Source: Halorussus litoreus
Lineage (GTDB): Archaea > Halobacteriota > Halobacteria > Halobacteriales > Haladaptataceae
Reading direction: 5' to 3'
DNA length: 61,870 nucleotides
Assembly: GCF_003382685.1 (NCBI RefSeq)
Contig: NZ_KZ859516.1
Coordinates: 1 to 61,870 of the forward strand
Shown: one piece after another, positions 1 through 61,870 of the stretch
Layout of the letters: every line of letters begins with the position of its first letter
Numbering within the stretch: the stretch's first letter is position 1
Position numbers and translations under genes: made by a program
The notes under the pieces: generated by a model
The model's input: the letters and a program-made list of their open reading frames with translations, nothing else
Told to the model about the DNA's origin: nothing
Database searches by the model: none

Positions 1-32
1 CGCGGCCGCCGCGCGCCAGCGCGGCGGCCGCG
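1..32. repeat. Perfect 14-bp GC hairpin downstream of arlI
   Basis: Positions 1-14 and 19-32 are exact reverse complements around a 4-nt loop. It lies beyond the arlI stop, in the direction in which arl transcription runs. It could be a terminator or processing hairpin; no T-run follows within the window. Confidence 0.7.
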
Positions 33-43
33 CCCGGACGACC

Positions 44-100
44 GTTCCGACAGGGCCCGTTTCGGCAGGACAGGTTCCGACAGGACCCGTTTCGGCAGGA
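44..100. repeat. 30-bp tandem repeat, about 2 copies
   Basis: Two copies of a 30-bp unit starting GTTCCGACAGG (from 44 and from 74) differ at very few positions. They lie between arlI and the hairpin at 1-32. No start codon for arlJ is seen on the minus strand between 143 and 1, so the archaellum operon is interrupted here by non-coding repeats or arlJ begins outside the window. Confidence 0.65.
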
Positions 101-143
101 GTAGCCCCGCCCGTGTGAATCGACCTGACCGACGGAACTCCCC

Positions 144-1931
144 TCAGTCGATCGACCGGTGGACGTCGAACGGCAGTCCCTCGACGCCGTCGCGCTGGAA
201 CGCCTCGATGGTCTCGTTGACCTCGTGGTAGCCCAGCACGTTCTCCTCGATCATCCGCTCCATAATCTCGGCGCGGAAGTCCAGTTCGTTGTAGATGTCG
301 CGTGTGTTCTCGTAGCCCAGCAGGGTCGCGATCTGCTCTTCGAGCACGAAGGAGTTGTTCATCCCCTGGAACACGATCTCGTCCTCGACGGGGTCCCAGT
401 AGAACGCCTGACGGGTGACGACCCCGCCCATCTCCTTCGAGTAGCCCTCGATCTCCTGGACGCTCGTGACCCGGCGCAGCACGTCGTCGCCCTGCTTGAC
501 CCGGTTCTGGAACAGCGCCACGTCGGCGTTGTCCATGAACGTCTCGGGGATGTTGATGGGGTCGCCCGTGAAGCGCTGGATCATCGAGACGATGTCGCTC
601 GCGTGGAAGGTCAGCATCACGGGGTGGCCGGTCTGGGCCGCCTGGAACGCCATGCGACCCTCCTCGCCACGGACCTCGCCGACGATGATGTAGTCGGGGC
701 GCGAGCGGAGGGCGGCCGCCACGAGGTCGAACATGTCCACGTCGGAGGACTCCTCGCCGCCGCCCTCTCGGGTGAGCAACTGCTGCCACGTGTCGTGGGG
801 CGGCAGCACCTCGGCGGTGTCCTCGGCCGTGTAAATCTTCGAGTCGCGCGGGATGAACGACATGATGCAGTTCAGCGTCGTCGTCTTCCCGGACGCGGTC
901 TCCCCGACCACGAACACGGTCTGCTCGTTCTCCAAGCAGAGCCAGAGGTACGCCGCCAGCTTCGGCGACAGCGTGCCCCACTTGGTAATCTGGGCCACCG
1001 AGAGCGGCGTTCCCTCGCCCTGACGGATGGTGAGGCTCGGCCCCTTCAGGCTCACGTCGTCGGAGTAGATGATGTTGATACGCGATCCGTCGGGCAGCGT
1101 CGAGTCCACGATGGGGTCGCTGTCGCTCACGGGGTCGCCGATGCGCTCGCCCATGTTTCGCAGCCAGTTGTCGAACCGCTGAGGTGAGCCGAAATCCACG
1201 CTGGTCCCGAGCATCCCGAAGGTGCCGTGGTCGACGTACGTCTCGTGGGGGCCGATGACGTGGATGTCCTCGTTGGCGCCGTCCCGCATGATGGGTTCGA
1301 GCGGGCCGAACCCGACGATGTCCCGGTTCAGCCGATACCGGATGTTCTCGTAGGTCTGCTCGGACACCTCGTAGGTGCCGACGTTGGTGAACTCCTTGAC
1401 GACGCGAACCACCTCGTCGGTCGAGAACGACCGGACGCCCCGCTTGAAGTCGTTGTACGAGACGTTCCGCAACCAGTCGAGGATCCCCTCCGCCGACACG
1501 TTCCAGAAGCGATTGCCTCCGCTCGCACCGTTCGCGCTGTCGTTGACGAGCACCGTCTCGTCGAGCAGTTCTTCGATGCGGTCGTCGTACTCGCCCTCGT
1601 CTTGCGGCGCGGGCTTGTTGACGCTCTTCTCCAGGATCTGGTTGCGGACCTGCCCGAACAGCTCTTGCTCTGTGCCGGAGAGTTCGGGCTCGACCGCGTA
1701 GTACTCGGTGTCCTGTCCCACGTCGCCGTACACGTGACAGTAGATGGGACCGCCGACCGGATAGATGACGTTGGGCTTGTCGGCCTCCCACTGGTCGGCC
1801 GGCTCGTCGATGAGCCGCGGGAACTCACCGGTGAACTGCTTGAACCGCTTGAGGTAGTCCCGCAGGTGGGGCCGCCGCATGGCGACTTCCCGAAGGTCGT
1901 CCCGTATCTGTGCAGTCCCGTGCTCTGTCAT
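144..1931 (-). CDS. arlI: Archaellum motor ATPase ArlI (FlaI)
   Basis: Hexameric type II/IV secretion-family ATPase that powers archaellum assembly and rotation at the cytoplasmic face of the membrane. The Walker A GETASGKTT lies near residues 342-350 and the acidic Walker B region DYIIVGEVRGEE near 410, with the usual long N-terminal domain; 595 aa is normal for haloarchaea, whose N-terminus is extended. It is the last arl gene in the window, 14 nt after arlH and in the same operon. Identification is secure; arlJ does not follow directly. Confidence 0.95.
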   Translation of the reverse strand: MTEHGTAQIRDDLREVAMRRPHLRDYLKRFKQFTGEFPRLIDEPADQWEADKPNVIYPVGGPIYCHVYGDVGQDTEYYAVEPELSGTEQELFGQVRNQILEKSVNKPAPQDEGEYDDRIEELLDETVLVNDSANGASGGNRFWNVSAEGILDWLRNVSYNDFKRGVRSFSTDEVVRVVKEFTNVGTYEVSEQTYENIRYRLNRDIVGFGPLEPIMRDGANEDIHVIGPHETYVDHGTFGMLGTSVDFGSPQRFDNWLRNMGERIGDPVSDSDPIVDSTLPDGSRINIIYSDDVSLKGPSLTIRQGEGTPLSVAQITKWGTLSPKLAAYLWLCLENEQTVFVVGETASGKTTTLNCIMSFIPRDSKIYTAEDTAEVLPPHDTWQQLLTREGGGEESSDVDMFDLVAAALRSRPDYIIVGEVRGEEGRMAFQAAQTGHPVMLTFHASDIVSMIQRFTGDPINIPETFMDNADVALFQNRVKQGDDVLRRVTSVQEIEGYSKEMGGVVTRQAFYWDPVEDEIVFQGMNNSFVLEEQIATLLGYENTRDIYNELDFRAEIMERMIEENVLGYHEVNETIEAFQRDGVEGLPFDVHRSID

Positions 1932-1945
1932 GGTGGGTGGCGGTC

Positions 1946-2710
1946 TTACGCGACGCTACGACTCTCGATGACGATCCCGGCGTCGGCCCGGACCGAGAAT
2001 CCGATGGTGTCGCCGACCTGCTCGCCCATCCCGGCGAACCGCTTGACCGAGATGTTCCGGCGCACGTCGTTGCCGACCTCGACCATCTGGAGCTCCATGA
2101 ACACGTCCGCGATAGCCCGGAACGGGCCGATAGCCTCCTCGTCGACCGTGGAGGGGTCGACCGTGAGCACGATGACCTGCCCCTGCGAGACCAGATCGCG
2201 GAAGAAGGAGATGATTTCGAGGGCGGCCTGTCGCTCCTCGTTCTGACGGATGAGCGCCTCGAACATCGGGTCGTTCCGGAGGATAGCGTCGAACGTGTCG
2301 ATGATGATCACGTCGGCGTTCCACATCGCTTCGGCGTTCATCAGGCGATTGAGCAGTTCCTTCCGGTTGCCGTCGTCCTCGCTGGGCTTGGTGAGCCGCC
2401 GTCCGCTCCCGGTGTCGACGTCCGCGTGGAGGAACAGTAGTCGTTCGTCCAGTAGGTGGTCCTCCACGTCGTACGACAGCGAGTGCATCTGGTCGATGAA
2501 CCCGCTGACGGTCAACTCCGTCGACAGCAGGGTGACGGAGTGGCCCGTCTCGCAGAGCCCGTAGCTGAACCGCTGGCTCATCGCCGACTTGCCGGCCCCG
2601 TAGTCGCCCTCGATGAGCACGATGGAGCCCCGTGGGATGCCGCCGCCGAGTTCGTGATTCAGTCGGTCGTGATCCTCCAGTCCGAGCGAGTAGAGATTGT
2701 CGCGTGTCAT
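1946..2710 (-). CDS. arlH: Archaellum regulatory ATPase-like protein ArlH (FlaH)
   Basis: RecA/KaiC-like protein that binds ATP and docks on ArlI at the base of the archaellum motor. Walker A GDYGAGKS (K41, S42) and the Walker B strand [12 protein letters not shown] are intact. 254 aa is slightly longer than the usual 230. Its ATG overlaps the arlG stop by 4 nt, so translation is probably coupled. Confidence 0.95.
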
Positions 2711-3159
2711 GCTCTGAACTCCAGCACCTCCTCGTCGCCGCTGACGATCACCTTCGCGCGGTGGTCGCCGTCGGCCACCTCCGAACCCAGTCCGACCTCG
2801 ATTCTGACGACGTTGCCGACCCGCCAGTACGAGCCGTCGACGACGGTCGTCGAGACGTTCGGCTGGTACCGTCCGTCGACCAGCACGTCCATTCTATCGG
2901 GTGACGCGTCTAGGTCCCGCGACCCGGTGTTCTTCACGAGCAGGGTAAGCGTCTCAGACGAATTGTCGTACACCGCGTCGCTGCCCGGATCGCTGATAAC
3001 CTCGACGTCGGTCCGAACGTCGCTGCTCACGTCCACGCTCCGGTCACCGAGTGCGGAGGAGAGCCGCTGGACGCCTTGCGTGAAGGTGCCCGCAACGCTG
3101 GCCGCGATGAGCAGGCTCGCGATGAACAGGATGAGGTGGGACGTGGAGACGCTCGCCAC
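2707..3159 (-). CDS. arlG: Archaellum stator component ArlG (FlaG)
   Basis: Single N-terminal membrane helix (about residues 8-26) followed by a beta-rich extracytoplasmic domain of the archaellin-like fold, which with ArlF anchors the motor to the S-layer. The GTG start directly abuts the arlF stop. Order and size (150 aa) match euryarchaeal arl operons. Confidence 0.88.
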
Positions 3160-3609
3160 TCAGATCACCTCCGAGACGGCGACGCCCGGCCCCGTCACGA
3201 CCTTCACCTGCGAGGGCTCGGCCGACACGGAGACGTTCACGTGGAGGGTCTCGCCGGGGAGCCAGAGGTCGGTGTTCTCGTTACCGTCGACTGCCAGCGC
3301 CGTCATCCTCTCACCAGTAAAATTCGTGTAAGTCCCATCTATAAGAATATCGGTATCGTTCACGGAGAGCGACGTCGAGCCGGTGTTGGTCACGCTCAGA
3401 TTCAGGTAGAGGCCGTCGCCCTCGTTGGCGACCGCCGCGTCGGCGACCGCGAGGTCGGTGTTCTGACGGGTCAACTCGCTGCTGGCGTCGTCCTCGAACG
3501 CGCCGTGGACCTGCTCGTAGCCGTTGTTCGCCGCGGTGTACGCGACCCCGAAACTGATGAACATCCCGAGGAACAGCACGACCGTCGCCCCGCTAACGCT
3601 GAATCCCAT
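3160..3609 (-). CDS. arlF: Archaellum stator component ArlF (FlaF)
   Basis: Starts MGFSVSGATVV, the family-typical N-terminus, then one membrane helix (about 8-28) and a beta-sandwich domain predicted outside the membrane. I chose the ATG at 3609 over a GTG at 3618 because of this N-terminal motif. The gene overlaps the 3' end of arlCDE by 17 nt, unusually long for this operon. It acts with ArlG as the static S-layer-bound part of the motor. Confidence 0.88.
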   Translation of the reverse strand: MGFSVSGATVVLFLGMFISFGVAYTAANNGYEQVHGAFEDDASSELTRQNTDLAVADAAVANEGDGLYLNLSVTNTGSTSLSVNDTDILIDGTYTNFTGERMTALAVDGNENTDLWLPGETLHVNVSVSAEPSQVKVVTGPGVAVSEVI

Positions 3610-5107
3610 CGTTCCCACCTCGGATGCGCGCGCAGTGTTCGACGATCTTCCGCTGGACCGCGTCGCCGGTCAGCTGGCTGAGGAAGGTGAGACTCCGGAT
3701 GTGGTCGTCGATCTCGAGGGTGGCCGGGCCGGTCTCACCCGGCTCGACCGAGTCCACGTCGGCGAACCCGCTCACGAACGACAGCAGCTCCTCCTCGACC
3801 GACTCGCTGATCCACCCGATGTCGCCGTAGTACTCGATTGTCCGGACCGCGTCTTCAGCCCCGAATTCGGTCACGAGGAACTCCAGCCACTCCATCACCA
3901 CGAGGTCGGCGACGTACCCCTTCGGGAGTTCCGCGAGGTACGGCTTGCTGTCGAGTCCCGACCCCGAATCGGTCGCCGGTCGGGTCTCCGCGGCGGACTG
4001 ATCTTCGGTGGGGTCGACGGGATCGGCGTTCGCGGGCTCCTCGAACTCGAATTCTCCCTCTTCGGGGTCGGCGGTCGGGGCGTCGTCATCGACGGTCGGC
4101 TCGCCCTCGACGACTGCCTCCTCCATCTCGGCGGCCTGTTCCGACTCCTCGCCCTCGGCCCAGTCGGCGTCGCCCGACTCGTACTCTTCCTTGAGTTCCT
4201 CGAAGGTGGAGCCACCGGCCTGTCCGCCGTCGTCGTCCGTCTCTGCGTCGTCCGCCTCCTCCTCCTCGATGGCGTCGTCTTCGATAATGTCGTCTGCGAT
4301 AATGTCGTCCTCGTCCGGGTCGTCGTCCATCGCCTCGTCGGGGGCGTCGAAGCCGAGGTCGTCGCCCGCGTCCTCTCCGAACTCCGCGTCTTCCTCGAAG
4401 TCGTCGTCGAAGAAGCTCTCGGCCTCCGCCTCGGCCACGTCCTCGTCGAGGTCTTCCTCTGTTTCGGTCTCCTCCTCGCCTTCGAACAGTCCGAAGCCGC
4501 CCTCGCCCTCTCCGCCGAACGCGTCGCCGCCTCCTGCGACGCCCCCACCCTGCACGTCGTCGACGAACGGGTTGACGCCGCGGGTGACCATCTCGTAGAT
4601 CTCGAGGAGCTTGCGCACGTTCTCCTCGGTCTCGTCGACCTTCTCGCTGATCTGTTCGTTCTCGCTCCGGACCGTGCTGACCGTCGAGGAGATGTCGGCC
4701 ACCTCGTTCTCGAGCTCGTCGATGCGGTTCTCCAGCTCCTGCGTCGGGCCGCTCCCGCCACCGCCCATGCCGCCGAACTCGTCGCCGCCTCCGCCGTTGG
4801 CCCAGTCGTCCATCTCGCCGTCCATTCCCCCGCCGCCCATACCGTCGTCCATCCCACCGAAGTCGTCATCGAGGCCGCCGTCCATTCCCCCGCCACCGCC
4901 CATTCCGCCGTCGCCCATGCCGTCACCGCCCATGCCGTCGCCACCCATTCCGTCGCCGCTCATGCCGTCACCGAACAGGTCGTCACCTGCGCCGTCGGCG
5001 TTGACGCCGTCTTCCTCCTCTTCGTCCATGAAATCCATGATGCCCATCGCGACCAGCCCCGTCCCGAGGAGATGGACGAACTGGTCGCCGAATGCGATAA
5101 GTTTCAT
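3593..5107 (-). CDS. arlCDE: Fused ArlC/D/E-type archaellum protein
   Basis: Euryarchaeal cytosolic ring protein that couples the archaellum motor to chemotaxis. About 504 aa from the ATG at 5107, chosen over a TTG 9 nt upstream; a TATA-like AGATTAATG lies about 30 nt upstream, so the message may be leaderless. Layout: short hydrophobic N-terminus (1-30), Gly/Met/Asp-rich low-complexity tract (about 45-120), coiled coil LENRIDELENEV (about 130-180), a long acidic linker, and a C-terminal ArlD/E-type domain beginning near PYLAELPKGYV. The low-complexity tract is unusual. Confidence 0.88.
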   Translation of the reverse strand: MKLIAFGDQFVHLLGTGLVAMGIMDFMDEEEEDGVNADGAGDDLFGDGMSGDGMGGDGMGGDGMGDGGMGGGGGMDGGLDDDFGGMDDGMGGGGMDGEMDDWANGGGGDEFGGMGGGGSGPTQELENRIDELENEVADISSTVSTVRSENEQISEKVDETEENVRKLLEIYEMVTRGVNPFVDDVQGGGVAGGGDAFGGEGEGGFGLFEGEEETETEEDLDEDVAEAEAESFFDDDFEEDAEFGEDAGDDLGFDAPDEAMDDDPDEDDIIADDIIEDDAIEEEEADDAETDDDGGQAGGSTFEELKEEYESGDADWAEGEESEQAAEMEEAVVEGEPTVDDDAPTADPEEGEFEFEEPANADPVDPTEDQSAAETRPATDSGSGLDSKPYLAELPKGYVADLVVMEWLEFLVTEFGAEDAVRTIEYYGDIGWISESVEEELLSFVSGFADVDSVEPGETGPATLEIDDHIRSLTFLSQLTGDAVQRKIVEHCARIRGGNDGIQR

Positions 5108-5133
5108 TACCGACAACAGCGAACTTGGCGCAC

Positions 5134-5165
5134 ATTAATCTTCCCCCTGCGTTATCATCGCTGAT
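5134..5165 (-). promoter_or_regulatory. arlCDE promoter: TATA and shared upstream element
   Basis: On the minus strand a TATA-like AATTAATC/GATTAATG core (5134-5142) lies about 30 nt upstream of the arlCDE ATG. Nine nt further upstream is ATCAGCGATGATAA (5152-5165), which recurs exactly upstream of cheY (12004-12017) at nearly the same distance from its TATA. The element is seen directly; its regulatory role is inferred. Confidence 0.6.
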
Positions 5166-5226
5166 AGAAAACGGGTGACGCGGCTGAGGCCGCCGTCGAG
5201 CGTTCGGACCGGTGTCAGTCGGGTCG

Positions 5227-6057
5227 TCAGTCGAGCCGGACGTTCCCGGTCTTCTTATATATCCGGAGCCGTCGGACGACAGGTTCGAACGCGGGCTTGA
5301 GCGGCTCCGGCAGCGTCTCGGTCTTGCCGATGACGAGGTAGCCGCCCCGCGACAGCGACTTCGAGACGGTTTCGAGGATAGGGAGCTTGTGCTCGGTGTC
5401 GATGTAGATGAACAGGTTCCGACACACCACGAGGTCGAAGTTCGACTTCGGGTCGCCGTTGATGAGATCGTGGCTCTCGAACGAGACCAGCTCCTTGACC
5501 GGGTCGGTCACACTGAACCGCTCCCCGTCGCGCTCGACGTAGCGCTCGTAGTCGTCCAGCGGCGCGAGCTGCTCGCCGATGTCGGTCGTGCGCGTGTTCT
5601 CGTACACGCCCTCGCGCGCCGCGGCGAGTATCTCCGGGTCGATGTCGGTCGCGGTGATCGCGACGCGGTCGGCCTCGACCTCCGGGTCGTCGAGCGAGAG
5701 CATCGCGAGTGAGTACGGCTCGCGCCCGTCCGAGCACGCCGCGCTCCACACCGCCGGCCGGTCGTGCTCGGCCGACAGCGCCCGCAAGACCGAGCGGATC
5801 TCCTCCCAGACCTCCGGATTGCGGAAGAAGCTGGTGACGTTGACCGAGAAGGCGTCGAGTAGCGCAGTCCGCTCGTCCTCGTCGCTCCGGAGCAGTTCGT
5901 GGTACTCGGCGTAGTCCTCGGCCCCGCTCCGGCGCATCCGCGAGGACACCCGGCGGTCGAGATACGCGTCGTCGTAGTAGCTCGTGGCGAACCCCAACTC
6001 GGCTTCGACGTAGTCGAGCAACTGGAAGAACGCCGCCGGGCGCGAGTCGGTGCTCAC
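5227..6057 (-). CDS. cheR: Chemotaxis methyltransferase CheR
   Basis: S-adenosylmethionine-dependent methyltransferase that methylates glutamates on chemoreceptors for adaptation. The CheR N-domain (about 1-75) contains RRVSSRMRRSG; the SAM domain follows with FRNPEVWE, the SDGREPYSLAM loop (SAM binding) and FDLVVCRNLFIYID. I chose the GTG at 6057, which overlaps the cheD stop as GTGA, over an upstream ATG giving 291 aa. Last gene of the che block, before the arl promoter. Confidence 0.93.
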   Translation of the reverse strand: MSTDSRPAAFFQLLDYVEAELGFATSYYDDAYLDRRVSSRMRRSGAEDYAEYHELLRSDEDERTALLDAFSVNVTSFFRNPEVWEEIRSVLRALSAEHDRPAVWSAACSDGREPYSLAMLSLDDPEVEADRVAITATDIDPEILAAAREGVYENTRTTDIGEQLAPLDDYERYVERDGERFSVTDPVKELVSFESHDLINGDPKSNFDLVVCRNLFIYIDTEHKLPILETVSKSLSRGGYLVIGKTETLPEPLKPAFEPVVRRLRIYKKTGNVRLD

Positions 6058-6608
6058 AGCACCACCTCGCCGTCGTGAGCGCTCGTCACGGTGAGCGTCC
6101 ACGACTCGGGGTCGACGCGCAGTGATCGGCCGTGGCTTCCGCCCACGTCCTCAGCGACGACATCCACGTCGCGCTCGTCCAGCGCGGTCCGCACCGCCTC
6201 GACGTTTCGCCGCCCCACGCCCTCGCTCACGCCCGAGAAGTCGAACATCCGGCTCCCGCCGGCGAGCTTGGCTTCTACGGAATCGAGGTTGCCGCCCGCT
6301 TCCTCGACGGCCGCCAGCAGATTCTCGACGCCCGACACCGCGGACTTGGCTGGTTTGCTCGTCTCGACCGATTCGTCGGTCGCGGTCCCTTCTTCCCCGG
6401 CGTCGGCCCGCTCGGGGAGCATCACGTGAGCCAGCCCCGCGACGCCCTCCGAGGGGTCCGCGACCGCCACGCCCACGCACGAGCCGACGCCGCTGGTCGC
6501 GAGCAGCGAGTCGCCGCTGGCGACCGCGAGTTCGGCGACGCCGACCCGGACGCGGCCCGGGTCGGCGTCGTCGTCGCCCGACAGAGGGCTGTCGGCGTCC
6601 GTGCTCAT
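6054..6608 (-). CDS. cheD: Chemoreceptor glutamine deamidase CheD
   Basis: CheD deamidates receptor glutamines and interacts with CheC. The catalytic Cys44 (in GVGSCVGVAV) and His61 (in GLAHVMLPE) are both present, and the C-terminal half is complete. 184 aa with a short disordered acidic N-terminus. Overlaps its upstream neighbour by 4 nt. Confidence 0.93.
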   Translation of the reverse strand: MSTDADSPLSGDDDADPGRVRVGVAELAVASGDSLLATSGVGSCVGVAVADPSEGVAGLAHVMLPERADAGEEGTATDESVETSKPAKSAVSGVENLLAAVEEAGGNLDSVEAKLAGGSRMFDFSGVSEGVGRRNVEAVRTALDERDVDVVAEDVGGSHGRSLRVDPESWTLTVTSAHDGEVVL

Positions 6609-7807
6609 AGTGGCCCCGCTCTGGTCGTTCGCTCGGCGGTGTCGCCGGGGTCGATGTCGTCGAGCGCGTCCCGGAACTCCCGCTCGTCGGGGAGAACGTA
6701 GATCTCGCAGTCGAACGCCCGGTCGTCGGCCCGCAGCACGGTGTCGAACAGCACCGCGTCGGCCTGCCGCTGGCCGAGTCGCGCGACCACCGACTCGGCG
6801 ACGGCGCGGCCCACGTCGTGGACGAACTGGGGCGGCGAGATGTCGATGGTCGTCTCCAGCACGTTGGCCCAGCCGTCCACGAAACTGCTTGTCATCACGT
6901 TGCCGATCTCCTCCATCGCCGACCGGGCCATGCCGTCGAACTCCTCGACCGATTCCGTTCCCGGCACGAGCGCCCCGACGACCTCGCGGGCCGACGCTTC
7001 GTCGAACAGGATCAGCACGTACCCGCGGGGCGTCCCCTCGAACTCGAACGCCGCGCCGACGTATCGTTCGGCGGGAAGCTGTGCGGGCACGTCCTCGACC
7101 GGGACGAAGCTCAGCCGCGTGACGTCGACGCGCGAGTCGATGCCGGTCATCTCGGAGACGCTCTCGGAGGCCGTCCGCGCGCCCGAGCGAGCCATCTCCC
7201 GGAGGGTGTCGAGTTCTTCGATAGCCACGCCGTCGCCGCCGAGTAGTTGCTGCATCGAGGCCGGGTCGGGGAACAGGTGGAACTCGACGTCGAGCGCCTC
7301 CCCGACCGCGCCGACCTCGCTCCGGAACGCGAGCGCTCGGTCGCGGTCGAATCCCGAAGCGTCGAGCGGTCCCGCGTCATCGAGCAGCCCTGCGGCGTCG
7401 AGCAGACCCGCGCCCGTCCCCTCGACGTACTCCGGCGGGGACACGTCCACCGTGGTTTCGAGGTGGTCGGCCCAGCCGTCCACGAAGCCGCTCGTAACGA
7501 CGTTGCCGACCTCCGCGATGGCGCTCTCGGCCACGTCGGATCCGGGGACGAGCGCGTCGAGCAGCGTCTCCGCGCCCGCCGGGGAGAACGTCAGCAGGCT
7601 CGCGCCCTCGATGCCGCCCGAGAGGTCGACCGCGACGCCGATGCGCCGCTCGTCCTGCGCGAGGTCGTCGGCGGACGCCAGCGTCACGCCCGTCACGTCG
7701 ACGCGGGCGTCGATGCCGGTCATCCCGGTGAGGTTGTCCGCGGCGCGCTCGCCGCCCTTCCGGGCGGTTCTGCTGACCGACCCGAGCGCCTCCACGTCGA
7801 CGTTCAT
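6605..7807 (-). CDS. Tandem CheC-domain phosphatase-like protein
   Basis: 400 aa with two full CheC modules in series. Each carries the CheC/CheX/FliY phosphatase motif: AIAEVGNVV...SPPEY in the first half and AMEEIGNVM...SPPQF in the second. The family dephosphorylates CheY-P; one chain with two modules resembles an internally duplicated CheC. It lies between cheC and cheD, with 4-nt overlaps on both sides. Whether both sites are active cannot be read from sequence. Confidence 0.88.
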   Translation of the reverse strand: MNVDVEALGSVSRTARKGGERAADNLTGMTGIDARVDVTGVTLASADDLAQDERRIGVAVDLSGGIEGASLLTFSPAGAETLLDALVPGSDVAESAIAEVGNVVTSGFVDGWADHLETTVDVSPPEYVEGTGAGLLDAAGLLDDAGPLDASGFDRDRALAFRSEVGAVGEALDVEFHLFPDPASMQQLLGGDGVAIEELDTLREMARSGARTASESVSEMTGIDSRVDVTRLSFVPVEDVPAQLPAERYVGAAFEFEGTPRGYVLILFDEASAREVVGALVPGTESVEEFDGMARSAMEEIGNVMTSSFVDGWANVLETTIDISPPQFVHDVGRAVAESVVARLGQRQADAVLFDTVLRADDRAFDCEIYVLPDEREFRDALDDIDPGDTAERTTRAGPL

Positions 7808-8427
7808 TGTATCTCGATCTGCTGCATCAGCGCGACCAGTTCCTCCAGTTCCGGGAAGGTGTACACCTTCACCTCCACGTCGGCCTCGCGCGCGTGGACA
7901 CGCGAATCGAACACGAGCGCCATCTTGTCGCGGCGCGAGCCGACGAGTTCGTCGACCATCTTCGACCCCGCGCCGTAGGTGAACTGAGGCGTCGAGATGT
8001 CGATAGTCGTGTTGAGGACGTTGGCCCAGCCGTCGATGAAGCCGCTGGTCATGATGTTGCCGATCTCCTGGACGGCCGACCGCTCCATGTCCGAGAAGCC
8101 CTTCGCTGCGGGGTCGGCGCGGTCGCCGAGCATCCCGGCCGCGAGCTTCTTCGCACTCCGAGCACCGAACAGGAACAGGATGTGGCCGTGGGGCGGCTCC
8201 GTGAGTCCGATGTGGGTGCCGACCTGCTTGTCGTGGCCGACGTGGGTCTTGATGTCCTCGATGTCGAGGAAGTTGGTCTTGGTGATCTCCATCTCGGTGT
8301 CCATCCCGGTCATCTGGTTGAGATGGTCGGCCACCGTGTTCGCACCCTCCTTTGCCATCTGGTTGAACAGGTTCAGCTTGCGTATGTCGACTTTCAAGTT
8401 TCGTGTCTCTCCTCGGCTCATGGTCAT
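7804..8427 (-). CDS. cheC: CheY-P phosphatase CheC
   Basis: Single CheC domain of 207 aa with the motif AVQEIGNIMTSGF followed by STPQF, the acidic/Asn/Pro residues of the phosphatase site. CheC removes phosphate from CheY-P and binds CheD. The ATG at 8427 overlaps the cheA stop as ATGA; a second ATG lies six nt downstream at 8421. Confidence 0.92.
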   Translation of the reverse strand: MTMSRGETRNLKVDIRKLNLFNQMAKEGANTVADHLNQMTGMDTEMEITKTNFLDIEDIKTHVGHDKQVGTHIGLTEPPHGHILFLFGARSAKKLAAGMLGDRADPAAKGFSDMERSAVQEIGNIMTSGFIDGWANVLNTTIDISTPQFTYGAGSKMVDELVGSRRDKMALVFDSRVHAREADVEVKVYTFPELEELVALMQQIEIQ

Positions 8428-10541
8428 AAGGTCTCCACGTCGAGTATCGTCACCACGTCGCCCTCGCCGAGCACCGCGGCCCCCGACAGCCCGGGGATGC
8501 CGCTCAGGATGCCCTCGAACGGTTTGACGACGACCTCCTCCTGTCGGCTCACCGCGTCGCAGTGGATGGCGACCGAGCGCTCGGACTCCTTGATGCGGAC
8601 CAACATCCCGTCGCCGTTCTTCGTCTGGCCGGGGACGTTCAGCGCGTCACCGAGCCGAACGAGGGGATAGACGGTGTCGTCGTGGGTGACGACCTCCTCG
8701 CCCTCGACGGTCTGGACCGCCTCCATCCGGCGGATCTCGTCGACGTTCTTGATGGGGATACCGTACTCCTCGTCGCCGGATTGGACGAACAGGACCTTCA
8801 CGATTGCGACGGTCACCGGCAGCGAGAGGCTGATGGTCGTGCCCTCGCCGGGCGCGCTTTCGACCGAGATCTCGCCGTCGAGTCGCGTCACCGTTTCCCT
8901 GACCACGTCCATGCCGACGCCGCGGCCGCTCACGTCGGTTACCTCGTCGGTGGTCGAGAAGCCGGCGTGGAAGATCAGCTTCTGGGCCTCCTCCTCGCTC
9001 AGCTCGTCGGCCTCCTCGCGGGACAGGGCGCCCTTCTCGACCGCGTTGGCTCGGATGCCGTCGGGGTCGATGCCGCCGCCGTCGTCCTCGACCTCGATGG
9101 TCACGCGGTCGCGCTCGCGCGAGCCCCGGAGCCGGATGGTCCCCTCGCGGGGCTTGCCTGCGGCCTCGCGCTCGTCGGGGTCCTCGACGCCGTGGTCCAC
9201 GGCGTTCCGGAGCAGGTGCATCAGCGGGTCGCTGATCTCGTCGAGGATGGTCCGGTCGAGTTCGATGTCGGTCCCTTCCATCGCGAAGTCGATGTCCTTG
9301 TCCTGCTCGCGCGCGAGGTCGCGCACGAGCCGCGGGAACTTGTCGACCACCTTCTTCAGCGGGACCAACCGCATGTCCATCACGGTGTCCTGCAGGCTCG
9401 ACGTGATCTTGTCCAACTCGTCGAGGTGGTCCTCGGCGCTGTCGAGTTCCGCCTGCTCGATGGATCGGCGGAGCTTGATTCGGCTGGTGACCAACTGCTC
9501 GACCTGCCCGTGGACGTCGTCGAGCTGGTCCACGTCGACCCGGACCGACTGTATCTCCTCGATAGACTCGTCGGTCGAGTCGGCGGACCCGGACGACCCC
9601 GAGCCGTCGGACGCACCCGTTCCGGAATCCCCGGACGCGCTCGTCCCGGACTCCTCGGGCGCGGAATCGCCCGTTTCACCTGCGGCACTCGCGCCGTCGT
9701 CGCCCGACTCGGCGGGACTCGCGCCGTCTCCGCCAGCCTCCGGGGACTCGGCCGCCGCGTCGAGATCGGGTTTCGGGACGCGAGTCACGGTCCCGCCGTC
9801 GATCTTGCCGACCGAGGCGACGACCGATTCGACCTCGCCCGCACTCGCCGCCGCGACGAACGCGTCGAAACCGTCGTCGTACTCGCCGTCGTTGACGGCT
9901 TCGACCGCCGGAACCGTGTCGAGCAGATCGAGATCCTCTTCGAGGCCCTCCAGCGCGAACATCGCGTCGACGCCCTTCATCTCGGGGTCGCCCATGTCCA
10001 CGGCGACGTGGAACACCTCGCCGTCCGCCGACGCGAGTGCTGCGGGGTCGTCGAGGTCGGTCAGCGGGACTGCGTCGAGTACGTCGTCGCTGTTTCCGGT
10101 CGCCTCGCCGTTCGTCGCCTCGCTGGCCGTCGGTTCGGAGGACTCCCGCTCTTGGGAGCCAGTGCCGCCGTCCTCGATGACGGCTCGGATGTTCTCGATG
10201 GTGTCGAGGGCGTCGAGGTCCGTCTCGCCCGACGCCTCGATCTGGTCGAGCGCGCGGTCGATCTCGTCGACGCCCGCGAACACGAGGTCCATCATCTCGG
10301 GCGTGACCTCCATCCGGCCCTCGCGGACCTCGTCCAGCAGGTCCTCGATGGCGTGGGCGAGGTCGCTGGCGTCCTGGAACCCCATCGCGCCGAAGTTACC
10401 CTTCAGCGTGTGGGCCGTCCGAAAGATCGAGTCCATCGCGGCCTCGGACGATGGGTCGTCTTCGAGTTCGAGCAGCGAGTTGTTGAGTTCCGTGACGTTC
10501 TCTTCGCTCTCGCGGATGAAGTCCTGTAGGTAGTCGTCCAT
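8424..10541 (-). CDS. cheA: Chemotaxis sensor histidine kinase CheA
   Basis: 705 aa. Domains in order: Hpt with phosphoacceptor His44 (RTAHTLKGNFG); a regulator-binding-like segment (about 165-265); a Ser/Gly/Asp-rich linker (about 265-325); the dimerisation helices; the HATPase domain with N-box LLRNAVDHG and G-boxes DDGGGID and GRGVGMD; and a C-terminal CheW-like domain. It phosphorylates CheY and CheB in response to receptors. Three nt follow the cheB stop. Confidence 0.96.
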   Translation of the reverse strand: MDDYLQDFIRESEENVTELNNSLLELEDDPSSEAAMDSIFRTAHTLKGNFGAMGFQDASDLAHAIEDLLDEVREGRMEVTPEMMDLVFAGVDEIDRALDQIEASGETDLDALDTIENIRAVIEDGGTGSQERESSEPTASEATNGEATGNSDDVLDAVPLTDLDDPAALASADGEVFHVAVDMGDPEMKGVDAMFALEGLEEDLDLLDTVPAVEAVNDGEYDDGFDAFVAAASAGEVESVVASVGKIDGGTVTRVPKPDLDAAAESPEAGGDGASPAESGDDGASAAGETGDSAPEESGTSASGDSGTGASDGSGSSGSADSTDESIEEIQSVRVDVDQLDDVHGQVEQLVTSRIKLRRSIEQAELDSAEDHLDELDKITSSLQDTVMDMRLVPLKKVVDKFPRLVRDLAREQDKDIDFAMEGTDIELDRTILDEISDPLMHLLRNAVDHGVEDPDEREAAGKPREGTIRLRGSRERDRVTIEVEDDGGGIDPDGIRANAVEKGALSREEADELSEEEAQKLIFHAGFSTTDEVTDVSGRGVGMDVVRETVTRLDGEISVESAPGEGTTISLSLPVTVAIVKVLFVQSGDEEYGIPIKNVDEIRRMEAVQTVEGEEVVTHDDTVYPLVRLGDALNVPGQTKNGDGMLVRIKESERSVAIHCDAVSRQEEVVVKPFEGILSGIPGLSGAAVLGEGDVVTILDVETL

Positions 10542-10544
10542 GTG

Positions 10545-11588
10545 TCAGTTCTCCGTATTGATAGCGTCGAGGATCGCCTTTCCCATCTCGTCTGCCGAGT
10601 GGACGCGGTCGACGCAGCCCGTCTCGATGGCCCGCGCCGGGATGCCGAACACCGACGAACTCTCCTCGTCCTGCGCGAGCGTCGCGCCGCCTGCGGCGTC
10701 GATGGCCTCGATACCCGCCGCGCCGTCGCTTCCCATGCCGGTGAGGACCACGCCGACGAGCGAGTCGTCGATCGCCTCGGCGGCCGTCTCCATCGTCACG
10801 TCGATGGCCGGGCGCACGCCGTGTTGCTGTTCGTCCTGCTGGAGTTTGACGCGGAGCCGTCCGTTGCCGTAGCCCGCGACCTCCATGTGGTAGTCGCCCT
10901 TCGCCACGAGCGCCTCGCCGCCGCCGATGCGCGTGCCGTCTTCGGCCTCGCGAACGTCGTACTCGCTGTGGCGGTCGAGCCGCTCGGCGAACCGGCCGGT
11001 GAATCCCTCGGGCATGTGCTGGACCACAAGCACCCGGAGGTCGGCGGCCAGCGGGAGGCTCGCGAGCACGCGCTCGACCACGCGCGGGCCGCCGGTCGAC
11101 GCGCCGACGACCAGCGTGGGATCGTCGACGTAGCCGTGGTCGGTCTCGATGGCGTCCGTGTCGTCGGCGTCGTCGACCTCCGCGACCGAGTCGAGGTCGG
11201 CCCGCGTCGCCGACCGGACGGTCTCGACCAGCGCGTCGCCGTGGGCCGAGATCTCGGTCGAGACCTCGCCGCCGGGCTTGGCGAGGAAGTCGACCGCGCC
11301 CTTCTCCAGCGCCTCGAAGGTGGCCTCCGCGCCCTCGCCGGTGTGAGCCGACAGCATCACCACTGGCGTCGGATTCGTCGCCATGATCTGCTCGACGGCC
11401 TCGATGCCGTTCATGCGGGGCATCTCGACGTCCATCGTCACCACGTCCGGGTCGTGGTCCGCGACCGCCTCGACGCCCGCTTCGCCGTCACCTGCCTGCG
11501 CGACGACCTCGACGCCGGCGTCTTCGAGGATGTCCGAGATGACCGTGCGCATGAAGTGCGAGTCGTCGACGACGACTGCTTCGGTCAT
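10545..11588 (-). CDS. cheB: Protein-glutamate methylesterase CheB
   Basis: Response regulator receiver domain (acidic pair D8-D9, phosphoacceptor D53 in VTMDVEMPRMNG) fused to the methylesterase domain, with the catalytic Ser in ASTGGPRV, the His in VVQHMPEGF and the Asp in GMGSDGA. It removes receptor methyl groups. The start is the ATG at 11588, overlapping the cheY stop by 4 nt; an in-frame upstream extension is out-of-frame cheY and not coding. Confidence 0.95.
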   Translation of the reverse strand: MTEAVVVDDSHFMRTVISDILEDAGVEVVAQAGDGEAGVEAVADHDPDVVTMDVEMPRMNGIEAVEQIMATNPTPVVMLSAHTGEGAEATFEALEKGAVDFLAKPGGEVSTEISAHGDALVETVRSATRADLDSVAEVDDADDTDAIETDHGYVDDPTLVVGASTGGPRVVERVLASLPLAADLRVLVVQHMPEGFTGRFAERLDRHSEYDVREAEDGTRIGGGEALVAKGDYHMEVAGYGNGRLRVKLQQDEQQHGVRPAIDVTMETAAEAIDDSLVGVVLTGMGSDGAAGIEAIDAAGGATLAQDEESSSVFGIPARAIETGCVDRVHSADEMGKAILDAINTEN

Positions 11589-11947
11589 GCTGAGACGACG
11601 TCGTCGATGGCGTCCATCACGCTCGGCTTCTGGAACGGTTTGGTGATGTAGCCGTCCGCGCCCGCCTTGATCGCGGCCTTCATCTTCTCCTCCTGTCCGA
11701 TACTGGTGCACATGATGACGTTCGAGTCGGGGTCGGCCTCCTTGATCTCGGAGGTTGCCTCGATGCCGTCTCGGATCGGCATCACGATGTCCATCATCAC
11801 GAGGTCCGGGCTGTGCTCCTCGTACAGTTCGATGGCCTCGACCCCGTTCTCGGCCTCGCCAGCGATCTCGAACTCTTCTTCGAGTATCTCCCGGAGCAGA
11901 TTCCGCATAAATTCCGAGTCGTCCACGATGAGTACGTTCTTCGCCAT
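11585..11947 (-). CDS. cheY: Chemotaxis response regulator CheY
   Basis: Stand-alone receiver of 120 aa with acidic pocket D9-D10, phosphoacceptor D53 (MMDIVMP), switch Thr and the Lys of YITKPF. Phosphorylated CheY signals to the archaellum motor, through CheF and ArlCDE in haloarchaea. It is the first gene of the che operon, with a TATA-like AAATAAATT at 11984-11992 and a GGTGA Shine-Dalgarno-like sequence before the ATG. Confidence 0.95.
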   Translation of the reverse strand: MAKNVLIVDDSEFMRNLLREILEEEFEIAGEAENGVEAIELYEEHSPDLVMMDIVMPIRDGIEATSEIKEADPDSNVIMCTSIGQEEKMKAAIKAGADGYITKPFQKPSVMDAIDDVVSA

Positions 11948-11983
11948 GGAGTAGTCACCAGTAGGCTGATAGAAACCGGGCTG

Positions 11984-12017
11984 AAATAAATTCTCTCATG
12001 CAATTATCATCGCTGAT
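11984..12017 (-). promoter_or_regulatory. cheY operon promoter with shared element
   Basis: The minus strand carries a TATA-like AATTTATTT (11984-11992) and, 11 nt upstream, ATCAGCGATGATAA (12004-12017), identical to the copy upstream of arlCDE (5152-5165). A part-copy reading GCTGATAGAAA on the plus strand (11964-11974) matches 5160-5170. Confidence 0.6.
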
Positions 12018-12040
12018 GTTCCCGGCGGGAGTTGCGGCCA

Positions 12041-12601
12041 TCATTTCAACTGGTCGATGACCGCGTCGATGTCGATCCACACGACGAGGTCGAGCCCGTC
12101 GCCGTTCTGCTTCCGGATGAGCCCCCGCGAGACCTCCTGTTCGACGCTCCGCGTGTCGAACTCCGAGAGGTCGTCGTCGGTGTCGATCCGGTCCTCGGGG
12201 TAGGTCGAGACCTCCCGGACCTCGTCGACCCGGATGCCGACCTTCTGCTTGTCGTCCGGGCGGTCGAGGACCAGCACGTCCTGCTCGCCGCGCTCGACCG
12301 CGTCGCTCTCGACGCCGAGGAACGACCGCGGGTCGATAATTGCGGTGGTCTCGCCCCGGAGGTCCATCACGCCGTCGACCGCGTCGGGCGTCCGGGGGAT
12401 GCGAGTTACCTTCTTCGTCTCGACGATGCTGTCGACCTCGTGGATGTCGACGGCGCAGTCGTCCTCGCCGAGGCGGAACTCCACGACCTGCCGAGTCGGA
12501 ACGTCCCGAGAGTCGGGCGACTGCTCGGGGTCGTCCGACTCCGAGGCTGCGCCCGATTCGGTCGGTGCGCCTGAGCCGGTGTCGGTCTCCTGTACCTCCA
12601 T
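12041..12601 (-). CDS. cheW: Chemotaxis coupling protein CheW
   Basis: CheW adaptor that links chemoreceptors to CheA. An acidic, Ser/Gly/Pro-rich N-terminus (about 40 aa) precedes a complete CheW domain (RQVVEFRLGEDDCAVDIHEV, then VTRIPRTPDAVDGVMDLRG). I prefer the ATG at 12601 (186 aa) because a TATA-like GTAAAA at 12636-12641 would put transcription start between the two possible ATGs; the alternative is 12622. It is its own unit, upstream of cheY. Confidence 0.92.
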   Translation of the reverse strand: MEVQETDTGSGAPTESGAASESDDPEQSPDSRDVPTRQVVEFRLGEDDCAVDIHEVDSIVETKKVTRIPRTPDAVDGVMDLRGETTAIIDPRSFLGVESDAVERGEQDVLVLDRPDDKQKVGIRVDEVREVSTYPEDRIDTDDDLSEFDTRSVEQEVSRGLIRKQNGDGLDLVVWIDIDAVIDQLK

Positions 12602-12781
12602 AGCGCGCTCTGTTTGGAACATCGAACCCGAGCACGTAAAACCCGGCCTCGGCTCTCGCTATTGATAATCGGCTGGGCGTCTCGGAAGCTTCACTTTCTG
12701 CCGGCGTGCGCTGGATTCGACTGACGGCCCGGCGCGCGCTGGCTCGTCTTTTCCACATAGCTTGCGCTGGATCGTCCTTCC

Positions 12782-13093
12782 ACCCGGCGCGTGCGGCGCG
12801 GCGTCTCACCGAGCGACGCGAGATGAGGCTCGTGGGAGCCGTGCTCCCACGGCGTCTCGACGAGTGAAACGAGTCGAGGTTCGTCAGCGCGTGCGCTGAC
12901 GGCGCTCCCATGCGCCGCGCAACCCGCGCGAGGGCTGCAGGAGCGACGCGACTGCAGGCTCGGCGGACGCGGGTTGTCCGCCGGTGTCGTCGGGAGCGCA
13001 GCGACCGACGGCTCGGCAGAGCGTGCGCTGCCGGTGGACGAGGACCACAGGCCGGTGGACGAGTAGCGCAGGCTGGAGGCCGAGGACCGCAGG
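12782..13093. repeat. Intergenic array of hairpins and 21-bp repeats
   Basis: The 715-nt gap between cheW and the oxidoreductase has no credible gene. It holds a run of inverted repeats: 12832-12839/12843-12850, 12856-12861/12873-12878, 12882-12889/12894-12901, 12935-12940/12952-12957, 12961-12968/12976-12983, 12988-12993/13005-13010 and 13015-13019/13028-13032. Several share loops of the type GAGCGACGCGA or GAGCGCAGCGA. They lead into a degenerate 21-bp tandem repeat (13031-13093, three units). Confidence 0.75.
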
Positions 13094-13316
13094 AGGCTGG
13101 GGTGGTATGCGGACCGCGGTGTTGTGCGGAGCGGTGCGGTCACGCCGAGACTCAAGGAGTAGCTAGCTTCACCCAATTGTTCAACGATATCTCGCTGGCT
13201 CGGCCACTGCTTTCCAGATTCCACGCAGACCGCCCAAGACAGACATCTTCCTCCGGGCCCGGCGTACTCTTCCGCAACCGGAGTACCCTTCCGGCGGGCG
13301 TGCGTAATCAATTTCC

Positions 13317-14336
13317 ATGCCGGAGACGAACCGCAAGTTCCTGCTGGCGAATCGCCCCGACGGAAAACCCGACCGCGACACGTTCGAGCTGGTCGAGGAG
13401 GACGTGCCGGAACCCGGCCCGGGCGAGGCGCTGGTCCGGACGCTCTACCTCTCGGTCGACCCGTACATGCGCGGCCGGATGGACGCCGGCGAGTCGTACG
13501 CCGAAGCCTGGGGAGTCGGCGACCCGCTTCAGGCTGGCGTCGTCGGCGAAGTCGTCGAGTCCAACGGCGCGGGGTTCGAGGCGGGTGACGTGGTCACGGG
13601 CAACCTCGAATGGGCCGACTACGCCACCGCGGCCGGACCGGACCTCCAGCCGGTGAACCCCGATCTCGCCCCCGTCTCGACCTCGCTGGGCGTGCTCGGG
13701 ATGCCGGGTCGGACGGCCTACTTCGGGACGCGCGAGCTCGCCGACCCCGGCGCGGGCGACACCTTCGTCGTCACGGGCGCGGCTGGCGCGGTCGGCTCGG
13801 TCGCGGGCCAGATCGCCAAGCTCTCGGGAGCGCGCGTGGTCGGGTTCGCCGGCTCGGACGAGAAGGTCGCGTTCCTCGAAGACGAACTGGGCTTCGACGC
13901 GGGTATCAACTACAAGTCGACCGACGACTACCGCGCCGCGCTCGACGAGGCTGCCCCAAACGGCGTGGACGCCTACTTCGACAACGTCGGCGGACCCATC
14001 ACCGACGCAGTCTTCTCGAAGCTGAACGTCGACGCCCAGATCGCGGTCTGCGGCCAGATCTCGCTGTACAACGCCCAGCAGATGCCGACCGGCCCGCGAA
14101 AGCTCCCGAAGCTCATCGAGAGCCGGGCGCGAGTCGAGGGCTTTCTCGTCCAGGACTTCGCGCCGCGCTTCCGGCAGGCGACCAAAAAGCTCGGTCGGTG
14201 GGTGTCGAACGGCGAGATCCAGTACCGCGAGACGGTCACCGAGGGACTGGAGAACGCCCCGGACGCGTTCCTCGGACTGTTCGAGGGCGAGAACATCGGC
14301 AAGCAACTCGTGAAGGTCGGCGAACGCGGCGAGTAG
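13317..14336 (+). CDS. NADP-dependent zinc-free MDR oxidoreductase
   Basis: 339 aa of the medium-chain dehydrogenase/reductase superfamily, in the leukotriene-B4/prostaglandin reductase-like (YncB/CurA) branch. The N-terminal substrate domain has VDPYMRGRM; the Rossmann domain has GAAGAVGSVAGQIAKL and a basic NADP-type pocket; zinc-binding cysteines are absent. It probably reduces enones or quinones with NADPH. It ends 24 nt before a convergent gene; the physiological substrate is unknown. Confidence 0.85.
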   Translation: MPETNRKFLLANRPDGKPDRDTFELVEEDVPEPGPGEALVRTLYLSVDPYMRGRMDAGESYAEAWGVGDPLQAGVVGEVVESNGAGFEAGDVVTGNLEWADYATAAGPDLQPVNPDLAPVSTSLGVLGMPGRTAYFGTRELADPGAGDTFVVTGAAGAVGSVAGQIAKLSGARVVGFAGSDEKVAFLEDELGFDAGINYKSTDDYRAALDEAAPNGVDAYFDNVGGPITDAVFSKLNVDAQIAVCGQISLYNAQQMPTGPRKLPKLIESRARVEGFLVQDFAPRFRQATKKLGRWVSNGEIQYRETVTEGLENAPDAFLGLFEGENIGKQLVKVGERGE

Positions 14337-14360
14337 TCCGAAACAGAAGTTCCCGACTTC

Positions 14361-15035
14361 TCAGACGTTCTCCGGTGGGAACACCATTCCGCGGTCGTCC
14401 TGCACCGCCTCGACCAGATCGGCGATGGTGTCGTTCGGGCCGAGGTCGTAGGCTTCGAGGATGGCCTGCAAGCACGACGGTGAGTAGCGCACCCGGACGT
14501 TCGACTCGGTGAGTAGGATGCCGAGCACGTCCTCGACCGCCGTCTCGGTGGTCAACTGCTGGGCGTACCACCGCAGGAGGCCGTCGAAGACGGTGCCCAC
14601 GTCGTCCGATGACACCTGCTGGTGGCCGATGGCGTCCTCGGCCTTCGCAGTGACGTGGAACCCGTACTGGGCGCTGACTGCCTGCAAGTCCGCCTCCAGC
14701 GCCTGTTTCACCGCGCTCGATTCCACGGTTCCGACTCCGGATTCGGACGCGCTGGCTCGGGCTTCGGTCCCGGGCGCAGATTCGCCGTCGCCGTTCCCAC
14801 CGCCAGCGTCGCCGGTAGCGCCTGCCGTGGATGCGCCACCTGCGTCCGCGGGAACGTCCGGACGGTCGTCGGTTCCGATGACGAACCGGTCTTCGTCCAA
14901 CTGGACGACGTTCTCCTCGTCCTGGATGTCGAGTTCGTCCGGCGACAGCGCCGGCCCGTCCTCGGCGCTCGCGCCCTCCTCGGGAGCCAGCGGCGGCTCT
15001 TCCGAATCGCGGCCGTCGTCCGGGGCGGGGGACAT
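14361..15035 (-). CDS. Haloarchaeal protein of unknown function, acidic N-terminus
   Basis: 224 aa. Residues 1-110 are acidic and low in complexity, apart from a short conserved-looking segment ENVVQLDEDRFVIGTDD. Residues 112-224 form an alpha-helical domain beginning VKQALEADLQAVSAQYGF and ending DDRGMVFPPENV. I recognise it as a family confined to haloarchaea but cannot assign a function. No membrane segment or signal peptide. Convergent with the oxidoreductase and divergent from the small wHTH gene. Confidence 0.7.
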   Translation of the reverse strand: MSPAPDDGRDSEEPPLAPEEGASAEDGPALSPDELDIQDEENVVQLDEDRFVIGTDDRPDVPADAGGASTAGATGDAGGGNGDGESAPGTEARASASESGVGTVESSAVKQALEADLQAVSAQYGFHVTAKAEDAIGHQQVSSDDVGTVFDGLLRWYAQQLTTETAVEDVLGILLTESNVRVRYSPSCLQAILEAYDLGPNDTIADLVEAVQDDRGMVFPPENV

Positions 15036-15169
15036 TGAAGTATCGTTCCCGTGGATTTCACATAAATTCTCCGCCTAGATCTCCGGTTGGCCTGTCGCGG
15101 GATCACCAATTCGGCGGTCGAGGGACGACGAGGTCGCCCGTGCGTCGACGCTCCACTCGACGAAATCCG

Positions 15170-15216
15170 ACTTGATTCGACTTGGTTCGACGATCGTCGT
15201 AGGAAGATTTTATTAT
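15170..15216 (+). promoter_or_regulatory. Promoter/operator of the small wHTH gene
   Basis: A TATA-like TTTTATTAT (15208-15216) lies about 26-34 nt upstream of the GTG at 15242, fitting a leaderless message. Just upstream are three 10-bp direct repeats (15170, 15180, 15190), the last making the palindrome CGACGATCGTCG (15188-15199). One-helical-turn spacing suggests a regulator binding site, possibly autoregulation. Confidence 0.55.
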
Positions 15217-15241
15217 CGTCGAACTTCTGGCGTTCCGTATC

Positions 15242-15469
15242 GTGACTGGCCTTCAGCATCCGACCGCGTCGTCGACAGCACTGCCGACCGAACTGGAGTC
15301 GCCGCGCGCGAAACTCGTCTACCTCTCGCTCCGATCGAGCGCGGCGTCCGTGGACGAGCTCCAGTCGACCCTCGGGGTCCCGAAGCTGACGCTCTACAGC
15401 GTGCTCCGGACGTTACGCGAACGGAATCTCGTGAAGAAGCAGGACGGTCGGTTCGCAGTAGTCGAGTAG
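15242..15469 (+). CDS. Small winged-helix transcriptional regulator
   Basis: 75 aa; a MarR/TrmB-type winged helix occupies residues 20-75, with the recognition region VDELQSTLGVPKLTLYSVLRTL and a wing RNLVKKQDGRF. There is no effector domain. The GTG start fits a leaderless promoter 26-34 nt upstream. It ends directly against the convergent microprotein gene at 15470. Its targets are unknown. Confidence 0.75.
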   Translation: MTGLQHPTASSTALPTELESPRAKLVYLSLRSSAASVDELQSTLGVPKLTLYSVLRTLRERNLVKKQDGRFAVVE

Positions 15470-15574
15470 TTACTCCTCGTCGTCCTCGGGGCAGAGCTGA
15501 TCGGGCGTGCGGTCGTAGCGGGGCGTCGCCACGAACCGTTCGATGCGCTCGCGCTCTTTCTCGGAGAGAGGCAT
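15470..15574 (-). CDS. 34-residue acidic microprotein
   Basis: ATG at 15574 to TAA at 15470; starts MPLSEKERERIERFVATPRY and ends PDQLCPEDDEE. It is highly charged, probably one amphipathic helix plus an acidic tail with a single Cys. A TATA-like TTTTTA at about 15600-15605 lies 27-31 nt upstream, fitting a leaderless promoter. Its stop abuts that of the wHTH gene with no gap. Function unknown; the amino-acid composition and promoter support it as a real gene. Confidence 0.6.
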   Translation of the reverse strand: MPLSEKERERIERFVATPRYDRTPDQLCPEDDEE

Positions 15575-15767
15575 AGCAGGGGAAAACCACGGAAGGGGTA
15601 AAAAGACAGCGGCCACTGGTCCCGTTCCGGAGAGGTTCGGCGTCGCTCCGCCACGATTCGGATTTTCTCCGGCAACTCCCCACCAACCCTATTTGGTCGC
15701 AAGCCGTGTCTCCTTTCGATGGGGGACTGCACGCTCGACAGCACCGCGAGTCGATCCGGGGGGAACC

Positions 15768-16622
15768 ATGGCCGAGGCTGACGACAAGTATCCCGCCGAG
15801 TCCGGCCGTCGACGCTTCGTAAAGGGGGTCGTCGGGAGCGCGGCACTGACTGGAGTCGGGACGGCGACCGCCGCGGCCGTCAGCTCGGCGACTGCGCCGT
15901 CCGGCGCGGGCGGCGGCATCATCCAGTACTACGGCGTCGAGAACACCGCGGGGCCTGCACCCCGCGCGATGCCACAGATTCCGGTCGAGATCGACGACGA
16001 CGGGTACGTCAAGGGCGTCTGGCCCGAGCCCGAGACCGTGACCGAACAGGGCCAAGAGATAACGGTCGCCGAGATGCAACTCGGCGGGACAACCTACTCC
16101 AGCGAGTGGTTCCAGTACTGCGGCGTCCAGACGTACCCCGGCGTGGAGCCCGACGCCGATCAGGACAACTTCTTCCGGTACTCGTCGTCGCCGCCGTACG
16201 AGTGGCAACAGGAGGCGGTCGAGAGCGGCGACCGCGTCAACATTTCGGACTTCCAGGACTACGGCTCGTGGGGAAACGGCGTCGGCGAGAGCGGCGTCGG
16301 GAAGCCCGCGATGGCGACGTGGCGATCACAGGACGTTCCGGCGAGCGGGACCATGCCAGTCCAGCTTATCCGGTCGCCGGTGGTCGAGCAGATGTCCGAG
16401 CGGGGCGGGAGCGACTGGGTTTCGGCCAGCACCGAACAGGGGTTCGTCGCCAACCTCAACAAGTGCACCCACTTCTGCTGCGTCCCCGCGTTCAAGGCGT
16501 TTGCCGACAGCGGACGGTTCGGCGCGGCCGACGAGATCTACTGCCAGTGCCACCAGTCGGTGTACGATCCGTTCAGCCTCGTCACGCAGTCGTTCGTCTC
16601 CCTTCCCCGGCCCGACGAGTGA
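15768..16622 (+). CDS. Tat-exported Rieske [2Fe-2S] protein
   Basis: 284 aa from the ATG at 15768; an upstream in-frame extension lacks coding character and overlaps the microprotein promoter. Tat motif GRRRFVKG (14-21) and a hydrophobic stretch give an N-terminal membrane anchor. Cluster ligands are C233-T-H235 and C259-x-C-H262, with C238 and C261 as the likely disulfide. It resembles the Rieske subunit of haloarchaeal bc-type complexes, but no cytochrome b gene is adjacent. Confidence 0.85.
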   Translation: MAEADDKYPAESGRRRFVKGVVGSAALTGVGTATAAAVSSATAPSGAGGGIIQYYGVENTAGPAPRAMPQIPVEIDDDGYVKGVWPEPETVTEQGQEITVAEMQLGGTTYSSEWFQYCGVQTYPGVEPDADQDNFFRYSSSPPYEWQQEAVESGDRVNISDFQDYGSWGNGVGESGVGKPAMATWRSQDVPASGTMPVQLIRSPVVEQMSERGGSDWVSASTEQGFVANLNKCTHFCCVPAFKAFADSGRFGAADEIYCQCHQSVYDPFSLVTQSFVSLPRPDE

Positions 16623-16737
16623 TGGCCCGAAGCACCGGCCGGTCCACGCCGCGTCGGTACGCCTCACTCCGGCAATCCTCGACGCGCCCGCGGACCGGCA
16701 ACAAACGTTTTGTGTCCACGGTTAGCAAGGACGAACG

Positions 16738-16944
16738 TTGAAGCGAACGCTGTCCACGGTCGTCGAACGAGTGAAGCGCCTCTGGAACTCGTCCGCCGCA
16801 TCTGGGGACGAGGAGAGCGCCGACGAGCGAGACGCCGGTCCCGACCTCTACGAATGTGCCGGCTGTGGCGCGGTGTTCATCTCGAAGCCCGACGAGTGTT
16901 CGACCTGCGAAGACGACGACTTCACGAACGTCGGTTCGTTCTGA
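16738..16944 (+). CDS. Zinc-ribbon microprotein
   Basis: 68 aa beginning at TTG (16738), since no ATG or GTG is available upstream in frame near the promoter. An acidic spacer (about 20-37) precedes a two-Cys-pair zinc ribbon: CAGCGAVF and CSTCEDDDF. Such small zinc-finger proteins are common in haloarchaea and are often regulators. It is monocistronic and convergent with the Cys-rich protein gene. Confidence 0.72.
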   Translation: MKRTLSTVVERVKRLWNSSAASGDEESADERDAGPDLYECAGCGAVFISKPDECSTCEDDDFTNVGSF

Positions 16945-17080
16945 GTCTCCTTTGGATCTGACGCCACGGCCATCTCCGACCTTCCGCCCGAAAAAGGACT
17001 GATCTCGCGGAGCGGGGCGTCCGCGGAGAGAGTGCTGTCTGCGGCGCGCGACCCGTCCGCCGAGAGCGCGCGGGCGTTTC

Positions 17081-17638
17081 TCAGCAGAAACAGCCCGGCG
17101 TACAGGAGGGCTCGCACCAGCAGCAGTTGTCGCACGTCTCGCCGGCGCAGTCGTCGCATCGCTCGATGGAACAGTCGATGTCACAGCCACCGTGACACTG
17201 GATGCTGACCTCGCCGTCCTCGCCGGGAACCTCGGCACCGTAGACGGTGACTTCGCCGTCGCTGGTTCGGTGGGTCGCCGACGCGAAGCCGATCTCCGGC
17301 CGGACGCGGATGGTGACGAACCCGTCGTCGGTCTTGCGGTTGACCGTGTACGAGGGGGTCGTTCTGGTGCCCGCGAAGTTGGTGGCGACGGTCTTGGCGA
17401 CGCCTTCCTCGGTCGCGCCCGGGTGGGCTTGCGCGTCGAGTTCGAACTGACCCAGTCCGGGGTTGTCGAGGACGCCCTCCGCGCTGAGTTCGCGGAGCAG
17501 ATCGGCGTTGTTCGAGAGGTGCTTGCGCATCGTCCGCGCGTCTACCTCGGCGTCGTCCGCGCTCGCGATGCTACTCAAGCCAGCCGTGCCGGCGACCGCA
17601 CCGACGCCAGCTTTCTTCAGAAGGTTTCGTCGTTTCAT
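17081..17638 (-). CDS. Tat-exported protein with 12-Cys C-terminal peptide
   Basis: 185 aa. Tat signal KRRNLLKKAGVGA with the cleavage region near SIASADD (about 22-28). A middle domain of about 115 aa is followed by a C-terminal 38-residue segment holding 12 cysteines in pairs (CHGGCDIDC, CDDCAGETCDNCCWC, CTPGCFC). The layout (Tat signal, propeptide-like domain, Cys-rich tail) recalls microhalocin precursors, but I see no match to halocin C8 itself. The tail could bind metal or be a disulfide-rich secreted peptide. Confidence 0.65.
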   Translation of the reverse strand: MKRRNLLKKAGVGAVAGTAGLSSIASADDAEVDARTMRKHLSNNADLLRELSAEGVLDNPGLGQFELDAQAHPGATEEGVAKTVATNFAGTRTTPSYTVNRKTDDGFVTIRVRPEIGFASATHRTSDGEVTVYGAEVPGEDGEVSIQCHGGCDIDCSIERCDDCAGETCDNCCWCEPSCTPGCFC

Positions 17639-17893
17639 TTTTGGACTCCATCGGCGACTCTAGACATATTCTTACTTTAATTTTTTGTGCGTAATCTAGA
17701 ACGAGTGGGTTCGAGCGCCCGCTGTTCGACCGCGTTCACGGAATCCGTCTGGCCGTCCGAAGAGCGACGCGTATCCCGCTCGCGCCCGAGCGGCCACACG
17801 TCCGAAGGGATGTGAACTTTGAAAGGATTGATTAGATTTGAGCCGCATGACACGACCACCGGCACGCCCCACGTCAGTGCCGGACTGGCACCC

Positions 17894-18256
17894 ATGGACA
17901 CCCAAACCGCGCTCGAACTGCTGCGACACGAACACCGGCGAGCCGCGGTCGTCATCTTGAGCGAGACGAGCCCCCTCTCGCGGCCGGAGCTGACGGTGCG
18001 GCTCGCCGCGAGGGTGGTCGACGGCGAGGCGACCAGCAGCCTCCCGGACGAGGACACGCGGCGTCGGCTGCGCCTCGGGCTCCACCACAACCACCTGCCG
18101 AAGCTGTCCGAGGCCGGCGCTATCGAGTACGACGACCGGCAGGTGACCGCGATGCGGAAGCTGGAACCGCTCGCGTCGTTGCTCCGCGACCATCGCCGCG
18201 ACCCGCCCGCCACGGCCAGTAGCCTCGGCGAACAACTGTCCGGGTTCTACGCGTAG
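17894..18256 (+). CDS. DUF7344-like wHTH protein
   Basis: 120 aa from the ATG at 17894, preferred to a start 75 nt upstream. Contains the haloarchaeal winged-helix pattern ALELLRHEHRRAAV, then LHHNHLPKLSEAGAIEYD, typical of DUF7344-type DNA-binding proteins. No partner domain. Probably a transcription regulator of unknown targets; followed by a strong hairpin terminator. Confidence 0.7.
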   Translation: MDTQTALELLRHEHRRAAVVILSETSPLSRPELTVRLAARVVDGEATSSLPDEDTRRRLRLGLHHNHLPKLSEAGAIEYDDRQVTAMRKLEPLASLLRDHRRDPPATASSLGEQLSGFYA

Positions 18257-18338
18257 CAATTTTTCGACTCGGCGAATCCTCACCCCATCGTTAGACTCGG
18301 CCGAACCCTCACCGCGTATTCTCGATCTGGGCCGCGAG

Positions 18339-18386
18339 CGAGGGGCGCGCGGCAAACCGCGCGCCCCTCGCCCGCAGCCCTTTTTT
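18339..18386 (+). terminator. Hairpin plus T6 terminator
   Basis: Perfect 14-bp GC stem (18339-18352 with 18357-18370, loop CAAA) followed after 10 nt by TTTTTT (18381-18386). It lies between the DUF7344-like gene and the mrp operon. Confidence 0.65.
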
Positions 18387-18532
18387 CGTCGCTTCGCTCA
18401 CGGAGCGACTCGACCCAGCTCGGGACAGTCGGGGGCAGCCTCTTTTGTTCGTTCTTTCGGGGGACCGTCGACGTAACCCGCGGAATCGGACCAAACGCCT
18501 AAGTTCGCGATGGTCCCATTTATAGGCGCTCG

Positions 18533-20884
18533 ATGGCCCCTGAGCTGGCGATTGTCGTAACTGCGGTGGTGTTGCCGTTCGTCGCTTCGGGAGTGGCACC
18601 GCTGGTCTACCGCCTCGCGGGCGACTACACCGGCTACTTCGGTGCGGTCGTCGCACTGACCTGCTTCGGACTCGTCGGAACCCAACTCGGGAGCCGCGGC
18701 GCAGTCGCCCTCCCCTGGGTGCCGTCGATGGACGTGGCGCTGCGATTCTACGTCGACGGGTGGGCGGTGCTGTTCGCGCTGCTGGCCAGCGGCATCGGCG
18801 CGCTCGTGTTCACCTACTCGGCCAGCTACATGCACGACGAGCGGAGCCTCGCGCGGTACTACGCGACCTTGCTGGCGTTCATGGGATCGATACTCGGCGT
18901 GGCGTTCGCCGCGGACCTCGTCGTCGTCTTCCTGTTCTGGGAGCTGACGAGCCTCTGTTCGTTCGTGCTCATCGGTCACCACACGGAGGACCGCGAATCC
19001 CGGTACGCCGCACGGATGGCGATGGTGGTCACCGTCGGCAGCGGCCTCTTTCTGCTGGTCGGCGTCGTCCTGCTGGCAATCGCGGCCGGCGACGCGCTCG
19101 GGGCGACCACGTTCGACCTCGCGGCGATGCTCGCCGACACCGACGCGATGCGGGCGACGCTGCGCGAGTCGGGGCTGTTCGTGCCCGCGCTGGCGGCGTT
19201 CGCCGTCGCTGCGGGCGCGAAGTCCGCGCAGGTGCCGCTGCACTTCTGGCTCCCGAACGCGATGGCCGCCCCGACTCCCGTCTCGGCGTTCCTCCACTCC
19301 GCGACGATGGTGAAGGTCGGCGTCTACTTCGTGGGGCGGCTCCGGCCGCTGTTCGGCGGCCCGGAGTGGACCCTGCTGTTCGCGACGGTGGGGCTCGCGA
19401 CGATGACCGTCGGCGCGATGCTGGCGGTGGTCGCGACCGACGTCAAGGAACTGCTGGCGTACTCGACGGCGAGCCACCTCGGGCTGATGGTCGCGGGCTT
19501 CGGCTTCGGGACCGTCTACGGCAGCGAGGCCGGAGTCTTCCACCTCCTGAACCACGCGCTGTTCAAGGCCGCGCTCTTCCTGGTCGCCGGCATCGTCGCC
19601 CACGAGGTCGGCACCCGGCGGGTCGACGCGCTGAGCGGCCTCTGGCGCGACCTCCCGGTGACCGCCGCCGTGACTGCCGTGGCCGCGCTGAGCATGGCCG
19701 GCTTTCCGCCGTTCAACGGGTTCTACTCGAAGGAACTGCTGTTCGAGGCGACCTACGAGGCGGCCCACGCAGCCGGCGGGCTGGCGTGGCTCTATCCCGC
19801 TGTCGCGGTGTTCGCGAGCGTCTTCACGGTGCTGTACTCGCTGCGATTCCTGGGCATCTTCTTGGGCGAGCGGCCAGCCGCTGTCGCTTCGGTACACCGG
19901 CCGTCACTCGCGCTGGTGGTCCCGCCTGCGGTGCTCGCGCTCGGGACCGTCGCGATTAGCGCTTCCCCGCAACTGGCGGTCGACACCGTCGTCCAGCGGG
20001 GCGTCGCGGCTACGAGCGCGGGCCGACCCGAAGTACACGTCGAGTTTCCGACGCACGTCTCGCCGCCGGTCGTGATGTCGGCGATCACCATCGGGGTCGG
20101 ACTGGCGGGCTACGCGGTCTACGACCGGGTTCGGACCGCGGTCGCAGCGCTCGCGGACGCCGCCTCGTTCGCGCATCCCAACTTGTGGTACGACCGCCTC
20201 CTGTTGGGCGTCGAGGCGGCCAGCCCGCGAGTCGCCCGAACCGTCCACAACGGCCGACTCCGAACGTACGTGACCTGGGTGGTCGCGACCGCGAGCGCGC
20301 TCGCGCTGTTCGGCTACGCCACCACGTCCGGACTTGCTCCCGGTGTCGAGAGTACGCGGATCACGGCCGCGATGGGGCTGGTGCTGGTGGTGGCAGTCGT
20401 CGCTGCGGTCGCGGTCGTCATCGCGCCGTCTCACGTCGTGGGCGTGCTCGCGCTGTCGATTCTGGGGTTCATGGTCGCCATCTTCTACATCCTCGCCAGC
20501 GCTCCGGACCTCGCGTTGACCCAACTGGTCGTCGAGACGCTGGTGTTGCTCATCTTCCTGCTCGTGCTCGAACGGATGCCGGCGTTCTACGGCGACCTCC
20601 GACCCCGGGTCGTCGCGCGCGACGCGGCGCTGTCGGCCGTCGTCGGGGCCACGGCGTTCCTGACCGTCGTGCTGTCGATTCCCGATGCTGGCGCGGACCC
20701 GACGGCCATCGCCCGCTTCTACGCCACCGAGGCGGTGCCCTCGGGCGGGGGCACGAACATCGTGAACGTGATACTGGTCGACTTCCGGGGCTTCGACACG
20801 CTCGGCGAACTGTTCGTCGTCGCCATCGCGGCGATGTCCATTGTAGTGCTGATAGAGATGCGGGACAGAGGTGAGACCCAGTGA
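18533..20884 (+). CDS. mrpA: Na+/H+ antiporter subunit MrpA
   Basis: 783-aa polytopic membrane protein. The N-terminal two thirds is a NuoL/ND5-like proton channel (FWELTSLCSFVLIG; HFWLPNAMAAPTPVSAFLHSATMVKVG); the C-terminus carries MbhD/MbhE-like segments (DLALTQLVVETLVLLIFLLV). It is the largest subunit of the seven-component Mrp antiporter, exporting Na+ against H+. Full length. Its stop overlaps the mrpB start. Confidence 0.93.
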   Translation: MAPELAIVVTAVVLPFVASGVAPLVYRLAGDYTGYFGAVVALTCFGLVGTQLGSRGAVALPWVPSMDVALRFYVDGWAVLFALLASGIGALVFTYSASYMHDERSLARYYATLLAFMGSILGVAFAADLVVVFLFWELTSLCSFVLIGHHTEDRESRYAARMAMVVTVGSGLFLLVGVVLLAIAAGDALGATTFDLAAMLADTDAMRATLRESGLFVPALAAFAVAAGAKSAQVPLHFWLPNAMAAPTPVSAFLHSATMVKVGVYFVGRLRPLFGGPEWTLLFATVGLATMTVGAMLAVVATDVKELLAYSTASHLGLMVAGFGFGTVYGSEAGVFHLLNHALFKAALFLVAGIVAHEVGTRRVDALSGLWRDLPVTAAVTAVAALSMAGFPPFNGFYSKELLFEATYEAAHAAGGLAWLYPAVAVFASVFTVLYSLRFLGIFLGERPAAVASVHRPSLALVVPPAVLALGTVAISASPQLAVDTVVQRGVAATSAGRPEVHVEFPTHVSPPVVMSAITIGVGLAGYAVYDRVRTAVAALADAASFAHPNLWYDRLLLGVEAASPRVARTVHNGRLRTYVTWVVATASALALFGYATTSGLAPGVESTRITAAMGLVLVVAVVAAVAVVIAPSHVVGVLALSILGFMVAIFYILASAPDLALTQLVVETLVLLIFLLVLERMPAFYGDLRPRVVARDAALSAVVGATAFLTVVLSIPDAGADPTAIARFYATEAVPSGGGTNIVNVILVDFRGFDTLGELFVVAIAAMSIVVLIEMRDRGETQ

Positions 20885-21345
20885 CGACTGTCATCATGAA
20901 GACGACCGCGCGCATCGTCGTCCCGATAATCCTCGTGTTGGCGATCTCGCTGCTGTTGCAGGGGCACAACCTCCCCGGCGGCGGATTCATCGCCGGCGTA
21001 CTCACGACCGTCGCGTTCGCGCTGATCTACGTCGCCCAAGGGCTCGACTACCTGGACAGCGGCGTGCTCGGACAAGAAGTCGAGTCCGGTGCGGGCGTCT
21101 TCGAGCACCGCTCGGTCACGGCGTTCCGTCAGACGTTCATGGTAGGGCTGGCGGTCGCGGTCGCCAGCGGCTTCGCCGCCCTGTTGTTCGACGAGCCGTT
21201 CCTCACCCAGACGTTCGTCATCGTCGAGCACTTGCCGCTGTATCACGAGCTAGAGTTCGCGAGCGCCTTGGCGTTCGACGTCGGCGTGTACATGGTCGTC
21301 GTGGGCGTGCTCCTGACGATCCTCTCGGTGGTGGGTGCCGAGTGA
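20881..21345 (+). CDS. mrpB: Na+/H+ antiporter subunit MrpB
   Basis: 154 aa with four predicted membrane helices and the MnhB motif LLQGHNLPGGGFIAGV. The GTG at 20881 overlaps the mrpA stop as GTGA; an internal ATG at 20896 is the alternative. Membrane component of the Mrp complex. Confidence 0.9.
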   Translation: MTTVIMKTTARIVVPIILVLAISLLLQGHNLPGGGFIAGVLTTVAFALIYVAQGLDYLDSGVLGQEVESGAGVFEHRSVTAFRQTFMVGLAVAVASGFAALLFDEPFLTQTFVIVEHLPLYHELEFASALAFDVGVYMVVVGVLLTILSVVGAE

Positions 21346-21391
21346 TTCGACGCGTTCGCGGTCCCGGCGCTCGTTGGGGAGGTGACCGACC

Positions 21392-21733
21392 GTGAGCGTC
21401 GCGCTCGCGACCGTGGTCGGCGGCCTGTTCGCGCTTGGGACGTTCCTGTTGCTCCGGCGGGACCTCGTCCGCGTCGTCTGGGGCGTCTCGGTGCTCTCGC
21501 AGGCCGCCAACGTCTACCTCATCTCGATGGGCGGGGTCCAGCCCGGCACCCACGACACCGTGCCTGTTCTCGACGCCCACGGCGGGGCGGTCCCCGAGAC
21601 CACCGACCCGCTGGTGCAGGCGCTAGTGTTGACCGCAATCGTCATCAGCTTCGGCACGACGGCGTTCGCGCTCGTGCTGACGTATCGCGCGTATCAGGAG
21701 AACGAGACGATGGACGTCCAGGAGTGGCGCTAA
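21392..21733 (+). CDS. mrpC: Na+/H+ antiporter subunit MrpC
   Basis: 113 aa, NuoK-like, three membrane helices with a conserved-type region QALVLTAIVISFGTTAFALVLTYR. GTG start at 21392, 46 nt after mrpB, two nt before mrpD. Confidence 0.9.
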   Translation: MSVALATVVGGLFALGTFLLLRRDLVRVVWGVSVLSQAANVYLISMGGVQPGTHDTVPVLDAHGGAVPETTDPLVQALVLTAIVISFGTTAFALVLTYRAYQENETMDVQEWR

Positions 21734-21735
21734 CG

Positions 21736-23343
21736 ATGGCGAACGACCTCGTCGTCGCACCGATGCTGGTGGTGCTCGCGAGTATCGTCGCGATGCTGGC
21801 CTTGCGTCCGCGCCCGCGCGCTCAGCGCGTGGCGAGCGTCGCCGGCAGCCTCGCGTACGCGGTCGCCGTCGGCGCGGTCGCGTGGCTGATCGTGCTTTCG
21901 CCGGACGCCCCCGGCGCGGCGACCTACCAACTCGGCGGCTGGGCGGCCCCGTTCGGCATCACGTTCGTCGTCGACGCGCTCTCGGCGTTCATGCTCACCA
22001 TCGCCGCCGTGGTGGGACTCGCCGCGGTCGTCTTCTCGGTGGTGTTCGTCGACCGGGCGAACCAGGGGGTGTTCTACCACCTGCTGTTCCACTGCCTGCT
22101 GCTCGGGGTCACGGGGGCGTTCCTCACCGGCGACCTCTTCAACCTCTTCGTCTGGTTCGAGGTGATGCTGATGGCCAGTTACGTGCTCGTGGCGTTCTAC
22201 GGCGGGCCACAGCACACCGCTGCCGGATTCCGCTACCTCGTGCTCAACGTCGTCGGCAGCGTCCTGCTCCTGCTGGCGGTCGGCGGCCTGTACGCGACCA
22301 CCGGCACGCTCAACATGGCCGATATGTCGCGGCGGCTCGCGGACCCGGCAGCTTACGGCATCGACCCGGCACCGGTCGTCGGACTGGGGGCGCTAGCGTT
22401 CGCGACGTTTTCGCTGAAAGCCGGACTGGTGCCGTTCCAGTTCTGGGTGCCCGGCGCGTACCGGTCGGCACCGCTCCCCGTCGCGGCGACGCTCGCAGGC
22501 GTCACGAAGAAGGTCGGGATGTACGCCATCGTTCGCGTCTACTTCACCGTGTTCGCCGGCGCGACAGTGGGGATTTCCGTTCCTGGGGCCGCCGGCGCGT
22601 CGCCGCTGGCCTTCCTCGCACCGGCCCTATTGGTGATGGGGTCGGCGAGCATCCTCGTCGGCGGACTCGGCGCTATCGCCTGTGACACCTTGGACGAGAT
22701 GCTCGCGTACTCCAGCATCGGGCAGGTGGGGTTCATCGCCGTCCCAGTCGCCATTGCCGCGGCGGCCCCGCCGGGGTCGCTGCGCCGACTCGGGCTGGTC
22801 GCCGCACTCGTCTACGCGCTCCACCACGCGCTGGCGAAGTCGCTGCTGTTCTTCGCGACGGCCGCGATCCGCAGCGCGACCGGCACCCACCGTCTGTCGG
22901 ACCTGGGCGGTCTCGCGAGCCGAGCGCCCGTCCTGGCGGGGTGCTTTTTCGTCGGCAGCCTCTCGCTGGTCGGGATCCCGCCGCTGACCGGCTTCTTCGG
23001 AAAGTTCCTCGTGTTCGAGGCTGCTGCAAGGCAGTTCACCGCGTCGTCGGGGCTCGCCGGTGGTGCCGTGATCGCCGTCGTGCTGGTCGGGGCGGTGCTC
23101 ACCATCCTCTACACGACGCGAGCGTGGACCCGGAGCTTCTGGGGGCGTCGAACGCCGGCCGTCGAGGGCGCGACGGTGCGTCGTTCGCAGGTGGCAGTGC
23201 TGGTCGGGCTCGCAGCCCTCATCGTCTGCCTCGGCATCGGGTTCGACCCCGTCTTCGAGTTCGCGACCGCGGCCGCCGAGGCGGCGCTCGACCGAGAAGG
23301 GTACGTCGAACTCGTCGGCCCGGCGGGAGGTGACGGCGCGTGA
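21736..23343 (+). CDS. mrpD: Na+/H+ antiporter subunit MrpD
   Basis: 535 aa from the ATG at 21736; an in-frame upstream extension is the shadow of mrpC. NuoM/NuoN-like proton channel with about 14 helices and motifs FNLFVWFEVMLMASYVL, KAGLVPFQFWVPGAYRSAP and HALAKSLLFFATAAI. Only one MrpD paralogue is present. Confidence 0.92.
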   Translation: MANDLVVAPMLVVLASIVAMLALRPRPRAQRVASVAGSLAYAVAVGAVAWLIVLSPDAPGAATYQLGGWAAPFGITFVVDALSAFMLTIAAVVGLAAVVFSVVFVDRANQGVFYHLLFHCLLLGVTGAFLTGDLFNLFVWFEVMLMASYVLVAFYGGPQHTAAGFRYLVLNVVGSVLLLLAVGGLYATTGTLNMADMSRRLADPAAYGIDPAPVVGLGALAFATFSLKAGLVPFQFWVPGAYRSAPLPVAATLAGVTKKVGMYAIVRVYFTVFAGATVGISVPGAAGASPLAFLAPALLVMGSASILVGGLGAIACDTLDEMLAYSSIGQVGFIAVPVAIAAAAPPGSLRRLGLVAALVYALHHALAKSLLFFATAAIRSATGTHRLSDLGGLASRAPVLAGCFFVGSLSLVGIPPLTGFFGKFLVFEAAARQFTASSGLAGGAVIAVVLVGAVLTILYTTRAWTRSFWGRRTPAVEGATVRRSQVAVLVGLAALIVCLGIGFDPVFEFATAAAEAALDREGYVELVGPAGGDGA

Positions 23344-23963
23344 TGCGGCGCTGGGTCGTCGCCGGCGTGGTGTTCGCCCTCATATGGCTGTTCGTCCGCG
23401 GCGTCGAACTCGCGGTCGACGCCGTGGTCGGGGAGTTCCTCATCGGCCTCGCAGTCGGGGTGCCCGTCGCCTACCTGTTCCGGCGTCTCTACTCCGAGGG
23501 CATCGAGTTGGGTGACATCCTCCACTCGCTGCCCTACGCTGTGCTGTACGTTCTGGTGTTCCTGCGGGAGGTAGTGGTCGCCAACGTCGACGTCGCTTAC
23601 CGCGTGCTCGCGCCGGACCAACCCATCGAGCCGCAGGTCATCTTCGTGCCGCTGCGCGTCCAGACGGACCTCGGCGTGACGACTATCGCCAACAGCATCA
23701 CCATCACGCCGGGCACCATCACGCTGGACCACGACAGCGAGGAGAACGCTCTCTACGTCCACGTCATCGACGGCCGGAACCCTCAGGAGATCGTGGAACC
23801 GATACGCACCTGGGAGGACTACGCGCTGGTGATCTTCGACGAGCCGCTCTCGCGGTCCGACCCAGCGCCCGACATCGCCGTCCATCCGGAAGACCGAAAT
23901 CCGCCACCCCCGGCGGACGACAAGCCATCGCCCGAGGAGGGAGGTGACGGCGATGGCCGCTGA
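23343..23963 (+). CDS. mrpE: Na+/H+ antiporter subunit MrpE
   Basis: 206 aa from the ATG at 23343 (a GTG three nt upstream also overlaps mrpD). MnhE fold with N-terminal helices and the conserved region ANSITITPGTITLD. The C-terminal tail (PPPADDKPSPEEGGDGDGR) is an extra disordered stretch compared with bacterial MrpE of about 160 aa. Confidence 0.9.
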   Translation: MRRWVVAGVVFALIWLFVRGVELAVDAVVGEFLIGLAVGVPVAYLFRRLYSEGIELGDILHSLPYAVLYVLVFLREVVVANVDVAYRVLAPDQPIEPQVIFVPLRVQTDLGVTTIANSITITPGTITLDHDSEENALYVHVIDGRNPQEIVEPIRTWEDYALVIFDEPLSRSDPAPDIAVHPEDRNPPPPADDKPSPEEGGDGDGR

Positions 23964-24249
23964 GGCCGACCTGCTGACGACCGCGGCCGACGCCGGCCTC
24001 ATCGTCGTCAGTGCGCTCTGCGTGCTGTGCAGCTATCGGGCCATCCGGGGGCCGACCGTCCCCGACCGGGTGGTCGCGCTCGACGCAATCGCGACCAACG
24101 TGGTCGCTATCGCCGTGCTGTTCGCGCTCAAGACCGGCCGGGGCCTGTTCGTCACCGTCAGCCTCGTGCTGGCGATCATCGGGTTCCTGTCGACGGTCGT
24201 CGTGGCGAAGTTCGTCACCGAGGGCGACATCATCGAGAGACGCGAGTGA
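23953..24249 (+). CDS. mrpF: Na+/H+ antiporter subunit MrpF
   Basis: 98 aa from the ATG at 23953 (GTG at 23944 possible), overlapping mrpE. Three membrane helices; family segment RAIRGPTVPDRVVALDAI. Part of the Mrp complex. Confidence 0.9.
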   Translation: MAAEADLLTTAADAGLIVVSALCVLCSYRAIRGPTVPDRVVALDAIATNVVAIAVLFALKTGRGLFVTVSLVLAIIGFLSTVVVAKFVTEGDIIERRE

Positions 24250-24310
24250 TACCCACCATGCATCGACATCACACGACCCACGTCAAATCTGTGCGCGGAG
24301 GCGAGCGACG

Positions 24311-24649
24311 ATGGTGACCGCGGGGACCGGGTTGGCGGTCGCGCTGATCGCGGTCGGCTGTTTCTTCCTGACCGTCGGTACCGTTGGCCTGCTGCGGCTC
24401 CCGAACGTGTACAACCGGATGCACGCCACCAGCAAGCCGACGACCCTGGGCACCGCCGCCATCTTCCTCGCGGGGTTCGTCCACTTCGGACCGGGCGGAG
24501 CCGGCCTGCCGTCGCTGGTCGGTATCCTGTTCCTCTTCCTGACGGTGCCCACCGGCGCGCACATGATCTCGCGGTCGGCCCAGCGCACCGGCGTCCCGTT
24601 CCTCGGGGGCGTCACGTGGCCGGGGAAGAGTGACGGTGACGACGACTGA
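24311..24649 (+). CDS. mrpG: Na+/H+ antiporter subunit MrpG
   Basis: 112 aa from the ATG at 24311, three membrane helices and the MnhG motif LLRLPNVYNRMHATSKPTTLG. Last gene of the operon; it ends 7 nt before the convergent stress-protein gene. Confidence 0.9.
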   Translation: MVTAGTGLAVALIAVGCFFLTVGTVGLLRLPNVYNRMHATSKPTTLGTAAIFLAGFVHFGPGGAGLPSLVGILFLFLTVPTGAHMISRSAQRTGVPFLGGVTWPGKSDGDDD

Positions 24650-24656
24650 CCGTTCC

Positions 24657-25127
24657 TCACTCGGCGTGGGAGTCGGAGTTGGAGTCGACGTCAGGGTCGT
24701 CGGCGTCTGGTAGCGCGAGCACGGGAACGTCGCTCTCCGCGACGAGCGCGGTGGTCACGTCGCCTGTGAGGAGCTTGATCCACCGGCTCCCTCCGCGTGG
24801 CGTGAACACGATGGCGCTCGCGTCGTGGTCGTGGGCGGCGTCGATGACCGCTCGGGCGACGTTCTCCCCGGAGAGCAGTTCGGTCTCGACGTCGACCCCG
24901 GTTCCCTCCAGCCCCGAGACGACCTGCTCGAAGATGGCGTCAGGGAACTCCTCGCCCTCCTCGGCGGCCCGCTCCTCGGCGCTGAGTTCGGAGTCGTCGT
25001 ACACGTGGACCGCGATTACGGTGCCGCCGGCCGCCGAGACGTACGGCGCGAGCGCGGCGGTCGTCGACTCGGCGTCCCACCGGTTCGCGACGGGGACGAC
25101 GACGCGTCGGAACAGCGAGTCCGGCAT
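24657..25127 (-). CDS. Universal stress protein (UspA family)
   Basis: 156 aa from the ATG at 25127 (in-frame ATG at 25154 gives 165 aa). USP fold, starting LFRRVVVPVANRW, with the nucleotide-binding-type segment FTPRGGSRWIKLLTGDVTTALV; the Gly spacing is not the exact ATP-binding consensus. Acidic C-terminal tail. Convergent with mrpG, so a shared function with the antiporter is not implied. Confidence 0.82.
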   Translation of the reverse strand: MPDSLFRRVVVPVANRWDAESTTAALAPYVSAAGGTVIAVHVYDDSELSAEERAAEEGEEFPDAIFEQVVSGLEGTGVDVETELLSGENVARAVIDAAHDHDASAIVFTPRGGSRWIKLLTGDVTTALVAESDVPVLALPDADDPDVDSNSDSHAE

Positions 25128-25330
25128 CAGCGGGTGGGGTGAGGCCGTTGACACTCGAACGTCGATACGCGCGGGATGGGTTGCATACTCATCGCATCGT
25201 CGAGTGACGCCTTAGTTCGTTTGGCGAGTCGGGCGTCAGTGTCGCGACGGAATTCTGACCGACGAGAGCGCGACTGGACTCTATCGAGCGGTGAGTCACC
25301 CGGAATGATGTACCGCGAGCAGAGAGCGGT

Positions 25331-25368
25331 GCGCGCGGGTTCGACCGCGGGCGGTCGAACCCGCGCGC
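25331..25368 (-). terminator. Perfect 18-bp hairpin after tRNA-Thr
   Basis: Positions 25331-25348 and 25351-25368 are exact reverse complements around a 2-nt loop. It lies 25 nt downstream of the tRNA on its strand, a plausible 3' processing or termination signal. The only other content of the gap 25128-25392 is promoter-proximal sequence. Confidence 0.6.
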
Positions 25369-25392
25369 AGCCGACGATGAAAATTGGTCCGA

Positions 25393-25466
25393 AGCCAGGG
25401 GTGGGATTTGAACCCACGAACTCCCGATTACAAGTCGGGTGCTTGAACCGCCCAAGCTCCCCTGGC
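25393..25466 (-). tRNA. tRNA-Thr (anticodon UGU)
   Basis: Reads GCCAGGG at the 5' end with a matching CCCTGGC at the 3' end. The anticodon stem CCCGA/TCGGG closes the loop CTTGTAA, giving TGT (plus-strand 25430-25432). The T arm is GTGGG-TTCAAAT-CCCAC. The discriminator is T (25393), as known for archaeal tRNA-Thr. CCA is not encoded. No intron. Confidence 0.95.
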
Positions 25467-25485
25467 GCGCAGGCCGACGTTCTCG

Positions 25486-26019
25486 CTACTCCTTTGTGAG
25501 CGTATCGCTTTCGACCCATTTTTCCAACTCGACCCGTTGCGGACTGTAACCGTGGCGCCGATAGAACCGCAGGGCGGCTTCGTTGTCGGCCATCGCCTCC
25601 AGCGAGAGCACGTCCGCGCCCCCGTCGACGAGTGCGTGCTCGGCGGCCGCCAGCAGTTCCGACCCGACGCCCTCGCCGCGGCGGTCCGGGACGACGAAGA
25701 CGTTCTCGATCGCCCCGCGGACGGCGTCGCTTTCGTAGCGGCCCGACTCGACGCCGAACGTGACGAAGCCGACGATGTCGCGCCAATCGGGGGTCCGGTC
25801 GGATTCGCGGTCGGATTTGCGGCCGGACTCCGAATCAGAGCTGCGCGCGACGAGCAGTTCCCCGGCGACCGCGCGCCGGGCCATCACGTCGCGGATCGCC
25901 TCGCGGTTCTCGTCGGCCAGCAGGTGCGAGCCGTACTCGCGCTGGTCGGCGGCGAGGTCGACCCACAGGTCGGCGACCGCGCTGGCGTCGACGACTTGCC
26001 CCGGGTCGACGGCGACCAT
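25486..26019 (-). CDS. GNAT-family N-acetyltransferase
   Basis: 177 aa with the acetyl-CoA loop VVPDRRGEGVGSELL (about 130-145) and the C-terminal NEAALRFYRRHGY motif, as in RimI-like enzymes. A charged insertion (SDSESGRKSDRESDRTPD, about 66-83) interrupts the fold. Its ATG directly follows the pgk stop, so it is probably co-transcribed. Substrate unknown. Confidence 0.85.
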   Translation of the reverse strand: MVAVDPGQVVDASAVADLWVDLAADQREYGSHLLADENREAIRDVMARRAVAGELLVARSSDSESGRKSDRESDRTPDWRDIVGFVTFGVESGRYESDAVRGAIENVFVVPDRRGEGVGSELLAAAEHALVDGGADVLSLEAMADNEAALRFYRRHGYSPQRVELEKWVESDTLTKE

Positions 26020-27219
26020 TCAGTTCCGAAGCGCCTCCACGGCGGGCAGTTGCTCGCCGGTGAGCATGTTGAGCGCCGCGCCGCCGCCCGTGCTGACGTG
26101 GTCGAACCCCTCGATGCCGAACGTTCGGATGGCCGCGGCGGTGTCCCCGCCACCGACCACGCTGTAGTCGGCACCGGTCGCGGCCGCGAACAGCTCGCGA
26201 GTTCCGTCGGCGAACGTGTCGTCCTCGAAGACGCCCGCCGGGCCGTTGAGCACGACCGTACTCGATTCGCGGACGACCTCCTCGTACGCCGCCACGGTCG
26301 CGTGGCCCACGTCCATCACGGCTTCGCCTTCCGACGGCGGGAGGTCGGCCAGCGCGATCTCGTGGCGGTCGCCGTCGCGCTCGACGGCCACGTCCTCGGG
26401 CAGCCGGATGCGGTCGCCGTACGTCTCGAGCAGGTCGGCCGCGCGGTCGATCTCGTCCCAGTAACCCTTGTCGTACACGAAGTCGGCGCTGGCGTCACCC
26501 AGATCGACGCCATCTGCCAGCAGGAACACGTTGGCGACCACGCCGGTCGTGAGCACGGTGTCGGCCACGTCCCGGTCGAGCACGCTGTCGATGACGGTCA
26601 TCGAGTCGGGCACCTTCGCACCGCCGACGACGTAGGTCCGGGGCTCGGGCGTACTCGACATGTCGCCGAGCACGTCGATCTCGGCCTCCATCACCCGGCC
26701 AGCGTAGCTCGGGACCCTGGCAGGGAACCCAACGAGCGAGGGCTGGGAGCGGTGTGCCGCGGCGAAGGCGTCGTTGATGTAGGCGTCGAGCACCGGGACG
26801 AGTTTGTCGACGAGTTCGGTTCGTCCGGCCTGCTCGGCCGGGAACTCCATGTACTCCTCGCTGTAGAAGCGGGTGTTCTCGAGCACGACCGCCTCGCCGT
26901 CGGTCAGGCTCTCGACGGCGCGGCGCGCGTCTGCGGAGAAGGTGGCGTCGGAGTACTGGACGGACGCACCCAGCAGGTCGCCGAGGCGGTCGGCGTGCGG
27001 TCGGAGGTCCCTGAATTCGTCGCCGCCCGGGCGGCCCTGATGGGCGAGGACGGCCACGCGACCGCCCCTGTCCAGCAGTTCCGAGAGCGTCTCGACGTGA
27101 GCGCGGAGGCGGGCGTCGTCGGCGAGGTCGCCGTCGTCTGTCAGCGGACTGTTGATGTCGATGCGCACTCCGAGTGCGTTCCCTTGGACGGCGAGGTCGT
27201 CCAGGGTCTGTATCGGCAT
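26020..27219 (-). CDS. pgk: Phosphoglycerate kinase
   Basis: 399 aa from the ATG at 27219, start MPIQTLDDLAVQG. Substrate-site segments RIDINSPL and LAHQGRPGG, and nucleotide-side features GGAKVPDSM and the C-terminal VSTGGGAALNMLTG. Converts 1,3-bisphosphoglycerate and ADP to 3-phosphoglycerate and ATP in glycolysis/gluconeogenesis. A TATA-like CATATATG (27243-27250) lies about 28 nt upstream, so it is probably leaderless. Confidence 0.94.
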   Translation of the reverse strand: MPIQTLDDLAVQGNALGVRIDINSPLTDDGDLADDARLRAHVETLSELLDRGGRVAVLAHQGRPGGDEFRDLRPHADRLGDLLGASVQYSDATFSADARRAVESLTDGEAVVLENTRFYSEEYMEFPAEQAGRTELVDKLVPVLDAYINDAFAAAHRSQPSLVGFPARVPSYAGRVMEAEIDVLGDMSSTPEPRTYVVGGAKVPDSMTVIDSVLDRDVADTVLTTGVVANVFLLADGVDLGDASADFVYDKGYWDEIDRAADLLETYGDRIRLPEDVAVERDGDRHEIALADLPPSEGEAVMDVGHATVAAYEEVVRESSTVVLNGPAGVFEDDTFADGTRELFAAATGADYSVVGGGDTAAAIRTFGIEGFDHVSTGGGAALNMLTGEQLPAVEALRN

Positions 27220-27480
27220 ATGTGTCCCTGCGATAGCCCCACGCATATATGTGTCGAGTCAGGTGACAAATAAAACTCGGTCCCGAGTGAATCGACGTTA
27301 GCGCCCGCGGTGACGCGGAACGTCGCGCTCTTCCACCGAACGCACATAGTCATACATCCGGTATAGAGCTGGTTTTGAGTTTTTGATCGTGTCCGTCAGC
27401 GCACGGAAATTAGTTTATAACTTGGTTCGAACGCGCGTGAAGGGCCCGTTTTTGAAAGATATTTTACAGTATAGGGATAT

Positions 27481-27489
27481 ACTTATAGG
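27481..27489 (+). promoter_or_regulatory. TATA box of the permuted binding-protein gene
   Basis: ACTTATAGG lies 23-31 nt upstream of the ATG at 27512, in an AT-rich 100-nt stretch (27400-27500) that stands out from the GC-rich surroundings. This fits a leaderless transcript. Confidence 0.5.
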
Positions 27490-27511
27490 TAATGGCTATC
27501 TATGGGGGGAC

Positions 27512-28813
27512 ATGTCATACCACGAACGGCGCAGGGACGTGCTGAAGGGTATCGGCGCTGCGAGTGCTGTGGGCCTCGCTGGCTGTATCGGCGGCGGTGG
27601 CGGCGACAACGCGCCCGACCTGCTGACGGTCATCGGCTACCCCGAGAGCGGCATCCAGCTGTTCCGCGACTACTACAGCGAGTCCGACGGCGAGGAGGAA
27701 GTGCTGATTCCGGACGGGCTTCAGGACGGTGCGATGCCGGGACAGGTCGGCAACGACATGGCGAACGTCACGGGAACCGCACCGGCTGCGGGCGGTCCGA
27801 ATCAGGAAGCGTTCAACTCGCTGTACCAGGACGAGTACGACGAGACTCCGGGTGTGTTCACCTCCCAGTCGTACGATTCGAGCGCGCTCCTCATCCTCGC
27901 GAATGCGGCCGCTGGCGAGAACAGCGGCACTGCCATCCGCGACCAGCTCCGCCGCATCGCGAACCCGGACGGCACGGAGTACGGTCCGGACGAGTTCATC
28001 GACGCGGTTCAAGCGGCCGCGAACGGCGAGAACGTCAACTACCAGGGCGCGTCCAGTTCGACGAACTTCAACGGTGACGGCGACCCCGCCTCCGCGGCGT
28101 ACTCCATCTGGGAGTTCGACGGAGCCGACTCGGAGTCGGTCAACGTCCAGGAGACCCAGAGCTTCGAGGGTGACAGCCCCGACGGGGCCGGCCCGAGCGC
28201 GGACGAGTCGCCCGGCGGCCTCGGTCGCGAGGTCAGCCTCGGTATCCTGCTGCCCGAGACCGGCGACCTCGCGTCGACCGGCGGACCGATGATCAAGGCC
28301 TCGGAGATTCCGGCCAAGCAGGTCAACAACTCCGACCTCGACCTATCGGTCAACGTTTCGTTCGAGGACACCAACACCTCGCCCGACCAGGGAGTCAGCG
28401 GGGCCGAGTCGCTCGTCAGCGGGGGCGTCCCCGCGGTGAACGGCACCGCCTCCTCCGGCGTGAACGTCCCGGTCTGTCAGCAGGTGTTCATCCCGAACGA
28501 GGTCGTCGGCTGTTCGCCGTCCAGCACCGCGCTGTCGGTGTCGAACCTCGAAGACGACGACTACATCTTCCGGACCGCGCCGAGCGACATCCTGCAGGGC
28601 CGCGTGATGGCGCAGGTCGCCTCCGAGCGCCTCGAAGCCGAGACGGCCGCGACGCTGTACGTGAACAACGACTACGGCCAGCAGCTCTCCGAGCGGTTCA
28701 GCAACGTGTTCGAAGACGAGTTCGATGGCGAGGTGTACGACCAGATCAGCTTCAACATCGGCGAGTCGTCGTACTCCAACGTCATCCAGGACGCGCTGTC
28801 GAGCGGTGAGTGA
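27512..28813 (+). CDS. Liv-type binding lipoprotein with circularly permuted halves
   Basis: 433 aa. Signal RRRDVLKGIG with lipobox LAGC (Cys25). In ordinary family members the mature protein begins ILLPxTGDL and the second half begins near xxIGYPxSG. Here residues 36-203 are the usual C-terminal half (PDLLTVIGYPESGIQ ... NYQGASSSTNF ... WEFD). After an acidic linker (about 204-239) the usual N-terminal half follows (EVSLGILLPETGDLASTGG ... IFRTAPSDILQG ... VNNDYGQ), ending IQDALSSGE at the point where the canonical protein would continue into PDLL. The gene converges on livF1. Extracytoplasmic amino-acid capture is the expected role. Confidence 0.85.
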   Translation: MSYHERRRDVLKGIGAASAVGLAGCIGGGGGDNAPDLLTVIGYPESGIQLFRDYYSESDGEEEVLIPDGLQDGAMPGQVGNDMANVTGTAPAAGGPNQEAFNSLYQDEYDETPGVFTSQSYDSSALLILANAAAGENSGTAIRDQLRRIANPDGTEYGPDEFIDAVQAAANGENVNYQGASSSTNFNGDGDPASAAYSIWEFDGADSESVNVQETQSFEGDSPDGAGPSADESPGGLGREVSLGILLPETGDLASTGGPMIKASEIPAKQVNNSDLDLSVNVSFEDTNTSPDQGVSGAESLVSGGVPAVNGTASSGVNVPVCQQVFIPNEVVGCSPSSTALSVSNLEDDDYIFRTAPSDILQGRVMAQVASERLEAETAATLYVNNDYGQQLSERFSNVFEDEFDGEVYDQISFNIGESSYSNVIQDALSSGE

Positions 28814-29092
28814 GGACCGGATTCGGGACGGGCTTCTTTTCGCGTCGTGGGCAACGTCGCTCCGGTATCGAACTCGACATCGAATGCGCCGGATCGGTAG
28901 CAGTAGCTGGTTCGCGGTTTCGGTATTCAATTTGTATCTCGGAGACGCGGGCGGCGGATTCGATACGTCGGTCGTGCGTCCCTATCGGCGAATGGCTCCG
29001 ATGGCTCTCAGGGGAGATAGGTAGCGATGTTCCCCGACTGACCGTTGGGAGTGGAGTGTCGCGTCGAGGATCGACGAGGGGATCGTACCGAT

Positions 29093-29797
29093 CTACCCGC
29101 CGAGGAACTGCTGGCGGACCTCCTCGTCGTCCAGCAGCGCTGTGCCCTCGTCGACGTACCGGTTCTGTCCGTTCGCGAGGACGTAGCCGCGGTCGCAGCG
29201 CCGCAGGGCCTCCTTGGCGTTCTGCTCGACCATCAGGATCGAGGTCCCGGCGTCGTTGATCTCGTCGATCTTGTCGAACATCTCGTCGACGAGGTCGGGG
29301 GCGAGCCCCGCAGACGGCTCGTCGAGCAGAAGCAGGTCCGGGTCGAGCATGAGCGCCCGGCCCATCGCGAGCATCTGCTGCTGGCCGCCCGACATCGTCC
29401 CGGCCTTCTGGTCCTTGCGCTCTTCGAGAATCGGGAAGCGGTCGTACACCTCCCGGAGCGCGTCTTGGGGCACGTCGTCGAGGATGTACGCGCCCATCTC
29501 GAGGTTCTCCTCGACGTCCAGCGCCGCGAACACGTTGTCGCTCTGGGGCACGTACCCCAGGCCCTTGTGGATGACGTCCTCCGGCCGGGTGTCGGTGATG
29601 TCCTCGTCCGCGAACGTCACGGTCCCGCCCATGTAGGTGGTCAGCCCGAACACCGACTTCATCACGGTGGACTTGCCGGCCCCGTTCGGGCCGACGATGG
29701 TGACGTACTCCTCGTCGTCGACGTGGAGGTCCACGTCGGTCAGGATCTGGAGGTCGCCGTAGCCCGCGTCCAGGCTGTCGACGGTCAACAGACTCAT
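29093..29797 (-). CDS. livF: Branched-chain amino acid ABC transporter ATPase LivF (system 1)
   Basis: 234 aa with Walker A GPNGAGKS, Q-loop VPQSDNVF, signature SGGQQQML, Walker B LLLLDEPSAGL and the H-loop-equivalent region VEQNAKEAL. Ends YVDEGTALLDDEEVRQQFLGG. Overlaps livG by 4 nt at its start. The 279 nt between this gene and the permuted binding-protein gene hold no feature I can identify. Confidence 0.93.
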   Translation of the reverse strand: MSLLTVDSLDAGYGDLQILTDVDLHVDDEEYVTIVGPNGAGKSTVMKSVFGLTTYMGGTVTFADEDITDTRPEDVIHKGLGYVPQSDNVFAALDVEENLEMGAYILDDVPQDALREVYDRFPILEERKDQKAGTMSGGQQQMLAMGRALMLDPDLLLLDEPSAGLAPDLVDEMFDKIDEINDAGTSILMVEQNAKEALRRCDRGYVLANGQNRYVDEGTALLDDEEVRQQFLGG

Positions 29798-30696
29798 ACT
29801 TCACCTCCGAGGTAGGCCTCGATGACCTCCTCGCTCTGCTTGATCTCGGCCGGCGTGCCGTCCTTGAGGACGCGTCCCTGGTGCATGACGATGACTCGCT
29901 CGCAGTTGTTCATGATGAGGTCCATATCGTGCTCGACGATGAGGAACGTGTACCCCTGCTCGCGCAGTTCGTGAATGTGTTCGAGCAGGCGTTTCTCCAG
30001 CGATGGGTTGACACCCGCGAACGGCTCGTCGAGCAAGAGTACGTCCGGGTCGGTCAACAGCGCCCGCGCCATCTCCAGCAGCTTTCGCTGGCCGCCAGAG
30101 AGGTTGCCCGCGTGCTCCTCGGCGAGGTGGTCGATCTCGAAGAAGTCGAGCACGTCCCACACGCGTTCGAGCTGCTCGCGCTCCTGTCGCTGGACGTCGC
30201 CGCGAACGCCCGGGGTGACCGACCGCCACAGCTCCTCGCCGATCTGGTCCTTCGGCGCGAGCATCATGTTCTCCAGCACGGTCATCTCCTCTAACTCGCG
30301 GGCGATCTGGAACGTTCTGGCGAGCCCGCGGTTGGCGATCTCGTGGGGCGCGAGCCCGGTGACGTCCTCGCCGTTGAACTGCACCGTGCCCGAATCGGGG
30401 TCGTGCATCCCCGTGATGAGGTTGAACGTCGTCGACTTCCCGGCCCCGTTCGGGCCGATGAGGCCGGTCAGCGATCCCTTCTCGACATCGAAGCTCACGT
30501 CGTCGACCGCGGTGATGCCACCGAACGTCTTCCGAAGGTTCCGGACTTCGAGCGGCGTCCCACTGTCGAGGGCGACGTCGTCGACCGGGATGGCGGCGTC
30601 AGCGGTCGTTTCGGCGGTCCCTTCTGCAGGTCCGCCACTCTGGTCCGTAGGCTCACTGCTCTCGTCGGCCGGGGGCGCTTCGTCGGTTCCGCTCAC
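29794..30696 (-). CDS. livG: Branched-chain amino acid ABC transporter ATPase LivG (system 1)
   Basis: 300 aa. A disordered acidic N-terminus (about 45 aa) precedes a standard LivG ATPase: Walker A GPNGAGKS, LARTFQIAREL, signature SGGQRKLLEMARAL, Walker B VLLLDEPFAG and VEHDMDLIM. Overlaps livM and livF by 4 nt each. Confidence 0.93.
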   Translation of the reverse strand: MSGTDEAPPADESSEPTDQSGGPAEGTAETTADAAIPVDDVALDSGTPLEVRNLRKTFGGITAVDDVSFDVEKGSLTGLIGPNGAGKSTTFNLITGMHDPDSGTVQFNGEDVTGLAPHEIANRGLARTFQIARELEEMTVLENMMLAPKDQIGEELWRSVTPGVRGDVQRQEREQLERVWDVLDFFEIDHLAEEHAGNLSGGQRKLLEMARALLTDPDVLLLDEPFAGVNPSLEKRLLEHIHELREQGYTFLIVEHDMDLIMNNCERVIVMHQGRVLKDGTPAEIKQSEEVIEAYLGGEV

Positions 30697-32060
30697 TGCT
30701 GTTCACCCCCGTCGGTCGCGGCGGCCTCACCACCGGGTTCGGCGCGCTCGGGACGCGAGAGGTCGATGCTCGCCGCCGTCTCCTTGCGGTGACCGAGCAG
30801 CCCCTCCGGGCGGTTGTGCATCAGCCAGATGAGCGTCACACCCATGATGACGAGCCGGAGCTGTCCGATGCTGTTGAGCGTGTAGACGACGAACGGGACC
30901 GGGTCGAGCGACCCGCCGAGCGCGGCCATCGCCTGCCCGAAGCTGCCGGGCCCGTCGCCGAGATCGAACGCCGCCTCGACGAGGTTCTTCACGTACCGGG
31001 GGCCTTCGTACAGCAGCCCGGCGAACAGGGCACCGCCGAGGACGCTCCCGGTGTTCGAGCCCGCGCCGCCGATGATGAGCGCAATCCAGATGTAGAACGT
31101 GATGTTCGGTCGGAACGACGGCGGCGTGATGGAGCCGCGGCCGCTGTACCACAGCACGCCCGTCAGCCCCATCAGCGCACAGCCCAGCACGAACGACTTC
31201 AGCTTGAAGCGGTTGGTGTTCTTGCCGAGCGCGTTCGCGACCTCCTCGTCCTCCCGGATGGCCTTCAGCACGCGACCGAACGGCGACTCGCCGGTCCACG
31301 TCAGCAGCCAGTAGAAGATCCCGACCACGCCGAGCAGCACGAGGCCGTACGCTAGCCCGTCGACGACCGGCTTCGGGTTGTTGGCGATGAAGTTCGCCGC
31401 CACGAAGTCGACGAAACCGAGGTACGGGTCCCAGAGGTACAGCGCGCGAAGCAGCGCTTCGAGCGGCGACAGGTGATTGAGGATAAGTCCGCCACCGCCG
31501 CCGAGCCCGACGGTGTCGGCCGCGAGGTCGACGCCGAACACGGTGTTGGGCACGTCGAACGACTGGAACGTCCGGGACATCAGCGTGAATCGGACGATCT
31601 CGGAGAACGCGATGGTGACGATAGCGAGGTAGTCCGCGCGCAAACGCAGGGCCGGGAGGCCGACCAGTAGGCCGGCCAGCGCGGCCGCGAGCACGCCGAA
31701 GATCATTGCGACGCCGAGCGGGAGGCCGAAGCCGCCGATCTGGGCGGCTCCACCCTGCGCGACCGGCGGCTTGGCGAATATCGCAGTCACGTACACGCCG
31801 ATCGCCATGAACCCGACGATACCGATGTTGAACAGCCCGGTGTATCCCCAGTGGAGGTTGAGCGCGAGCGCCGCCATGCCGAACACGGCGACGTAGAACG
31901 TGAGGTTCGCCAGCGAGTTGAGTTGACCGCGCAGCGTGTAGCCGAACGCGAACCCGGCGAGCACGTACGCGAGGTAGATGGAGCCGAACACCGCGATCAG
32001 CAGTTTCGGGTCGCTGTCGAACAGCCAGCCGAGCCGACTGCCCTCGTCGGTGTCGGTCAT
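30693..32060 (-). CDS. livM: Branched-chain amino acid ABC permease LivM (system 1)
   Basis: 455 aa from the ATG at 32060, which overlaps the livH stop; an upstream in-frame extension is the livH shadow. Polytopic permease with GYTGLFNIGIVGFMAIG, LRLRADYLAIVTIAFSEI and the ATPase-contact loop SPFGRVLKAIREDEEVANALGKN. The Ser/Glu-rich C-terminal tail is cytoplasmic. Confidence 0.93.
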   Translation of the reverse strand: MTDTDEGSRLGWLFDSDPKLLIAVFGSIYLAYVLAGFAFGYTLRGQLNSLANLTFYVAVFGMAALALNLHWGYTGLFNIGIVGFMAIGVYVTAIFAKPPVAQGGAAQIGGFGLPLGVAMIFGVLAAALAGLLVGLPALRLRADYLAIVTIAFSEIVRFTLMSRTFQSFDVPNTVFGVDLAADTVGLGGGGGLILNHLSPLEALLRALYLWDPYLGFVDFVAANFIANNPKPVVDGLAYGLVLLGVVGIFYWLLTWTGESPFGRVLKAIREDEEVANALGKNTNRFKLKSFVLGCALMGLTGVLWYSGRGSITPPSFRPNITFYIWIALIIGGAGSNTGSVLGGALFAGLLYEGPRYVKNLVEAAFDLGDGPGSFGQAMAALGGSLDPVPFVVYTLNSIGQLRLVIMGVTLIWLMHNRPEGLLGHRKETAASIDLSRPERAEPGGEAAATDGGEQQ

Positions 32061-33169
32061 GCTGTCGTCCTCCCGCTGAAGATTCCCTGCGGCTTGAACA
32101 GCAGGATGACGATCATCACCATGAACGCCGCGGCGCGGCCGAACTCGGAGGGGATCCAGATGACCGACATCGAGGCGGTCAGTCCGATGATGAGGCCGCC
32201 GCCGATGGCGCCGTAGATGGAGCCGATGCCGCCGAGGATGACCGCCGCGAAGATGAGCAACAGCAACAGCCAGCCGTCGTTGAAGCCCAGCGTCCCCTTC
32301 CAGAGGACGAACATGTAGCCGGCGACGCCGGTGAGGCCGCCGCCGATGATCCACGTCGCGCGGACGACCTGCTCGGTCGGGATACCCGTGATGCGAGCGA
32401 GGTCCTCGTTGTCGGACATCGCGCGCATCGCCTTCCCGAGTTTGGTGCGCTGGAGCAGGAGGTGGACGCCCAGCATCAGTCCGACGGCGACCACGGCCAG
32501 CGTGATGTCGTGGGCGTTGATCTTGACGCTCCCGTCGATGACGAACATGCTCAGTTCGGGAACCGACCCGGCCGCCGTGGTGCCCCGGACGTCCGTCCCG
32601 AAGACGAACACGATGAGGTATCGGAGCGCGAACGCCACCCCGACGCTCGTGATGAGCAGGGTGATGCCGCCCTCGTCACGCACCGGCCGGTAGACGAACC
32701 GGTCGATGAACAGGGCGAGGGCGACGGTGCCGACGCCCGCGAAGATCATGCCCGCGATGACGGCGATCGGCGACGTCGTGATGCCGACGCCGAGCGTGCC
32801 GCCGAACACCGAGCCGCCGGCCCCGACCAACAGCAGCGAGCCGACGTTCGCCTCTCCCAGTCCAGCGAGCAGGTACGTGACCGCCCAGCCGGAGAACGCC
32901 CCGCTCGTCAGGTAATCGCCGTGGGCGAAGTTGGCGAAGTTGAGAATACTGTACGTCATCGAGAGACCGATGCTCGCGAGACCGATGATCAGTCCGCGCA
33001 TCAGCCCGTCCCAGGCGTACGACACGAGGTTGTTGAACTCGACGTTCCCCGTGGCGAGACCCCTGAGCAGGAACCACACTAACCAGATGGCGACCAGACC
33101 GACGACCAGCGCGAACGGTTGTTCGCTGGCGAGTCGGCGGCCGCGCACATACGTTTCAGATGCACCCAT
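32057..33169 (-). CDS. livH: Branched-chain amino acid ABC permease LivH (system 1)
   Basis: 370 aa, polytopic, with GLMRGLIIGLASIGLSMTYSI, NFAHGDYL and the coupling segment KLGKAMRAMSDNEDLARITGI. First gene of livHMGF; divergent from the Tat-type binding-protein gene at 33439 across a 269-nt gap containing both promoters. Confidence 0.93.
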   Translation of the reverse strand: MGASETYVRGRRLASEQPFALVVGLVAIWLVWFLLRGLATGNVEFNNLVSYAWDGLMRGLIIGLASIGLSMTYSILNFANFAHGDYLTSGAFSGWAVTYLLAGLGEANVGSLLLVGAGGSVFGGTLGVGITTSPIAVIAGMIFAGVGTVALALFIDRFVYRPVRDEGGITLLITSVGVAFALRYLIVFVFGTDVRGTTAAGSVPELSMFVIDGSVKINAHDITLAVVAVGLMLGVHLLLQRTKLGKAMRAMSDNEDLARITGIPTEQVVRATWIIGGGLTGVAGYMFVLWKGTLGFNDGWLLLLLIFAAVILGGIGSIYGAIGGGLIIGLTASMSVIWIPSEFGRAAAFMVMIVILLFKPQGIFSGRTTA

Positions 33170-33404
33170 TTGATAACACTCCTCATGCCACTGTCCGGCA
33201 CCGCACCCATAATAAGGTTTCCCAAATCCATAATGTTACGTAGCACGAAATGCCGGGTTTAGCGGACGAGTTACAGCAGAATCGGCCCGCCGCCGAACCA
33301 AAGGTCAGTGGCGTCCAAGTGGTGCGCCGCCTCCCGGTCCGGCCGTAATCTATCCAGCGTGGCGGTTTAACTATCGGGGCGTCCTCCAACAGAATTACAC
33401 AATC

Positions 33405-33414
33405 TTTTATTATA
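33405..33414 (+). promoter_or_regulatory. TATA box of the canonical binding-protein gene
   Basis: TTTTATTATA lies 25-34 nt upstream of the ATG at 33439, consistent with a leaderless transcript. Confidence 0.55.
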
Positions 33415-33438
33415 ATCTCGGCGTGCATTACCTCGGAG

Positions 33439-34836
33439 ATGTCAGAGAAATATCGAACGACGCGGCGGACGTACTTGAAAGCGACCACGGCTGCGGGGGT
33501 GGCCGGGCTGACCGGGCTGTCGGCGTCGGCGGGCGCGCGACAGGGCGGTGCGATCCAGATGGGGTCGATCCTCCCCATCACGGGCGATCTGAGCGCGTAC
33601 GGGAGCGGGATGCAGGAGGCCGTCAACCTCGCCGTGCAGGATGTCAACGACGCGGGCGGGCCGCTCGACCGTCAGATCAACGTGACGAACACGGACAGCC
33701 AGACCCAGCCCTCGCAGGCCATCCAGGAGTACAACTCGCTCGTCAACGAGCAGGGCATCGTCGGGTTCGTCGGCGCGGCCTCGAGCGGGGTGTCGGTCCC
33801 GCTGGCCGAGAACGTCGCGGCCGACCAGGTGATGCAGGTGAGCCACGCGAGCACTTCGCCCGCGCTGGCCGAGATCGGCTACAACGAGGACGGGAGCGTG
33901 AAGTACTTCGGCCGGACCGCACCCAACGACGCCCAGCAGGGCATCGTGATGGGTCGCATCTTGAACGACGGCGAGTTCGTCGGGGCCGACACCGCGGCGT
34001 TCCTCTTCGTCAGCAATCCGTACGGACAGGGGCTGGCCGAGCAGGCCCGCGCGGAGTTCGGCGGGGAGACGACCGCGATGGTCGGCTACGACCCGCAGGC
34101 GAGCAACTACACGTCGACGCTCGATCAGGTGTTCGCCGACGACCCCGACGCGGTCGGATTCGTCGGCTACCCGGGCAACGGACGGACCATCCTCAACCAG
34201 TGGAACGACGGCGGCTACGGCGGCGAGTGGGTACTCAGCGAGGGCCTGAACTCCACGGAGTTCCTCTCGGACCTGAGCGACATCACGGCCGGGATGTACG
34301 TGGCGTCCCCGAATCCGGAGACGACCCGGGGAGCGACGACGTTCGAGGAGAAGATGGGCGATGCCAACACCCTGTTCGCACCCCACGCCTACGACGCGAT
34401 GTTCCTGATGGCGCTCGCCATGGAGGCCGGCGGCGAGGCCAACGGGACGACTATCGCGGAGAACATCCGGTCGGTGTCCCGGCCGGAGGAGGGAGCCTCG
34501 GCCCAGACCACGACCGAGGGAATGGCGGGGACGACGACCGAGGCTGCGCTACAGGACGAGACCACGACCGCGCAGGACGGCGGCGAGGCCGCCGGAAACG
34601 TCGTCACGGTCGGGGAGTTCCAGCGCGCGAAGGACCTGCTCGCCAACGACGAGGACATCAACTATCAGGGTGCGTCCAGCCCGGTGAACCTCAACGAGTC
34701 GCTCGAACCGCTCAACCAGTTCGCCATCATGCAGGTGCAGGATGACGGCTCGACCGAGATCCTGCAGACGATTCCGCGGTCGTTCTTCCGCGGACGGCTC
34801 GGCGGTGGCGGGGAGACGACCACGACGGAGATGTAG
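33439..34836 (+). CDS. Branched-chain amino acid ABC binding protein (system 1)
   Basis: 465 aa. Tat motif TTRRTYLKA with a hydrophobic stretch; no lipobox Cys is seen, so it is probably anchored by the uncleaved signal or secreted. Canonical order: first half SILPITGDLSAYG and FLFVSNPYGQG, second half DAVGFVGYPGNG and INYQGASSPVNL. A Thr-rich insertion (TTTEGMAGTTTEAALQDETT, about 357-380) interrupts the second half. Divergent from livHMGF, its likely partner. Confidence 0.9.
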   Translation: MSEKYRTTRRTYLKATTAAGVAGLTGLSASAGARQGGAIQMGSILPITGDLSAYGSGMQEAVNLAVQDVNDAGGPLDRQINVTNTDSQTQPSQAIQEYNSLVNEQGIVGFVGAASSGVSVPLAENVAADQVMQVSHASTSPALAEIGYNEDGSVKYFGRTAPNDAQQGIVMGRILNDGEFVGADTAAFLFVSNPYGQGLAEQARAEFGGETTAMVGYDPQASNYTSTLDQVFADDPDAVGFVGYPGNGRTILNQWNDGGYGGEWVLSEGLNSTEFLSDLSDITAGMYVASPNPETTRGATTFEEKMGDANTLFAPHAYDAMFLMALAMEAGGEANGTTIAENIRSVSRPEEGASAQTTTEGMAGTTTEAALQDETTTAQDGGEAAGNVVTVGEFQRAKDLLANDEDINYQGASSPVNLNESLEPLNQFAIMQVQDDGSTEILQTIPRSFFRGRLGGGGETTTTEM

Positions 34837-35071
34837 GCATCCGGTTTTCCTTTTTCTGGACGACTTGCGGTACGTGGCGTAGACGTAGATTTGATTAAGT
34901 GGGGCGTGGGAACGTATCACTTCCATACGAGACAGATACCAAACCATTTAGCGGAGCAATGCTGCAGACGGTACACCGCGGAACCCAGATATTATCACTC
35001 CAGAAATTCCGGTGAGAGAATCGCATCATCGTAACAACACCGTTTTCCCATCTCTTTTGCAAGTTAGAACA

Positions 35072-36154
35072 ATGACGGCGCACGACTCCTCGGAGACTGA
35101 AGACCGAAAAGACGACCACCTTCAGATCGTTCAGGAGCGAGACGTCGAAACGACGGGCACGGGCTTCGAAGACGTCCGCCTCGTCCACAACGCGCTCCCG
35201 GAAGTCGATTACGACGCCATCGACCTATCCATCGACTTCCTGGGTCACGATCTATCCGCTCCGATCGTCATCGAGAGCATGACGGGTGGACACCAGAACA
35301 CGACGGAAATCAATCGGGCGCTTGCCCGGGCCGCCAGCGAGACCGGTATCGCTATGGGTCTCGGTAGCCAGCGAGCGGGTCTCGAACTCGACGACGAACG
35401 CGTCCTCGAATCGTACACTATCGTCCGCGATGCCGCACCCGATGCGTTCATCTACGGGAATCTCGGCGCTGCACAGCTCCGGGAGTACGACCTCGAAATG
35501 GTCGAGCGGGCTGTCGAGATGATCGACGCGGACGCACTCGCAGTCCACCTGAACTTCCTCCAGGAGGCCGCCCAACCGGAAGGCGACGTCGATGCACGGA
35601 ACTGTGTAGCTGCGGTTGAACGGGTATCTGAGGCACTCTCGGTGCCGATCATCGTCAAAGAAACGGGCAACGGAATCTCCGGGGAGACCGCGCGACAACT
35701 GACGGCAGCAGGTGTTGACGTGATCGACGTCGCTGGAAAAGGCGGTACCACGTGGTCCGGGATCGAAGCCTACCGCGCAGCGGCCGCAAACGCGCCGCGA
35801 CAAAAACGAATCGGCAATCTGTTCCGAGAGTGGGGAATCCCGACCGCTGCGAGCACAATCGAGTGTGTTGCCGAACACGACTGCGTAATTGCGAGCGGTG
35901 GTGTACGGACGGGATTGGACGTGGCAAAAGCGATTGCCTTAGGTGCCCGTGCTGGCGGACTAGCGAAACCGTTCTTGAAACCAGCCACGGACGGGCCGGA
36001 CGCTGTTATCGAGCGAGTCGAGGATTTGACGGCCGAGCTACGGACGGCAATGTTTGTCACCGGTTCGGGTTCGGTTGACGATCTTCAGCAGGTAGAATAC
36101 GTGTTGCAGGGAGAAACGCGCGAGTACGTCGAACAACGAATCAGCACCGACTAG
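35072..36154 (+). CDS. fni: Type 2 isopentenyl-diphosphate delta-isomerase
   Basis: 360 aa, FMN-dependent TIM barrel interconverting IPP and DMAPP for isoprenoid lipids. Motifs: RKDDHLQI near the start, [51 protein letters not shown] and the FMN phosphate site [19 protein letters not shown]. Codon use is visibly less GC-rich than in the neighbours and its flanks are AT-richer, suggesting separate ancestry. It sits alone between the two liv systems. Confidence 0.93.
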
Positions 36155-36315
36155 CACAGAAGCGCCGAGTGTTTACAATCTAAATCGCGGAGATATCGAT
36201 GGGGAGGAGTTCTACTCCGATAACTGTCCAACCTGTCCTTACTGTGGGGTTTCCGAATCGAAAACTGCGCTACGATACGCTAAAGGCGGCAGGTGGGAAG
36301 CGACTGACGATATCC

Positions 36316-36360
36316 CGGCCGCTCAATCTCCGGCCGCTCAATCTCCGGCCGCTCAATCCC
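36316..36360. repeat. 15-bp tandem repeat duplicating the livF2 stop codon
   Basis: Three copies of CGGCCGCTCAATCTC (36316, 36331, 36346; the last with one change) and a partial fourth. Read on the minus strand, each unit gives Ala-Ala-Gly-Asp-stop in frame with livF2, so the gene has three consecutive in-frame TGA codons. Confidence 0.8.
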
Positions 36361-37090
36361 CGGCCGCCTCGCCGCTCCGCCCACCGCCACCGCCGAGATA
36401 CAAGTCGATGACCTCCTCGGTTTCGAGCAGTGCCGCACCGGTGTCCTCGAAGCGGTTCTGGCCCATCTCCAGCACGTAGCCCCGGTCGGCGTTGCGCAGC
36501 GCCTTCCGGGCGTTCTGCTCGACCATCAGGATGGCGGTGCCCGACTCGTTTATCTCGCCGATCTTCTCGAACACCTCGTCGACGAGGTCGGGCGCGAGGC
36601 CGGCGCTCGGCTCGTCGACGAGCATCAAGTCCGGGTCGACCATCAGCCCGCGGCCCATCGCGAGCATCTGCTGCTGGCCGCCCGACATCGTCCCCGCTTT
36701 CTGATTCTGACGCTCCTTCAGGATGGGAAAGCGGTCGAACACCTCGTCCAGCGACTCGCGGGGCACCTCGTCGAGGATGTACGCGCCCATCTCCAGGTTC
36801 TCCCGGACCGTAAGACTCGGGAACACGTTGTCTGTCTGGGGCACGTAGCACATCCCCTCGCGGGTGATCTCGTCGGGTCGCAGGTCGGTGATGTCCGCGC
36901 CGTCGAAGACCACCGACCCGTCCCAGCAATCGATGAGACCGAACACCGCCTTCATGAACGTGGACTTGCCCGCGCCGTTCGGCCCGATGATACAGACCAC
37001 CTCGTCGTCGGCCACGTCCATCGAGACGCCGTGGAGGATCGTCGCGTCGCCGTACCCCGACACCACGTCGCGGGCTTCGAGCAGCGCCAC
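36353..37090 (-). CDS. livF: Branched-chain amino acid ABC transporter ATPase LivF (system 2)
   Basis: 245 aa from the GTG at 37090 (MALLEARDVVSGYG), two nt after the livG2 stop. Walker A GPNGAGKS, VPQTDNVF, SGGQQQML, Walker B LMLVDEPSAGL. C-terminal Gly-rich tail GGGGGRSGEAAGD runs into the 15-bp repeat. Close relative of livF1. Confidence 0.92.
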   Translation of the reverse strand: MALLEARDVVSGYGDATILHGVSMDVADDEVVCIIGPNGAGKSTFMKAVFGLIDCWDGSVVFDGADITDLRPDEITREGMCYVPQTDNVFPSLTVRENLEMGAYILDEVPRESLDEVFDRFPILKERQNQKAGTMSGGQQQMLAMGRGLMVDPDLMLVDEPSAGLAPDLVDEVFEKIGEINESGTAILMVEQNARKALRNADRGYVLEMGQNRFEDTGAALLETEEVIDLYLGGGGGRSGEAAGD

Positions 37091-37092
37091 GG

Positions 37093-38055
37093 TCAACCCC
37101 CCAGGTACGCGTCGATGACGCGCTGGTCGTTCCGGACCTCCTCTGGCGTCCCCTGCATCAGTTTCTTCCCCTGGTCCATGACGATTATCGTGTCGCTCAG
37201 GTTCATGATGACCTCCATGTCGTGTTCGACGATGCAGAACGTGTACCCCTGATCGCGCAGGTTCTCGATGCGTTCGAGCAGCTTGGTCGTCAGCGTGGGG
37301 TTGACCCCCGCGACGGGTTCGTCGAGCAGGATGAGCTCCGGGTCGGTCATCAGCACGCGACCCAGTTCGAGCAGCTTTCGCTGGCCGCCAGAGAGGTTGC
37401 CCGCCTGCTCGTCGGCGAGGTGGTCGAGTTCGAGGAACTCCAGCATCGTCGAGGCCTCCTCGCGCACGTCCTCCTCGGCATTCGCGACCGCCTTCCGGCG
37501 GAACCACGCGTTGGCGAGGTTCTCGCCGGGCTGGTCCTGCGGCGCGAGCATCAGGTTCTCCAGCACGGTCATCCCCTGGAGTTCGCGGGTGATCTGGAAC
37601 GTCCGGGAGAGGCCGGCCTGAGAGACGCGGAACGGCCGGTTGTGCGCGAAGTCGACGTACCGATCCTTGAGTCGCTCCTCTATTTGATACAGTCCCGCGC
37701 CCATGCCCGCGCCCACGAGTGCCGCGCCCCCGAGCGCGAGCGCGGACGCGCCCCCGGACGCCACGACCGCGATCCCCGCCCCGCCGAAGGTGAGTCCCGA
37801 CGCACTCATCCAGATGCCCTGCTCGGCGTCGCTGGGCCGCATTATCCCCTGCAGGTCGGTTCCCCGATAGCGTATCTCCCCGCCGTCCGGCGTGTAGAAC
37901 CCGCTGATGAGGTTGAACGTCGTGGTCTTCCCGGCACCGTTCGGGCCGATGAGGCCCGTGATGGTGCCCTCCTCGACCTCGAACGTCGCGCCGTCGACCG
38001 CGGTGATGCCGCCGAACGTCTTGCGCAGGTCCTCGACGTCGAGTATCGCGGTCAC
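37093..38055 (-). CDS. livG: LivG-type ATPase with hydrophobic insertion (system 2)
   Basis: 320 aa. Walker A GPNGAGKT, signature SGGQRKLLELGRVL and Walker B LILLDEPVAG are intact. Between the strand GEIRYRGTDLQGI and LSRTFQITREL there are about 50 extra residues (roughly 80-135), including a Gly/Ala-rich hydrophobic stretch around GIAVVASGGASALALGG. Soluble LivG proteins, including system 1 here, do not have this. It might touch the membrane or pack against the enlarged permeases. Confidence 0.88.
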   Translation of the reverse strand: MTAILDVEDLRKTFGGITAVDGATFEVEEGTITGLIGPNGAGKTTTFNLISGFYTPDGGEIRYRGTDLQGIMRPSDAEQGIWMSASGLTFGGAGIAVVASGGASALALGGAALVGAGMGAGLYQIEERLKDRYVDFAHNRPFRVSQAGLSRTFQITRELQGMTVLENLMLAPQDQPGENLANAWFRRKAVANAEEDVREEASTMLEFLELDHLADEQAGNLSGGQRKLLELGRVLMTDPELILLDEPVAGVNPTLTTKLLERIENLRDQGYTFCIVEHDMEVIMNLSDTIIVMDQGKKLMQGTPEEVRNDQRVIDAYLGG

Positions 38056-40082
38056 TCGCTCTCACCTCCCACGGCCAGCTTCTCGCCCCACAGCCCCTCG
38101 GGGCGGTAGTAGAGGATGATGATGAGCAGCGCGCCGATGAACGCCAGCCGGAGCGCCTGTATCGACGACTGCATCGCGGTGGGGAAGAATCCTGCTACGT
38201 CTGCGGTCGCGCGCTGGAACGCCCAGTAGATGACTGCGCCGAGGATCATCCCCCGGTTGTTGGCCGTGCCGCCGATGATGAGGATGAGGAAGGCGACGAA
38301 CGTCACCCGCGGGACAAACATGGTGTGGACCAGACTCTGGTAGTAGATGGCGGTCAGTCCGCCGGCGAACCCGGCCATCGCGGAGCCGAGCATCATGCTC
38401 TGGACCTTGTAGCCGAACGAGTTCTTCCCGAGCGAGGTCGCCACGTCCTCGTCCTCCCGGATGGCCTTCAGCACGCGACCGAACGGCGAGTCGACCGTCA
38501 GCTCCGAGAGGTAGTACGCCACCGCCAGCGAGGTCAGGGTCAACACCAGCAGGAACCGCGCGAAGTCGAACGCCGCGGCGTCGAACGTCACGGTTCCTCC
38601 CTGGAACACCACCAGCCAGAGCAGGTTCTCGACGGTGTTGTACGCGACTGCGCTCACCCCGCCGAGTTGGAACGGTGTCACGTTCGCCATGCCGAAGTAC
38701 CGGAGGACGAACAGCCAGAGCGCGCCGACGCCGACGATGCGGACGAACGCGGCGTCCGACCCGACCGATCGGGCGGTCACGGAACCGCCGTCACCGCCAC
38801 CGCCAGCGTTTTCTGGGCTGTCTCGACTCCAGTTCACGCCGAGGTAGTAGATTCCGTAGAGGAACGCGCCGAGAAGCCCGAGCGTCAGGAGCAGGCCGAT
38901 ACTGCTGCTCTCGTCGCCGCCCCCGCCGCCGAGCACGATGAGCGGCAGGAACGCCGCCACGAACGCGACGGCGAGCCCGAGCGCGATTGCGAATTCCCGG
39001 GCCGAGAGGTCGCTGTACCGCCGGACGACGGCCACGCCGCCGAACACCCACGTGAACAGCGAGATCGCGCCGAGGAAGACGAGCAGGACGGTCGAGGAAC
39101 CGCCGGTCAGCAGCATCGCGACGAACGCCACCGTCGCGGTAATCGCCCCGGCAGTCGGCACGTGGCGCTCCCGGACGCCGTAGAACACCGCGAGAGCGGC
39201 CGCGAGGACCACCAGTCCTAGCCACCACTCGAACGCGAGCCAGGCGACGATTCCGGCCGCCAGACCGAACAGCGCGCCGACGCCGAGGAGCGCGCGGCGT
39301 TCGGTCTCGCCGGTCGGGGTTCTGGCGCTCCGTGCCGCGCCGTACCCGATCCCGAGGGTCGTCAGCGCGAGGAGGCTGTCCACGATCTTCCCGCGCATCC
39401 CCGGCCCGGAGATGGTCCGGCCCGCGGTGACGCCGCCGTCGGGCCTGACGCCGCTGTCGGAACGGTCGCCGCCGTCGGACCGGACCTCCGCGGGCGGGCG
39501 CGAGTCCGAGTCGGCGAACTCGGACTCGCGTCCGCCCGACTCGCGGCCGGTGTCGACCCGGGCGAGCGCGTACGTCGCTCCGGTCCACAGCACGAAGACG
39601 ACGAACCCGAACAGCGCGGCCGCCGCGAGGGTGTCGCCCGGGAGCGGGAACTGCGTGCGGAACGGCTGGTCGAAGCCACGCAGCGACCCCGGGCCGTTCG
39701 CCAGCCAGCCCTCGGTCTGGACGATGCGCTGGAGGATGACCGAGATGCCCAGCACCGCGATGGCGAGGTAGTCTTCCCGGAGCCGGATGGCCGGGAGCGC
39801 GACCAGCATGCCGACTACCCCGGCCGCGAGGGTCCCCACCGCAATGGCGGGGAGCCACGGCCAGTTCAGCCCGAGAATGTACGAGGCGAACGCCTGCTCG
39901 CTCGCCGGGGGCAACACCAGCAGGGCGGTCACGTACGCGCCGACGAGATAGAACGCGACGTGGCCGATGTCCAGCAGGCCGGTGTAGCCGAACTTGAGGT
40001 TGAGTCCGAGCGCGAGAATGGCGTAGATGCCCACGATGGTTCCAAGCGAGACGATAGTCGAGGATAAGGCCACGCTATGCAC
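38052..40082 (-). CDS. livM: LivM-type permease with large central insertion (system 2)
   Basis: 676 aa versus 455 in system 1. The first part is a normal LivM (GYTGLLDIGHVAFYLVGAY; IRLREDYLAIAVLGISVILQ) and so is the end (SPFGRVLKAIREDEDVATSLGKN; ILYYRPEGLWGE). The middle (about 190-430) adds an Arg/Ser/Asp-rich linker (RESGGRESEFADSDSRPPAE) and about six extra hydrophobic segments. GTG start at 40082 overlaps the livH2 stop by 8 nt. Confidence 0.87.
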   Translation of the reverse strand: MHSVALSSTIVSLGTIVGIYAILALGLNLKFGYTGLLDIGHVAFYLVGAYVTALLVLPPASEQAFASYILGLNWPWLPAIAVGTLAAGVVGMLVALPAIRLREDYLAIAVLGISVILQRIVQTEGWLANGPGSLRGFDQPFRTQFPLPGDTLAAAALFGFVVFVLWTGATYALARVDTGRESGGRESEFADSDSRPPAEVRSDGGDRSDSGVRPDGGVTAGRTISGPGMRGKIVDSLLALTTLGIGYGAARSARTPTGETERRALLGVGALFGLAAGIVAWLAFEWWLGLVVLAAALAVFYGVRERHVPTAGAITATVAFVAMLLTGGSSTVLLVFLGAISLFTWVFGGVAVVRRYSDLSAREFAIALGLAVAFVAAFLPLIVLGGGGGDESSSIGLLLTLGLLGAFLYGIYYLGVNWSRDSPENAGGGGDGGSVTARSVGSDAAFVRIVGVGALWLFVLRYFGMANVTPFQLGGVSAVAYNTVENLLWLVVFQGGTVTFDAAAFDFARFLLVLTLTSLAVAYYLSELTVDSPFGRVLKAIREDEDVATSLGKNSFGYKVQSMMLGSAMAGFAGGLTAIYYQSLVHTMFVPRVTFVAFLILIIGGTANNRGMILGAVIYWAFQRATADVAGFFPTAMQSSIQALRLAFIGALLIIILYYRPEGLWGEKLAVGGESE
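39491..39538. repeat. 21-bp inverted repeat inside livM2
   Basis: 39491-39511 and 39518-39538 are reverse complements except for one position, around a 6-nt loop. It encodes the Arg/Ser/Asp linker at the start of the central insertion. Confidence 0.7.
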
Positions 40083-41517
40083 CCCCCGTGATGCCTTCCG
40101 GTTTGACCAGCAGGACGACGAGCAATACCGCGAACGCGATGGGAATGCGGTAGGTCGACGAGTCGATGCCGGGGAGCGCGAACAGCCCGACGTCCATCGA
40201 CAGCCCGACGATGTAGCTGCCGAGGATCGCGCCGTACACCGAACTCAGCCCGCCGAGGATGACGCCGGCGAACATCGGAAGCAGCAGGAAGAAACCCATG
40301 TTGACCGTGAGCTGGTTGAACAGCACGCCGAGCATCACGCCAGCCACCGCAGCGAACGCCCCCGCGATGATCCACGTCGCCATCATCACCCGGTCGGTGT
40401 TGATACCGGTCGTCTTCGCGAGATCGAGGTTATCGCTGGCGGCCCGCATCGCCTTGCCGAGCTTCGTCTCCTGCAGGAGGAAGTGGAGCGAGCCCATCAT
40501 CAGGACCGCGATGACGACGACCGACGCCCGCATCACCGAGAGTCGGACGCGAGTCGAGAATCCAGCGGCGTCTGGCACCGACCCCGAGCCGGCGAGTGCG
40601 ACCGCCGAGACGACGAACGCGACCAGTCCCAGCACCGCCGCGGCGAGCTTCGGGCCGAACGTCCGGGCCGCGCCGAACTCGTCGCCGCCGCCGCTCCGCC
40701 ATCGGTAGCCCAGCACCGCCGTGCCCACCGTGAGGACGAGTACCGCGAGTACGGCGAGCCACGAGTAGTTCGCGGTGAAGATCGGTTCGGGGGGCGTCGA
40801 GCCGGGGTCGACCGCGTTCAGCACCATCCCCGCGTCGGTGACGTAGAGGTCGTAGAAGTTCGCGGCCGAGAGTTCCACGTCGAAGCCGAAGATCGAGCCC
40901 ACGTCGGGGACCTCATAGGTGCGAACGTCGCCGCCGTAGAACGCCTGCGTGCTGAACCGGAGCACGAACGACAGTCCGAGCGTGACGATGAGCATCGTCG
41001 CGAGCGACGCGCCCTTCTCGCGGAACTTCTGGAAGATGACCTTTTCGAGCAGCGGTGCGACCGCCGCCAGCACCGTGGCAGCCAGCAGGAGCCCGGCCCA
41101 GATGGACGGGAAGCCGATTACGACAGCACCACCGAGCGCGGCGGCCGCGAGCGCGTGGACGCCCAGCGCGAGCCACGCCGGTGGGTCGCCCGGCCACCAC
41201 GAGCCGGTCAGCGCCGCCGCGCCGCCGAGCAGGTACACCGCGGCGAGCGCAGCTCCCGCAGTCAGCAGGAACAGCACGGCGTACCCGCCCGTTCCGACCG
41301 TGCGCTCGGCGGCCAGCAGCTCGAACACCGGCACGGTTCCCGGCCGGTTGACGAACAGCGCGACGTACGCGCCCAACATCAGCAGTTCGCCGTGTGCGAA
41401 GTTCGGCACCTCCGCGATGTTGTACACAAGCGCCAGCCCGATGGCTCCGAGCGCGACGACGCTCCCGGTCACGATGCCGGTCACCACCGCGTTGGCGAGC
41501 TCGGTGCTAGGTGCCAC
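40075..41517 (-). CDS. livH: LivH-type permease with extra segments (system 2)
   Basis: 480 aa versus 370 in system 1. Core LivH features: GLALVYNIAEVPNFAHGELLMLGAY, KLGKAMRAASDNLDLAKTTGI and VILGGLSSVYGAILGSYIVG. Two additional regions (about 85-150 and 255-320) are hydrophobic with linkers such as YRWRSGGGDEF. First gene of livHMGF system 2; no binding-protein gene adjoins it. The 258 nt upstream (41518-41775) should contain its promoter; I see no clear TATA. Confidence 0.87.
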   Translation of the reverse strand: MAPSTELANAVVTGIVTGSVVALGAIGLALVYNIAEVPNFAHGELLMLGAYVALFVNRPGTVPVFELLAAERTVGTGGYAVLFLLTAGAALAAVYLLGGAAALTGSWWPGDPPAWLALGVHALAAAALGGAVVIGFPSIWAGLLLAATVLAAVAPLLEKVIFQKFREKGASLATMLIVTLGLSFVLRFSTQAFYGGDVRTYEVPDVGSIFGFDVELSAANFYDLYVTDAGMVLNAVDPGSTPPEPIFTANYSWLAVLAVLVLTVGTAVLGYRWRSGGGDEFGAARTFGPKLAAAVLGLVAFVVSAVALAGSGSVPDAAGFSTRVRLSVMRASVVVIAVLMMGSLHFLLQETKLGKAMRAASDNLDLAKTTGINTDRVMMATWIIAGAFAAVAGVMLGVLFNQLTVNMGFFLLLPMFAGVILGGLSSVYGAILGSYIVGLSMDVGLFALPGIDSSTYRIPIAFAVLLVVLLVKPEGITGGA

Positions 41518-41775
41518 CGTCTACCTCCCGGCTCGCGCCCCCGTCAGTTCCGTCGATGGCGCTGTCCAGCGACTCCGTCAGTACACCCTCGTCGATATCC
41601 CTTCGGTACCCCATTCCCTGTCACTCCCCACCACGATACATCCTCGCAATGCCGACGCATTTGTGTCTTGTGCCTTTTCGCACCCTCCGCGGCGGAATAT
41701 GAACCTCGCGTCGGGTTGGGCTTATCCCCTCGCCGGCGATACGCTCGGCGGCCTCCCTGACCGCCCGGCTGCCCC

Positions 41776-42420
41776 TCAGACCTCCCGGCAGTCGGCGCAG
41801 ATGAGTTGGCCGTTCACGTTGGCCAGTCCTCGGCTCAGGGTGCCACAGGCCTCGCAGATGCTCCGGTCGGAGTACTCGTACCGGTCGCCCTCCTCGCTCT
41901 CGACTCCGGCCATCTCGCCGCCCGACTCCCCGGCCATCGGCTCTCCACCGACTGCTGGGGACTCCGAGTTCCCGGCGGCTCCGAACTCGCCGGTCGTCCC
42001 ATCGCGGGGCGACCCGCTGGCGACCGACGGCACGCCCGACAGCGACGCGGACGCCGCGATCACGTCGCGTTCGGAGAGGACGCCGACGAGGTCGTCGTCG
42101 TTCGTCACCACGAGCCGCCGGATGTCCTCCCGGGACATCGTGCCCGCGGCGTCGGACAGCGCCCGGTCGGCGTGGACCGACACCACCGGCTCGGACATCA
42201 CCGACGAGACCTCGACCTCGCCGGGGTCGCGCTCGTCGGCGACCAGCGCGAGCACGTCGGACTCGGTCACGATGCCGACCGGGTCGCTGCCCCTGAGGAC
42301 GACGACGCAGCCCGCGCCGTCCTCGTCCATGAGTTTCACCGCCCCGAGGACCGTGTCCGACTCGTTCACGCCGACGAATTCCCGGGTCATCACGTCCCTG
42401 ACGGTCACTTCGCCCTCCAT
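41776..42420 (-). CDS. Two-CBS-domain protein with C-terminal zinc ribbon
   Basis: 214 aa. Two CBS domains (TVRDVMTREFVGV and EVSSVMSEPVVSV) typically bind adenine nucleotides; a disordered Gly/Ser/Glu linker follows (about 130-180) and then a zinc ribbon, CEACGTLSRG and CADCREV. Such proteins act as energy-state sensors in archaea. Target unknown. Confidence 0.85.
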   Translation of the reverse strand: MEGEVTVRDVMTREFVGVNESDTVLGAVKLMDEDGAGCVVVLRGSDPVGIVTESDVLALVADERDPGEVEVSSVMSEPVVSVHADRALSDAAGTMSREDIRRLVVTNDDDLVGVLSERDVIAASASLSGVPSVASGSPRDGTTGEFGAAGNSESPAVGGEPMAGESGGEMAGVESEEGDRYEYSDRSICEACGTLSRGLANVNGQLICADCREV

Positions 42421-42568
42421 GTGCGAAAGATTGACACAGGTTCTCTAAAAAGTATCCCCGGCAAGCTTAAGCGCGCGTCCCGCCTACACTCAAAGTTGCG
42501 TTCCCGCTGGTCATTCTCCCCGTCGAGCCATCGGTTCCACTGTGCTACCAGTCGCGTCCGCTCTCGGT

Positions 42569-43603
42569 TCACTCCACGCGATTCGGGAAGTACTGCGCCA
42601 CGTCCGCCCCGGTCGCCTCACCGTCGACCGCCTCGACGGCCAGCGCGAGCTTCAGCCGGGCCTTCCACGGCGCGAGGTCGCCGCCCGAGATCACGCCGCG
42701 CTCGTGGAGGGTTTGGCCCCCACCCGGCGTGCCGTACACCGCGCCGGTGGTCCCGGCCCCGCACCGCGAAGTGACCACGACCGGGAGTCCGGCGTCGACG
42801 GCGTCCGCGACGGCCTCGCCGAGTGCGCCCGTCGCGTTTCCGAGCCCGGTACCCGCGAGCACGAGGCCGTCGACGCCCGAGTCGACCGCGCGCTCGACCT
42901 GCGCGCCGTCCACGCCCGCGGCCGAGACGACCATCTCGACGCGGGCGTCGGTCCCTTCGACCGGGATCGACTCTGACTCGCTCCGGGGCTCACGGTGGAA
43001 CTGCAGGCCGTCGCGCGTGAGCGTGGCGACCGGGCCGTCGTTCGGCGACTCGAACGCCGCGAGCTTGTGCGAGTGGCCCTTCCGTACGTCGCGGGCGGCG
43101 TGGAGTTCGTCGTCGAACGCGAGGAAGACGCCGTCCTCGACGCGCGGGTGGGTCGCCGCCCGAACCGCACTGAGCAGGTTCGCGGGCGCGTCGGAGCTCG
43201 GTTCGTCGAGCCGACGCTGCGCGCCGGTGAGGACCACTGGCACCGGGAGCGAGCGCGTCAGGTCGAGGAAGTACGCCGTCTCGGCCATCGTGTCCGTGCC
43301 GTGGGTGACGACGAAAGCGTCGGGATCGCCCGATTCGACCGCCGCGCGGGCGCGCTCGCCGACCGCGCTCATCACGTCGAAGTCCATGTCGAAGCCCGGC
43401 ACCTGCGAGACGGATTCGACGGTGAGGTCGGCGCGGGCTCCGGCGGTTTCACCGCCTTCGCGAGGCTCCTCCGGAGCCTCACAATCTATGTCCGGCACCG
43501 ATTCGATGAGATCCTCCCCGGAGAGGCTCGGTGCCGCCCCGTCCTCGTCGGGCGTGCTGGCGATGGTTCCACCGGTCGCGATCACGTGGACTCGCGAGAG
43601 CAT
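42569..43603 (-). CDS. L-asparaginase (type I-like)
   Basis: 344 aa. Nucleophile Thr in ATGGTIAS near the N-terminus and the second catalytic segment VVTHGTDTMAETAYFL near residue 100. Hydrolyses asparagine to aspartate and ammonia; no N-terminal GatD-type extension, so not the tRNA amidotransferase subunit. A Glu/Gly-rich insertion (EAPEEPREGGETAGA) lies near residues 42-57. Monocistronic. Confidence 0.88.
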   Translation of the reverse strand: MLSRVHVIATGGTIASTPDEDGAAPSLSGEDLIESVPDIDCEAPEEPREGGETAGARADLTVESVSQVPGFDMDFDVMSAVGERARAAVESGDPDAFVVTHGTDTMAETAYFLDLTRSLPVPVVLTGAQRRLDEPSSDAPANLLSAVRAATHPRVEDGVFLAFDDELHAARDVRKGHSHKLAAFESPNDGPVATLTRDGLQFHREPRSESESIPVEGTDARVEMVVSAAGVDGAQVERAVDSGVDGLVLAGTGLGNATGALGEAVADAVDAGLPVVVTSRCGAGTTGAVYGTPGGGQTLHERGVISGGDLAPWKARLKLALAVEAVDGEATGADVAQYFPNRVE

Positions 43604-43732
43604 GCTGTGTCCCGTACGTCTTCGAGTGGGGTGGTAAAGGACGCGGTGTGTTCGTCGGGAATCGCGGAATTTCGCGGATGGAGCGTTACACAGCCGAATG
43701 TCGACCGAATTCTGTTACGGCGGTGAAATCGC

Positions 43733-44119
43733 TCAGTCCGACGTTCCGCGGTCGGTGTACTCCAGAAGCAGATGCGGAACCACGACGCCGACGAGAGTGA
43801 CGGCTCCGAAGACGATCTCCGACGAGAGGTCGGTGTACGCCGAGAGTCCGAACAGCAGTCCCATCGCGGCCAGTACGAAGACGCCGATGAGCTTGTTCTC
43901 GGCAGTCAGCAGTCCCTCTCGGCGGACGAGAACGGCCAGCGAAATCGCGACCAGAGCGACGATTCCGACGAGCACGACCATGAGCGACTCGACCGAGTCC
44001 GTCGCGAGGCTGTAGACCAGTCCGACGCCGACCGAGACGTACGCCAGTCCGAGCGCTATCGTCCCCAATTTGCCGCCGGGAGAGCGGTGGTCTCCCGTTT
44101 CTGATTCTGAATCGGTCAT
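43733..44119 (-). CDS. Small four-helix membrane protein
   Basis: 128 aa from the ATG at 44119, preferred over a long in-frame extension that runs through doxX in the wrong frame. Four predicted membrane helices after a short acidic start. Family unknown. It follows doxX by 29 nt and is probably its operon partner. Confidence 0.65.
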   Translation of the reverse strand: MTDSESETGDHRSPGGKLGTIALGLAYVSVGVGLVYSLATDSVESLMVVLVGIVALVAISLAVLVRREGLLTAENKLIGVFVLAAMGLLFGLSAYTDLSSEIVFGAVTLVGVVVPHLLLEYTDRGTSD

Positions 44120-44148
44120 ACTGTTTGTGCCACGATTAGTTCCGTTAG

Positions 44149-44703
44149 TTATCCGAGGAGATACCGCATCCAGGAGTACCGTTCGACGAGCGGCTGCCCG
44201 CCGACCTCGTACTGCTCGATGTACTTGTCGAGACCGAGGATGCGGCCTGCGCCGAACGCCGCCACCGAGAGGAACACCAGCATGTACGCGAAGTCCCCGT
44301 TGATGTACCCGTGTGAGATCTCCCAGTTCCCGAGGTAAAACAGCAACATCATGAACGCGCCGAAGAAGGCGGCGAGGCGCGTGAACCCGCCAACGAGCAG
44401 TCCGAGCCCGATGAGGACCTCGCCCCACGGGACCGCGACGTTGACGAACTCCACGAACCACGACGTCTGACCCATCTGGACGAAGAGGTCCGCGACGGGG
44501 CTACCGTTTGCCGGCGGTGCGTTCACGAGGTAGCCGCTTGCCGAGAACTCGCCCGAGAGGACCTTGTCGATCCCGCTCTGAAGGAAGGCCAGCCCCATCA
44601 TGAGCCGGAGCGCGAGGATGAACCAGACGCTCAGCGTGTGGAGTTTGCCTTCCGCGGTGAACCCTGCAATCGTACTTCGGAGTTCGACTTCTTGAGACGA
44701 CAT
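44149..44703 (-). CDS. DoxX-family membrane protein
   Basis: 184 aa with four helices and the DoxX signature LRLMMGLAFLQSGIDKVLSG near the start. DoxX proteins are quinone-linked redox or thiol-stress membrane proteins; the exact activity here is unknown. First of a two-gene unit with the small membrane protein. Confidence 0.82.
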   Translation of the reverse strand: MSSQEVELRSTIAGFTAEGKLHTLSVWFILALRLMMGLAFLQSGIDKVLSGEFSASGYLVNAPPANGSPVADLFVQMGQTSWFVEFVNVAVPWGEVLIGLGLLVGGFTRLAAFFGAFMMLLFYLGNWEISHGYINGDFAYMLVFLSVAAFGAGRILGLDKYIEQYEVGGQPLVERYSWMRYLLG

Positions 44704-44795
44704 TACCCCGACAACACAGCCATCTAATAAAGAAGTTGCCCCACCAGCGGCGCGATATCCAATCCTGGCGCAGAGTGACTTCCACCCCCGCGAGG

Positions 44796-45098
44796 CTACT
44801 CACCGACCGAGAATCCCTCGTCTTCGAGCAGTTCGCGGACGCGCTCGCGGTGGTCGCCCTGTAGCTCGATGCGACCCTCGTCCACCGTCCCGCCGGTGGC
44901 GAGGCTGCTCTTGAGGTCGGAGGCGAGGCTCTGGACGTCGACCGACGACTCGTCGAACCCCTCCACGATAGTCATCGCCTTGCCGTACGTGCGCTCGTCT
45001 ACCCTGACCCTAAGTCGCTGCTCGGTGCGGCCCAGATCCTCGTCGATGCCGAGTTCGTCCGGCAGCCCGGACACGTCGCTGATGTCTTTGTCCCCCAT
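44796..45098 (-). CDS. Translation initiation factor aIF1 (SUI1 family)
   Basis: 100 aa from the ATG at 45098. SUI1 fold: RLRVRVDERTYGKAMTIVEGF, then LKSSLATGGTVDEGRIELQGDHRERV. Promotes start-codon selection on the 30S subunit. An upstream in-frame extension to 45209 is basic and shadow-like, so rejected. Confidence 0.9.
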   Translation of the reverse strand: MGDKDISDVSGLPDELGIDEDLGRTEQRLRVRVDERTYGKAMTIVEGFDESSVDVQSLASDLKSSLATGGTVDEGRIELQGDHRERVRELLEDEGFSVGE

Positions 45099-45219
45099 GA
45101 CTCGGAGTAGGGTACGCGCGACCTTGAGCCTTCGGCGAGTCCCGACTGTAGGCACCCACCACCCGCGGGACCACCGCGGCCAACGTCGGTCGTCGCCGCC
45201 GACGGTCACCCGCCAACGG

Positions 45220-46005
45220 TCACCCGCCGACCCACGGAATCACCGCGACGAAGACACCCAGGGCCGTGAGAACGCCGCCGAACCCGAGATAGACGAGGCC
45301 GCTCCGTTTGCCTTCGCGGATCAACTCCTCCTCGGACTTGTCCGAGAGGACGAAGTCGCCTGACTCGGTCGGCTCGTCGATGACGAAGTTGCGCTCGCCC
45401 CACTCGGACTCGGCCTCTCGGGCCGCGCCCAACACGTAGACCTCTTCGCCCGGTTCGATCATCCCCTCCGAGTAGCGGCGGCGCTCACCGAAGCTCAACG
45501 GCCCGACGTCGTACCGCGACGCCTCCTGTATCGCAGCCTCGGCTTCGAGATACTGCCTGATCTGCTCGGACGGTTCGTCCCCGCTTCCGACCTTCGTCTT
45601 CGCCTGTTCGACGTTCAACTCCCCGTCGGCCGGGAGTTCGATCCGTACCTCGCCGGTCCCGTCGTCCACGACCATCGACACAGTCGTGCGGTCCTCGTGT
45701 TTCGTCTCCCAGCTCCCGCCACCTTGGCCACTGCTCTCCCACTCCTCCATCTCCACGTACGTTGCCAGCGCGTCCTGCTTGGTAATCGGCGACTCCACGA
45801 CGTTCGCGTCGTCTGCCGGTCGAGCCGTTCCCTTGACCTCGACCGTTCCGGATTCGAGGTCACGGATTGCGGTCGTCTCCGTGTCGTCGATGCGCTCGGT
45901 TTGGGCCCGCTCTACGCGACCTTTGTTCATCGTGTAGAGGCCAGTGACCACGAAGACCAGACTGAATCCTGATATGGCGATATTCTCGAGCAAGCCCTGA
46001 ACCAT
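45220..46005 (-). CDS. GIDE-domain membrane protein
   Basis: 261 aa from the ATG at 46005, the first sensible start after the upstream AT-rich gap. One N-terminal and one C-terminal membrane helix bracket a GIDE-type domain (VEVKGTARPADDANVVESPITKQDALATY; GMIEPGEEVYVLGAA). The domain is known from eukaryotic MUL1/GIDE E3 ligases but there is no RING here. Function in archaea unknown. Confidence 0.75.
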   Translation of the reverse strand: MVQGLLENIAISGFSLVFVVTGLYTMNKGRVERAQTERIDDTETTAIRDLESGTVEVKGTARPADDANVVESPITKQDALATYVEMEEWESSGQGGGSWETKHEDRTTVSMVVDDGTGEVRIELPADGELNVEQAKTKVGSGDEPSEQIRQYLEAEAAIQEASRYDVGPLSFGERRRYSEGMIEPGEEVYVLGAAREAESEWGERNFVIDEPTESGDFVLSDKSEEELIREGKRSGLVYLGFGGVLTALGVFVAVIPWVGG

Positions 46006-46149
46006 CGTTGCAGGTAAATTTTCGGGTACGCGATAAAAATCTGGTGTCACGGCCGGGGGTCGTATTCGAGTTCGGCATTCGAGGACGCGGAGTTCCGTCG
46101 TTCCGGGAACCCGAGTTTTACGTGGGTACGGGCAATCTATCACCACGAA

Positions 46150-47820
46150 ATGCTTTCCGCACGCGGCTCGCTGCTCACCATCGACGTCGGCGAGCGCGAG
46201 GCACACACGGAGGATATCGACGACGGACTGGCGTCGTTCGTCGGCGGCCGAGGCGTCGCGACCAAGCTCGCGCACGACCGCGTTCCGTTCGACGCCGACC
46301 CGCTCGGACCGGAGAACAGACTGTACTTCTCGTCGGGACCGCTCCAGCAGTCCCGGATGAGCTTTACAGGGCGGATGAACGCGACCGCGGTGTCACCGCT
46401 GTCTGACGGCATCCGGTCGACCAACGCCGGCGGGTTCCTCTCGCGGAACTTCGTCGCGACCGGTCACCCCGTGGTCGAGATCGTGGGCGAGAGCGACGAC
46501 CTGCTCGCGGTCCACGTCGACGACGAGGGCGTCGAGTTCGAGGAAGTTCCAGAGTTGGTCGGCGCGACCGTTCCGGAGACCAGCGAGTACGTGGACGGCG
46601 TACACGATCTCGGTTCCGAACATCTCGTGACCGCGGGCCCCGCGGGCGAGAACGAGGTCCGGTACGCCTCGATCATGACCTCCGACACGCGAGCGTTCGG
46701 GCGCGGGGGTCTCGGCGCGGTGATGGGCGCGAAGGGCGTCAAATGCGTGAGCTTCGACGGCGACTCCGCGCCCGACGTGGCGATTCCGGACGTACAGATG
46801 GAGATCCACCGCGACGCCGCCCAGAGCGACGACTCGATGAAGCGACAGGGGACGACCGGCAGCACCGAGTTCATCAACGACGAGTTCTCGCTGCCGACCC
46901 GGTACTTCGCGGAGATGTCGTTCGAGCACGTCGCGGACATCGGTGGCGACGCCGTCGAGGCGAAAAAGTACAAACGCGGGACCTGCTCGCAGTGCGCGTT
47001 CGGTTGCAAGCTCCCGACGCGCGACGAGGAGACCGGTCTCGAAACCGAAGGCCCGGAGTTCGAGACCGTCTTCTCGTTCGGCAGCTGCGCGGGGGTCGGG
47101 GACATCGTGGACGTGATGAAGTCCAACGACCTCTGCGACCGACTCGGCCTCGACACCATCTCGGCCGGCGTCACCATCTCGGCGTACCTCGCCAGCGAGG
47201 ACGAGTTCGGGAACGCCGACCTCGTCCACGACCTGGTCGAGAAGATCGCCCGCCGCGAGGGCGTCGGCGACCTGCTCGCGGAAGGCGTCGACCGGTGCCA
47301 CGACGAACTCGGCGTCGAGAACTGGTCGTCGAAGGGATTGGAGTTCGCGGCTCACGACGGGCGGGCCATCAACGGTCAGGGGCTGAGCTACGCCACTTCG
47401 AACAGCGGGGCGGACCACATGTACTCGGAGATCCTCGGCGACGAGTACTCGGGCGAACTCGACCCCGTGGGTCTCGACGGGAAGGCGTCTCACCTCGTGG
47501 CGTCCGAGAACGCGGCCGCGTTCAAGGACAGCGGCGTGGTCTGTGCGTTCTCCAGCAGTTACGTCGGCGAGGAACGTCTCGAAGCGCTGTTCGACGCTCC
47601 GTACGAGGACCTGCTCGCGGTCGGCGACCGGGTCGTCGAACTGGAGCGACACTTCAACAACCAACGGGGCTTCGACCGGAGCGACGACGATCTGCCGTAC
47701 GACCTCCCGGACTTCGAGCGGGCGCTCGACGACTACTACGAGGCTCGTGGCTGGAACGCCGACGGGACGGTGCCCGAGGGCCGGATTGCGGGTGACGCGG
47801 ACGCGGCGGGTGCGGACTAA
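46150..47820 (+). CDS. Aldehyde ferredoxin oxidoreductase family protein
   Basis: 556 aa; tungsten-pterin enzyme family oxidising aldehydes with ferredoxin. N-terminal domain GGRGVATKLAHD, pterin-contact segments and [4Fe-4S] ligands C279, C282, C286 (CSQCAFGC) and C329 (NDLCDRLGLD). Slightly shorter than the usual 600 aa. Convergent with a MoaD-like gene, which could serve the pterin pathway. Substrate not predictable. Confidence 0.9.
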   Translation: MLSARGSLLTIDVGEREAHTEDIDDGLASFVGGRGVATKLAHDRVPFDADPLGPENRLYFSSGPLQQSRMSFTGRMNATAVSPLSDGIRSTNAGGFLSRNFVATGHPVVEIVGESDDLLAVHVDDEGVEFEEVPELVGATVPETSEYVDGVHDLGSEHLVTAGPAGENEVRYASIMTSDTRAFGRGGLGAVMGAKGVKCVSFDGDSAPDVAIPDVQMEIHRDAAQSDDSMKRQGTTGSTEFINDEFSLPTRYFAEMSFEHVADIGGDAVEAKKYKRGTCSQCAFGCKLPTRDEETGLETEGPEFETVFSFGSCAGVGDIVDVMKSNDLCDRLGLDTISAGVTISAYLASEDEFGNADLVHDLVEKIARREGVGDLLAEGVDRCHDELGVENWSSKGLEFAAHDGRAINGQGLSYATSNSGADHMYSEILGDEYSGELDPVGLDGKASHLVASENAAAFKDSGVVCAFSSSYVGEERLEALFDAPYEDLLAVGDRVVELERHFNNQRGFDRSDDDLPYDLPDFERALDDYYEARGWNADGTVPEGRIAGDADAAGAD

Positions 47821-47854
47821 GGGCTGTTGCGGACGAGTGTAGTTTGGCTCACCC

Positions 47855-47906
47855 GTTCGGGCGCGTGCGGCGCGCGCCATTATGGGCGCGCCGCACGCGC
47901 CCGAAC
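47855..47906. terminator. Perfect 21-bp hairpin between convergent genes
   Basis: 47855-47875 and 47886-47906 are exact reverse complements around a 10-nt loop. It lies between the AOR stop and the moaD-like stop and could serve both. A short repeat GGAGGATTTCAGT/GGAAGATTTCAGT follows (47914-47950). Confidence 0.65.
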
Positions 47907-47963
47907 AGCACCGGAGGATTTCAGTTCTCCACGGAAGATTTCAGTATTCGCTGTGCGACGGAT

Positions 47964-48284
47964 TTAGCACGTGCTGTGGCCCGCTCCGCCGTGGATCGGT
48001 GTCACGAAGCTCACCTCGTCGCCGTCCGCCAGGGTCGTCTCGGCGGTCGCGCGCTCGCGGCCGTTCCTGAGCGCGCGCACGCCGTCGCGGACCTCCCCGC
48101 GCCCGGTCAGGATCTCCTCGTCAATATCCGGGTACGCCTCCGCGGCGTCGGCGAGCGCGTCCCCGAGCGTCGCCCCGGCGGGGAGTTCGCGCGTCACCGA
48201 TTTCCGGCCCACCGCGTCGCGGAAGGTGGCGTAGAACTTCAACTCGACGGCAATCGGCTCCTTGGAGTCGCTGGTCGCCGTCAT
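47964..48284 (-). CDS. MoaD/ubiquitin-like protein with residues after Gly-Gly
   Basis: 106 aa from the ATG at 48284. Beta-grasp fold: VELKFYATFRDAVGRKSVTR, then LADGDEVSFVTPIHGG. In MoaD and SAMP proteins the Gly-Gly is the last two residues and is adenylated; here it is followed by AGHSTC before the stop. Either the tail is cut off, as for ubiquitin precursors, or the protein does not act as a sulfur carrier. The neighbouring AOR gene suggests a pterin link. Confidence 0.8.
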   Translation of the reverse strand: MTATSDSKEPIAVELKFYATFRDAVGRKSVTRELPAGATLGDALADAAEAYPDIDEEILTGRGEVRDGVRALRNGRERATAETTLADGDEVSFVTPIHGGAGHSTC

Positions 48285-48344
48285 CAGTTTCGTATGAATC
48301 GTTCCGGCCCGGCGGATTAGTAACCACCGACTGCCCCATCCCCG

Positions 48345-48353
48345 AGATATAAA
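48345..48353 (+). promoter_or_regulatory. TATA box of the thiolase-like gene
   Basis: GATATAAAG lies 25-33 nt upstream of the ATG at 48378, consistent with a leaderless transcript. Confidence 0.55.
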
Positions 48354-48377
48354 GCCCCACTGCGTCTTCGGTCGAGT

Positions 48378-49535
48378 ATGGACCGAGTAGCAATCGTCGG
48401 CGCGTCGATGACGGCGTTCGGCGAGCGCGACGCGTGGCTGCGCGAGTTGCTCGCGCAGGCCGGACGCGAGTGCCTCGCCGACGCCGACGCCGCCCCGACC
48501 GACGTGGAGCATCTGTACGTCTCGAACATGGCCAGCGGCGAGTTCGAGGGCCAGACCGGCGTGCCCAACGCCCTCGCCCACGATCTCGGAGCGATGCCGG
48601 CGTACACCCAGCGGGTCGACCAGACCTCCGCCTCCGGCGGCGCGGGCGTCTACGCCGCGTGGCAGTCGGTGGCATCCGGCGCGAGCGACCTCACCCTGCT
48701 GGTCGGCGGCGAGAAGATGACCCACCGGACTACCACCGAGGCGACGGACGTCATCGCATCGCTCACGCACCCGGTGGAGTACAAGCACGGCGTGACCCTC
48801 CCCTCGTTCGCGGGCCTGACTGCGCGGCGGTACCTCCACGAGTACGACGCGCCCCGCGAGAGTCTGGCGAAGGTCGCGGTGAAGAACCACAAGAACGGGC
48901 TCGACAATCCCCACGCCCAGTTCCGGAAGGCGGTCGACCTCGAAACCGTGATGGAGTCGCCAATCGTCGCGGACCCCCTGCGCCTCTACGACTTCTGCCC
49001 CATCACGGACGGGAGCGCGGCCCTCCTCCTTTGTCCGGAGTCGCTGGCCGACGAGTACGCGCCCGACGACAACTACACCGTCGTCTCGGGCGTGGCGGGC
49101 GCGACCGACACCCACGTCGTCCACGAGCGCGACGACCCGACCGTGATGGGCGGTGCGGTCGAGAGCTCCGAGGAGGCCTACGAGATGGCCGACCGCGAGC
49201 CCGAGGACGTGGACGTCGCGGAGCTCCACGACATGTTCACAATCCTCGAATTCCTCCAGAGCGAGGCGGTCGGCTTCTTCGACCAAGGAGAGGGCTGGAA
49301 GGCCGTCGAGGAGGGCGTCACCGACCGCGACGGCGAGTTGCCCATCAACACCTCCGGCGGTCTCAAGTCGAAGGGGCACCCGCTCGGCGCGAGCGGGGTC
49401 GCACAGATCTACGAACTGCACCAGCAGTTGCTCGGCGAGGCGGGCGACCGGCAGGTCGACTGCGAGGTCGGCCTCGCGTGCAACGTCGGCGGCTTCGGCA
49501 ACTGCGTGACCACCACCATCGTGGAGGAACCCTGA
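48378..49535 (+). CDS. Thiolase-like protein (SCP-x type), Ser at the nucleophile
   Basis: 385 aa. Thiolase fold with KGHPLGASG (His334) and a C-terminal GLACNVGGFGN segment. The position of the acyl-carrying Cys in the CASGG motif is Ser84 (TSASGG). This change recurs, as far as I recall, in haloarchaeal SCP-x-like thiolases paired with DUF35 proteins. It may be a Claisen enzyme using another residue, or a binding scaffold. One nt separates it from the DUF35 gene. Confidence 0.85.
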   Translation: MDRVAIVGASMTAFGERDAWLRELLAQAGRECLADADAAPTDVEHLYVSNMASGEFEGQTGVPNALAHDLGAMPAYTQRVDQTSASGGAGVYAAWQSVASGASDLTLLVGGEKMTHRTTTEATDVIASLTHPVEYKHGVTLPSFAGLTARRYLHEYDAPRESLAKVAVKNHKNGLDNPHAQFRKAVDLETVMESPIVADPLRLYDFCPITDGSAALLLCPESLADEYAPDDNYTVVSGVAGATDTHVVHERDDPTVMGGAVESSEEAYEMADREPEDVDVAELHDMFTILEFLQSEAVGFFDQGEGWKAVEEGVTDRDGELPINTSGGLKSKGHPLGASGVAQIYELHQQLLGEAGDRQVDCEVGLACNVGGFGNCVTTTIVEEP

Positions 49536-49536
49536 G

Positions 49537-49944
49537 ATGAGCCTGAACGCACACCGCTGTCCGAACGACCACCTGACCTACCCCGGTCACGAGCTCTGTC
49601 CCGACTGCGGCGAGGAGCAGACCGACACGATCGACCTGAGCGACGAGACCGCGACGGTCGTGACGTGGACGACCAACACCGCGACGCCGCCGGGCGTCCG
49701 CCAGCCGAACTCGCTCGCAATCGTGGAGTTCGAGGTGAGCGAGGCGCCGAGCGCCTCGGAGAGTCGGACGGAGTCCGACGGCGACGACTCGGTGCGAGCC
49801 ATCGGCCAACTGACGGAGGACGCCGACGTGGAGATCGGCGACGAAGTCCGGCCGGTGTACGCCGAGGAGTTACGCGACCCCGACGCGGGAATCCGGGAGA
49901 AAGCGAGTCAGGAGTGGGACGGGTATCGGTTCGAGCCGGTCTGA
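49537..49944 (+). CDS. DUF35 OB-fold protein with zinc ribbon
   Basis: 135 aa. An N-terminal rubredoxin-like zinc ribbon (CPNDHLTYPGHELCPDCG; ligands CxN...CxxC) precedes an OB fold (EQTDTIDLSDETATVVTW ... VRPVYAEEL). DUF35 proteins form complexes with thiolases and channel acyl-CoA. Operon partner of the thiolase-like gene. Confidence 0.88.
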   Translation: MSLNAHRCPNDHLTYPGHELCPDCGEEQTDTIDLSDETATVVTWTTNTATPPGVRQPNSLAIVEFEVSEAPSASESRTESDGDDSVRAIGQLTEDADVEIGDEVRPVYAEELRDPDAGIREKASQEWDGYRFEPV

Positions 49945-50005
49945 AGCCGTTCGGAGTTCGGCAGACGAGTGCCGACGACCGACTCGTTGGATTCGCTTCC
50001 CCGCG

Positions 50006-51466
50006 TCAGTTCCCGGCTGCCTCGTCGGCGAACGATGCGAGGTCCGCGACGACTGCCTCGGCGACGTGGTTCTGGTCGAAGTATTCCTCGCGGCCCGGTT
50101 TGCCGGAGCCGGGCATGAACAGGTGGTTGAGCTTCGGGTACCGCTGGAACTCGACCGACTCGTCGTCGCCGATGGCGTCACGCCACTGCGCGAAGTCGTC
50201 CTCGACGGTCACCTGATAGTCGCGGCCTCCTTGGAGGATGAGTCGCGCGAGGTCGAGTTCTTGGGCGGTCTCCAGATGGTCGTACTCCCGGAGAGTTCGC
50301 CAGTACTCGTCGCCGCCGAGGTACACCGTCTCCTCGTCGGGGAAGTCGAGCGACCGGATCTGCTCGACGATCCCACGGACCTGCGCCAGTAGCTCCTCCT
50401 CGGCGTCGGTGACCGTCCCGTCGCGTTCGGCGAGATACTGGTTCTGGTCGAGGATCGCCTCGCTCGCGGACCGTGCCAGCGGCGCGAGCATGACGACGCC
50501 GGCGAGATCGCCGTCGCGGGCGGCGATCCGCGGCGCGAGGGTCGCTCCGATGCTGTGCCCGGCGACGATCACGTCGTCGTCCGCGACAGCGTCCGTTCCC
50601 CGGAGGGCGTCGACTGCCGTCAGCGCGTCTTCGGTCACCGCGTCGTCGATGGTGATCTCCGCGAGGTCCACGTCGCAGGCCTGCGTCCGCTTGTCGTAGC
50701 GCAGGACCGCCACACCGCGACTCGCCAGCCCCCACGCCAGATCCTTGTACGGCCTGTTCGGGCCGACGGTTCCGTCGCGGTCACTCGGGCCCTGACCGTG
50801 GACCAACACCACGCCCGGCACATCGGCCGCGCCCTCGGGAACCGTCAGCGTCCCGCCGAGTGAACAGCCGTCGGTCGCGACGAGCGACACCTCGCGCTCG
50901 GTGAACGCCGACTCGTCGGCGTACGACGGTGCCGACCAGTCGGAGGTCCGCGGCCGGATTCGGAAGCCCGTGATGCCGTCCGATCCGAACGACAACACGA
51001 ACTCCGGGCGTGCGCGCTCGAACTCGACGGTCCCGGTGACGACGTGGGAGCCGTCTCGTCTGGTGGTTTCCATTGCGGACAGCGATTGAAACGCACCGCT
51101 CTCCTGCTCCAGTCCGGACCAGACTCGCTCGAGTTGGCTCTGGCTGATCTGGCTGGCCGCGGTCGAGTTGAATCGCTCGTGGGCCGCCTCGAACGACCCG
51201 TCGTCGAGCAGTGCCACGAACTCCCTCGCTCGCCGCTTCAGTTCCTCGGGGTCTGAGGTGGTAGTCGCTTCTTCCGTCTGACTGTCGGTGGTGGTCTCGG
51301 TTCCTGTCTCGGTCGGTGGTAGAGTGGTCTGCGGGGCTGTGGTGCCCGCATCGGTCGTCGCGACCGAATCCTGACCGTCGGTGGTTCCGCCGGACTGACA
51401 GCCGGCGAGCAGGCCGATCAGTCCCGTTCCGGTCGCGCTCAGGAACCTTCGCCGGTCGAGGCTCAT
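50006..51466 (-). CDS. Alpha/beta-hydrolase lipoprotein with N-terminal DUF3887-like domain
   Basis: 486 aa. Tat lipoprotein signal RRRFLSATG with lipobox LLAGC (Cys23). A Thr/Ser-rich spacer (about 28-70) precedes a DUF3887-like domain (about 72-190). The alpha/beta hydrolase domain has HGQGPSDRDG and the nucleophile elbow GHSIGA. Cell-surface esterase or peptidase is likely; substrate unknown. Upstream lie paired palindromes at 51570-51602. Confidence 0.85.
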   Translation of the reverse strand: MSLDRRRFLSATGTGLIGLLAGCQSGGTTDGQDSVATTDAGTTAPQTTLPPTETGTETTTDSQTEEATTTSDPEELKRRAREFVALLDDGSFEAAHERFNSTAASQISQSQLERVWSGLEQESGAFQSLSAMETTRRDGSHVVTGTVEFERARPEFVLSFGSDGITGFRIRPRTSDWSAPSYADESAFTEREVSLVATDGCSLGGTLTVPEGAADVPGVVLVHGQGPSDRDGTVGPNRPYKDLAWGLASRGVAVLRYDKRTQACDVDLAEITIDDAVTEDALTAVDALRGTDAVADDDVIVAGHSIGATLAPRIAARDGDLAGVVMLAPLARSASEAILDQNQYLAERDGTVTDAEEELLAQVRGIVEQIRSLDFPDEETVYLGGDEYWRTLREYDHLETAQELDLARLILQGGRDYQVTVEDDFAQWRDAIGDDESVEFQRYPKLNHLFMPGSGKPGREEYFDQNHVAEAVVADLASFADEAAGN

Positions 51467-51569
51467 GCTGTCACCTCGGGTCGCCCGGCGTCAGGCCGCG
51501 GAACTTCGAACTGCGCCGAACTGGACGATGCGTCATCGTTCGAGGGCTTAGCTGTAACGATCACTGGCC

Positions 51570-51602
51570 GTAAAGCACCCTTTACAGTAAAGAGAACTTT
51601 AC
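51570..51602. promoter_or_regulatory. Two tandem palindromic operators
   Basis: GTAAAG-CACC-CTTTAC (51570-51585) and GTAAAG-AGAA-CTTTAC (51587-51602) are two identical palindromes with different 4-nt spacers, one nt apart. They lie in the divergent gap between the hydrolase gene (start 51466) and the MaoC gene (start 51711). Binding of a dimeric regulator is inferred. Confidence 0.65.
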
Positions 51603-51710
51603 GTCACCAGTTAAACTCTTTGGTATCAGCTATCGCTCGTGTCGGTCGGCCATCCCCCGGGACGCCACGAATCACTGCTTTCAGGAACGTGAGGGCCGAA
51701 CTGGAGACGG

Positions 51711-52091
51711 ATGACGCCACCCCAAGAAGGCGATAGCCGTCGGTTCCAGCGCTGCTTCACGCCCGAGGAGGTCCGGGAGTTCGCGGCCCTCTCGGGCGAC
51801 GAGCAGCCGCGCCATCTCGACCCCGACGAGGACGGCCGACTGCTCGTCCACGGACTGCTCACGGCCACCATGCCCACCAAGATCGGCGGCGATCTGAACG
51901 TGCTCGGTCGCTCGATGGCGTTCGAGTTCCTGAAACCGGTGTACACCGGCGAGACCGTCACCTGCGAGTTGACCATCGAGTCGGTCGTCGAGCGCGAAAC
52001 GCGCTACGACCTCACCGCGTCGGCGACTTGCGAGAACGAGGACGGCGAGACGGTGCTGACCGGGACTGTCGAGGGGCTAGTCGAGAAGTAG
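51711..52091 (+). CDS. MaoC-like hot-dog dehydratase
   Basis: 126 aa, MaoC/(R)-specific hydratase fold with DEQPRHLDPDEDGRLLVHGLLTATMPTKI. The Asp/His hydratase pair (DEQPxHLD and HG) appears present. Acts on enoyl-CoA or related thioesters. Monocistronic and convergent with tatA. Confidence 0.83.
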   Translation: MTPPQEGDSRRFQRCFTPEEVREFAALSGDEQPRHLDPDEDGRLLVHGLLTATMPTKIGGDLNVLGRSMAFEFLKPVYTGETVTCELTIESVVERETRYDLTASATCENEDGETVLTGTVEGLVEK

Positions 52092-52110
52092 CGCGTCGGC
52101 GACGAAGCAG

Positions 52111-52150
52111 CACTCGACCGTCTCTTAGAGCACTCGGCCGTCTCTTAGCG
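52111..52150. repeat. 20-bp tandem duplication at the tatA stop
   Basis: 52111-52130 and 52131-52150 are the same 20 bp with two differences. The unit includes the sequence of the tatA stop codon. Confidence 0.7.
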
Positions 52151-52381
52151 GTCCGCCCGCTCGGTCTCGGTCGGGTCGACCTCGCGCTCGACAGCCTCCG
52201 CGGACTCCCGGATCTCGCGCTCGATGTCCTCGCGGCCTTTCCGGAACTCACCGATAGCTTGGCCGGACGAGCGAGCGAGTTTCGGGAGCTTGTTCGCGCC
52301 GAACAGCAGGACGGCGATGAGCAGGATGATCATCATCTCCATCCCGCCGGGCACCGGGCCGAACAACGGTATCGGGTCCAT
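52145..52381 (-). CDS. tatA: Twin-arginine translocase subunit TatA
   Basis: 78 aa from the ATG at 52381. One helix (about 12-30, MEMMIILLIAVLLFGANKLP) with the FGxxKLP hinge, then an amphipathic helix LARSSGQAIGEFRKG and an acidic tail. Tat is the dominant export route in haloarchaea, and several substrates occur in this window. tatC is not adjacent. Confidence 0.9.
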   Translation of the reverse strand: MDPIPLFGPVPGGMEMMIILLIAVLLFGANKLPKLARSSGQAIGEFRKGREDIEREIRESAEAVEREVDPTETERADR

Positions 52382-52482
52382 GCGGATGGTAGTCGACGGA
52401 CCGCTATCAACTCGTCGCGCCTCCGAAGCCCGACATCTCTTGAATCGATAGATTAACATTGAATCCCGAGAGGCGCTTCAGT

Positions 52483-53061
52483 ATGTTTCCGCCGGGCCAC
52501 TACGGGGTGGCGCTGACGCTGTACGCGGTGGTCGGCTACGCCCTGCTCTCGCGGGGGTACGACAGCGACGCGCTCTACGGTGGCGGCATCGTCCTGGCGT
52601 ACGCGCTGTTCCCGGACGTGGACGGCGACCTCGCGTTTCTGGTCCACCGTGGGGTGACCCACACCCTCTGGTTCGCGGTCGCAGTGGGACTGTTCTGCGT
52701 GCTCGTCGTGGCGTCGTCGCTGTGGCACCGTCCCCGCAGGCAGGCGTTCCGCGGTGCGTGCTGGGCGTTCTTCCTCGGGTCGTTCGCGGTGGTCTCCCAC
52801 CTCCTCGCGGACCTGCTGAACCCGTGGGGCGTGATGCCGGCGTACCCCGTCTCGCCCGCGCTCTACTCGCTGGACGTCGTGCGCGCGACCAACGACGCCG
52901 CGAACTACGCGCTGCTGGCTCTGGGCGTCGGCGCGGCCACGCTCGCGTGGCTGGCGGGGCGACCTGACCGCTCCAGACCGATGCTCCCGGTGCGGATTCT
53001 CGTCAGAACGTACCGGCGACTCCGGGGTGGGGACCCGGAGCGCGAGCGCGTCCCGAAGTAA
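52483..53061 (+). CDS. DUF457-type membrane-bound metal-dependent hydrolase
   Basis: 192 aa from the ATG at 52483 (a TTG at 52459 is rejected). Five or so helices with family metal-ligand-like motifs PPGHYGVAL, FPDVDGDLAFLVHRGVTHT and SHLLADLLNPWG, as in YdjM-type proteins. Substrate unknown. Confidence 0.82.
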   Translation: MFPPGHYGVALTLYAVVGYALLSRGYDSDALYGGGIVLAYALFPDVDGDLAFLVHRGVTHTLWFAVAVGLFCVLVVASSLWHRPRRQAFRGACWAFFLGSFAVVSHLLADLLNPWGVMPAYPVSPALYSLDVVRATNDAANYALLALGVGAATLAWLAGRPDRSRPMLPVRILVRTYRRLRGGDPERERVPK

Positions 53062-53083
53062 CTGACACGAACTGGAATCGAAA

Positions 53084-54139
53084 CTATTCCTCGCCGTCGT
53101 CCGGTGAATCCGCCGACTCGCTCGCATCGCCGTCCTCGCTCGACTTGGAAGTCGCGCCGCTCTCCTCCGAGTCGCGTTCGCCCGATGCGTTCTCGGCGCT
53201 CTCCGGGTCGCTTTCCGCGTTCGTCGAGCCGCTTTCCGCGTTCGCCGAGTCGCTTTCTGCGTTCGTCGAACCGCTTTCCGCGTTCGTCGAGCCCGTGTCT
53301 TCTGCCTCTTTGCGATATTGAATCTCCTCTTTGATCGACCGAAGTTCGGCCTCCACGTCGACCTCGGCGCTGTCGTCCGCGACCTCGCTCTCGGCGTCAC
53401 TTTCTCCATCGCGTCCCCTGTCGCCCTGGTCGGTGAGTTCGATGGTCGTCCCTCCCGGAAGGTCGTCGTCGGATTCCTGCGAGTCCCCGCGCACTCGATC
53501 GCTCTCGCTCTCGTCCGCGCGCTCCTGGCCGCGTTCGCCGCCGCTCGCGCGCTCGCGGTCGTCCGTACGGGGTCGCTCGCGGTCGGCCTCGCGCGCTTGC
53601 TCGCGGGCCTCGTCGACCGCGCTCTCCCCGCGGCTGACTCGGTCGCGGATCTCCCGGTTGATTCGTCGGGCGTCCTCCAGCACGTCACGCGCCTCGTCGT
53701 CGCGGGGCAGGTCGCTTTCGCGGATGGTCGTCTCCACGTCCGCGAGCGCGGATTCGAGCCGGTCGAGCGTGGCTCGGCTGGCGTCGGCGGCCCGGGATTC
53801 GAGCCGGTCGCGCTCCTCGTCGACGACGCTCCGGTCGGGGTCGAGCACGCGAACGACCTGCTGGAGCGCCTTCAGCGCGCGGACGTTGGCCTCCAGCACG
53901 GCGATTGCGGTCGGGATGGCGTACTCACCGGTGAACGACAGCACCTCGCGCGGGGTCGGCGGTCGGGGCAATCCGAGTGGACCCTCGGGGGGACGGCCGA
54001 GTTCGTCCCGGAGCTCCCGGACGCGTGCTTCGAGTTCGGCCACGCGCTCGTCGAGGTCCTCCGGATTGGTCGAATCGGTCGTCGGTCGTCGGTCCGTCCC
54101 ATCACGGCGGTTTCGGCGGTCGTCACGGTCGTCGCTCAT
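53084..54139 (-). CDS. Haloarchaeal coiled-coil/disordered protein
   Basis: 351 aa. Coiled coil DLDERVAELEARVRELRDEL (about 28-48), a compact conserved region PPTPREVLSFTGEYAIPTAIAVLEANVRAL (about 58-90), long helices to about 170, then an acidic disordered tail. The tail has a 7-residue repeat of the type STNAESG/SANAESD encoded by four 21-bp units (53207-53290). Resembles the DUF7547-type family; function unknown. Confidence 0.68.
   Translation of the reverse strand: MSDDRDDRRNRRDGTDRRPTTDSTNPEDLDERVAELEARVRELRDELGRPPEGPLGLPRPPTPREVLSFTGEYAIPTAIAVLEANVRALKALQQVVRVLDPDRSVVDEERDRLESRAADASRATLDRLESALADVETTIRESDLPRDDEARDVLEDARRINREIRDRVSRGESAVDEAREQAREADRERPRTDDRERASGGERGQERADESESDRVRGDSQESDDDLPGGTTIELTDQGDRGRDGESDAESEVADDSAEVDVEAELRSIKEEIQYRKEAEDTGSTNAESGSTNAESDSANAESGSTNAESDPESAENASGERDSEESGATSKSSEDGDASESADSPDDGEE
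53207..53290. repeat. 21-bp in-frame minisatellite, 4 copies
   Basis: Four adjacent 21-bp units, GNCGCTTTCCGCGTTCGTCGA type, starting at 53207, 53228, 53249 and 53270. All keep frame and encode a heptapeptide in the disordered tail of the coiled-coil protein. Confidence 0.85.
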
Positions 54140-54252
54140 GACTGGAGATACGTGTCGTGGCGTAAAGAGTTTGGGCGCTTCTCGGAATCAGTCGGGTCGT
54201 CGTCGGCAGTGAGTTCGGACGAATTCGGTTACGTATCGTCGGGAACCACGTC

Positions 54253-55464
54253 TCAGAACCCTTCCCGAAGGAACACGTCGCGCTCGGGGAACATCGCGGT
54301 GAGGCCGTCGCGGGCGCTCGCGTCCCGAACTTCGAGGTCGCCGAACTGCTCGGCGTCCGCGACCGAGTGGTGGCCGACGACCACCTGCGAGAGCGTGCTG
54401 ACGGACGTAGACGCGTCGGCGGTGTCCGTCTCGGCCTCCTCGTCGGTCGGTTCGCACGTCGCGCGGCCGTCCGCGAGGTCGACTCGGAAGGTCCGGTCGT
54501 TCCAGTCCGCGAGCGGGTCCGACACCGAGAGCGTGAACGCGCGGGACGCCACGTCTGGGTAGTCGAACGCTTCGATGGCGGCGGGAACGTCCACGAGGCG
54601 GACCATCGGCCCGGCCTTCACCTCGCACTCGACGCTTCCGGGGTCCTCGACCGCGTCGAACAGCCCCCAGTCGGGCGGCGCGTAGACGCTCACGCTGTCG
54701 ACCTGCGAGTCGTGGTTCGCGAGATAGCGCAGGAGGTTGAGCCGGGCCTCGCGGTCGACGGCGGCGAACTCCTCGACGTGGAGTCGCTTGCCGTCGTCCT
54801 CGGCCTCGAATCGGTAGACGAGGTAGCCCCGAATCTCCCCATCGTCGGCCCAGCCGGCGACGTAGGGTTTGGCCTGCCAGTTCTCCAGCACGCGCTCGCA
54901 CCACCAGTCCTCGGAGCGGTCGACGGCGAGTTCGTAGCCCGCGCTCTCGGCGGCCAGAACCGGGTCGAGCCGGTCGTAGTCGTCGGTGTCGAGCGAGCGG
55001 AACTCCCCGCCGGCTTCCTCACAGTCGCGGGCGAAGGCGAGGTCGTCCGGGTCGCACTGATACTTCCCGAACCTGTTCGCCAGCCCCCAGCCGAGGCCAC
55101 CGTAGACGGTGTGTTCGGTCGCCCAGAGCGCGGTGAGAACGTCGCCGCGGTCGCGGTACTCGGCCAGCGACTCGGCGAGCAGCCGGGTAACGTAGCCGTT
55201 CCGGCGGTGCTCCGGCGGCGTGGCGACGGCCGCGAGTCCCGGCATCTCGAACCACCGACCGCGCAAGCGCGTCCGGAACCAGTAGTGGCGACAGACCGCG
55301 AGCAGGTCGTCGCCGTCGACCAGCGCTCGGGGGTGTCCGGGCTGCTCGTCGGAATCGTGATCGTCTCCCCGGTCGACTCCGGGTCCCTCCTCCGGGCTGA
55401 ACGCGTACTGGAGGTACTTCTCGAACTCGTCCCGTCGGTCGTCGGGGAGCGGGCGGTACTCCAT
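54253..55464 (-). CDS. Eis-like GNAT acetyltransferase
   Basis: 403 aa from the ATG at 55464. Two GNAT modules and a C-terminal SCP-like domain as in the Eis family; acetyl-CoA site GLAAVATPPEHRRNGYVTRLL near 90-110, GGLGWGLANRFGKY follows. Eis relatives acetylate amino groups of small molecules or proteins. Substrate unknown. Confidence 0.85.
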   Translation of the reverse strand: MEYRPLPDDRRDEFEKYLQYAFSPEEGPGVDRGDDHDSDEQPGHPRALVDGDDLLAVCRHYWFRTRLRGRWFEMPGLAAVATPPEHRRNGYVTRLLAESLAEYRDRGDVLTALWATEHTVYGGLGWGLANRFGKYQCDPDDLAFARDCEEAGGEFRSLDTDDYDRLDPVLAAESAGYELAVDRSEDWWCERVLENWQAKPYVAGWADDGEIRGYLVYRFEAEDDGKRLHVEEFAAVDREARLNLLRYLANHDSQVDSVSVYAPPDWGLFDAVEDPGSVECEVKAGPMVRLVDVPAAIEAFDYPDVASRAFTLSVSDPLADWNDRTFRVDLADGRATCEPTDEEAETDTADASTSVSTLSQVVVGHHSVADAEQFGDLEVRDASARDGLTAMFPERDVFLREGF

Positions 55465-55567
55465 ACGACGGCGGCGTCCGGGCCGGATAAATAGCTTCTC
55501 GTTGCGTGACAAGCTGACACGTACAACTTCGATTCCGCGGGACTACTGGAATTTCGATTCCGTGCGA

Positions 55568-56653
55568 CTACTGGAATCCGCGCCGGTACTGGACCGGAAT
55601 CTCGACGCGGTCCGCTTCGCCCAACTCGTGAGCCGCGTGGAGCGTGAAGTACGGGTTCCGCAGGTGCTCGCGGCCGACGATGGCGAGGTCGGCGCGGTCG
55701 TTCCGGACGATGGCGTCGGCCTGCGTGGCCTCAGTAATCTTGCCCACGGCGCCGACGAGCGCGTCGGTCGCCTCGCCCACGCGCTCGGCGTAGGGAACCA
55801 TGTAGTTCGGGCCGACGCTGGGGATCTGTTGGTCGGGATGGATGCCGCCCGAACTCACGTCGATCAGGTCCGCGCCCGCGTCCGCGAGCAGCGGTGCGAG
55901 CCGCGCGGTGTCCTCGACGGTCCACGACTCGCGGTCGGGGAGCCAGTCGCTGGCCGAGACGCGGACGAAGACGGGTTGGTCGTCCGGCCACACCTCGCGG
56001 ACCTCGGCGGTCACCTCTCGGACGAGTCGGGTCCGGCCCTCGAAGTCGCCGCCGTACTCGTCCTCGCGGTCGTTCGACACCGGCGAGTAGAACTCGTGGA
56101 GCAAGTAGCCGTGCGCGGCGTGGACCTCCGCGACCTCGAACCCCGCGTCGCGGGCGCGCTCGGCGGCCGCCACGAAGGCGTCTTTCACGTCCGCGACGTC
56201 GTCCTTGCTCATCCGTTTCGTCTCCGGCGGCTGGTCGTCGTACGGATACGGGCTGCCCGGTGCGACGGTCTCCCAGCCGCCCTCGTCGGGCTGTAGCGGT
56301 CGGCTTCCGTCTGCGGGGCGGGTCTTGCTCGCCTTTCGGCCGGCGTGAGCGAGCTGGATGCCCGGGGTCGCGCCGTGCTCGGCCATGAACTCCGCGACGG
56401 GCGCGAGCGCGTCGGCGTGCTCCTCGCTCCAGATGCCGAGGTCCCGCGGCGTGATGCGGCCTCGCGGCTCCACCGCGGTCGCTTCGGCCATCACGAGCCC
56501 CGCGCCGCCGACGGCCCGGCTCCCGAGGTGGACCTCGTGCCAGTCGTAGCCCACGCCGTCGGGGCCACAGCAGTACTGGCACATGGGGGAGACCATCACC
56601 CGATTCCGAATTTCTGTCCCGCGGATCTCCAGCGGACTGAACAGATCGCTCAT
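55568..56653 (-). CDS. NADH:flavin oxidoreductase (OYE/YqjM family)
   Basis: 361 aa, FMN TIM barrel starting LFSPLEIRGTEIRNRVMVSPMCQY, with the His-Ala-Gly-Arg substrate site QLAHAGRKA and VAEVHAAHGYLLHEF. The second-residue arrangement fits the YqjM (class III) old yellow enzymes, which reduce activated alkenes with NADPH. Monocistronic. Confidence 0.9.
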   Translation of the reverse strand: MSDLFSPLEIRGTEIRNRVMVSPMCQYCCGPDGVGYDWHEVHLGSRAVGGAGLVMAEATAVEPRGRITPRDLGIWSEEHADALAPVAEFMAEHGATPGIQLAHAGRKASKTRPADGSRPLQPDEGGWETVAPGSPYPYDDQPPETKRMSKDDVADVKDAFVAAAERARDAGFEVAEVHAAHGYLLHEFYSPVSNDREDEYGGDFEGRTRLVREVTAEVREVWPDDQPVFVRVSASDWLPDRESWTVEDTARLAPLLADAGADLIDVSSGGIHPDQQIPSVGPNYMVPYAERVGEATDALVGAVGKITEATQADAIVRNDRADLAIVGREHLRNPYFTLHAAHELGEADRVEIPVQYRRGFQ

Positions 56654-56728
56654 CCCGTACTGGTCGGGACCACTCCACCGAAAGGCTACGGCTCACCCCC
56701 ATTTCTTGCCGACTGCTGGCGGCGACCG

Positions 56729-56788
56729 GTCGAGCGATCCGTCGGACGCTCTGTCGAGCGGCCCGTCGAGTAATCTGTCGGGTGACGC
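56729..56788. promoter_or_regulatory. Five 12-bp iterated GTCG-repeats
   Basis: Five consecutive 12-bp units, all beginning GTCG (56729, 56741, 56753, 56765, 56777), end about 62 nt before the ATG at 56851. They are degenerate in the other positions. Iterated operator or fortuitous repeat. Confidence 0.45.
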
Positions 56789-56850
56789 CTCGAACGGTGG
56801 TTTCGAGCCCCGAAACGCTTATTGACGACGTTCTCGTTATTGGTGAATCG

Positions 56851-57690
56851 ATGCTGGGGGAGCAAGGAAGGGGCCGGCCGGAAGCGGTCGCACGATTCGA
56901 GCAGCGACTCGCCGATCTCAAGCGGAACGGGTGCAACGTCCTTCTCGTCGGCACCGACGCGACGGACGCGGCGTGCGAGCGCCTGCTGGGCGAGTCGAGC
57001 GCGGGACCGCGCTATCGGCTGTTCGCCACGACCGACGCGCGGCCGGACGCCGCGCGTGCGAAACTCGCCGCCGTCCAGTCGGGCCCGTACGCCGACCCGG
57101 CCGCGGTCGTGAACTGGCCCGCCGACGTGCGCGGAGGCGTCGCAGATGTGGGTGATGTCCGTGGACGCGATGGCGGTGCGCCCTGCGGACGCGATGGCGG
57201 TGCGCCCTGCGGACGCGATGGCGGTGCGACTCGCGGACGCGATGGGAGCGAACCGTACACGCGAGTCGGGAGTTCGGCACGCGGCTCGACCGGCTCGGCC
57301 AACAGCTCGGCGATTCGGACGATTCCCGTCGAGAGCGACGACCTCTCGGAACTCCGGGATCGCGTCGAGGACGCCGTGGCGTCGTTCGAGGACGAGGCTG
57401 GCGACCTCTCGCCGGGGGAACTCCGGCTCTGCGTCGACTCGCTGACGCCGCTGGTCCTCGACTACGACGACCAACTCGTCGACCGATTCCTCGCGGACCT
57501 GATCGGAATCGTCGAGTCGGCCGGCGGGATGGCCCACTACCACCTGCCCGCCGACTACAACTCCGAGGTCGTCCAGCGGGTCGAGCCGCTGTTCGACGCC
57601 GCTGTGGAGGTGCGTCGCTCGGAGGCTCGCGTCGAGCAGCACTGGCACCTCTCCGACCCCGACTTTTCGACCGGGTGGCTCCCGCTGTGA
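56851..57690 (+). CDS. DUF7504-like RecA-fold protein
   Basis: 279 aa from the ATG at 56851. The N-terminal part NVLLVGTDATDAACERLLG and the C-terminal part ELRLCVDSLTPLVLDYDDQLVDRFL match a degenerate KaiC/RecA-like fold without Walker A; haloarchaeal DUF7504-type proteins look like this. A tandem GRDGGAPC repeat (about residues 106-131) interrupts it. Function unknown. Confidence 0.7.
   Translation: MLGEQGRGRPEAVARFEQRLADLKRNGCNVLLVGTDATDAACERLLGESSAGPRYRLFATTDARPDAARAKLAAVQSGPYADPAAVVNWPADVRGGVADVGDVRGRDGGAPCGRDGGAPCGRDGGATRGRDGSEPYTRVGSSARGSTGSANSSAIRTIPVESDDLSELRDRVEDAVASFEDEAGDLSPGELRLCVDSLTPLVLDYDDQLVDRFLADLIGIVESAGGMAHYHLPADYNSEVVQRVEPLFDAAVEVRRSEARVEQHWHLSDPDFSTGWLPL
57168..57246. 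repeat. 24-bp in-frame minisatellite
   Basis: Three near-identical 24-bp units plus a partial fourth encode GRDGGAPC repeated within the DUF7504-like protein. Unit length divisible by three keeps the frame. Confidence 0.8.
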
Positions 57691-57733
57691 CGATTCTTCG
57701 GTCGTCGTTTCACTCGGCTTCGTCAGTTTCGAG

Positions 57734-57898
57734 CTACTCGTCCCCTTCTTCCCCGTCCTCCGTCTGACCGACGTACCACGAGTAGTCGTCCAGCAGGCGC
57801 TTCCAGATGCGGGGGTCGAAGCCGGGCGACTCCCTGCCGAGTTCCCGGATTCGGCGCAGTTGTTTCGTTCGATTCCGCCGTCCGAGAATAAACCCCAC
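57734..57898 (-). CDS. 54-residue basic-then-acidic microprotein
   Basis: GTG at 57898 to TAG at 57734. It reads MGFILGRRNRTKQLRRIREL, then PGFDPRIWKRLLDDYSWYVG and an acidic end. Aromatic and charged pattern is protein-like, and the overlapping alternative frame is Arg/Gly/Pro-rich and shadow-like. The start is uncertain, with no clear TATA. Function unknown. Confidence 0.5.
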   Translation of the reverse strand: MGFILGRRNRTKQLRRIRELGRESPGFDPRIWKRLLDDYSWYVGQTEDGEEGDE

Positions 57899-57972
57899 GC
57901 GGATTATCGGCGCCGAAACTGGAGGGGTCGAAACGTTGGGATACCGGGTCGGGGCTCACCGCAGGGTCAGCC

Positions 57973-58506
57973 TCACCACAAAGTCAACGAGTCGTGCGCG
58001 AGGAAGCTCTGGATGGCGTGAGCGTCGGACTCCAGGTCCACAAGCAGTTCCCGGAGCAGGTGGCCAGTAGCGTGGTCGCCCAGGCTCTCGACGAGTTCGA
58101 CGTGGCTGCTCACGCTCTCGATGAGTTCGCCGTACGCGTCGAGGTCGCTCTCCAGCGAGGTCCGGGCGTCGTACACGTCCTCGCCCTCGAAGGGAATCGG
58201 GCTGTGGCGCTGGGCCGCGGCCGGACCGCTCACCGGAACGCCTCCGACCGCGACGATTCGGCGGGCCAGCGCGTCCGCGTGATGCCGGACGGTGACTGTG
58301 GCCTCGCCGAGGAACTCCCCGAGCTGACGGGACTGCGCGCCCGCCACGTGCCACCGATGCTTGCGGAGCTGGTGGGCGAGGACCGTGGTCGCCGCGAGGT
58401 CGGCGTTCACCGCTTCCACGACCTGCTCGGCCTTTCCCGCGTCGAGTCGGACGGCGTTGTCCGCGACGGTACCCGCCTGCTGGCGCACCTGACGCTGTCG
58501 GCTCAT
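57973..58506 (-). CDS. dpsA: DpsA-like ferritin
   Basis: 177 aa from the ATG at 58506. Ferritin-like four-helix fold with ferroxidase-type residues in QLRKHRWHVAGAQSRQLGEFLGE and VRHHADALA. Dps proteins store iron and protect DNA against peroxide. A 5' tandem GCTACTTGGCGG repeat (58541-58570) lies upstream. Confidence 0.87.
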   Translation of the reverse strand: MSRQRQVRQQAGTVADNAVRLDAGKAEQVVEAVNADLAATTVLAHQLRKHRWHVAGAQSRQLGEFLGEATVTVRHHADALARRIVAVGGVPVSGPAAAQRHSPIPFEGEDVYDARTSLESDLDAYGELIESVSSHVELVESLGDHATGHLLRELLVDLESDAHAIQSFLAHDSLTLW

Positions 58507-58657
58507 GGTGGGGACGAGTGACGGTGGAGTAGCGCTTAAGGCTACTTGGCGGCGGGCGCTACTTGGCGGTGGACGGCTCCCGTGCAGTGAGTCCCCGGCG
58601 ACTCTGTTTATCCGGTCTTGAGTAAACATTTTACGCGAGGGCTTCCAAGGACGAGGT

Positions 58658-60088
58658 ATGTCACAACAGCCACTCCAGCGCCGGGAACGCCTCTACGTCG
58701 ACGGCGACTGGCGCGACGCCGACGACGTGCTCGACGTGACCGACCTCGCGGACGGCGGCACGTTCGCGCAGGTGGCGGCCGCGAGCCCCGAGCAGGCCGA
58801 CCAGGCGCTCGCCGCCGCCGAGCGCGCCCAGTCGGCCCTGCGCGAGACGACCGTGCCCGAGCGCGCCGATTGGATGGACGAGATCGCGGACGGGCTGCTC
58901 GCCCGCAAGGAAGAACTCGCGGAGGTAATCGTCCGCGAGGCGGGCAAGCCCATCTCCTCGGCGCGCGGCGAAGTCGAGAGCGCGGCCGAGCGCTTTCGGA
59001 GAGCGACGGAGGAGATTCGCGCGCTGAAGGGCGAGTTCCGCGAGGGCACCACCGCGGGCCACGAGGGCTGGAACGCAATCGTCAAGCACGAGCCGATGGG
59101 CACCGTGCTCGCGATCACGCCGTACAACTACCCGCTCTCGACCACGGCGCTGTCGGTCGCGCCCGCACTCGTCGCCGGGAACGCCGTCATCCTGAAGCCC
59201 GCGAGCGATACGCCCGTGAGCGCCGCGATTCTGGCCGACGTCATCTCGGAACTCGACCTGCCCGACGGCGCGTTCAACTTCGTTCCGGGCCGCGCGAGCA
59301 CCATCGGTGACGTGCTCTCGGGCGACGACCGCATCGACGTGATCTCGATGACCGGTTCCAGCGCGGCGGGCAAACACGTCGCCAAGGAGAGCGGGATGGT
59401 GAACCTCCACATGGAGTTGGGTGGGAACGCTCCGGCCGTGGTGTTCCCGGACGCCGATCTGGCGGACGTGGCGGGCCAGTGTGCGAAGGGGTCGTTCAAG
59501 TACGCCGGCCAGCGCTGCTCTGCGGTGAGCCGGGTGCTCGCCCACGAGTCGGTCCACGACGAGGTGGTCGACCTGCTGGAGGCCGAGATGGACGACTGGC
59601 AGCCCGGCGACCTCTTCGAGGAAGACACCACGATGGGGCCGCTCATCGCCGAGGGGCAGGCCGAGTGGGTCGCGGAACTGGTCGAGGACGCGGTCGAGCG
59701 AGGCGCGGACCTCGTCCGCGGCGGCGACCGCGACGGAATCGTCTTCGAGCCGACCCTGCTGGCGAACGTCCCCCACGACGCCCGCATCGTCCATGAGGAG
59801 CAGTTCGGCCCCGTCGCGGCCGTGACGACGTTCGCGGACGAGGAGGAAGCTATCGAGATCGCGAATCGAGGGGACCTCGCGCTCGACGCCTCGGTATTCA
59901 CGACGGACTACGACCGCGCGATGGCGTTGGCCGACGAACTGGACGCCGGGGCCGTCCGCATCAACGGGTCGCCAAGCCACGGCCTGGGCGACATCCCCTT
60001 CGGCGGGAACGAGGCGTCGGGCATCGGTCGCCAGGGCCTCCACACGACCATCGAGGAGATGGTTCGGACGAAGAGCGTCATCCTCTGA
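58658..60088 (+). CDS. NAD(P)-dependent aldehyde dehydrogenase
   Basis: 476 aa. Catalytic Cys in YAGQRCSAVSRVL (about 287), Glu in HMELGGNAPAVVF (about 253), and cofactor segments GTVLAITPYNYPL and TGSSAAGKHVA. Closest in layout to GAPN/lactaldehyde dehydrogenase-type enzymes. TATA-like TAAACATTTTA (58624-58634) lies about 25-34 nt upstream of the start. Substrate unknown. Confidence 0.9.
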   Translation: MSQQPLQRRERLYVDGDWRDADDVLDVTDLADGGTFAQVAAASPEQADQALAAAERAQSALRETTVPERADWMDEIADGLLARKEELAEVIVREAGKPISSARGEVESAAERFRRATEEIRALKGEFREGTTAGHEGWNAIVKHEPMGTVLAITPYNYPLSTTALSVAPALVAGNAVILKPASDTPVSAAILADVISELDLPDGAFNFVPGRASTIGDVLSGDDRIDVISMTGSSAAGKHVAKESGMVNLHMELGGNAPAVVFPDADLADVAGQCAKGSFKYAGQRCSAVSRVLAHESVHDEVVDLLEAEMDDWQPGDLFEEDTTMGPLIAEGQAEWVAELVEDAVERGADLVRGGDRDGIVFEPTLLANVPHDARIVHEEQFGPVAAVTTFADEEEAIEIANRGDLALDASVFTTDYDRAMALADELDAGAVRINGSPSHGLGDIPFGGNEASGIGRQGLHTTIEEMVRTKSVIL

Positions 60089-60203
60089 AGCCGGAAAGGC
60101 TGTCCTTCGTTCGAAAACTCGGCTGGCTTTCGGTGGGAGTTGATGACCTATCCAAGCGACCTCTCGTCTTTCTTTCCAAGCGACTTCTGGGTTCTCGGGC
60201 CGC

Positions 60204-60534
60204 AAAACCACCTGTTCCGCTGTTTCGTTTGTTTTGGTTTGTTTATAAAGTCTCCCACCCCGTCGTTCGTCTGAAATTCGGTAGTGCGGCGGGAGGGGGT
60301 ATGTGGCGGCGGTGGGCTATCGGTATTTTCCGCAAAGCCGGTAGTCGGAAAAGACAAATACGACTAGTCTACGGATATGGTTTTCGGAGCTAGGACAAGT
60401 AACTTCCCATGTCTAGACCCGGAACGCCACCCGACCCCTCGGTTCTCGGAGAAACAGCGGAACGATGGGGTGGGGGTGTTTCTTAAGCCACCGCTTCACA
60501 TGAATCAGCGGAATCAGCGGAACGGGTGGTTTCG
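60204..60534. other. Candidate replication origin with inverted ORB-like elements
   Basis: The 484-nt gap upstream of orc1 has no gene. Four elements share CAGCGGAAC or a close variant followed by a G-string: minus-strand copies A (60204-60226) and B (60251-60279), plus-strand copies C (60451-60480) and D (60512-60534). A pairs with D (both end GGTGGTTT); B pairs with C (both GAACGAxGGGGTGGG). The nested inverted arrangement surrounds an AT-rich core (60324-60378), with a 7-bp dyad 60326-60332/60346-60352 and a T-rich spacer 60227-60250. Confidence 0.75.
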
Positions 60535-60572
60535 ACAGCTTCAAGACCGGGCACCGATTCGGAGCGAGTATC

Positions 60573-61787
60573 ATGGGTTCGTTCGACTTCGTCAGGGAGT
60601 ACTCGCCGTACACCAACCGCGAGGCTCTGCTCGACGACTACACGCCCGACACGCTCGTGGGCCGCGACGACGAACTCGACGAGTACCACGGCGCGCTCCA
60701 GCCCGCCATCTACGGCGAACAGCCCGACAACATCTTCCTCTACGGCAAGGCCGGCGTCGGCAAGACCGCCGCCACGCGCTTTCTGCTGAACAAACTGGAG
60801 GACAACGCCGAGGCGTACGACGACCTCGACGTTCGCACCGAGATCATCAACTGCGACGGCCTCAACTCCTCGTACCGGGTCGCGAGCAACCTCGTGAACG
60901 CGCTCCGGGACCCCTCGAACCACATCAGCGAGACGGGCTACTCCCGTTCGCAGGTGTACGACCTCATGTGGGAGGAACTCGACGACTACGGCGGCATCAT
61001 CCTCATCGTGCTCGACGAGATCGACCACCTCAAGGACGACTCTATCCTCTACCAGCTCTCGCGCGCCCGGGAGAACGAGAACCTGACCGAGGCCCGCATC
61101 GGCCTCATCGGCATCAGCAACGACCTGACGTTCCGCGACTCGCTCTCGCCCAAGGTCCGCTCGTCGCTCTGTGAGCGATCCATCTCCTTTTCGACGTACG
61201 ACGCCACGGAGCTCCGGGCGGTGCTCGAACAGCGCGAGTCGGTCGCGTTCAAAGACGACGTGCTGACCGACGACGTGGTGCCGCTCTGCGCCGCGTTCGG
61301 CGCGCAGGAGTCGGGGGACGCCAGAAAAGCCCTCGACCTCCTGCTCAAAGCGGGCGATCTCGCCCGCGAGGAGAACGACGAGGAGGTGACCGAGGGCCAC
61401 GTCCGGCGCGGTCGGGAACTCCTCGAACGCGAGCAGGTCGCCCGCGGCATCGCGGACCTGAACGACCACGAGCGACTGGTGGTGTACGCCCTCGCCACGC
61501 TCGAAGCCGAGGACGACACCCCGGCGCGTTCGCGGGAGATCTACACCCGCTACGAGTCGCTCGTTGACGCCGCCGGCACCGAGGCGCTGACGACCCGGTG
61601 GCTCCGCGAGCACCTCGACGACCTCGCCATGCTCGGCATCCTCAACGTGACCGAGAACAACGAGGGGTCGGCCGGCGGGAAGTACCGCGAGTACGACCTC
61701 CAGCAGGATCTCGCGGTCGTGCTCGACGCCCTTGAAGAGACGTTCGAATCGATGGGCGTTCACACGAGCGTGAAAGGATACCTTTGA
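60573..61787 (+). CDS. orc1: Orc1/Cdc6 origin-binding initiator
   Basis: 404 aa. AAA+ ATPase: Walker A LYGKAGVGKTAATR (about 62-75), Walker B IILIVLDEIDHL and a sensor segment; C-terminal winged-helix domain (about 300-404). Start ATG at 60573 immediately after the ORB-like array. Binds ORB elements and loads the MCM helicase. Confidence 0.94.
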   Translation: MGSFDFVREYSPYTNREALLDDYTPDTLVGRDDELDEYHGALQPAIYGEQPDNIFLYGKAGVGKTAATRFLLNKLEDNAEAYDDLDVRTEIINCDGLNSSYRVASNLVNALRDPSNHISETGYSRSQVYDLMWEELDDYGGIILIVLDEIDHLKDDSILYQLSRARENENLTEARIGLIGISNDLTFRDSLSPKVRSSLCERSISFSTYDATELRAVLEQRESVAFKDDVLTDDVVPLCAAFGAQESGDARKALDLLLKAGDLAREENDEEVTEGHVRRGRELLEREQVARGIADLNDHERLVVYALATLEAEDDTPARSREIYTRYESLVDAAGTEALTTRWLREHLDDLAMLGILNVTENNEGSAGGKYREYDLQQDLAVVLDALEETFESMGVHTSVKGYL

Positions 61788-61790
61788 CCA

Positions 61791-61842
61791 ACCACCTTTT
61801 TTCTTCGTCGGGTTCGCGCGGGTTCGGCCGCGAGCGGCCGAA
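61791..61842 (+). terminator. T-rich stretch and hairpin after orc1
   Basis: A poly-T run (CCACCTTTTTTCTTC, about 61791-61805) follows the orc1 stop, then a perfect 8-bp stem (61823-61830 with 61835-61842, loop CGAG). T-tracts terminate archaeal transcription; the hairpin resembles the other gene-end hairpins in the window. Confidence 0.55.
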
Positions 61843-61870
61843 AAACACGGGACACCTGCACGGAATCTTA

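Follow-up and report, generated by a model that had tools for sequence, protein, structure and literature searches.

We found that the gene at 27512–28813 (+ strand) of the 61,870-nucleotide stretch of Halorussus litoreus DNA analysed here (the window) very probably encodes a genuine, functional and naturally circularly permuted type I (Liv/HAAT) substrate-binding lipoprotein (SBP), whose permutation is recurrent and arose from a canonical ancestor at one locus. The open reading frame has an ATG start, a TGA stop and a length of 433 aa. It begins with a Tat-type (twin-arginine-like) signal, MSYHERRRDVLKGIGAASAVGLAGC, with the lipobox LAGC and a predicted lipidated Cys25 (27512–27586, +); Pfam TAT_signal gave a weak match, under the family cut-off, on signal residues 7–24. 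Comparison with relatives placed a Gly-rich spacer, IGGGGGDNA, between lipobox and domain (residues 26–34; 27587–27613, +). The native C-terminal half then comes first (residues 35–220, PDLLTVIGYP..QSFEG; 27614–28171, +), followed by a linker from native C-terminus to native N-terminus, DSPDGAGPSADESPGGLG (residues 221–238; 28172–28225, +), and the native N-terminal half comes last (residues 239–433, REVSLGILLP..DALSSGE; 28226–28810, +). This chain order was read from the order of the Pfam and PDB matches. Pfam Peripla_BP_6 (PF13458) matched the 433-aa protein with 87.9 bits (cut-off 31.7) in two stretches, and in the best one protein residues 240–432 corresponded to profile positions 1–190, so that the C-half stands before the profile start. 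In the Streptococcus pneumoniae LivJ structure 4gnr, chain residues 7–186 matched query residues 240–422 and chain residues 263–319 matched query residues 97–155. Judged from these matches, the product is a PF13458 homologue with changed topology and not a canonical-order member.

The initial annotation had described swapped halves behind the lipobox, and the Pfam, 4gnr and half-wise BLAST results bear this out. It had also placed the break correctly, at DALSSGE / PDLLTVIGYP, where canonical sisters are continuous. The linker that it had drawn at 204–239 does exist, but its real extent is 221–238, since residues 204–220 are the native C-terminal tail. Its reading of the linker as a normal post-lipobox spacer did not hold, because the linker (18 residues in the window protein) carries a motif shared across a large permuted clade (clade A below), FEGxxPxGAGPSADESPGG, and is not a Gly/Asp lipobox spacer. 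The gene used there as reference for the normal order (33439–34836, +) is indeed a canonical-order Liv-type SBP by Pfam and half-wise BLAST, but it is merely a distant paralog, with 35% and 25% identity per half, and serves for comparison only. Tandem arrays of two or three canonical SBP genes of this type were seen in two genomes of the same genus (L310 and L311 of G010 and G013).

The informative canonical sisters are those at the same locus in other genomes. Canonical-order members of the same subfamily, found in a survey of 392 Halobacteriales genomes, had 50–58% identity. Their C-terminus, ..VDTIEFEA*, falls at the point where the permuted linker starts, and their domain start after the Gly-rich spacer, ..REIKYGVLMP, falls where the linker stops. 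At the cut they are uninterrupted and read ..SSYTSRLQSALGDDPDLLVVIGYPASG.. and ..SALGDDPDLLVVIGYP. Thus the permuted protein corresponds to one full circular turn with no evident loss. Both of its segments have their homologue in a single protein, where they stand in the opposite order, and the halves are complementary, which is the mark of a natural permutation.

The permuted order is widely conserved. Relatives with 58–86% identity were colinear with the window protein over residues 1–432 in many independent assemblies, several of them single-contig; within the genus, full-length colinear copies were present in three other genomes (79–83%) and a two-piece copy in a fourth. Among named genomes 22 loci were found (Halorubrum, Halobellus, Halorussus, Haloglomus and others), and BLAST of the halves separately gave the permuted order in 20 of them. 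In the survey the query was doubled, so that the match start reveals the cut point, and the permuted form was present in many families. The search for same-order homologues elsewhere, likewise proposed at the outset, yielded 121 distinct proteins with the window-type order (perm1) in the loci read, together with 6 distinct proteins carrying a second cut (perm2). The dN/dS of the window gene against nine relatives was ~0.2, which means that the permuted gene is under purifying selection. The widespread clade topology, the recurrence at the same cut and the second cut in relatives all went beyond what the initial annotation had expected.

Some members of the subfamily, with permuted and canonical ones among them (L006, L023, L098), have no lipobox cysteine and keep a twin-arginine-like signal. 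In nine Haladaptatus-like genomes (L085–L093) a tandem pair of permuted SBP genes lies at the liv locus, with a lipobox in the first SBP; the second has no lipobox cysteine (e.g. ..GLMGTLQQGGGPDML) and might therefore be exported by Tat as an unlipidated protein. Halorussus halobius has two identical-looking permuted SBP and liv copies on different scaffolds (L007/L022, L040/L041); either a large region was duplicated recently or the assembly contains it twice.

To count origins, a careful tree of 79 rows was built with both halves rearranged to canonical order and with close canonical outgroups. It gave one large permuted clade, clade A (support 100/100). Group C (L121, L166, L167) is permuted and lies outside clade A as sister to canonical L168/L169 (100/99), and group B (L172; L120/L186/L187; L180 and kin) is permuted and lies outside clade A amid other canonicals. 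Three perm2 lineages are nested within clade A, apart from one another. AU tests rejected all permuted proteins as a single clade (p = 7.6e-5) and perm2 as a single clade (p = 6.9e-13); the pairwise groups A+C (p = 2e-4), A+B (p = 0.007) and B+C (p = 5e-4) were also rejected, in tests defined post hoc with the tree already seen. In the rooted tree the canonical order comes out as ancestral. We conclude that the window-type cut had at least three origins and that the second cut had three more inside clade A; group B may hold between one and three origins.

The perm2 proteins of L051 and L053 had been taken as canonical by half order, and on reading the sequences they turned out to be a second permutation: they start with LEINPTVEDT and end with ..EVNEADLDIS, they keep the same linker, and their N-to-C junction is restored. 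L205/L206 and L264/L277 show the same kind of second cut at slightly different residues, and the genomes G525 (L277; 4 contigs) and G526 (L264; 1 contig) are nearly complete. By the trees and topology tests, perm2 is a second permutation stacked on the window-type one, with its cut in a lobe-1 loop.

These results bear on the rival explanations in different ways. The initial annotation had left room for a rearrangement or assembly artefact, in which the window assembly would have split a canonical gene and joined its pieces wrongly. The window comes from a draft genome in 75 contigs, but the ORF is intact and conserved, and the same order and linker are shared by more than 100 distinct proteins, which come from independent assemblies and in part from genomes in a single contig, so an artefact is for practical purposes excluded. 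The natural circular permutation that it had named as the other choice is supported by the colinear relatives in independent assemblies and by the half trees. A fusion of two paralogs, with the C-half taken from a truncated copy and the N-half from a different one, would find its raw material in the tandem Liv SBP genes of Haladaptatus-like genomes and Halorussus. However, the N-half tree and the C-half tree agree on the placement of clade A, group C and the perm2 lineages, which indicates that one gene was permuted and not that two paralogs were fused; the halves are also complementary with no evident loss at the cut, and we consider such a fusion very unlikely. Slightly less remote, and still improbable, is a single permutation after which canonical order was regained several times. 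The canonical N-to-C junction can be seamlessly restored, as in L051, and an early quick tree with distant outgroups had its root within perm1. That root was superseded once closer outgroups were used and the canonical rows came out basal. A single permutation also has against it the canonical order of relatives outside the haloarchaeal order (295-genome phylum sample), the mutually dissimilar linkers of A, B and C, and the three separate perm2 lineages, which persist under any rooting. Recurrent permutation of one gene is therefore the reading that we keep.

For the mechanism of REARRANGEMENT, the literature offers duplication-based permutation and fission–fusion as models (PMC3320104). Under the latter, a recognised general model, the halves would once have been separate genes that were rejoined in the other order, but no split halves were seen at the locus in ~90 neighbourhoods, and we give this route only a small chance. 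The most likely DNA mechanism, to which we assign about an even chance, would be that the gene was duplicated locally in tandem and the copies were then fused in frame and trimmed. Separate tandem copies do occur at the locus in Haladaptatus-like genomes. None of the 331 ORFs in the loci retrieved was a fused duplicate or held more than one turn. Two open frames of 924 and 1005 aa were considered as fused intermediates, but each contained a single SBP, and in the G010/G013 tandem arrays the long frames were not fused SBPs. Beside the permuted genes no remnants of discarded halves were detected at E<1e-3, intact tandem copies aside.

The permuted SBP gene is convergent with a liv gene cluster on the minus strand, consisting of genes for LivF-like ATPase (29093–29797), LivG-like ATPase (29794–30696), LivM-like permease (30693–32060) and LivH-like permease (32057–33169), assigned from the ORF list and neighbourhood comparison. 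The arrangement SBP> <livF<livG<livM<livH was common to canonical, perm1 and perm2 loci in ~90 neighbourhoods. All topologies thus occupy the same syntenic place, which indicates that the order changes happened within one orthologous locus. The window contains another livFGMH-like operon ~3 kb past the first (36353–41517, −), with no SBP gene directly adjoining, and CBS-domain and asparaginase-like genes come after it.

Both halves contribute to the predicted ligand site. Tyr43 and Asp68 lie in the native C-terminal half and Ser315 and Thr339 in the native N-terminal half; the four align with sites in solved Leu-binding proteins, were invariant in 20 permuted proteins and are kept in the aligned canonical sisters, except for Tyr43 to Phe in some. 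In LIVBP, Ser/Thr serve the carboxylate, and an acidic residue and Tyr serve the ammonium side. Because of the conserved synteny and the conserved ligand residues, the protein would be the amino-acid-binding subunit of the neighbouring Liv permease, and most likely it delivers amino acids to LivHMGF.

Structure prediction, which the initial annotation had also proposed, answered in part: the second half matched LIVBP (model residues 207–401 to LIVBP 1–194, Z 7.6) in an AF2 model that was moderate overall (mean pLDDT 62.6, pTM 0.63). Against PDB, Foldseek and VIA gave half-matches as well as lobe-swapped ones (5er3, Z 10.7), which we attribute to the pseudo-symmetry of the lobes rather than to kinship. 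Each of the two cuts in the model separates a helix from the strand that comes after it (helix 390–398 / strand 5–9; helix 225–240 / strand 246–254). Such helix–strand loops in the type I fold are located at the lobe pole, away from the ligand cleft. The chain would start behind the lipid anchor at a normally internal helix-to-strand loop of lobe 2, run to the native C-terminus, pass through the new linker to the native N-terminus and end on the other side of the starting loop. By this path the usual two-lobe amino-acid-binding fold would be expected. The tether would be at the lobe 1 pole in the canonical protein, at the lobe 2 pole in the window protein and at lobe 1 again in perm2, so the main physical effect would be a shift of the lipid tether from the lobe 1 pole to the lobe 2 pole. 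We offer as a tentative idea that the locus repeatedly re-opens its SBP at the same helix-to-strand loops and so switches the tether lobe, either by selection on tether position (Tat export, permease docking) or because the Gly/Asp-rich spacer repeats promote recurrent rearrangement of the DNA.

Compared with LivJ/LivK-type (HAAT) proteins (2LIV, 3TD9, 4N0Q, 4GNR), both halves are homologous, the ligand-site residues align and livHMGF adjoins, but the chain order is swapped and the native ends are joined through a linker. TpMglB-2 (Tp0684) of Treponema pallidum is also a naturally permuted type I binding protein, proposed as ‘Type Ic / Cluster Bc’ (PMC4990184). Like the window protein it is a lipid-anchored type I SBP whose natural permutation is common to a set of relatives; it is glucose-binding and bacterial, whereas the window protein is Liv/HAAT and haloarchaeal, and the adjoining livHMGF argues against a sugar ligand for the latter. 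In TpMglB-2 the first three N-lobe strands moved to the C-terminal end. In the window protein the cut is in the second lobe (canonical residue ~195), before PDLLTVIGYP, and about half of the protein moved; the moved part is the whole N-half of ~195 residues, which differs from the strand arrangement of Type Ic / Cluster Bc. For the permuted segment of TpMglB-2, sequence identity was too low to prove common origin, and its authors raised tethering as a driver of permutation (PMC4990184). In the haloarchaeal case, unlike TpMglB-2, canonical sisters with >50% identity exist at the same locus and the permutation recurs, and the haloarchaeal locus is a sharper test of the tethering idea. Permuted DNA methyltransferases and swaposins are other natural circular permutations, with several orders in the methyltransferase superfamily (PMC3320104). 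Those are old events among distant members, whereas in the haloarchaeal SBP a single syntenic locus has several orders in orthologs that are closely related, and one permutation is stacked upon another.

The literature searched, which left most subscription papers outside its scope, held no earlier description of permuted haloarchaeal Liv proteins, and the recurrence of the permutation appears to be undescribed before. The usual view of natural circular permutations is that each is an ancient event that happened once and separates distant proteins. The locus studied here has close orthologs in canonical, once-permuted and twice-permuted form, all with the same set of partner genes. Colinear methods align just half of such proteins, so the topology is missed in routine annotation. 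The locus opens direct tests of how permutations originate, which cuts the two-lobe fold tolerates and whether chain order is constrained by anchoring, and the folding cost of permutation ahead of Tat export is also testable. The SBP family is thus a natural test case for chain-order change in proteins.
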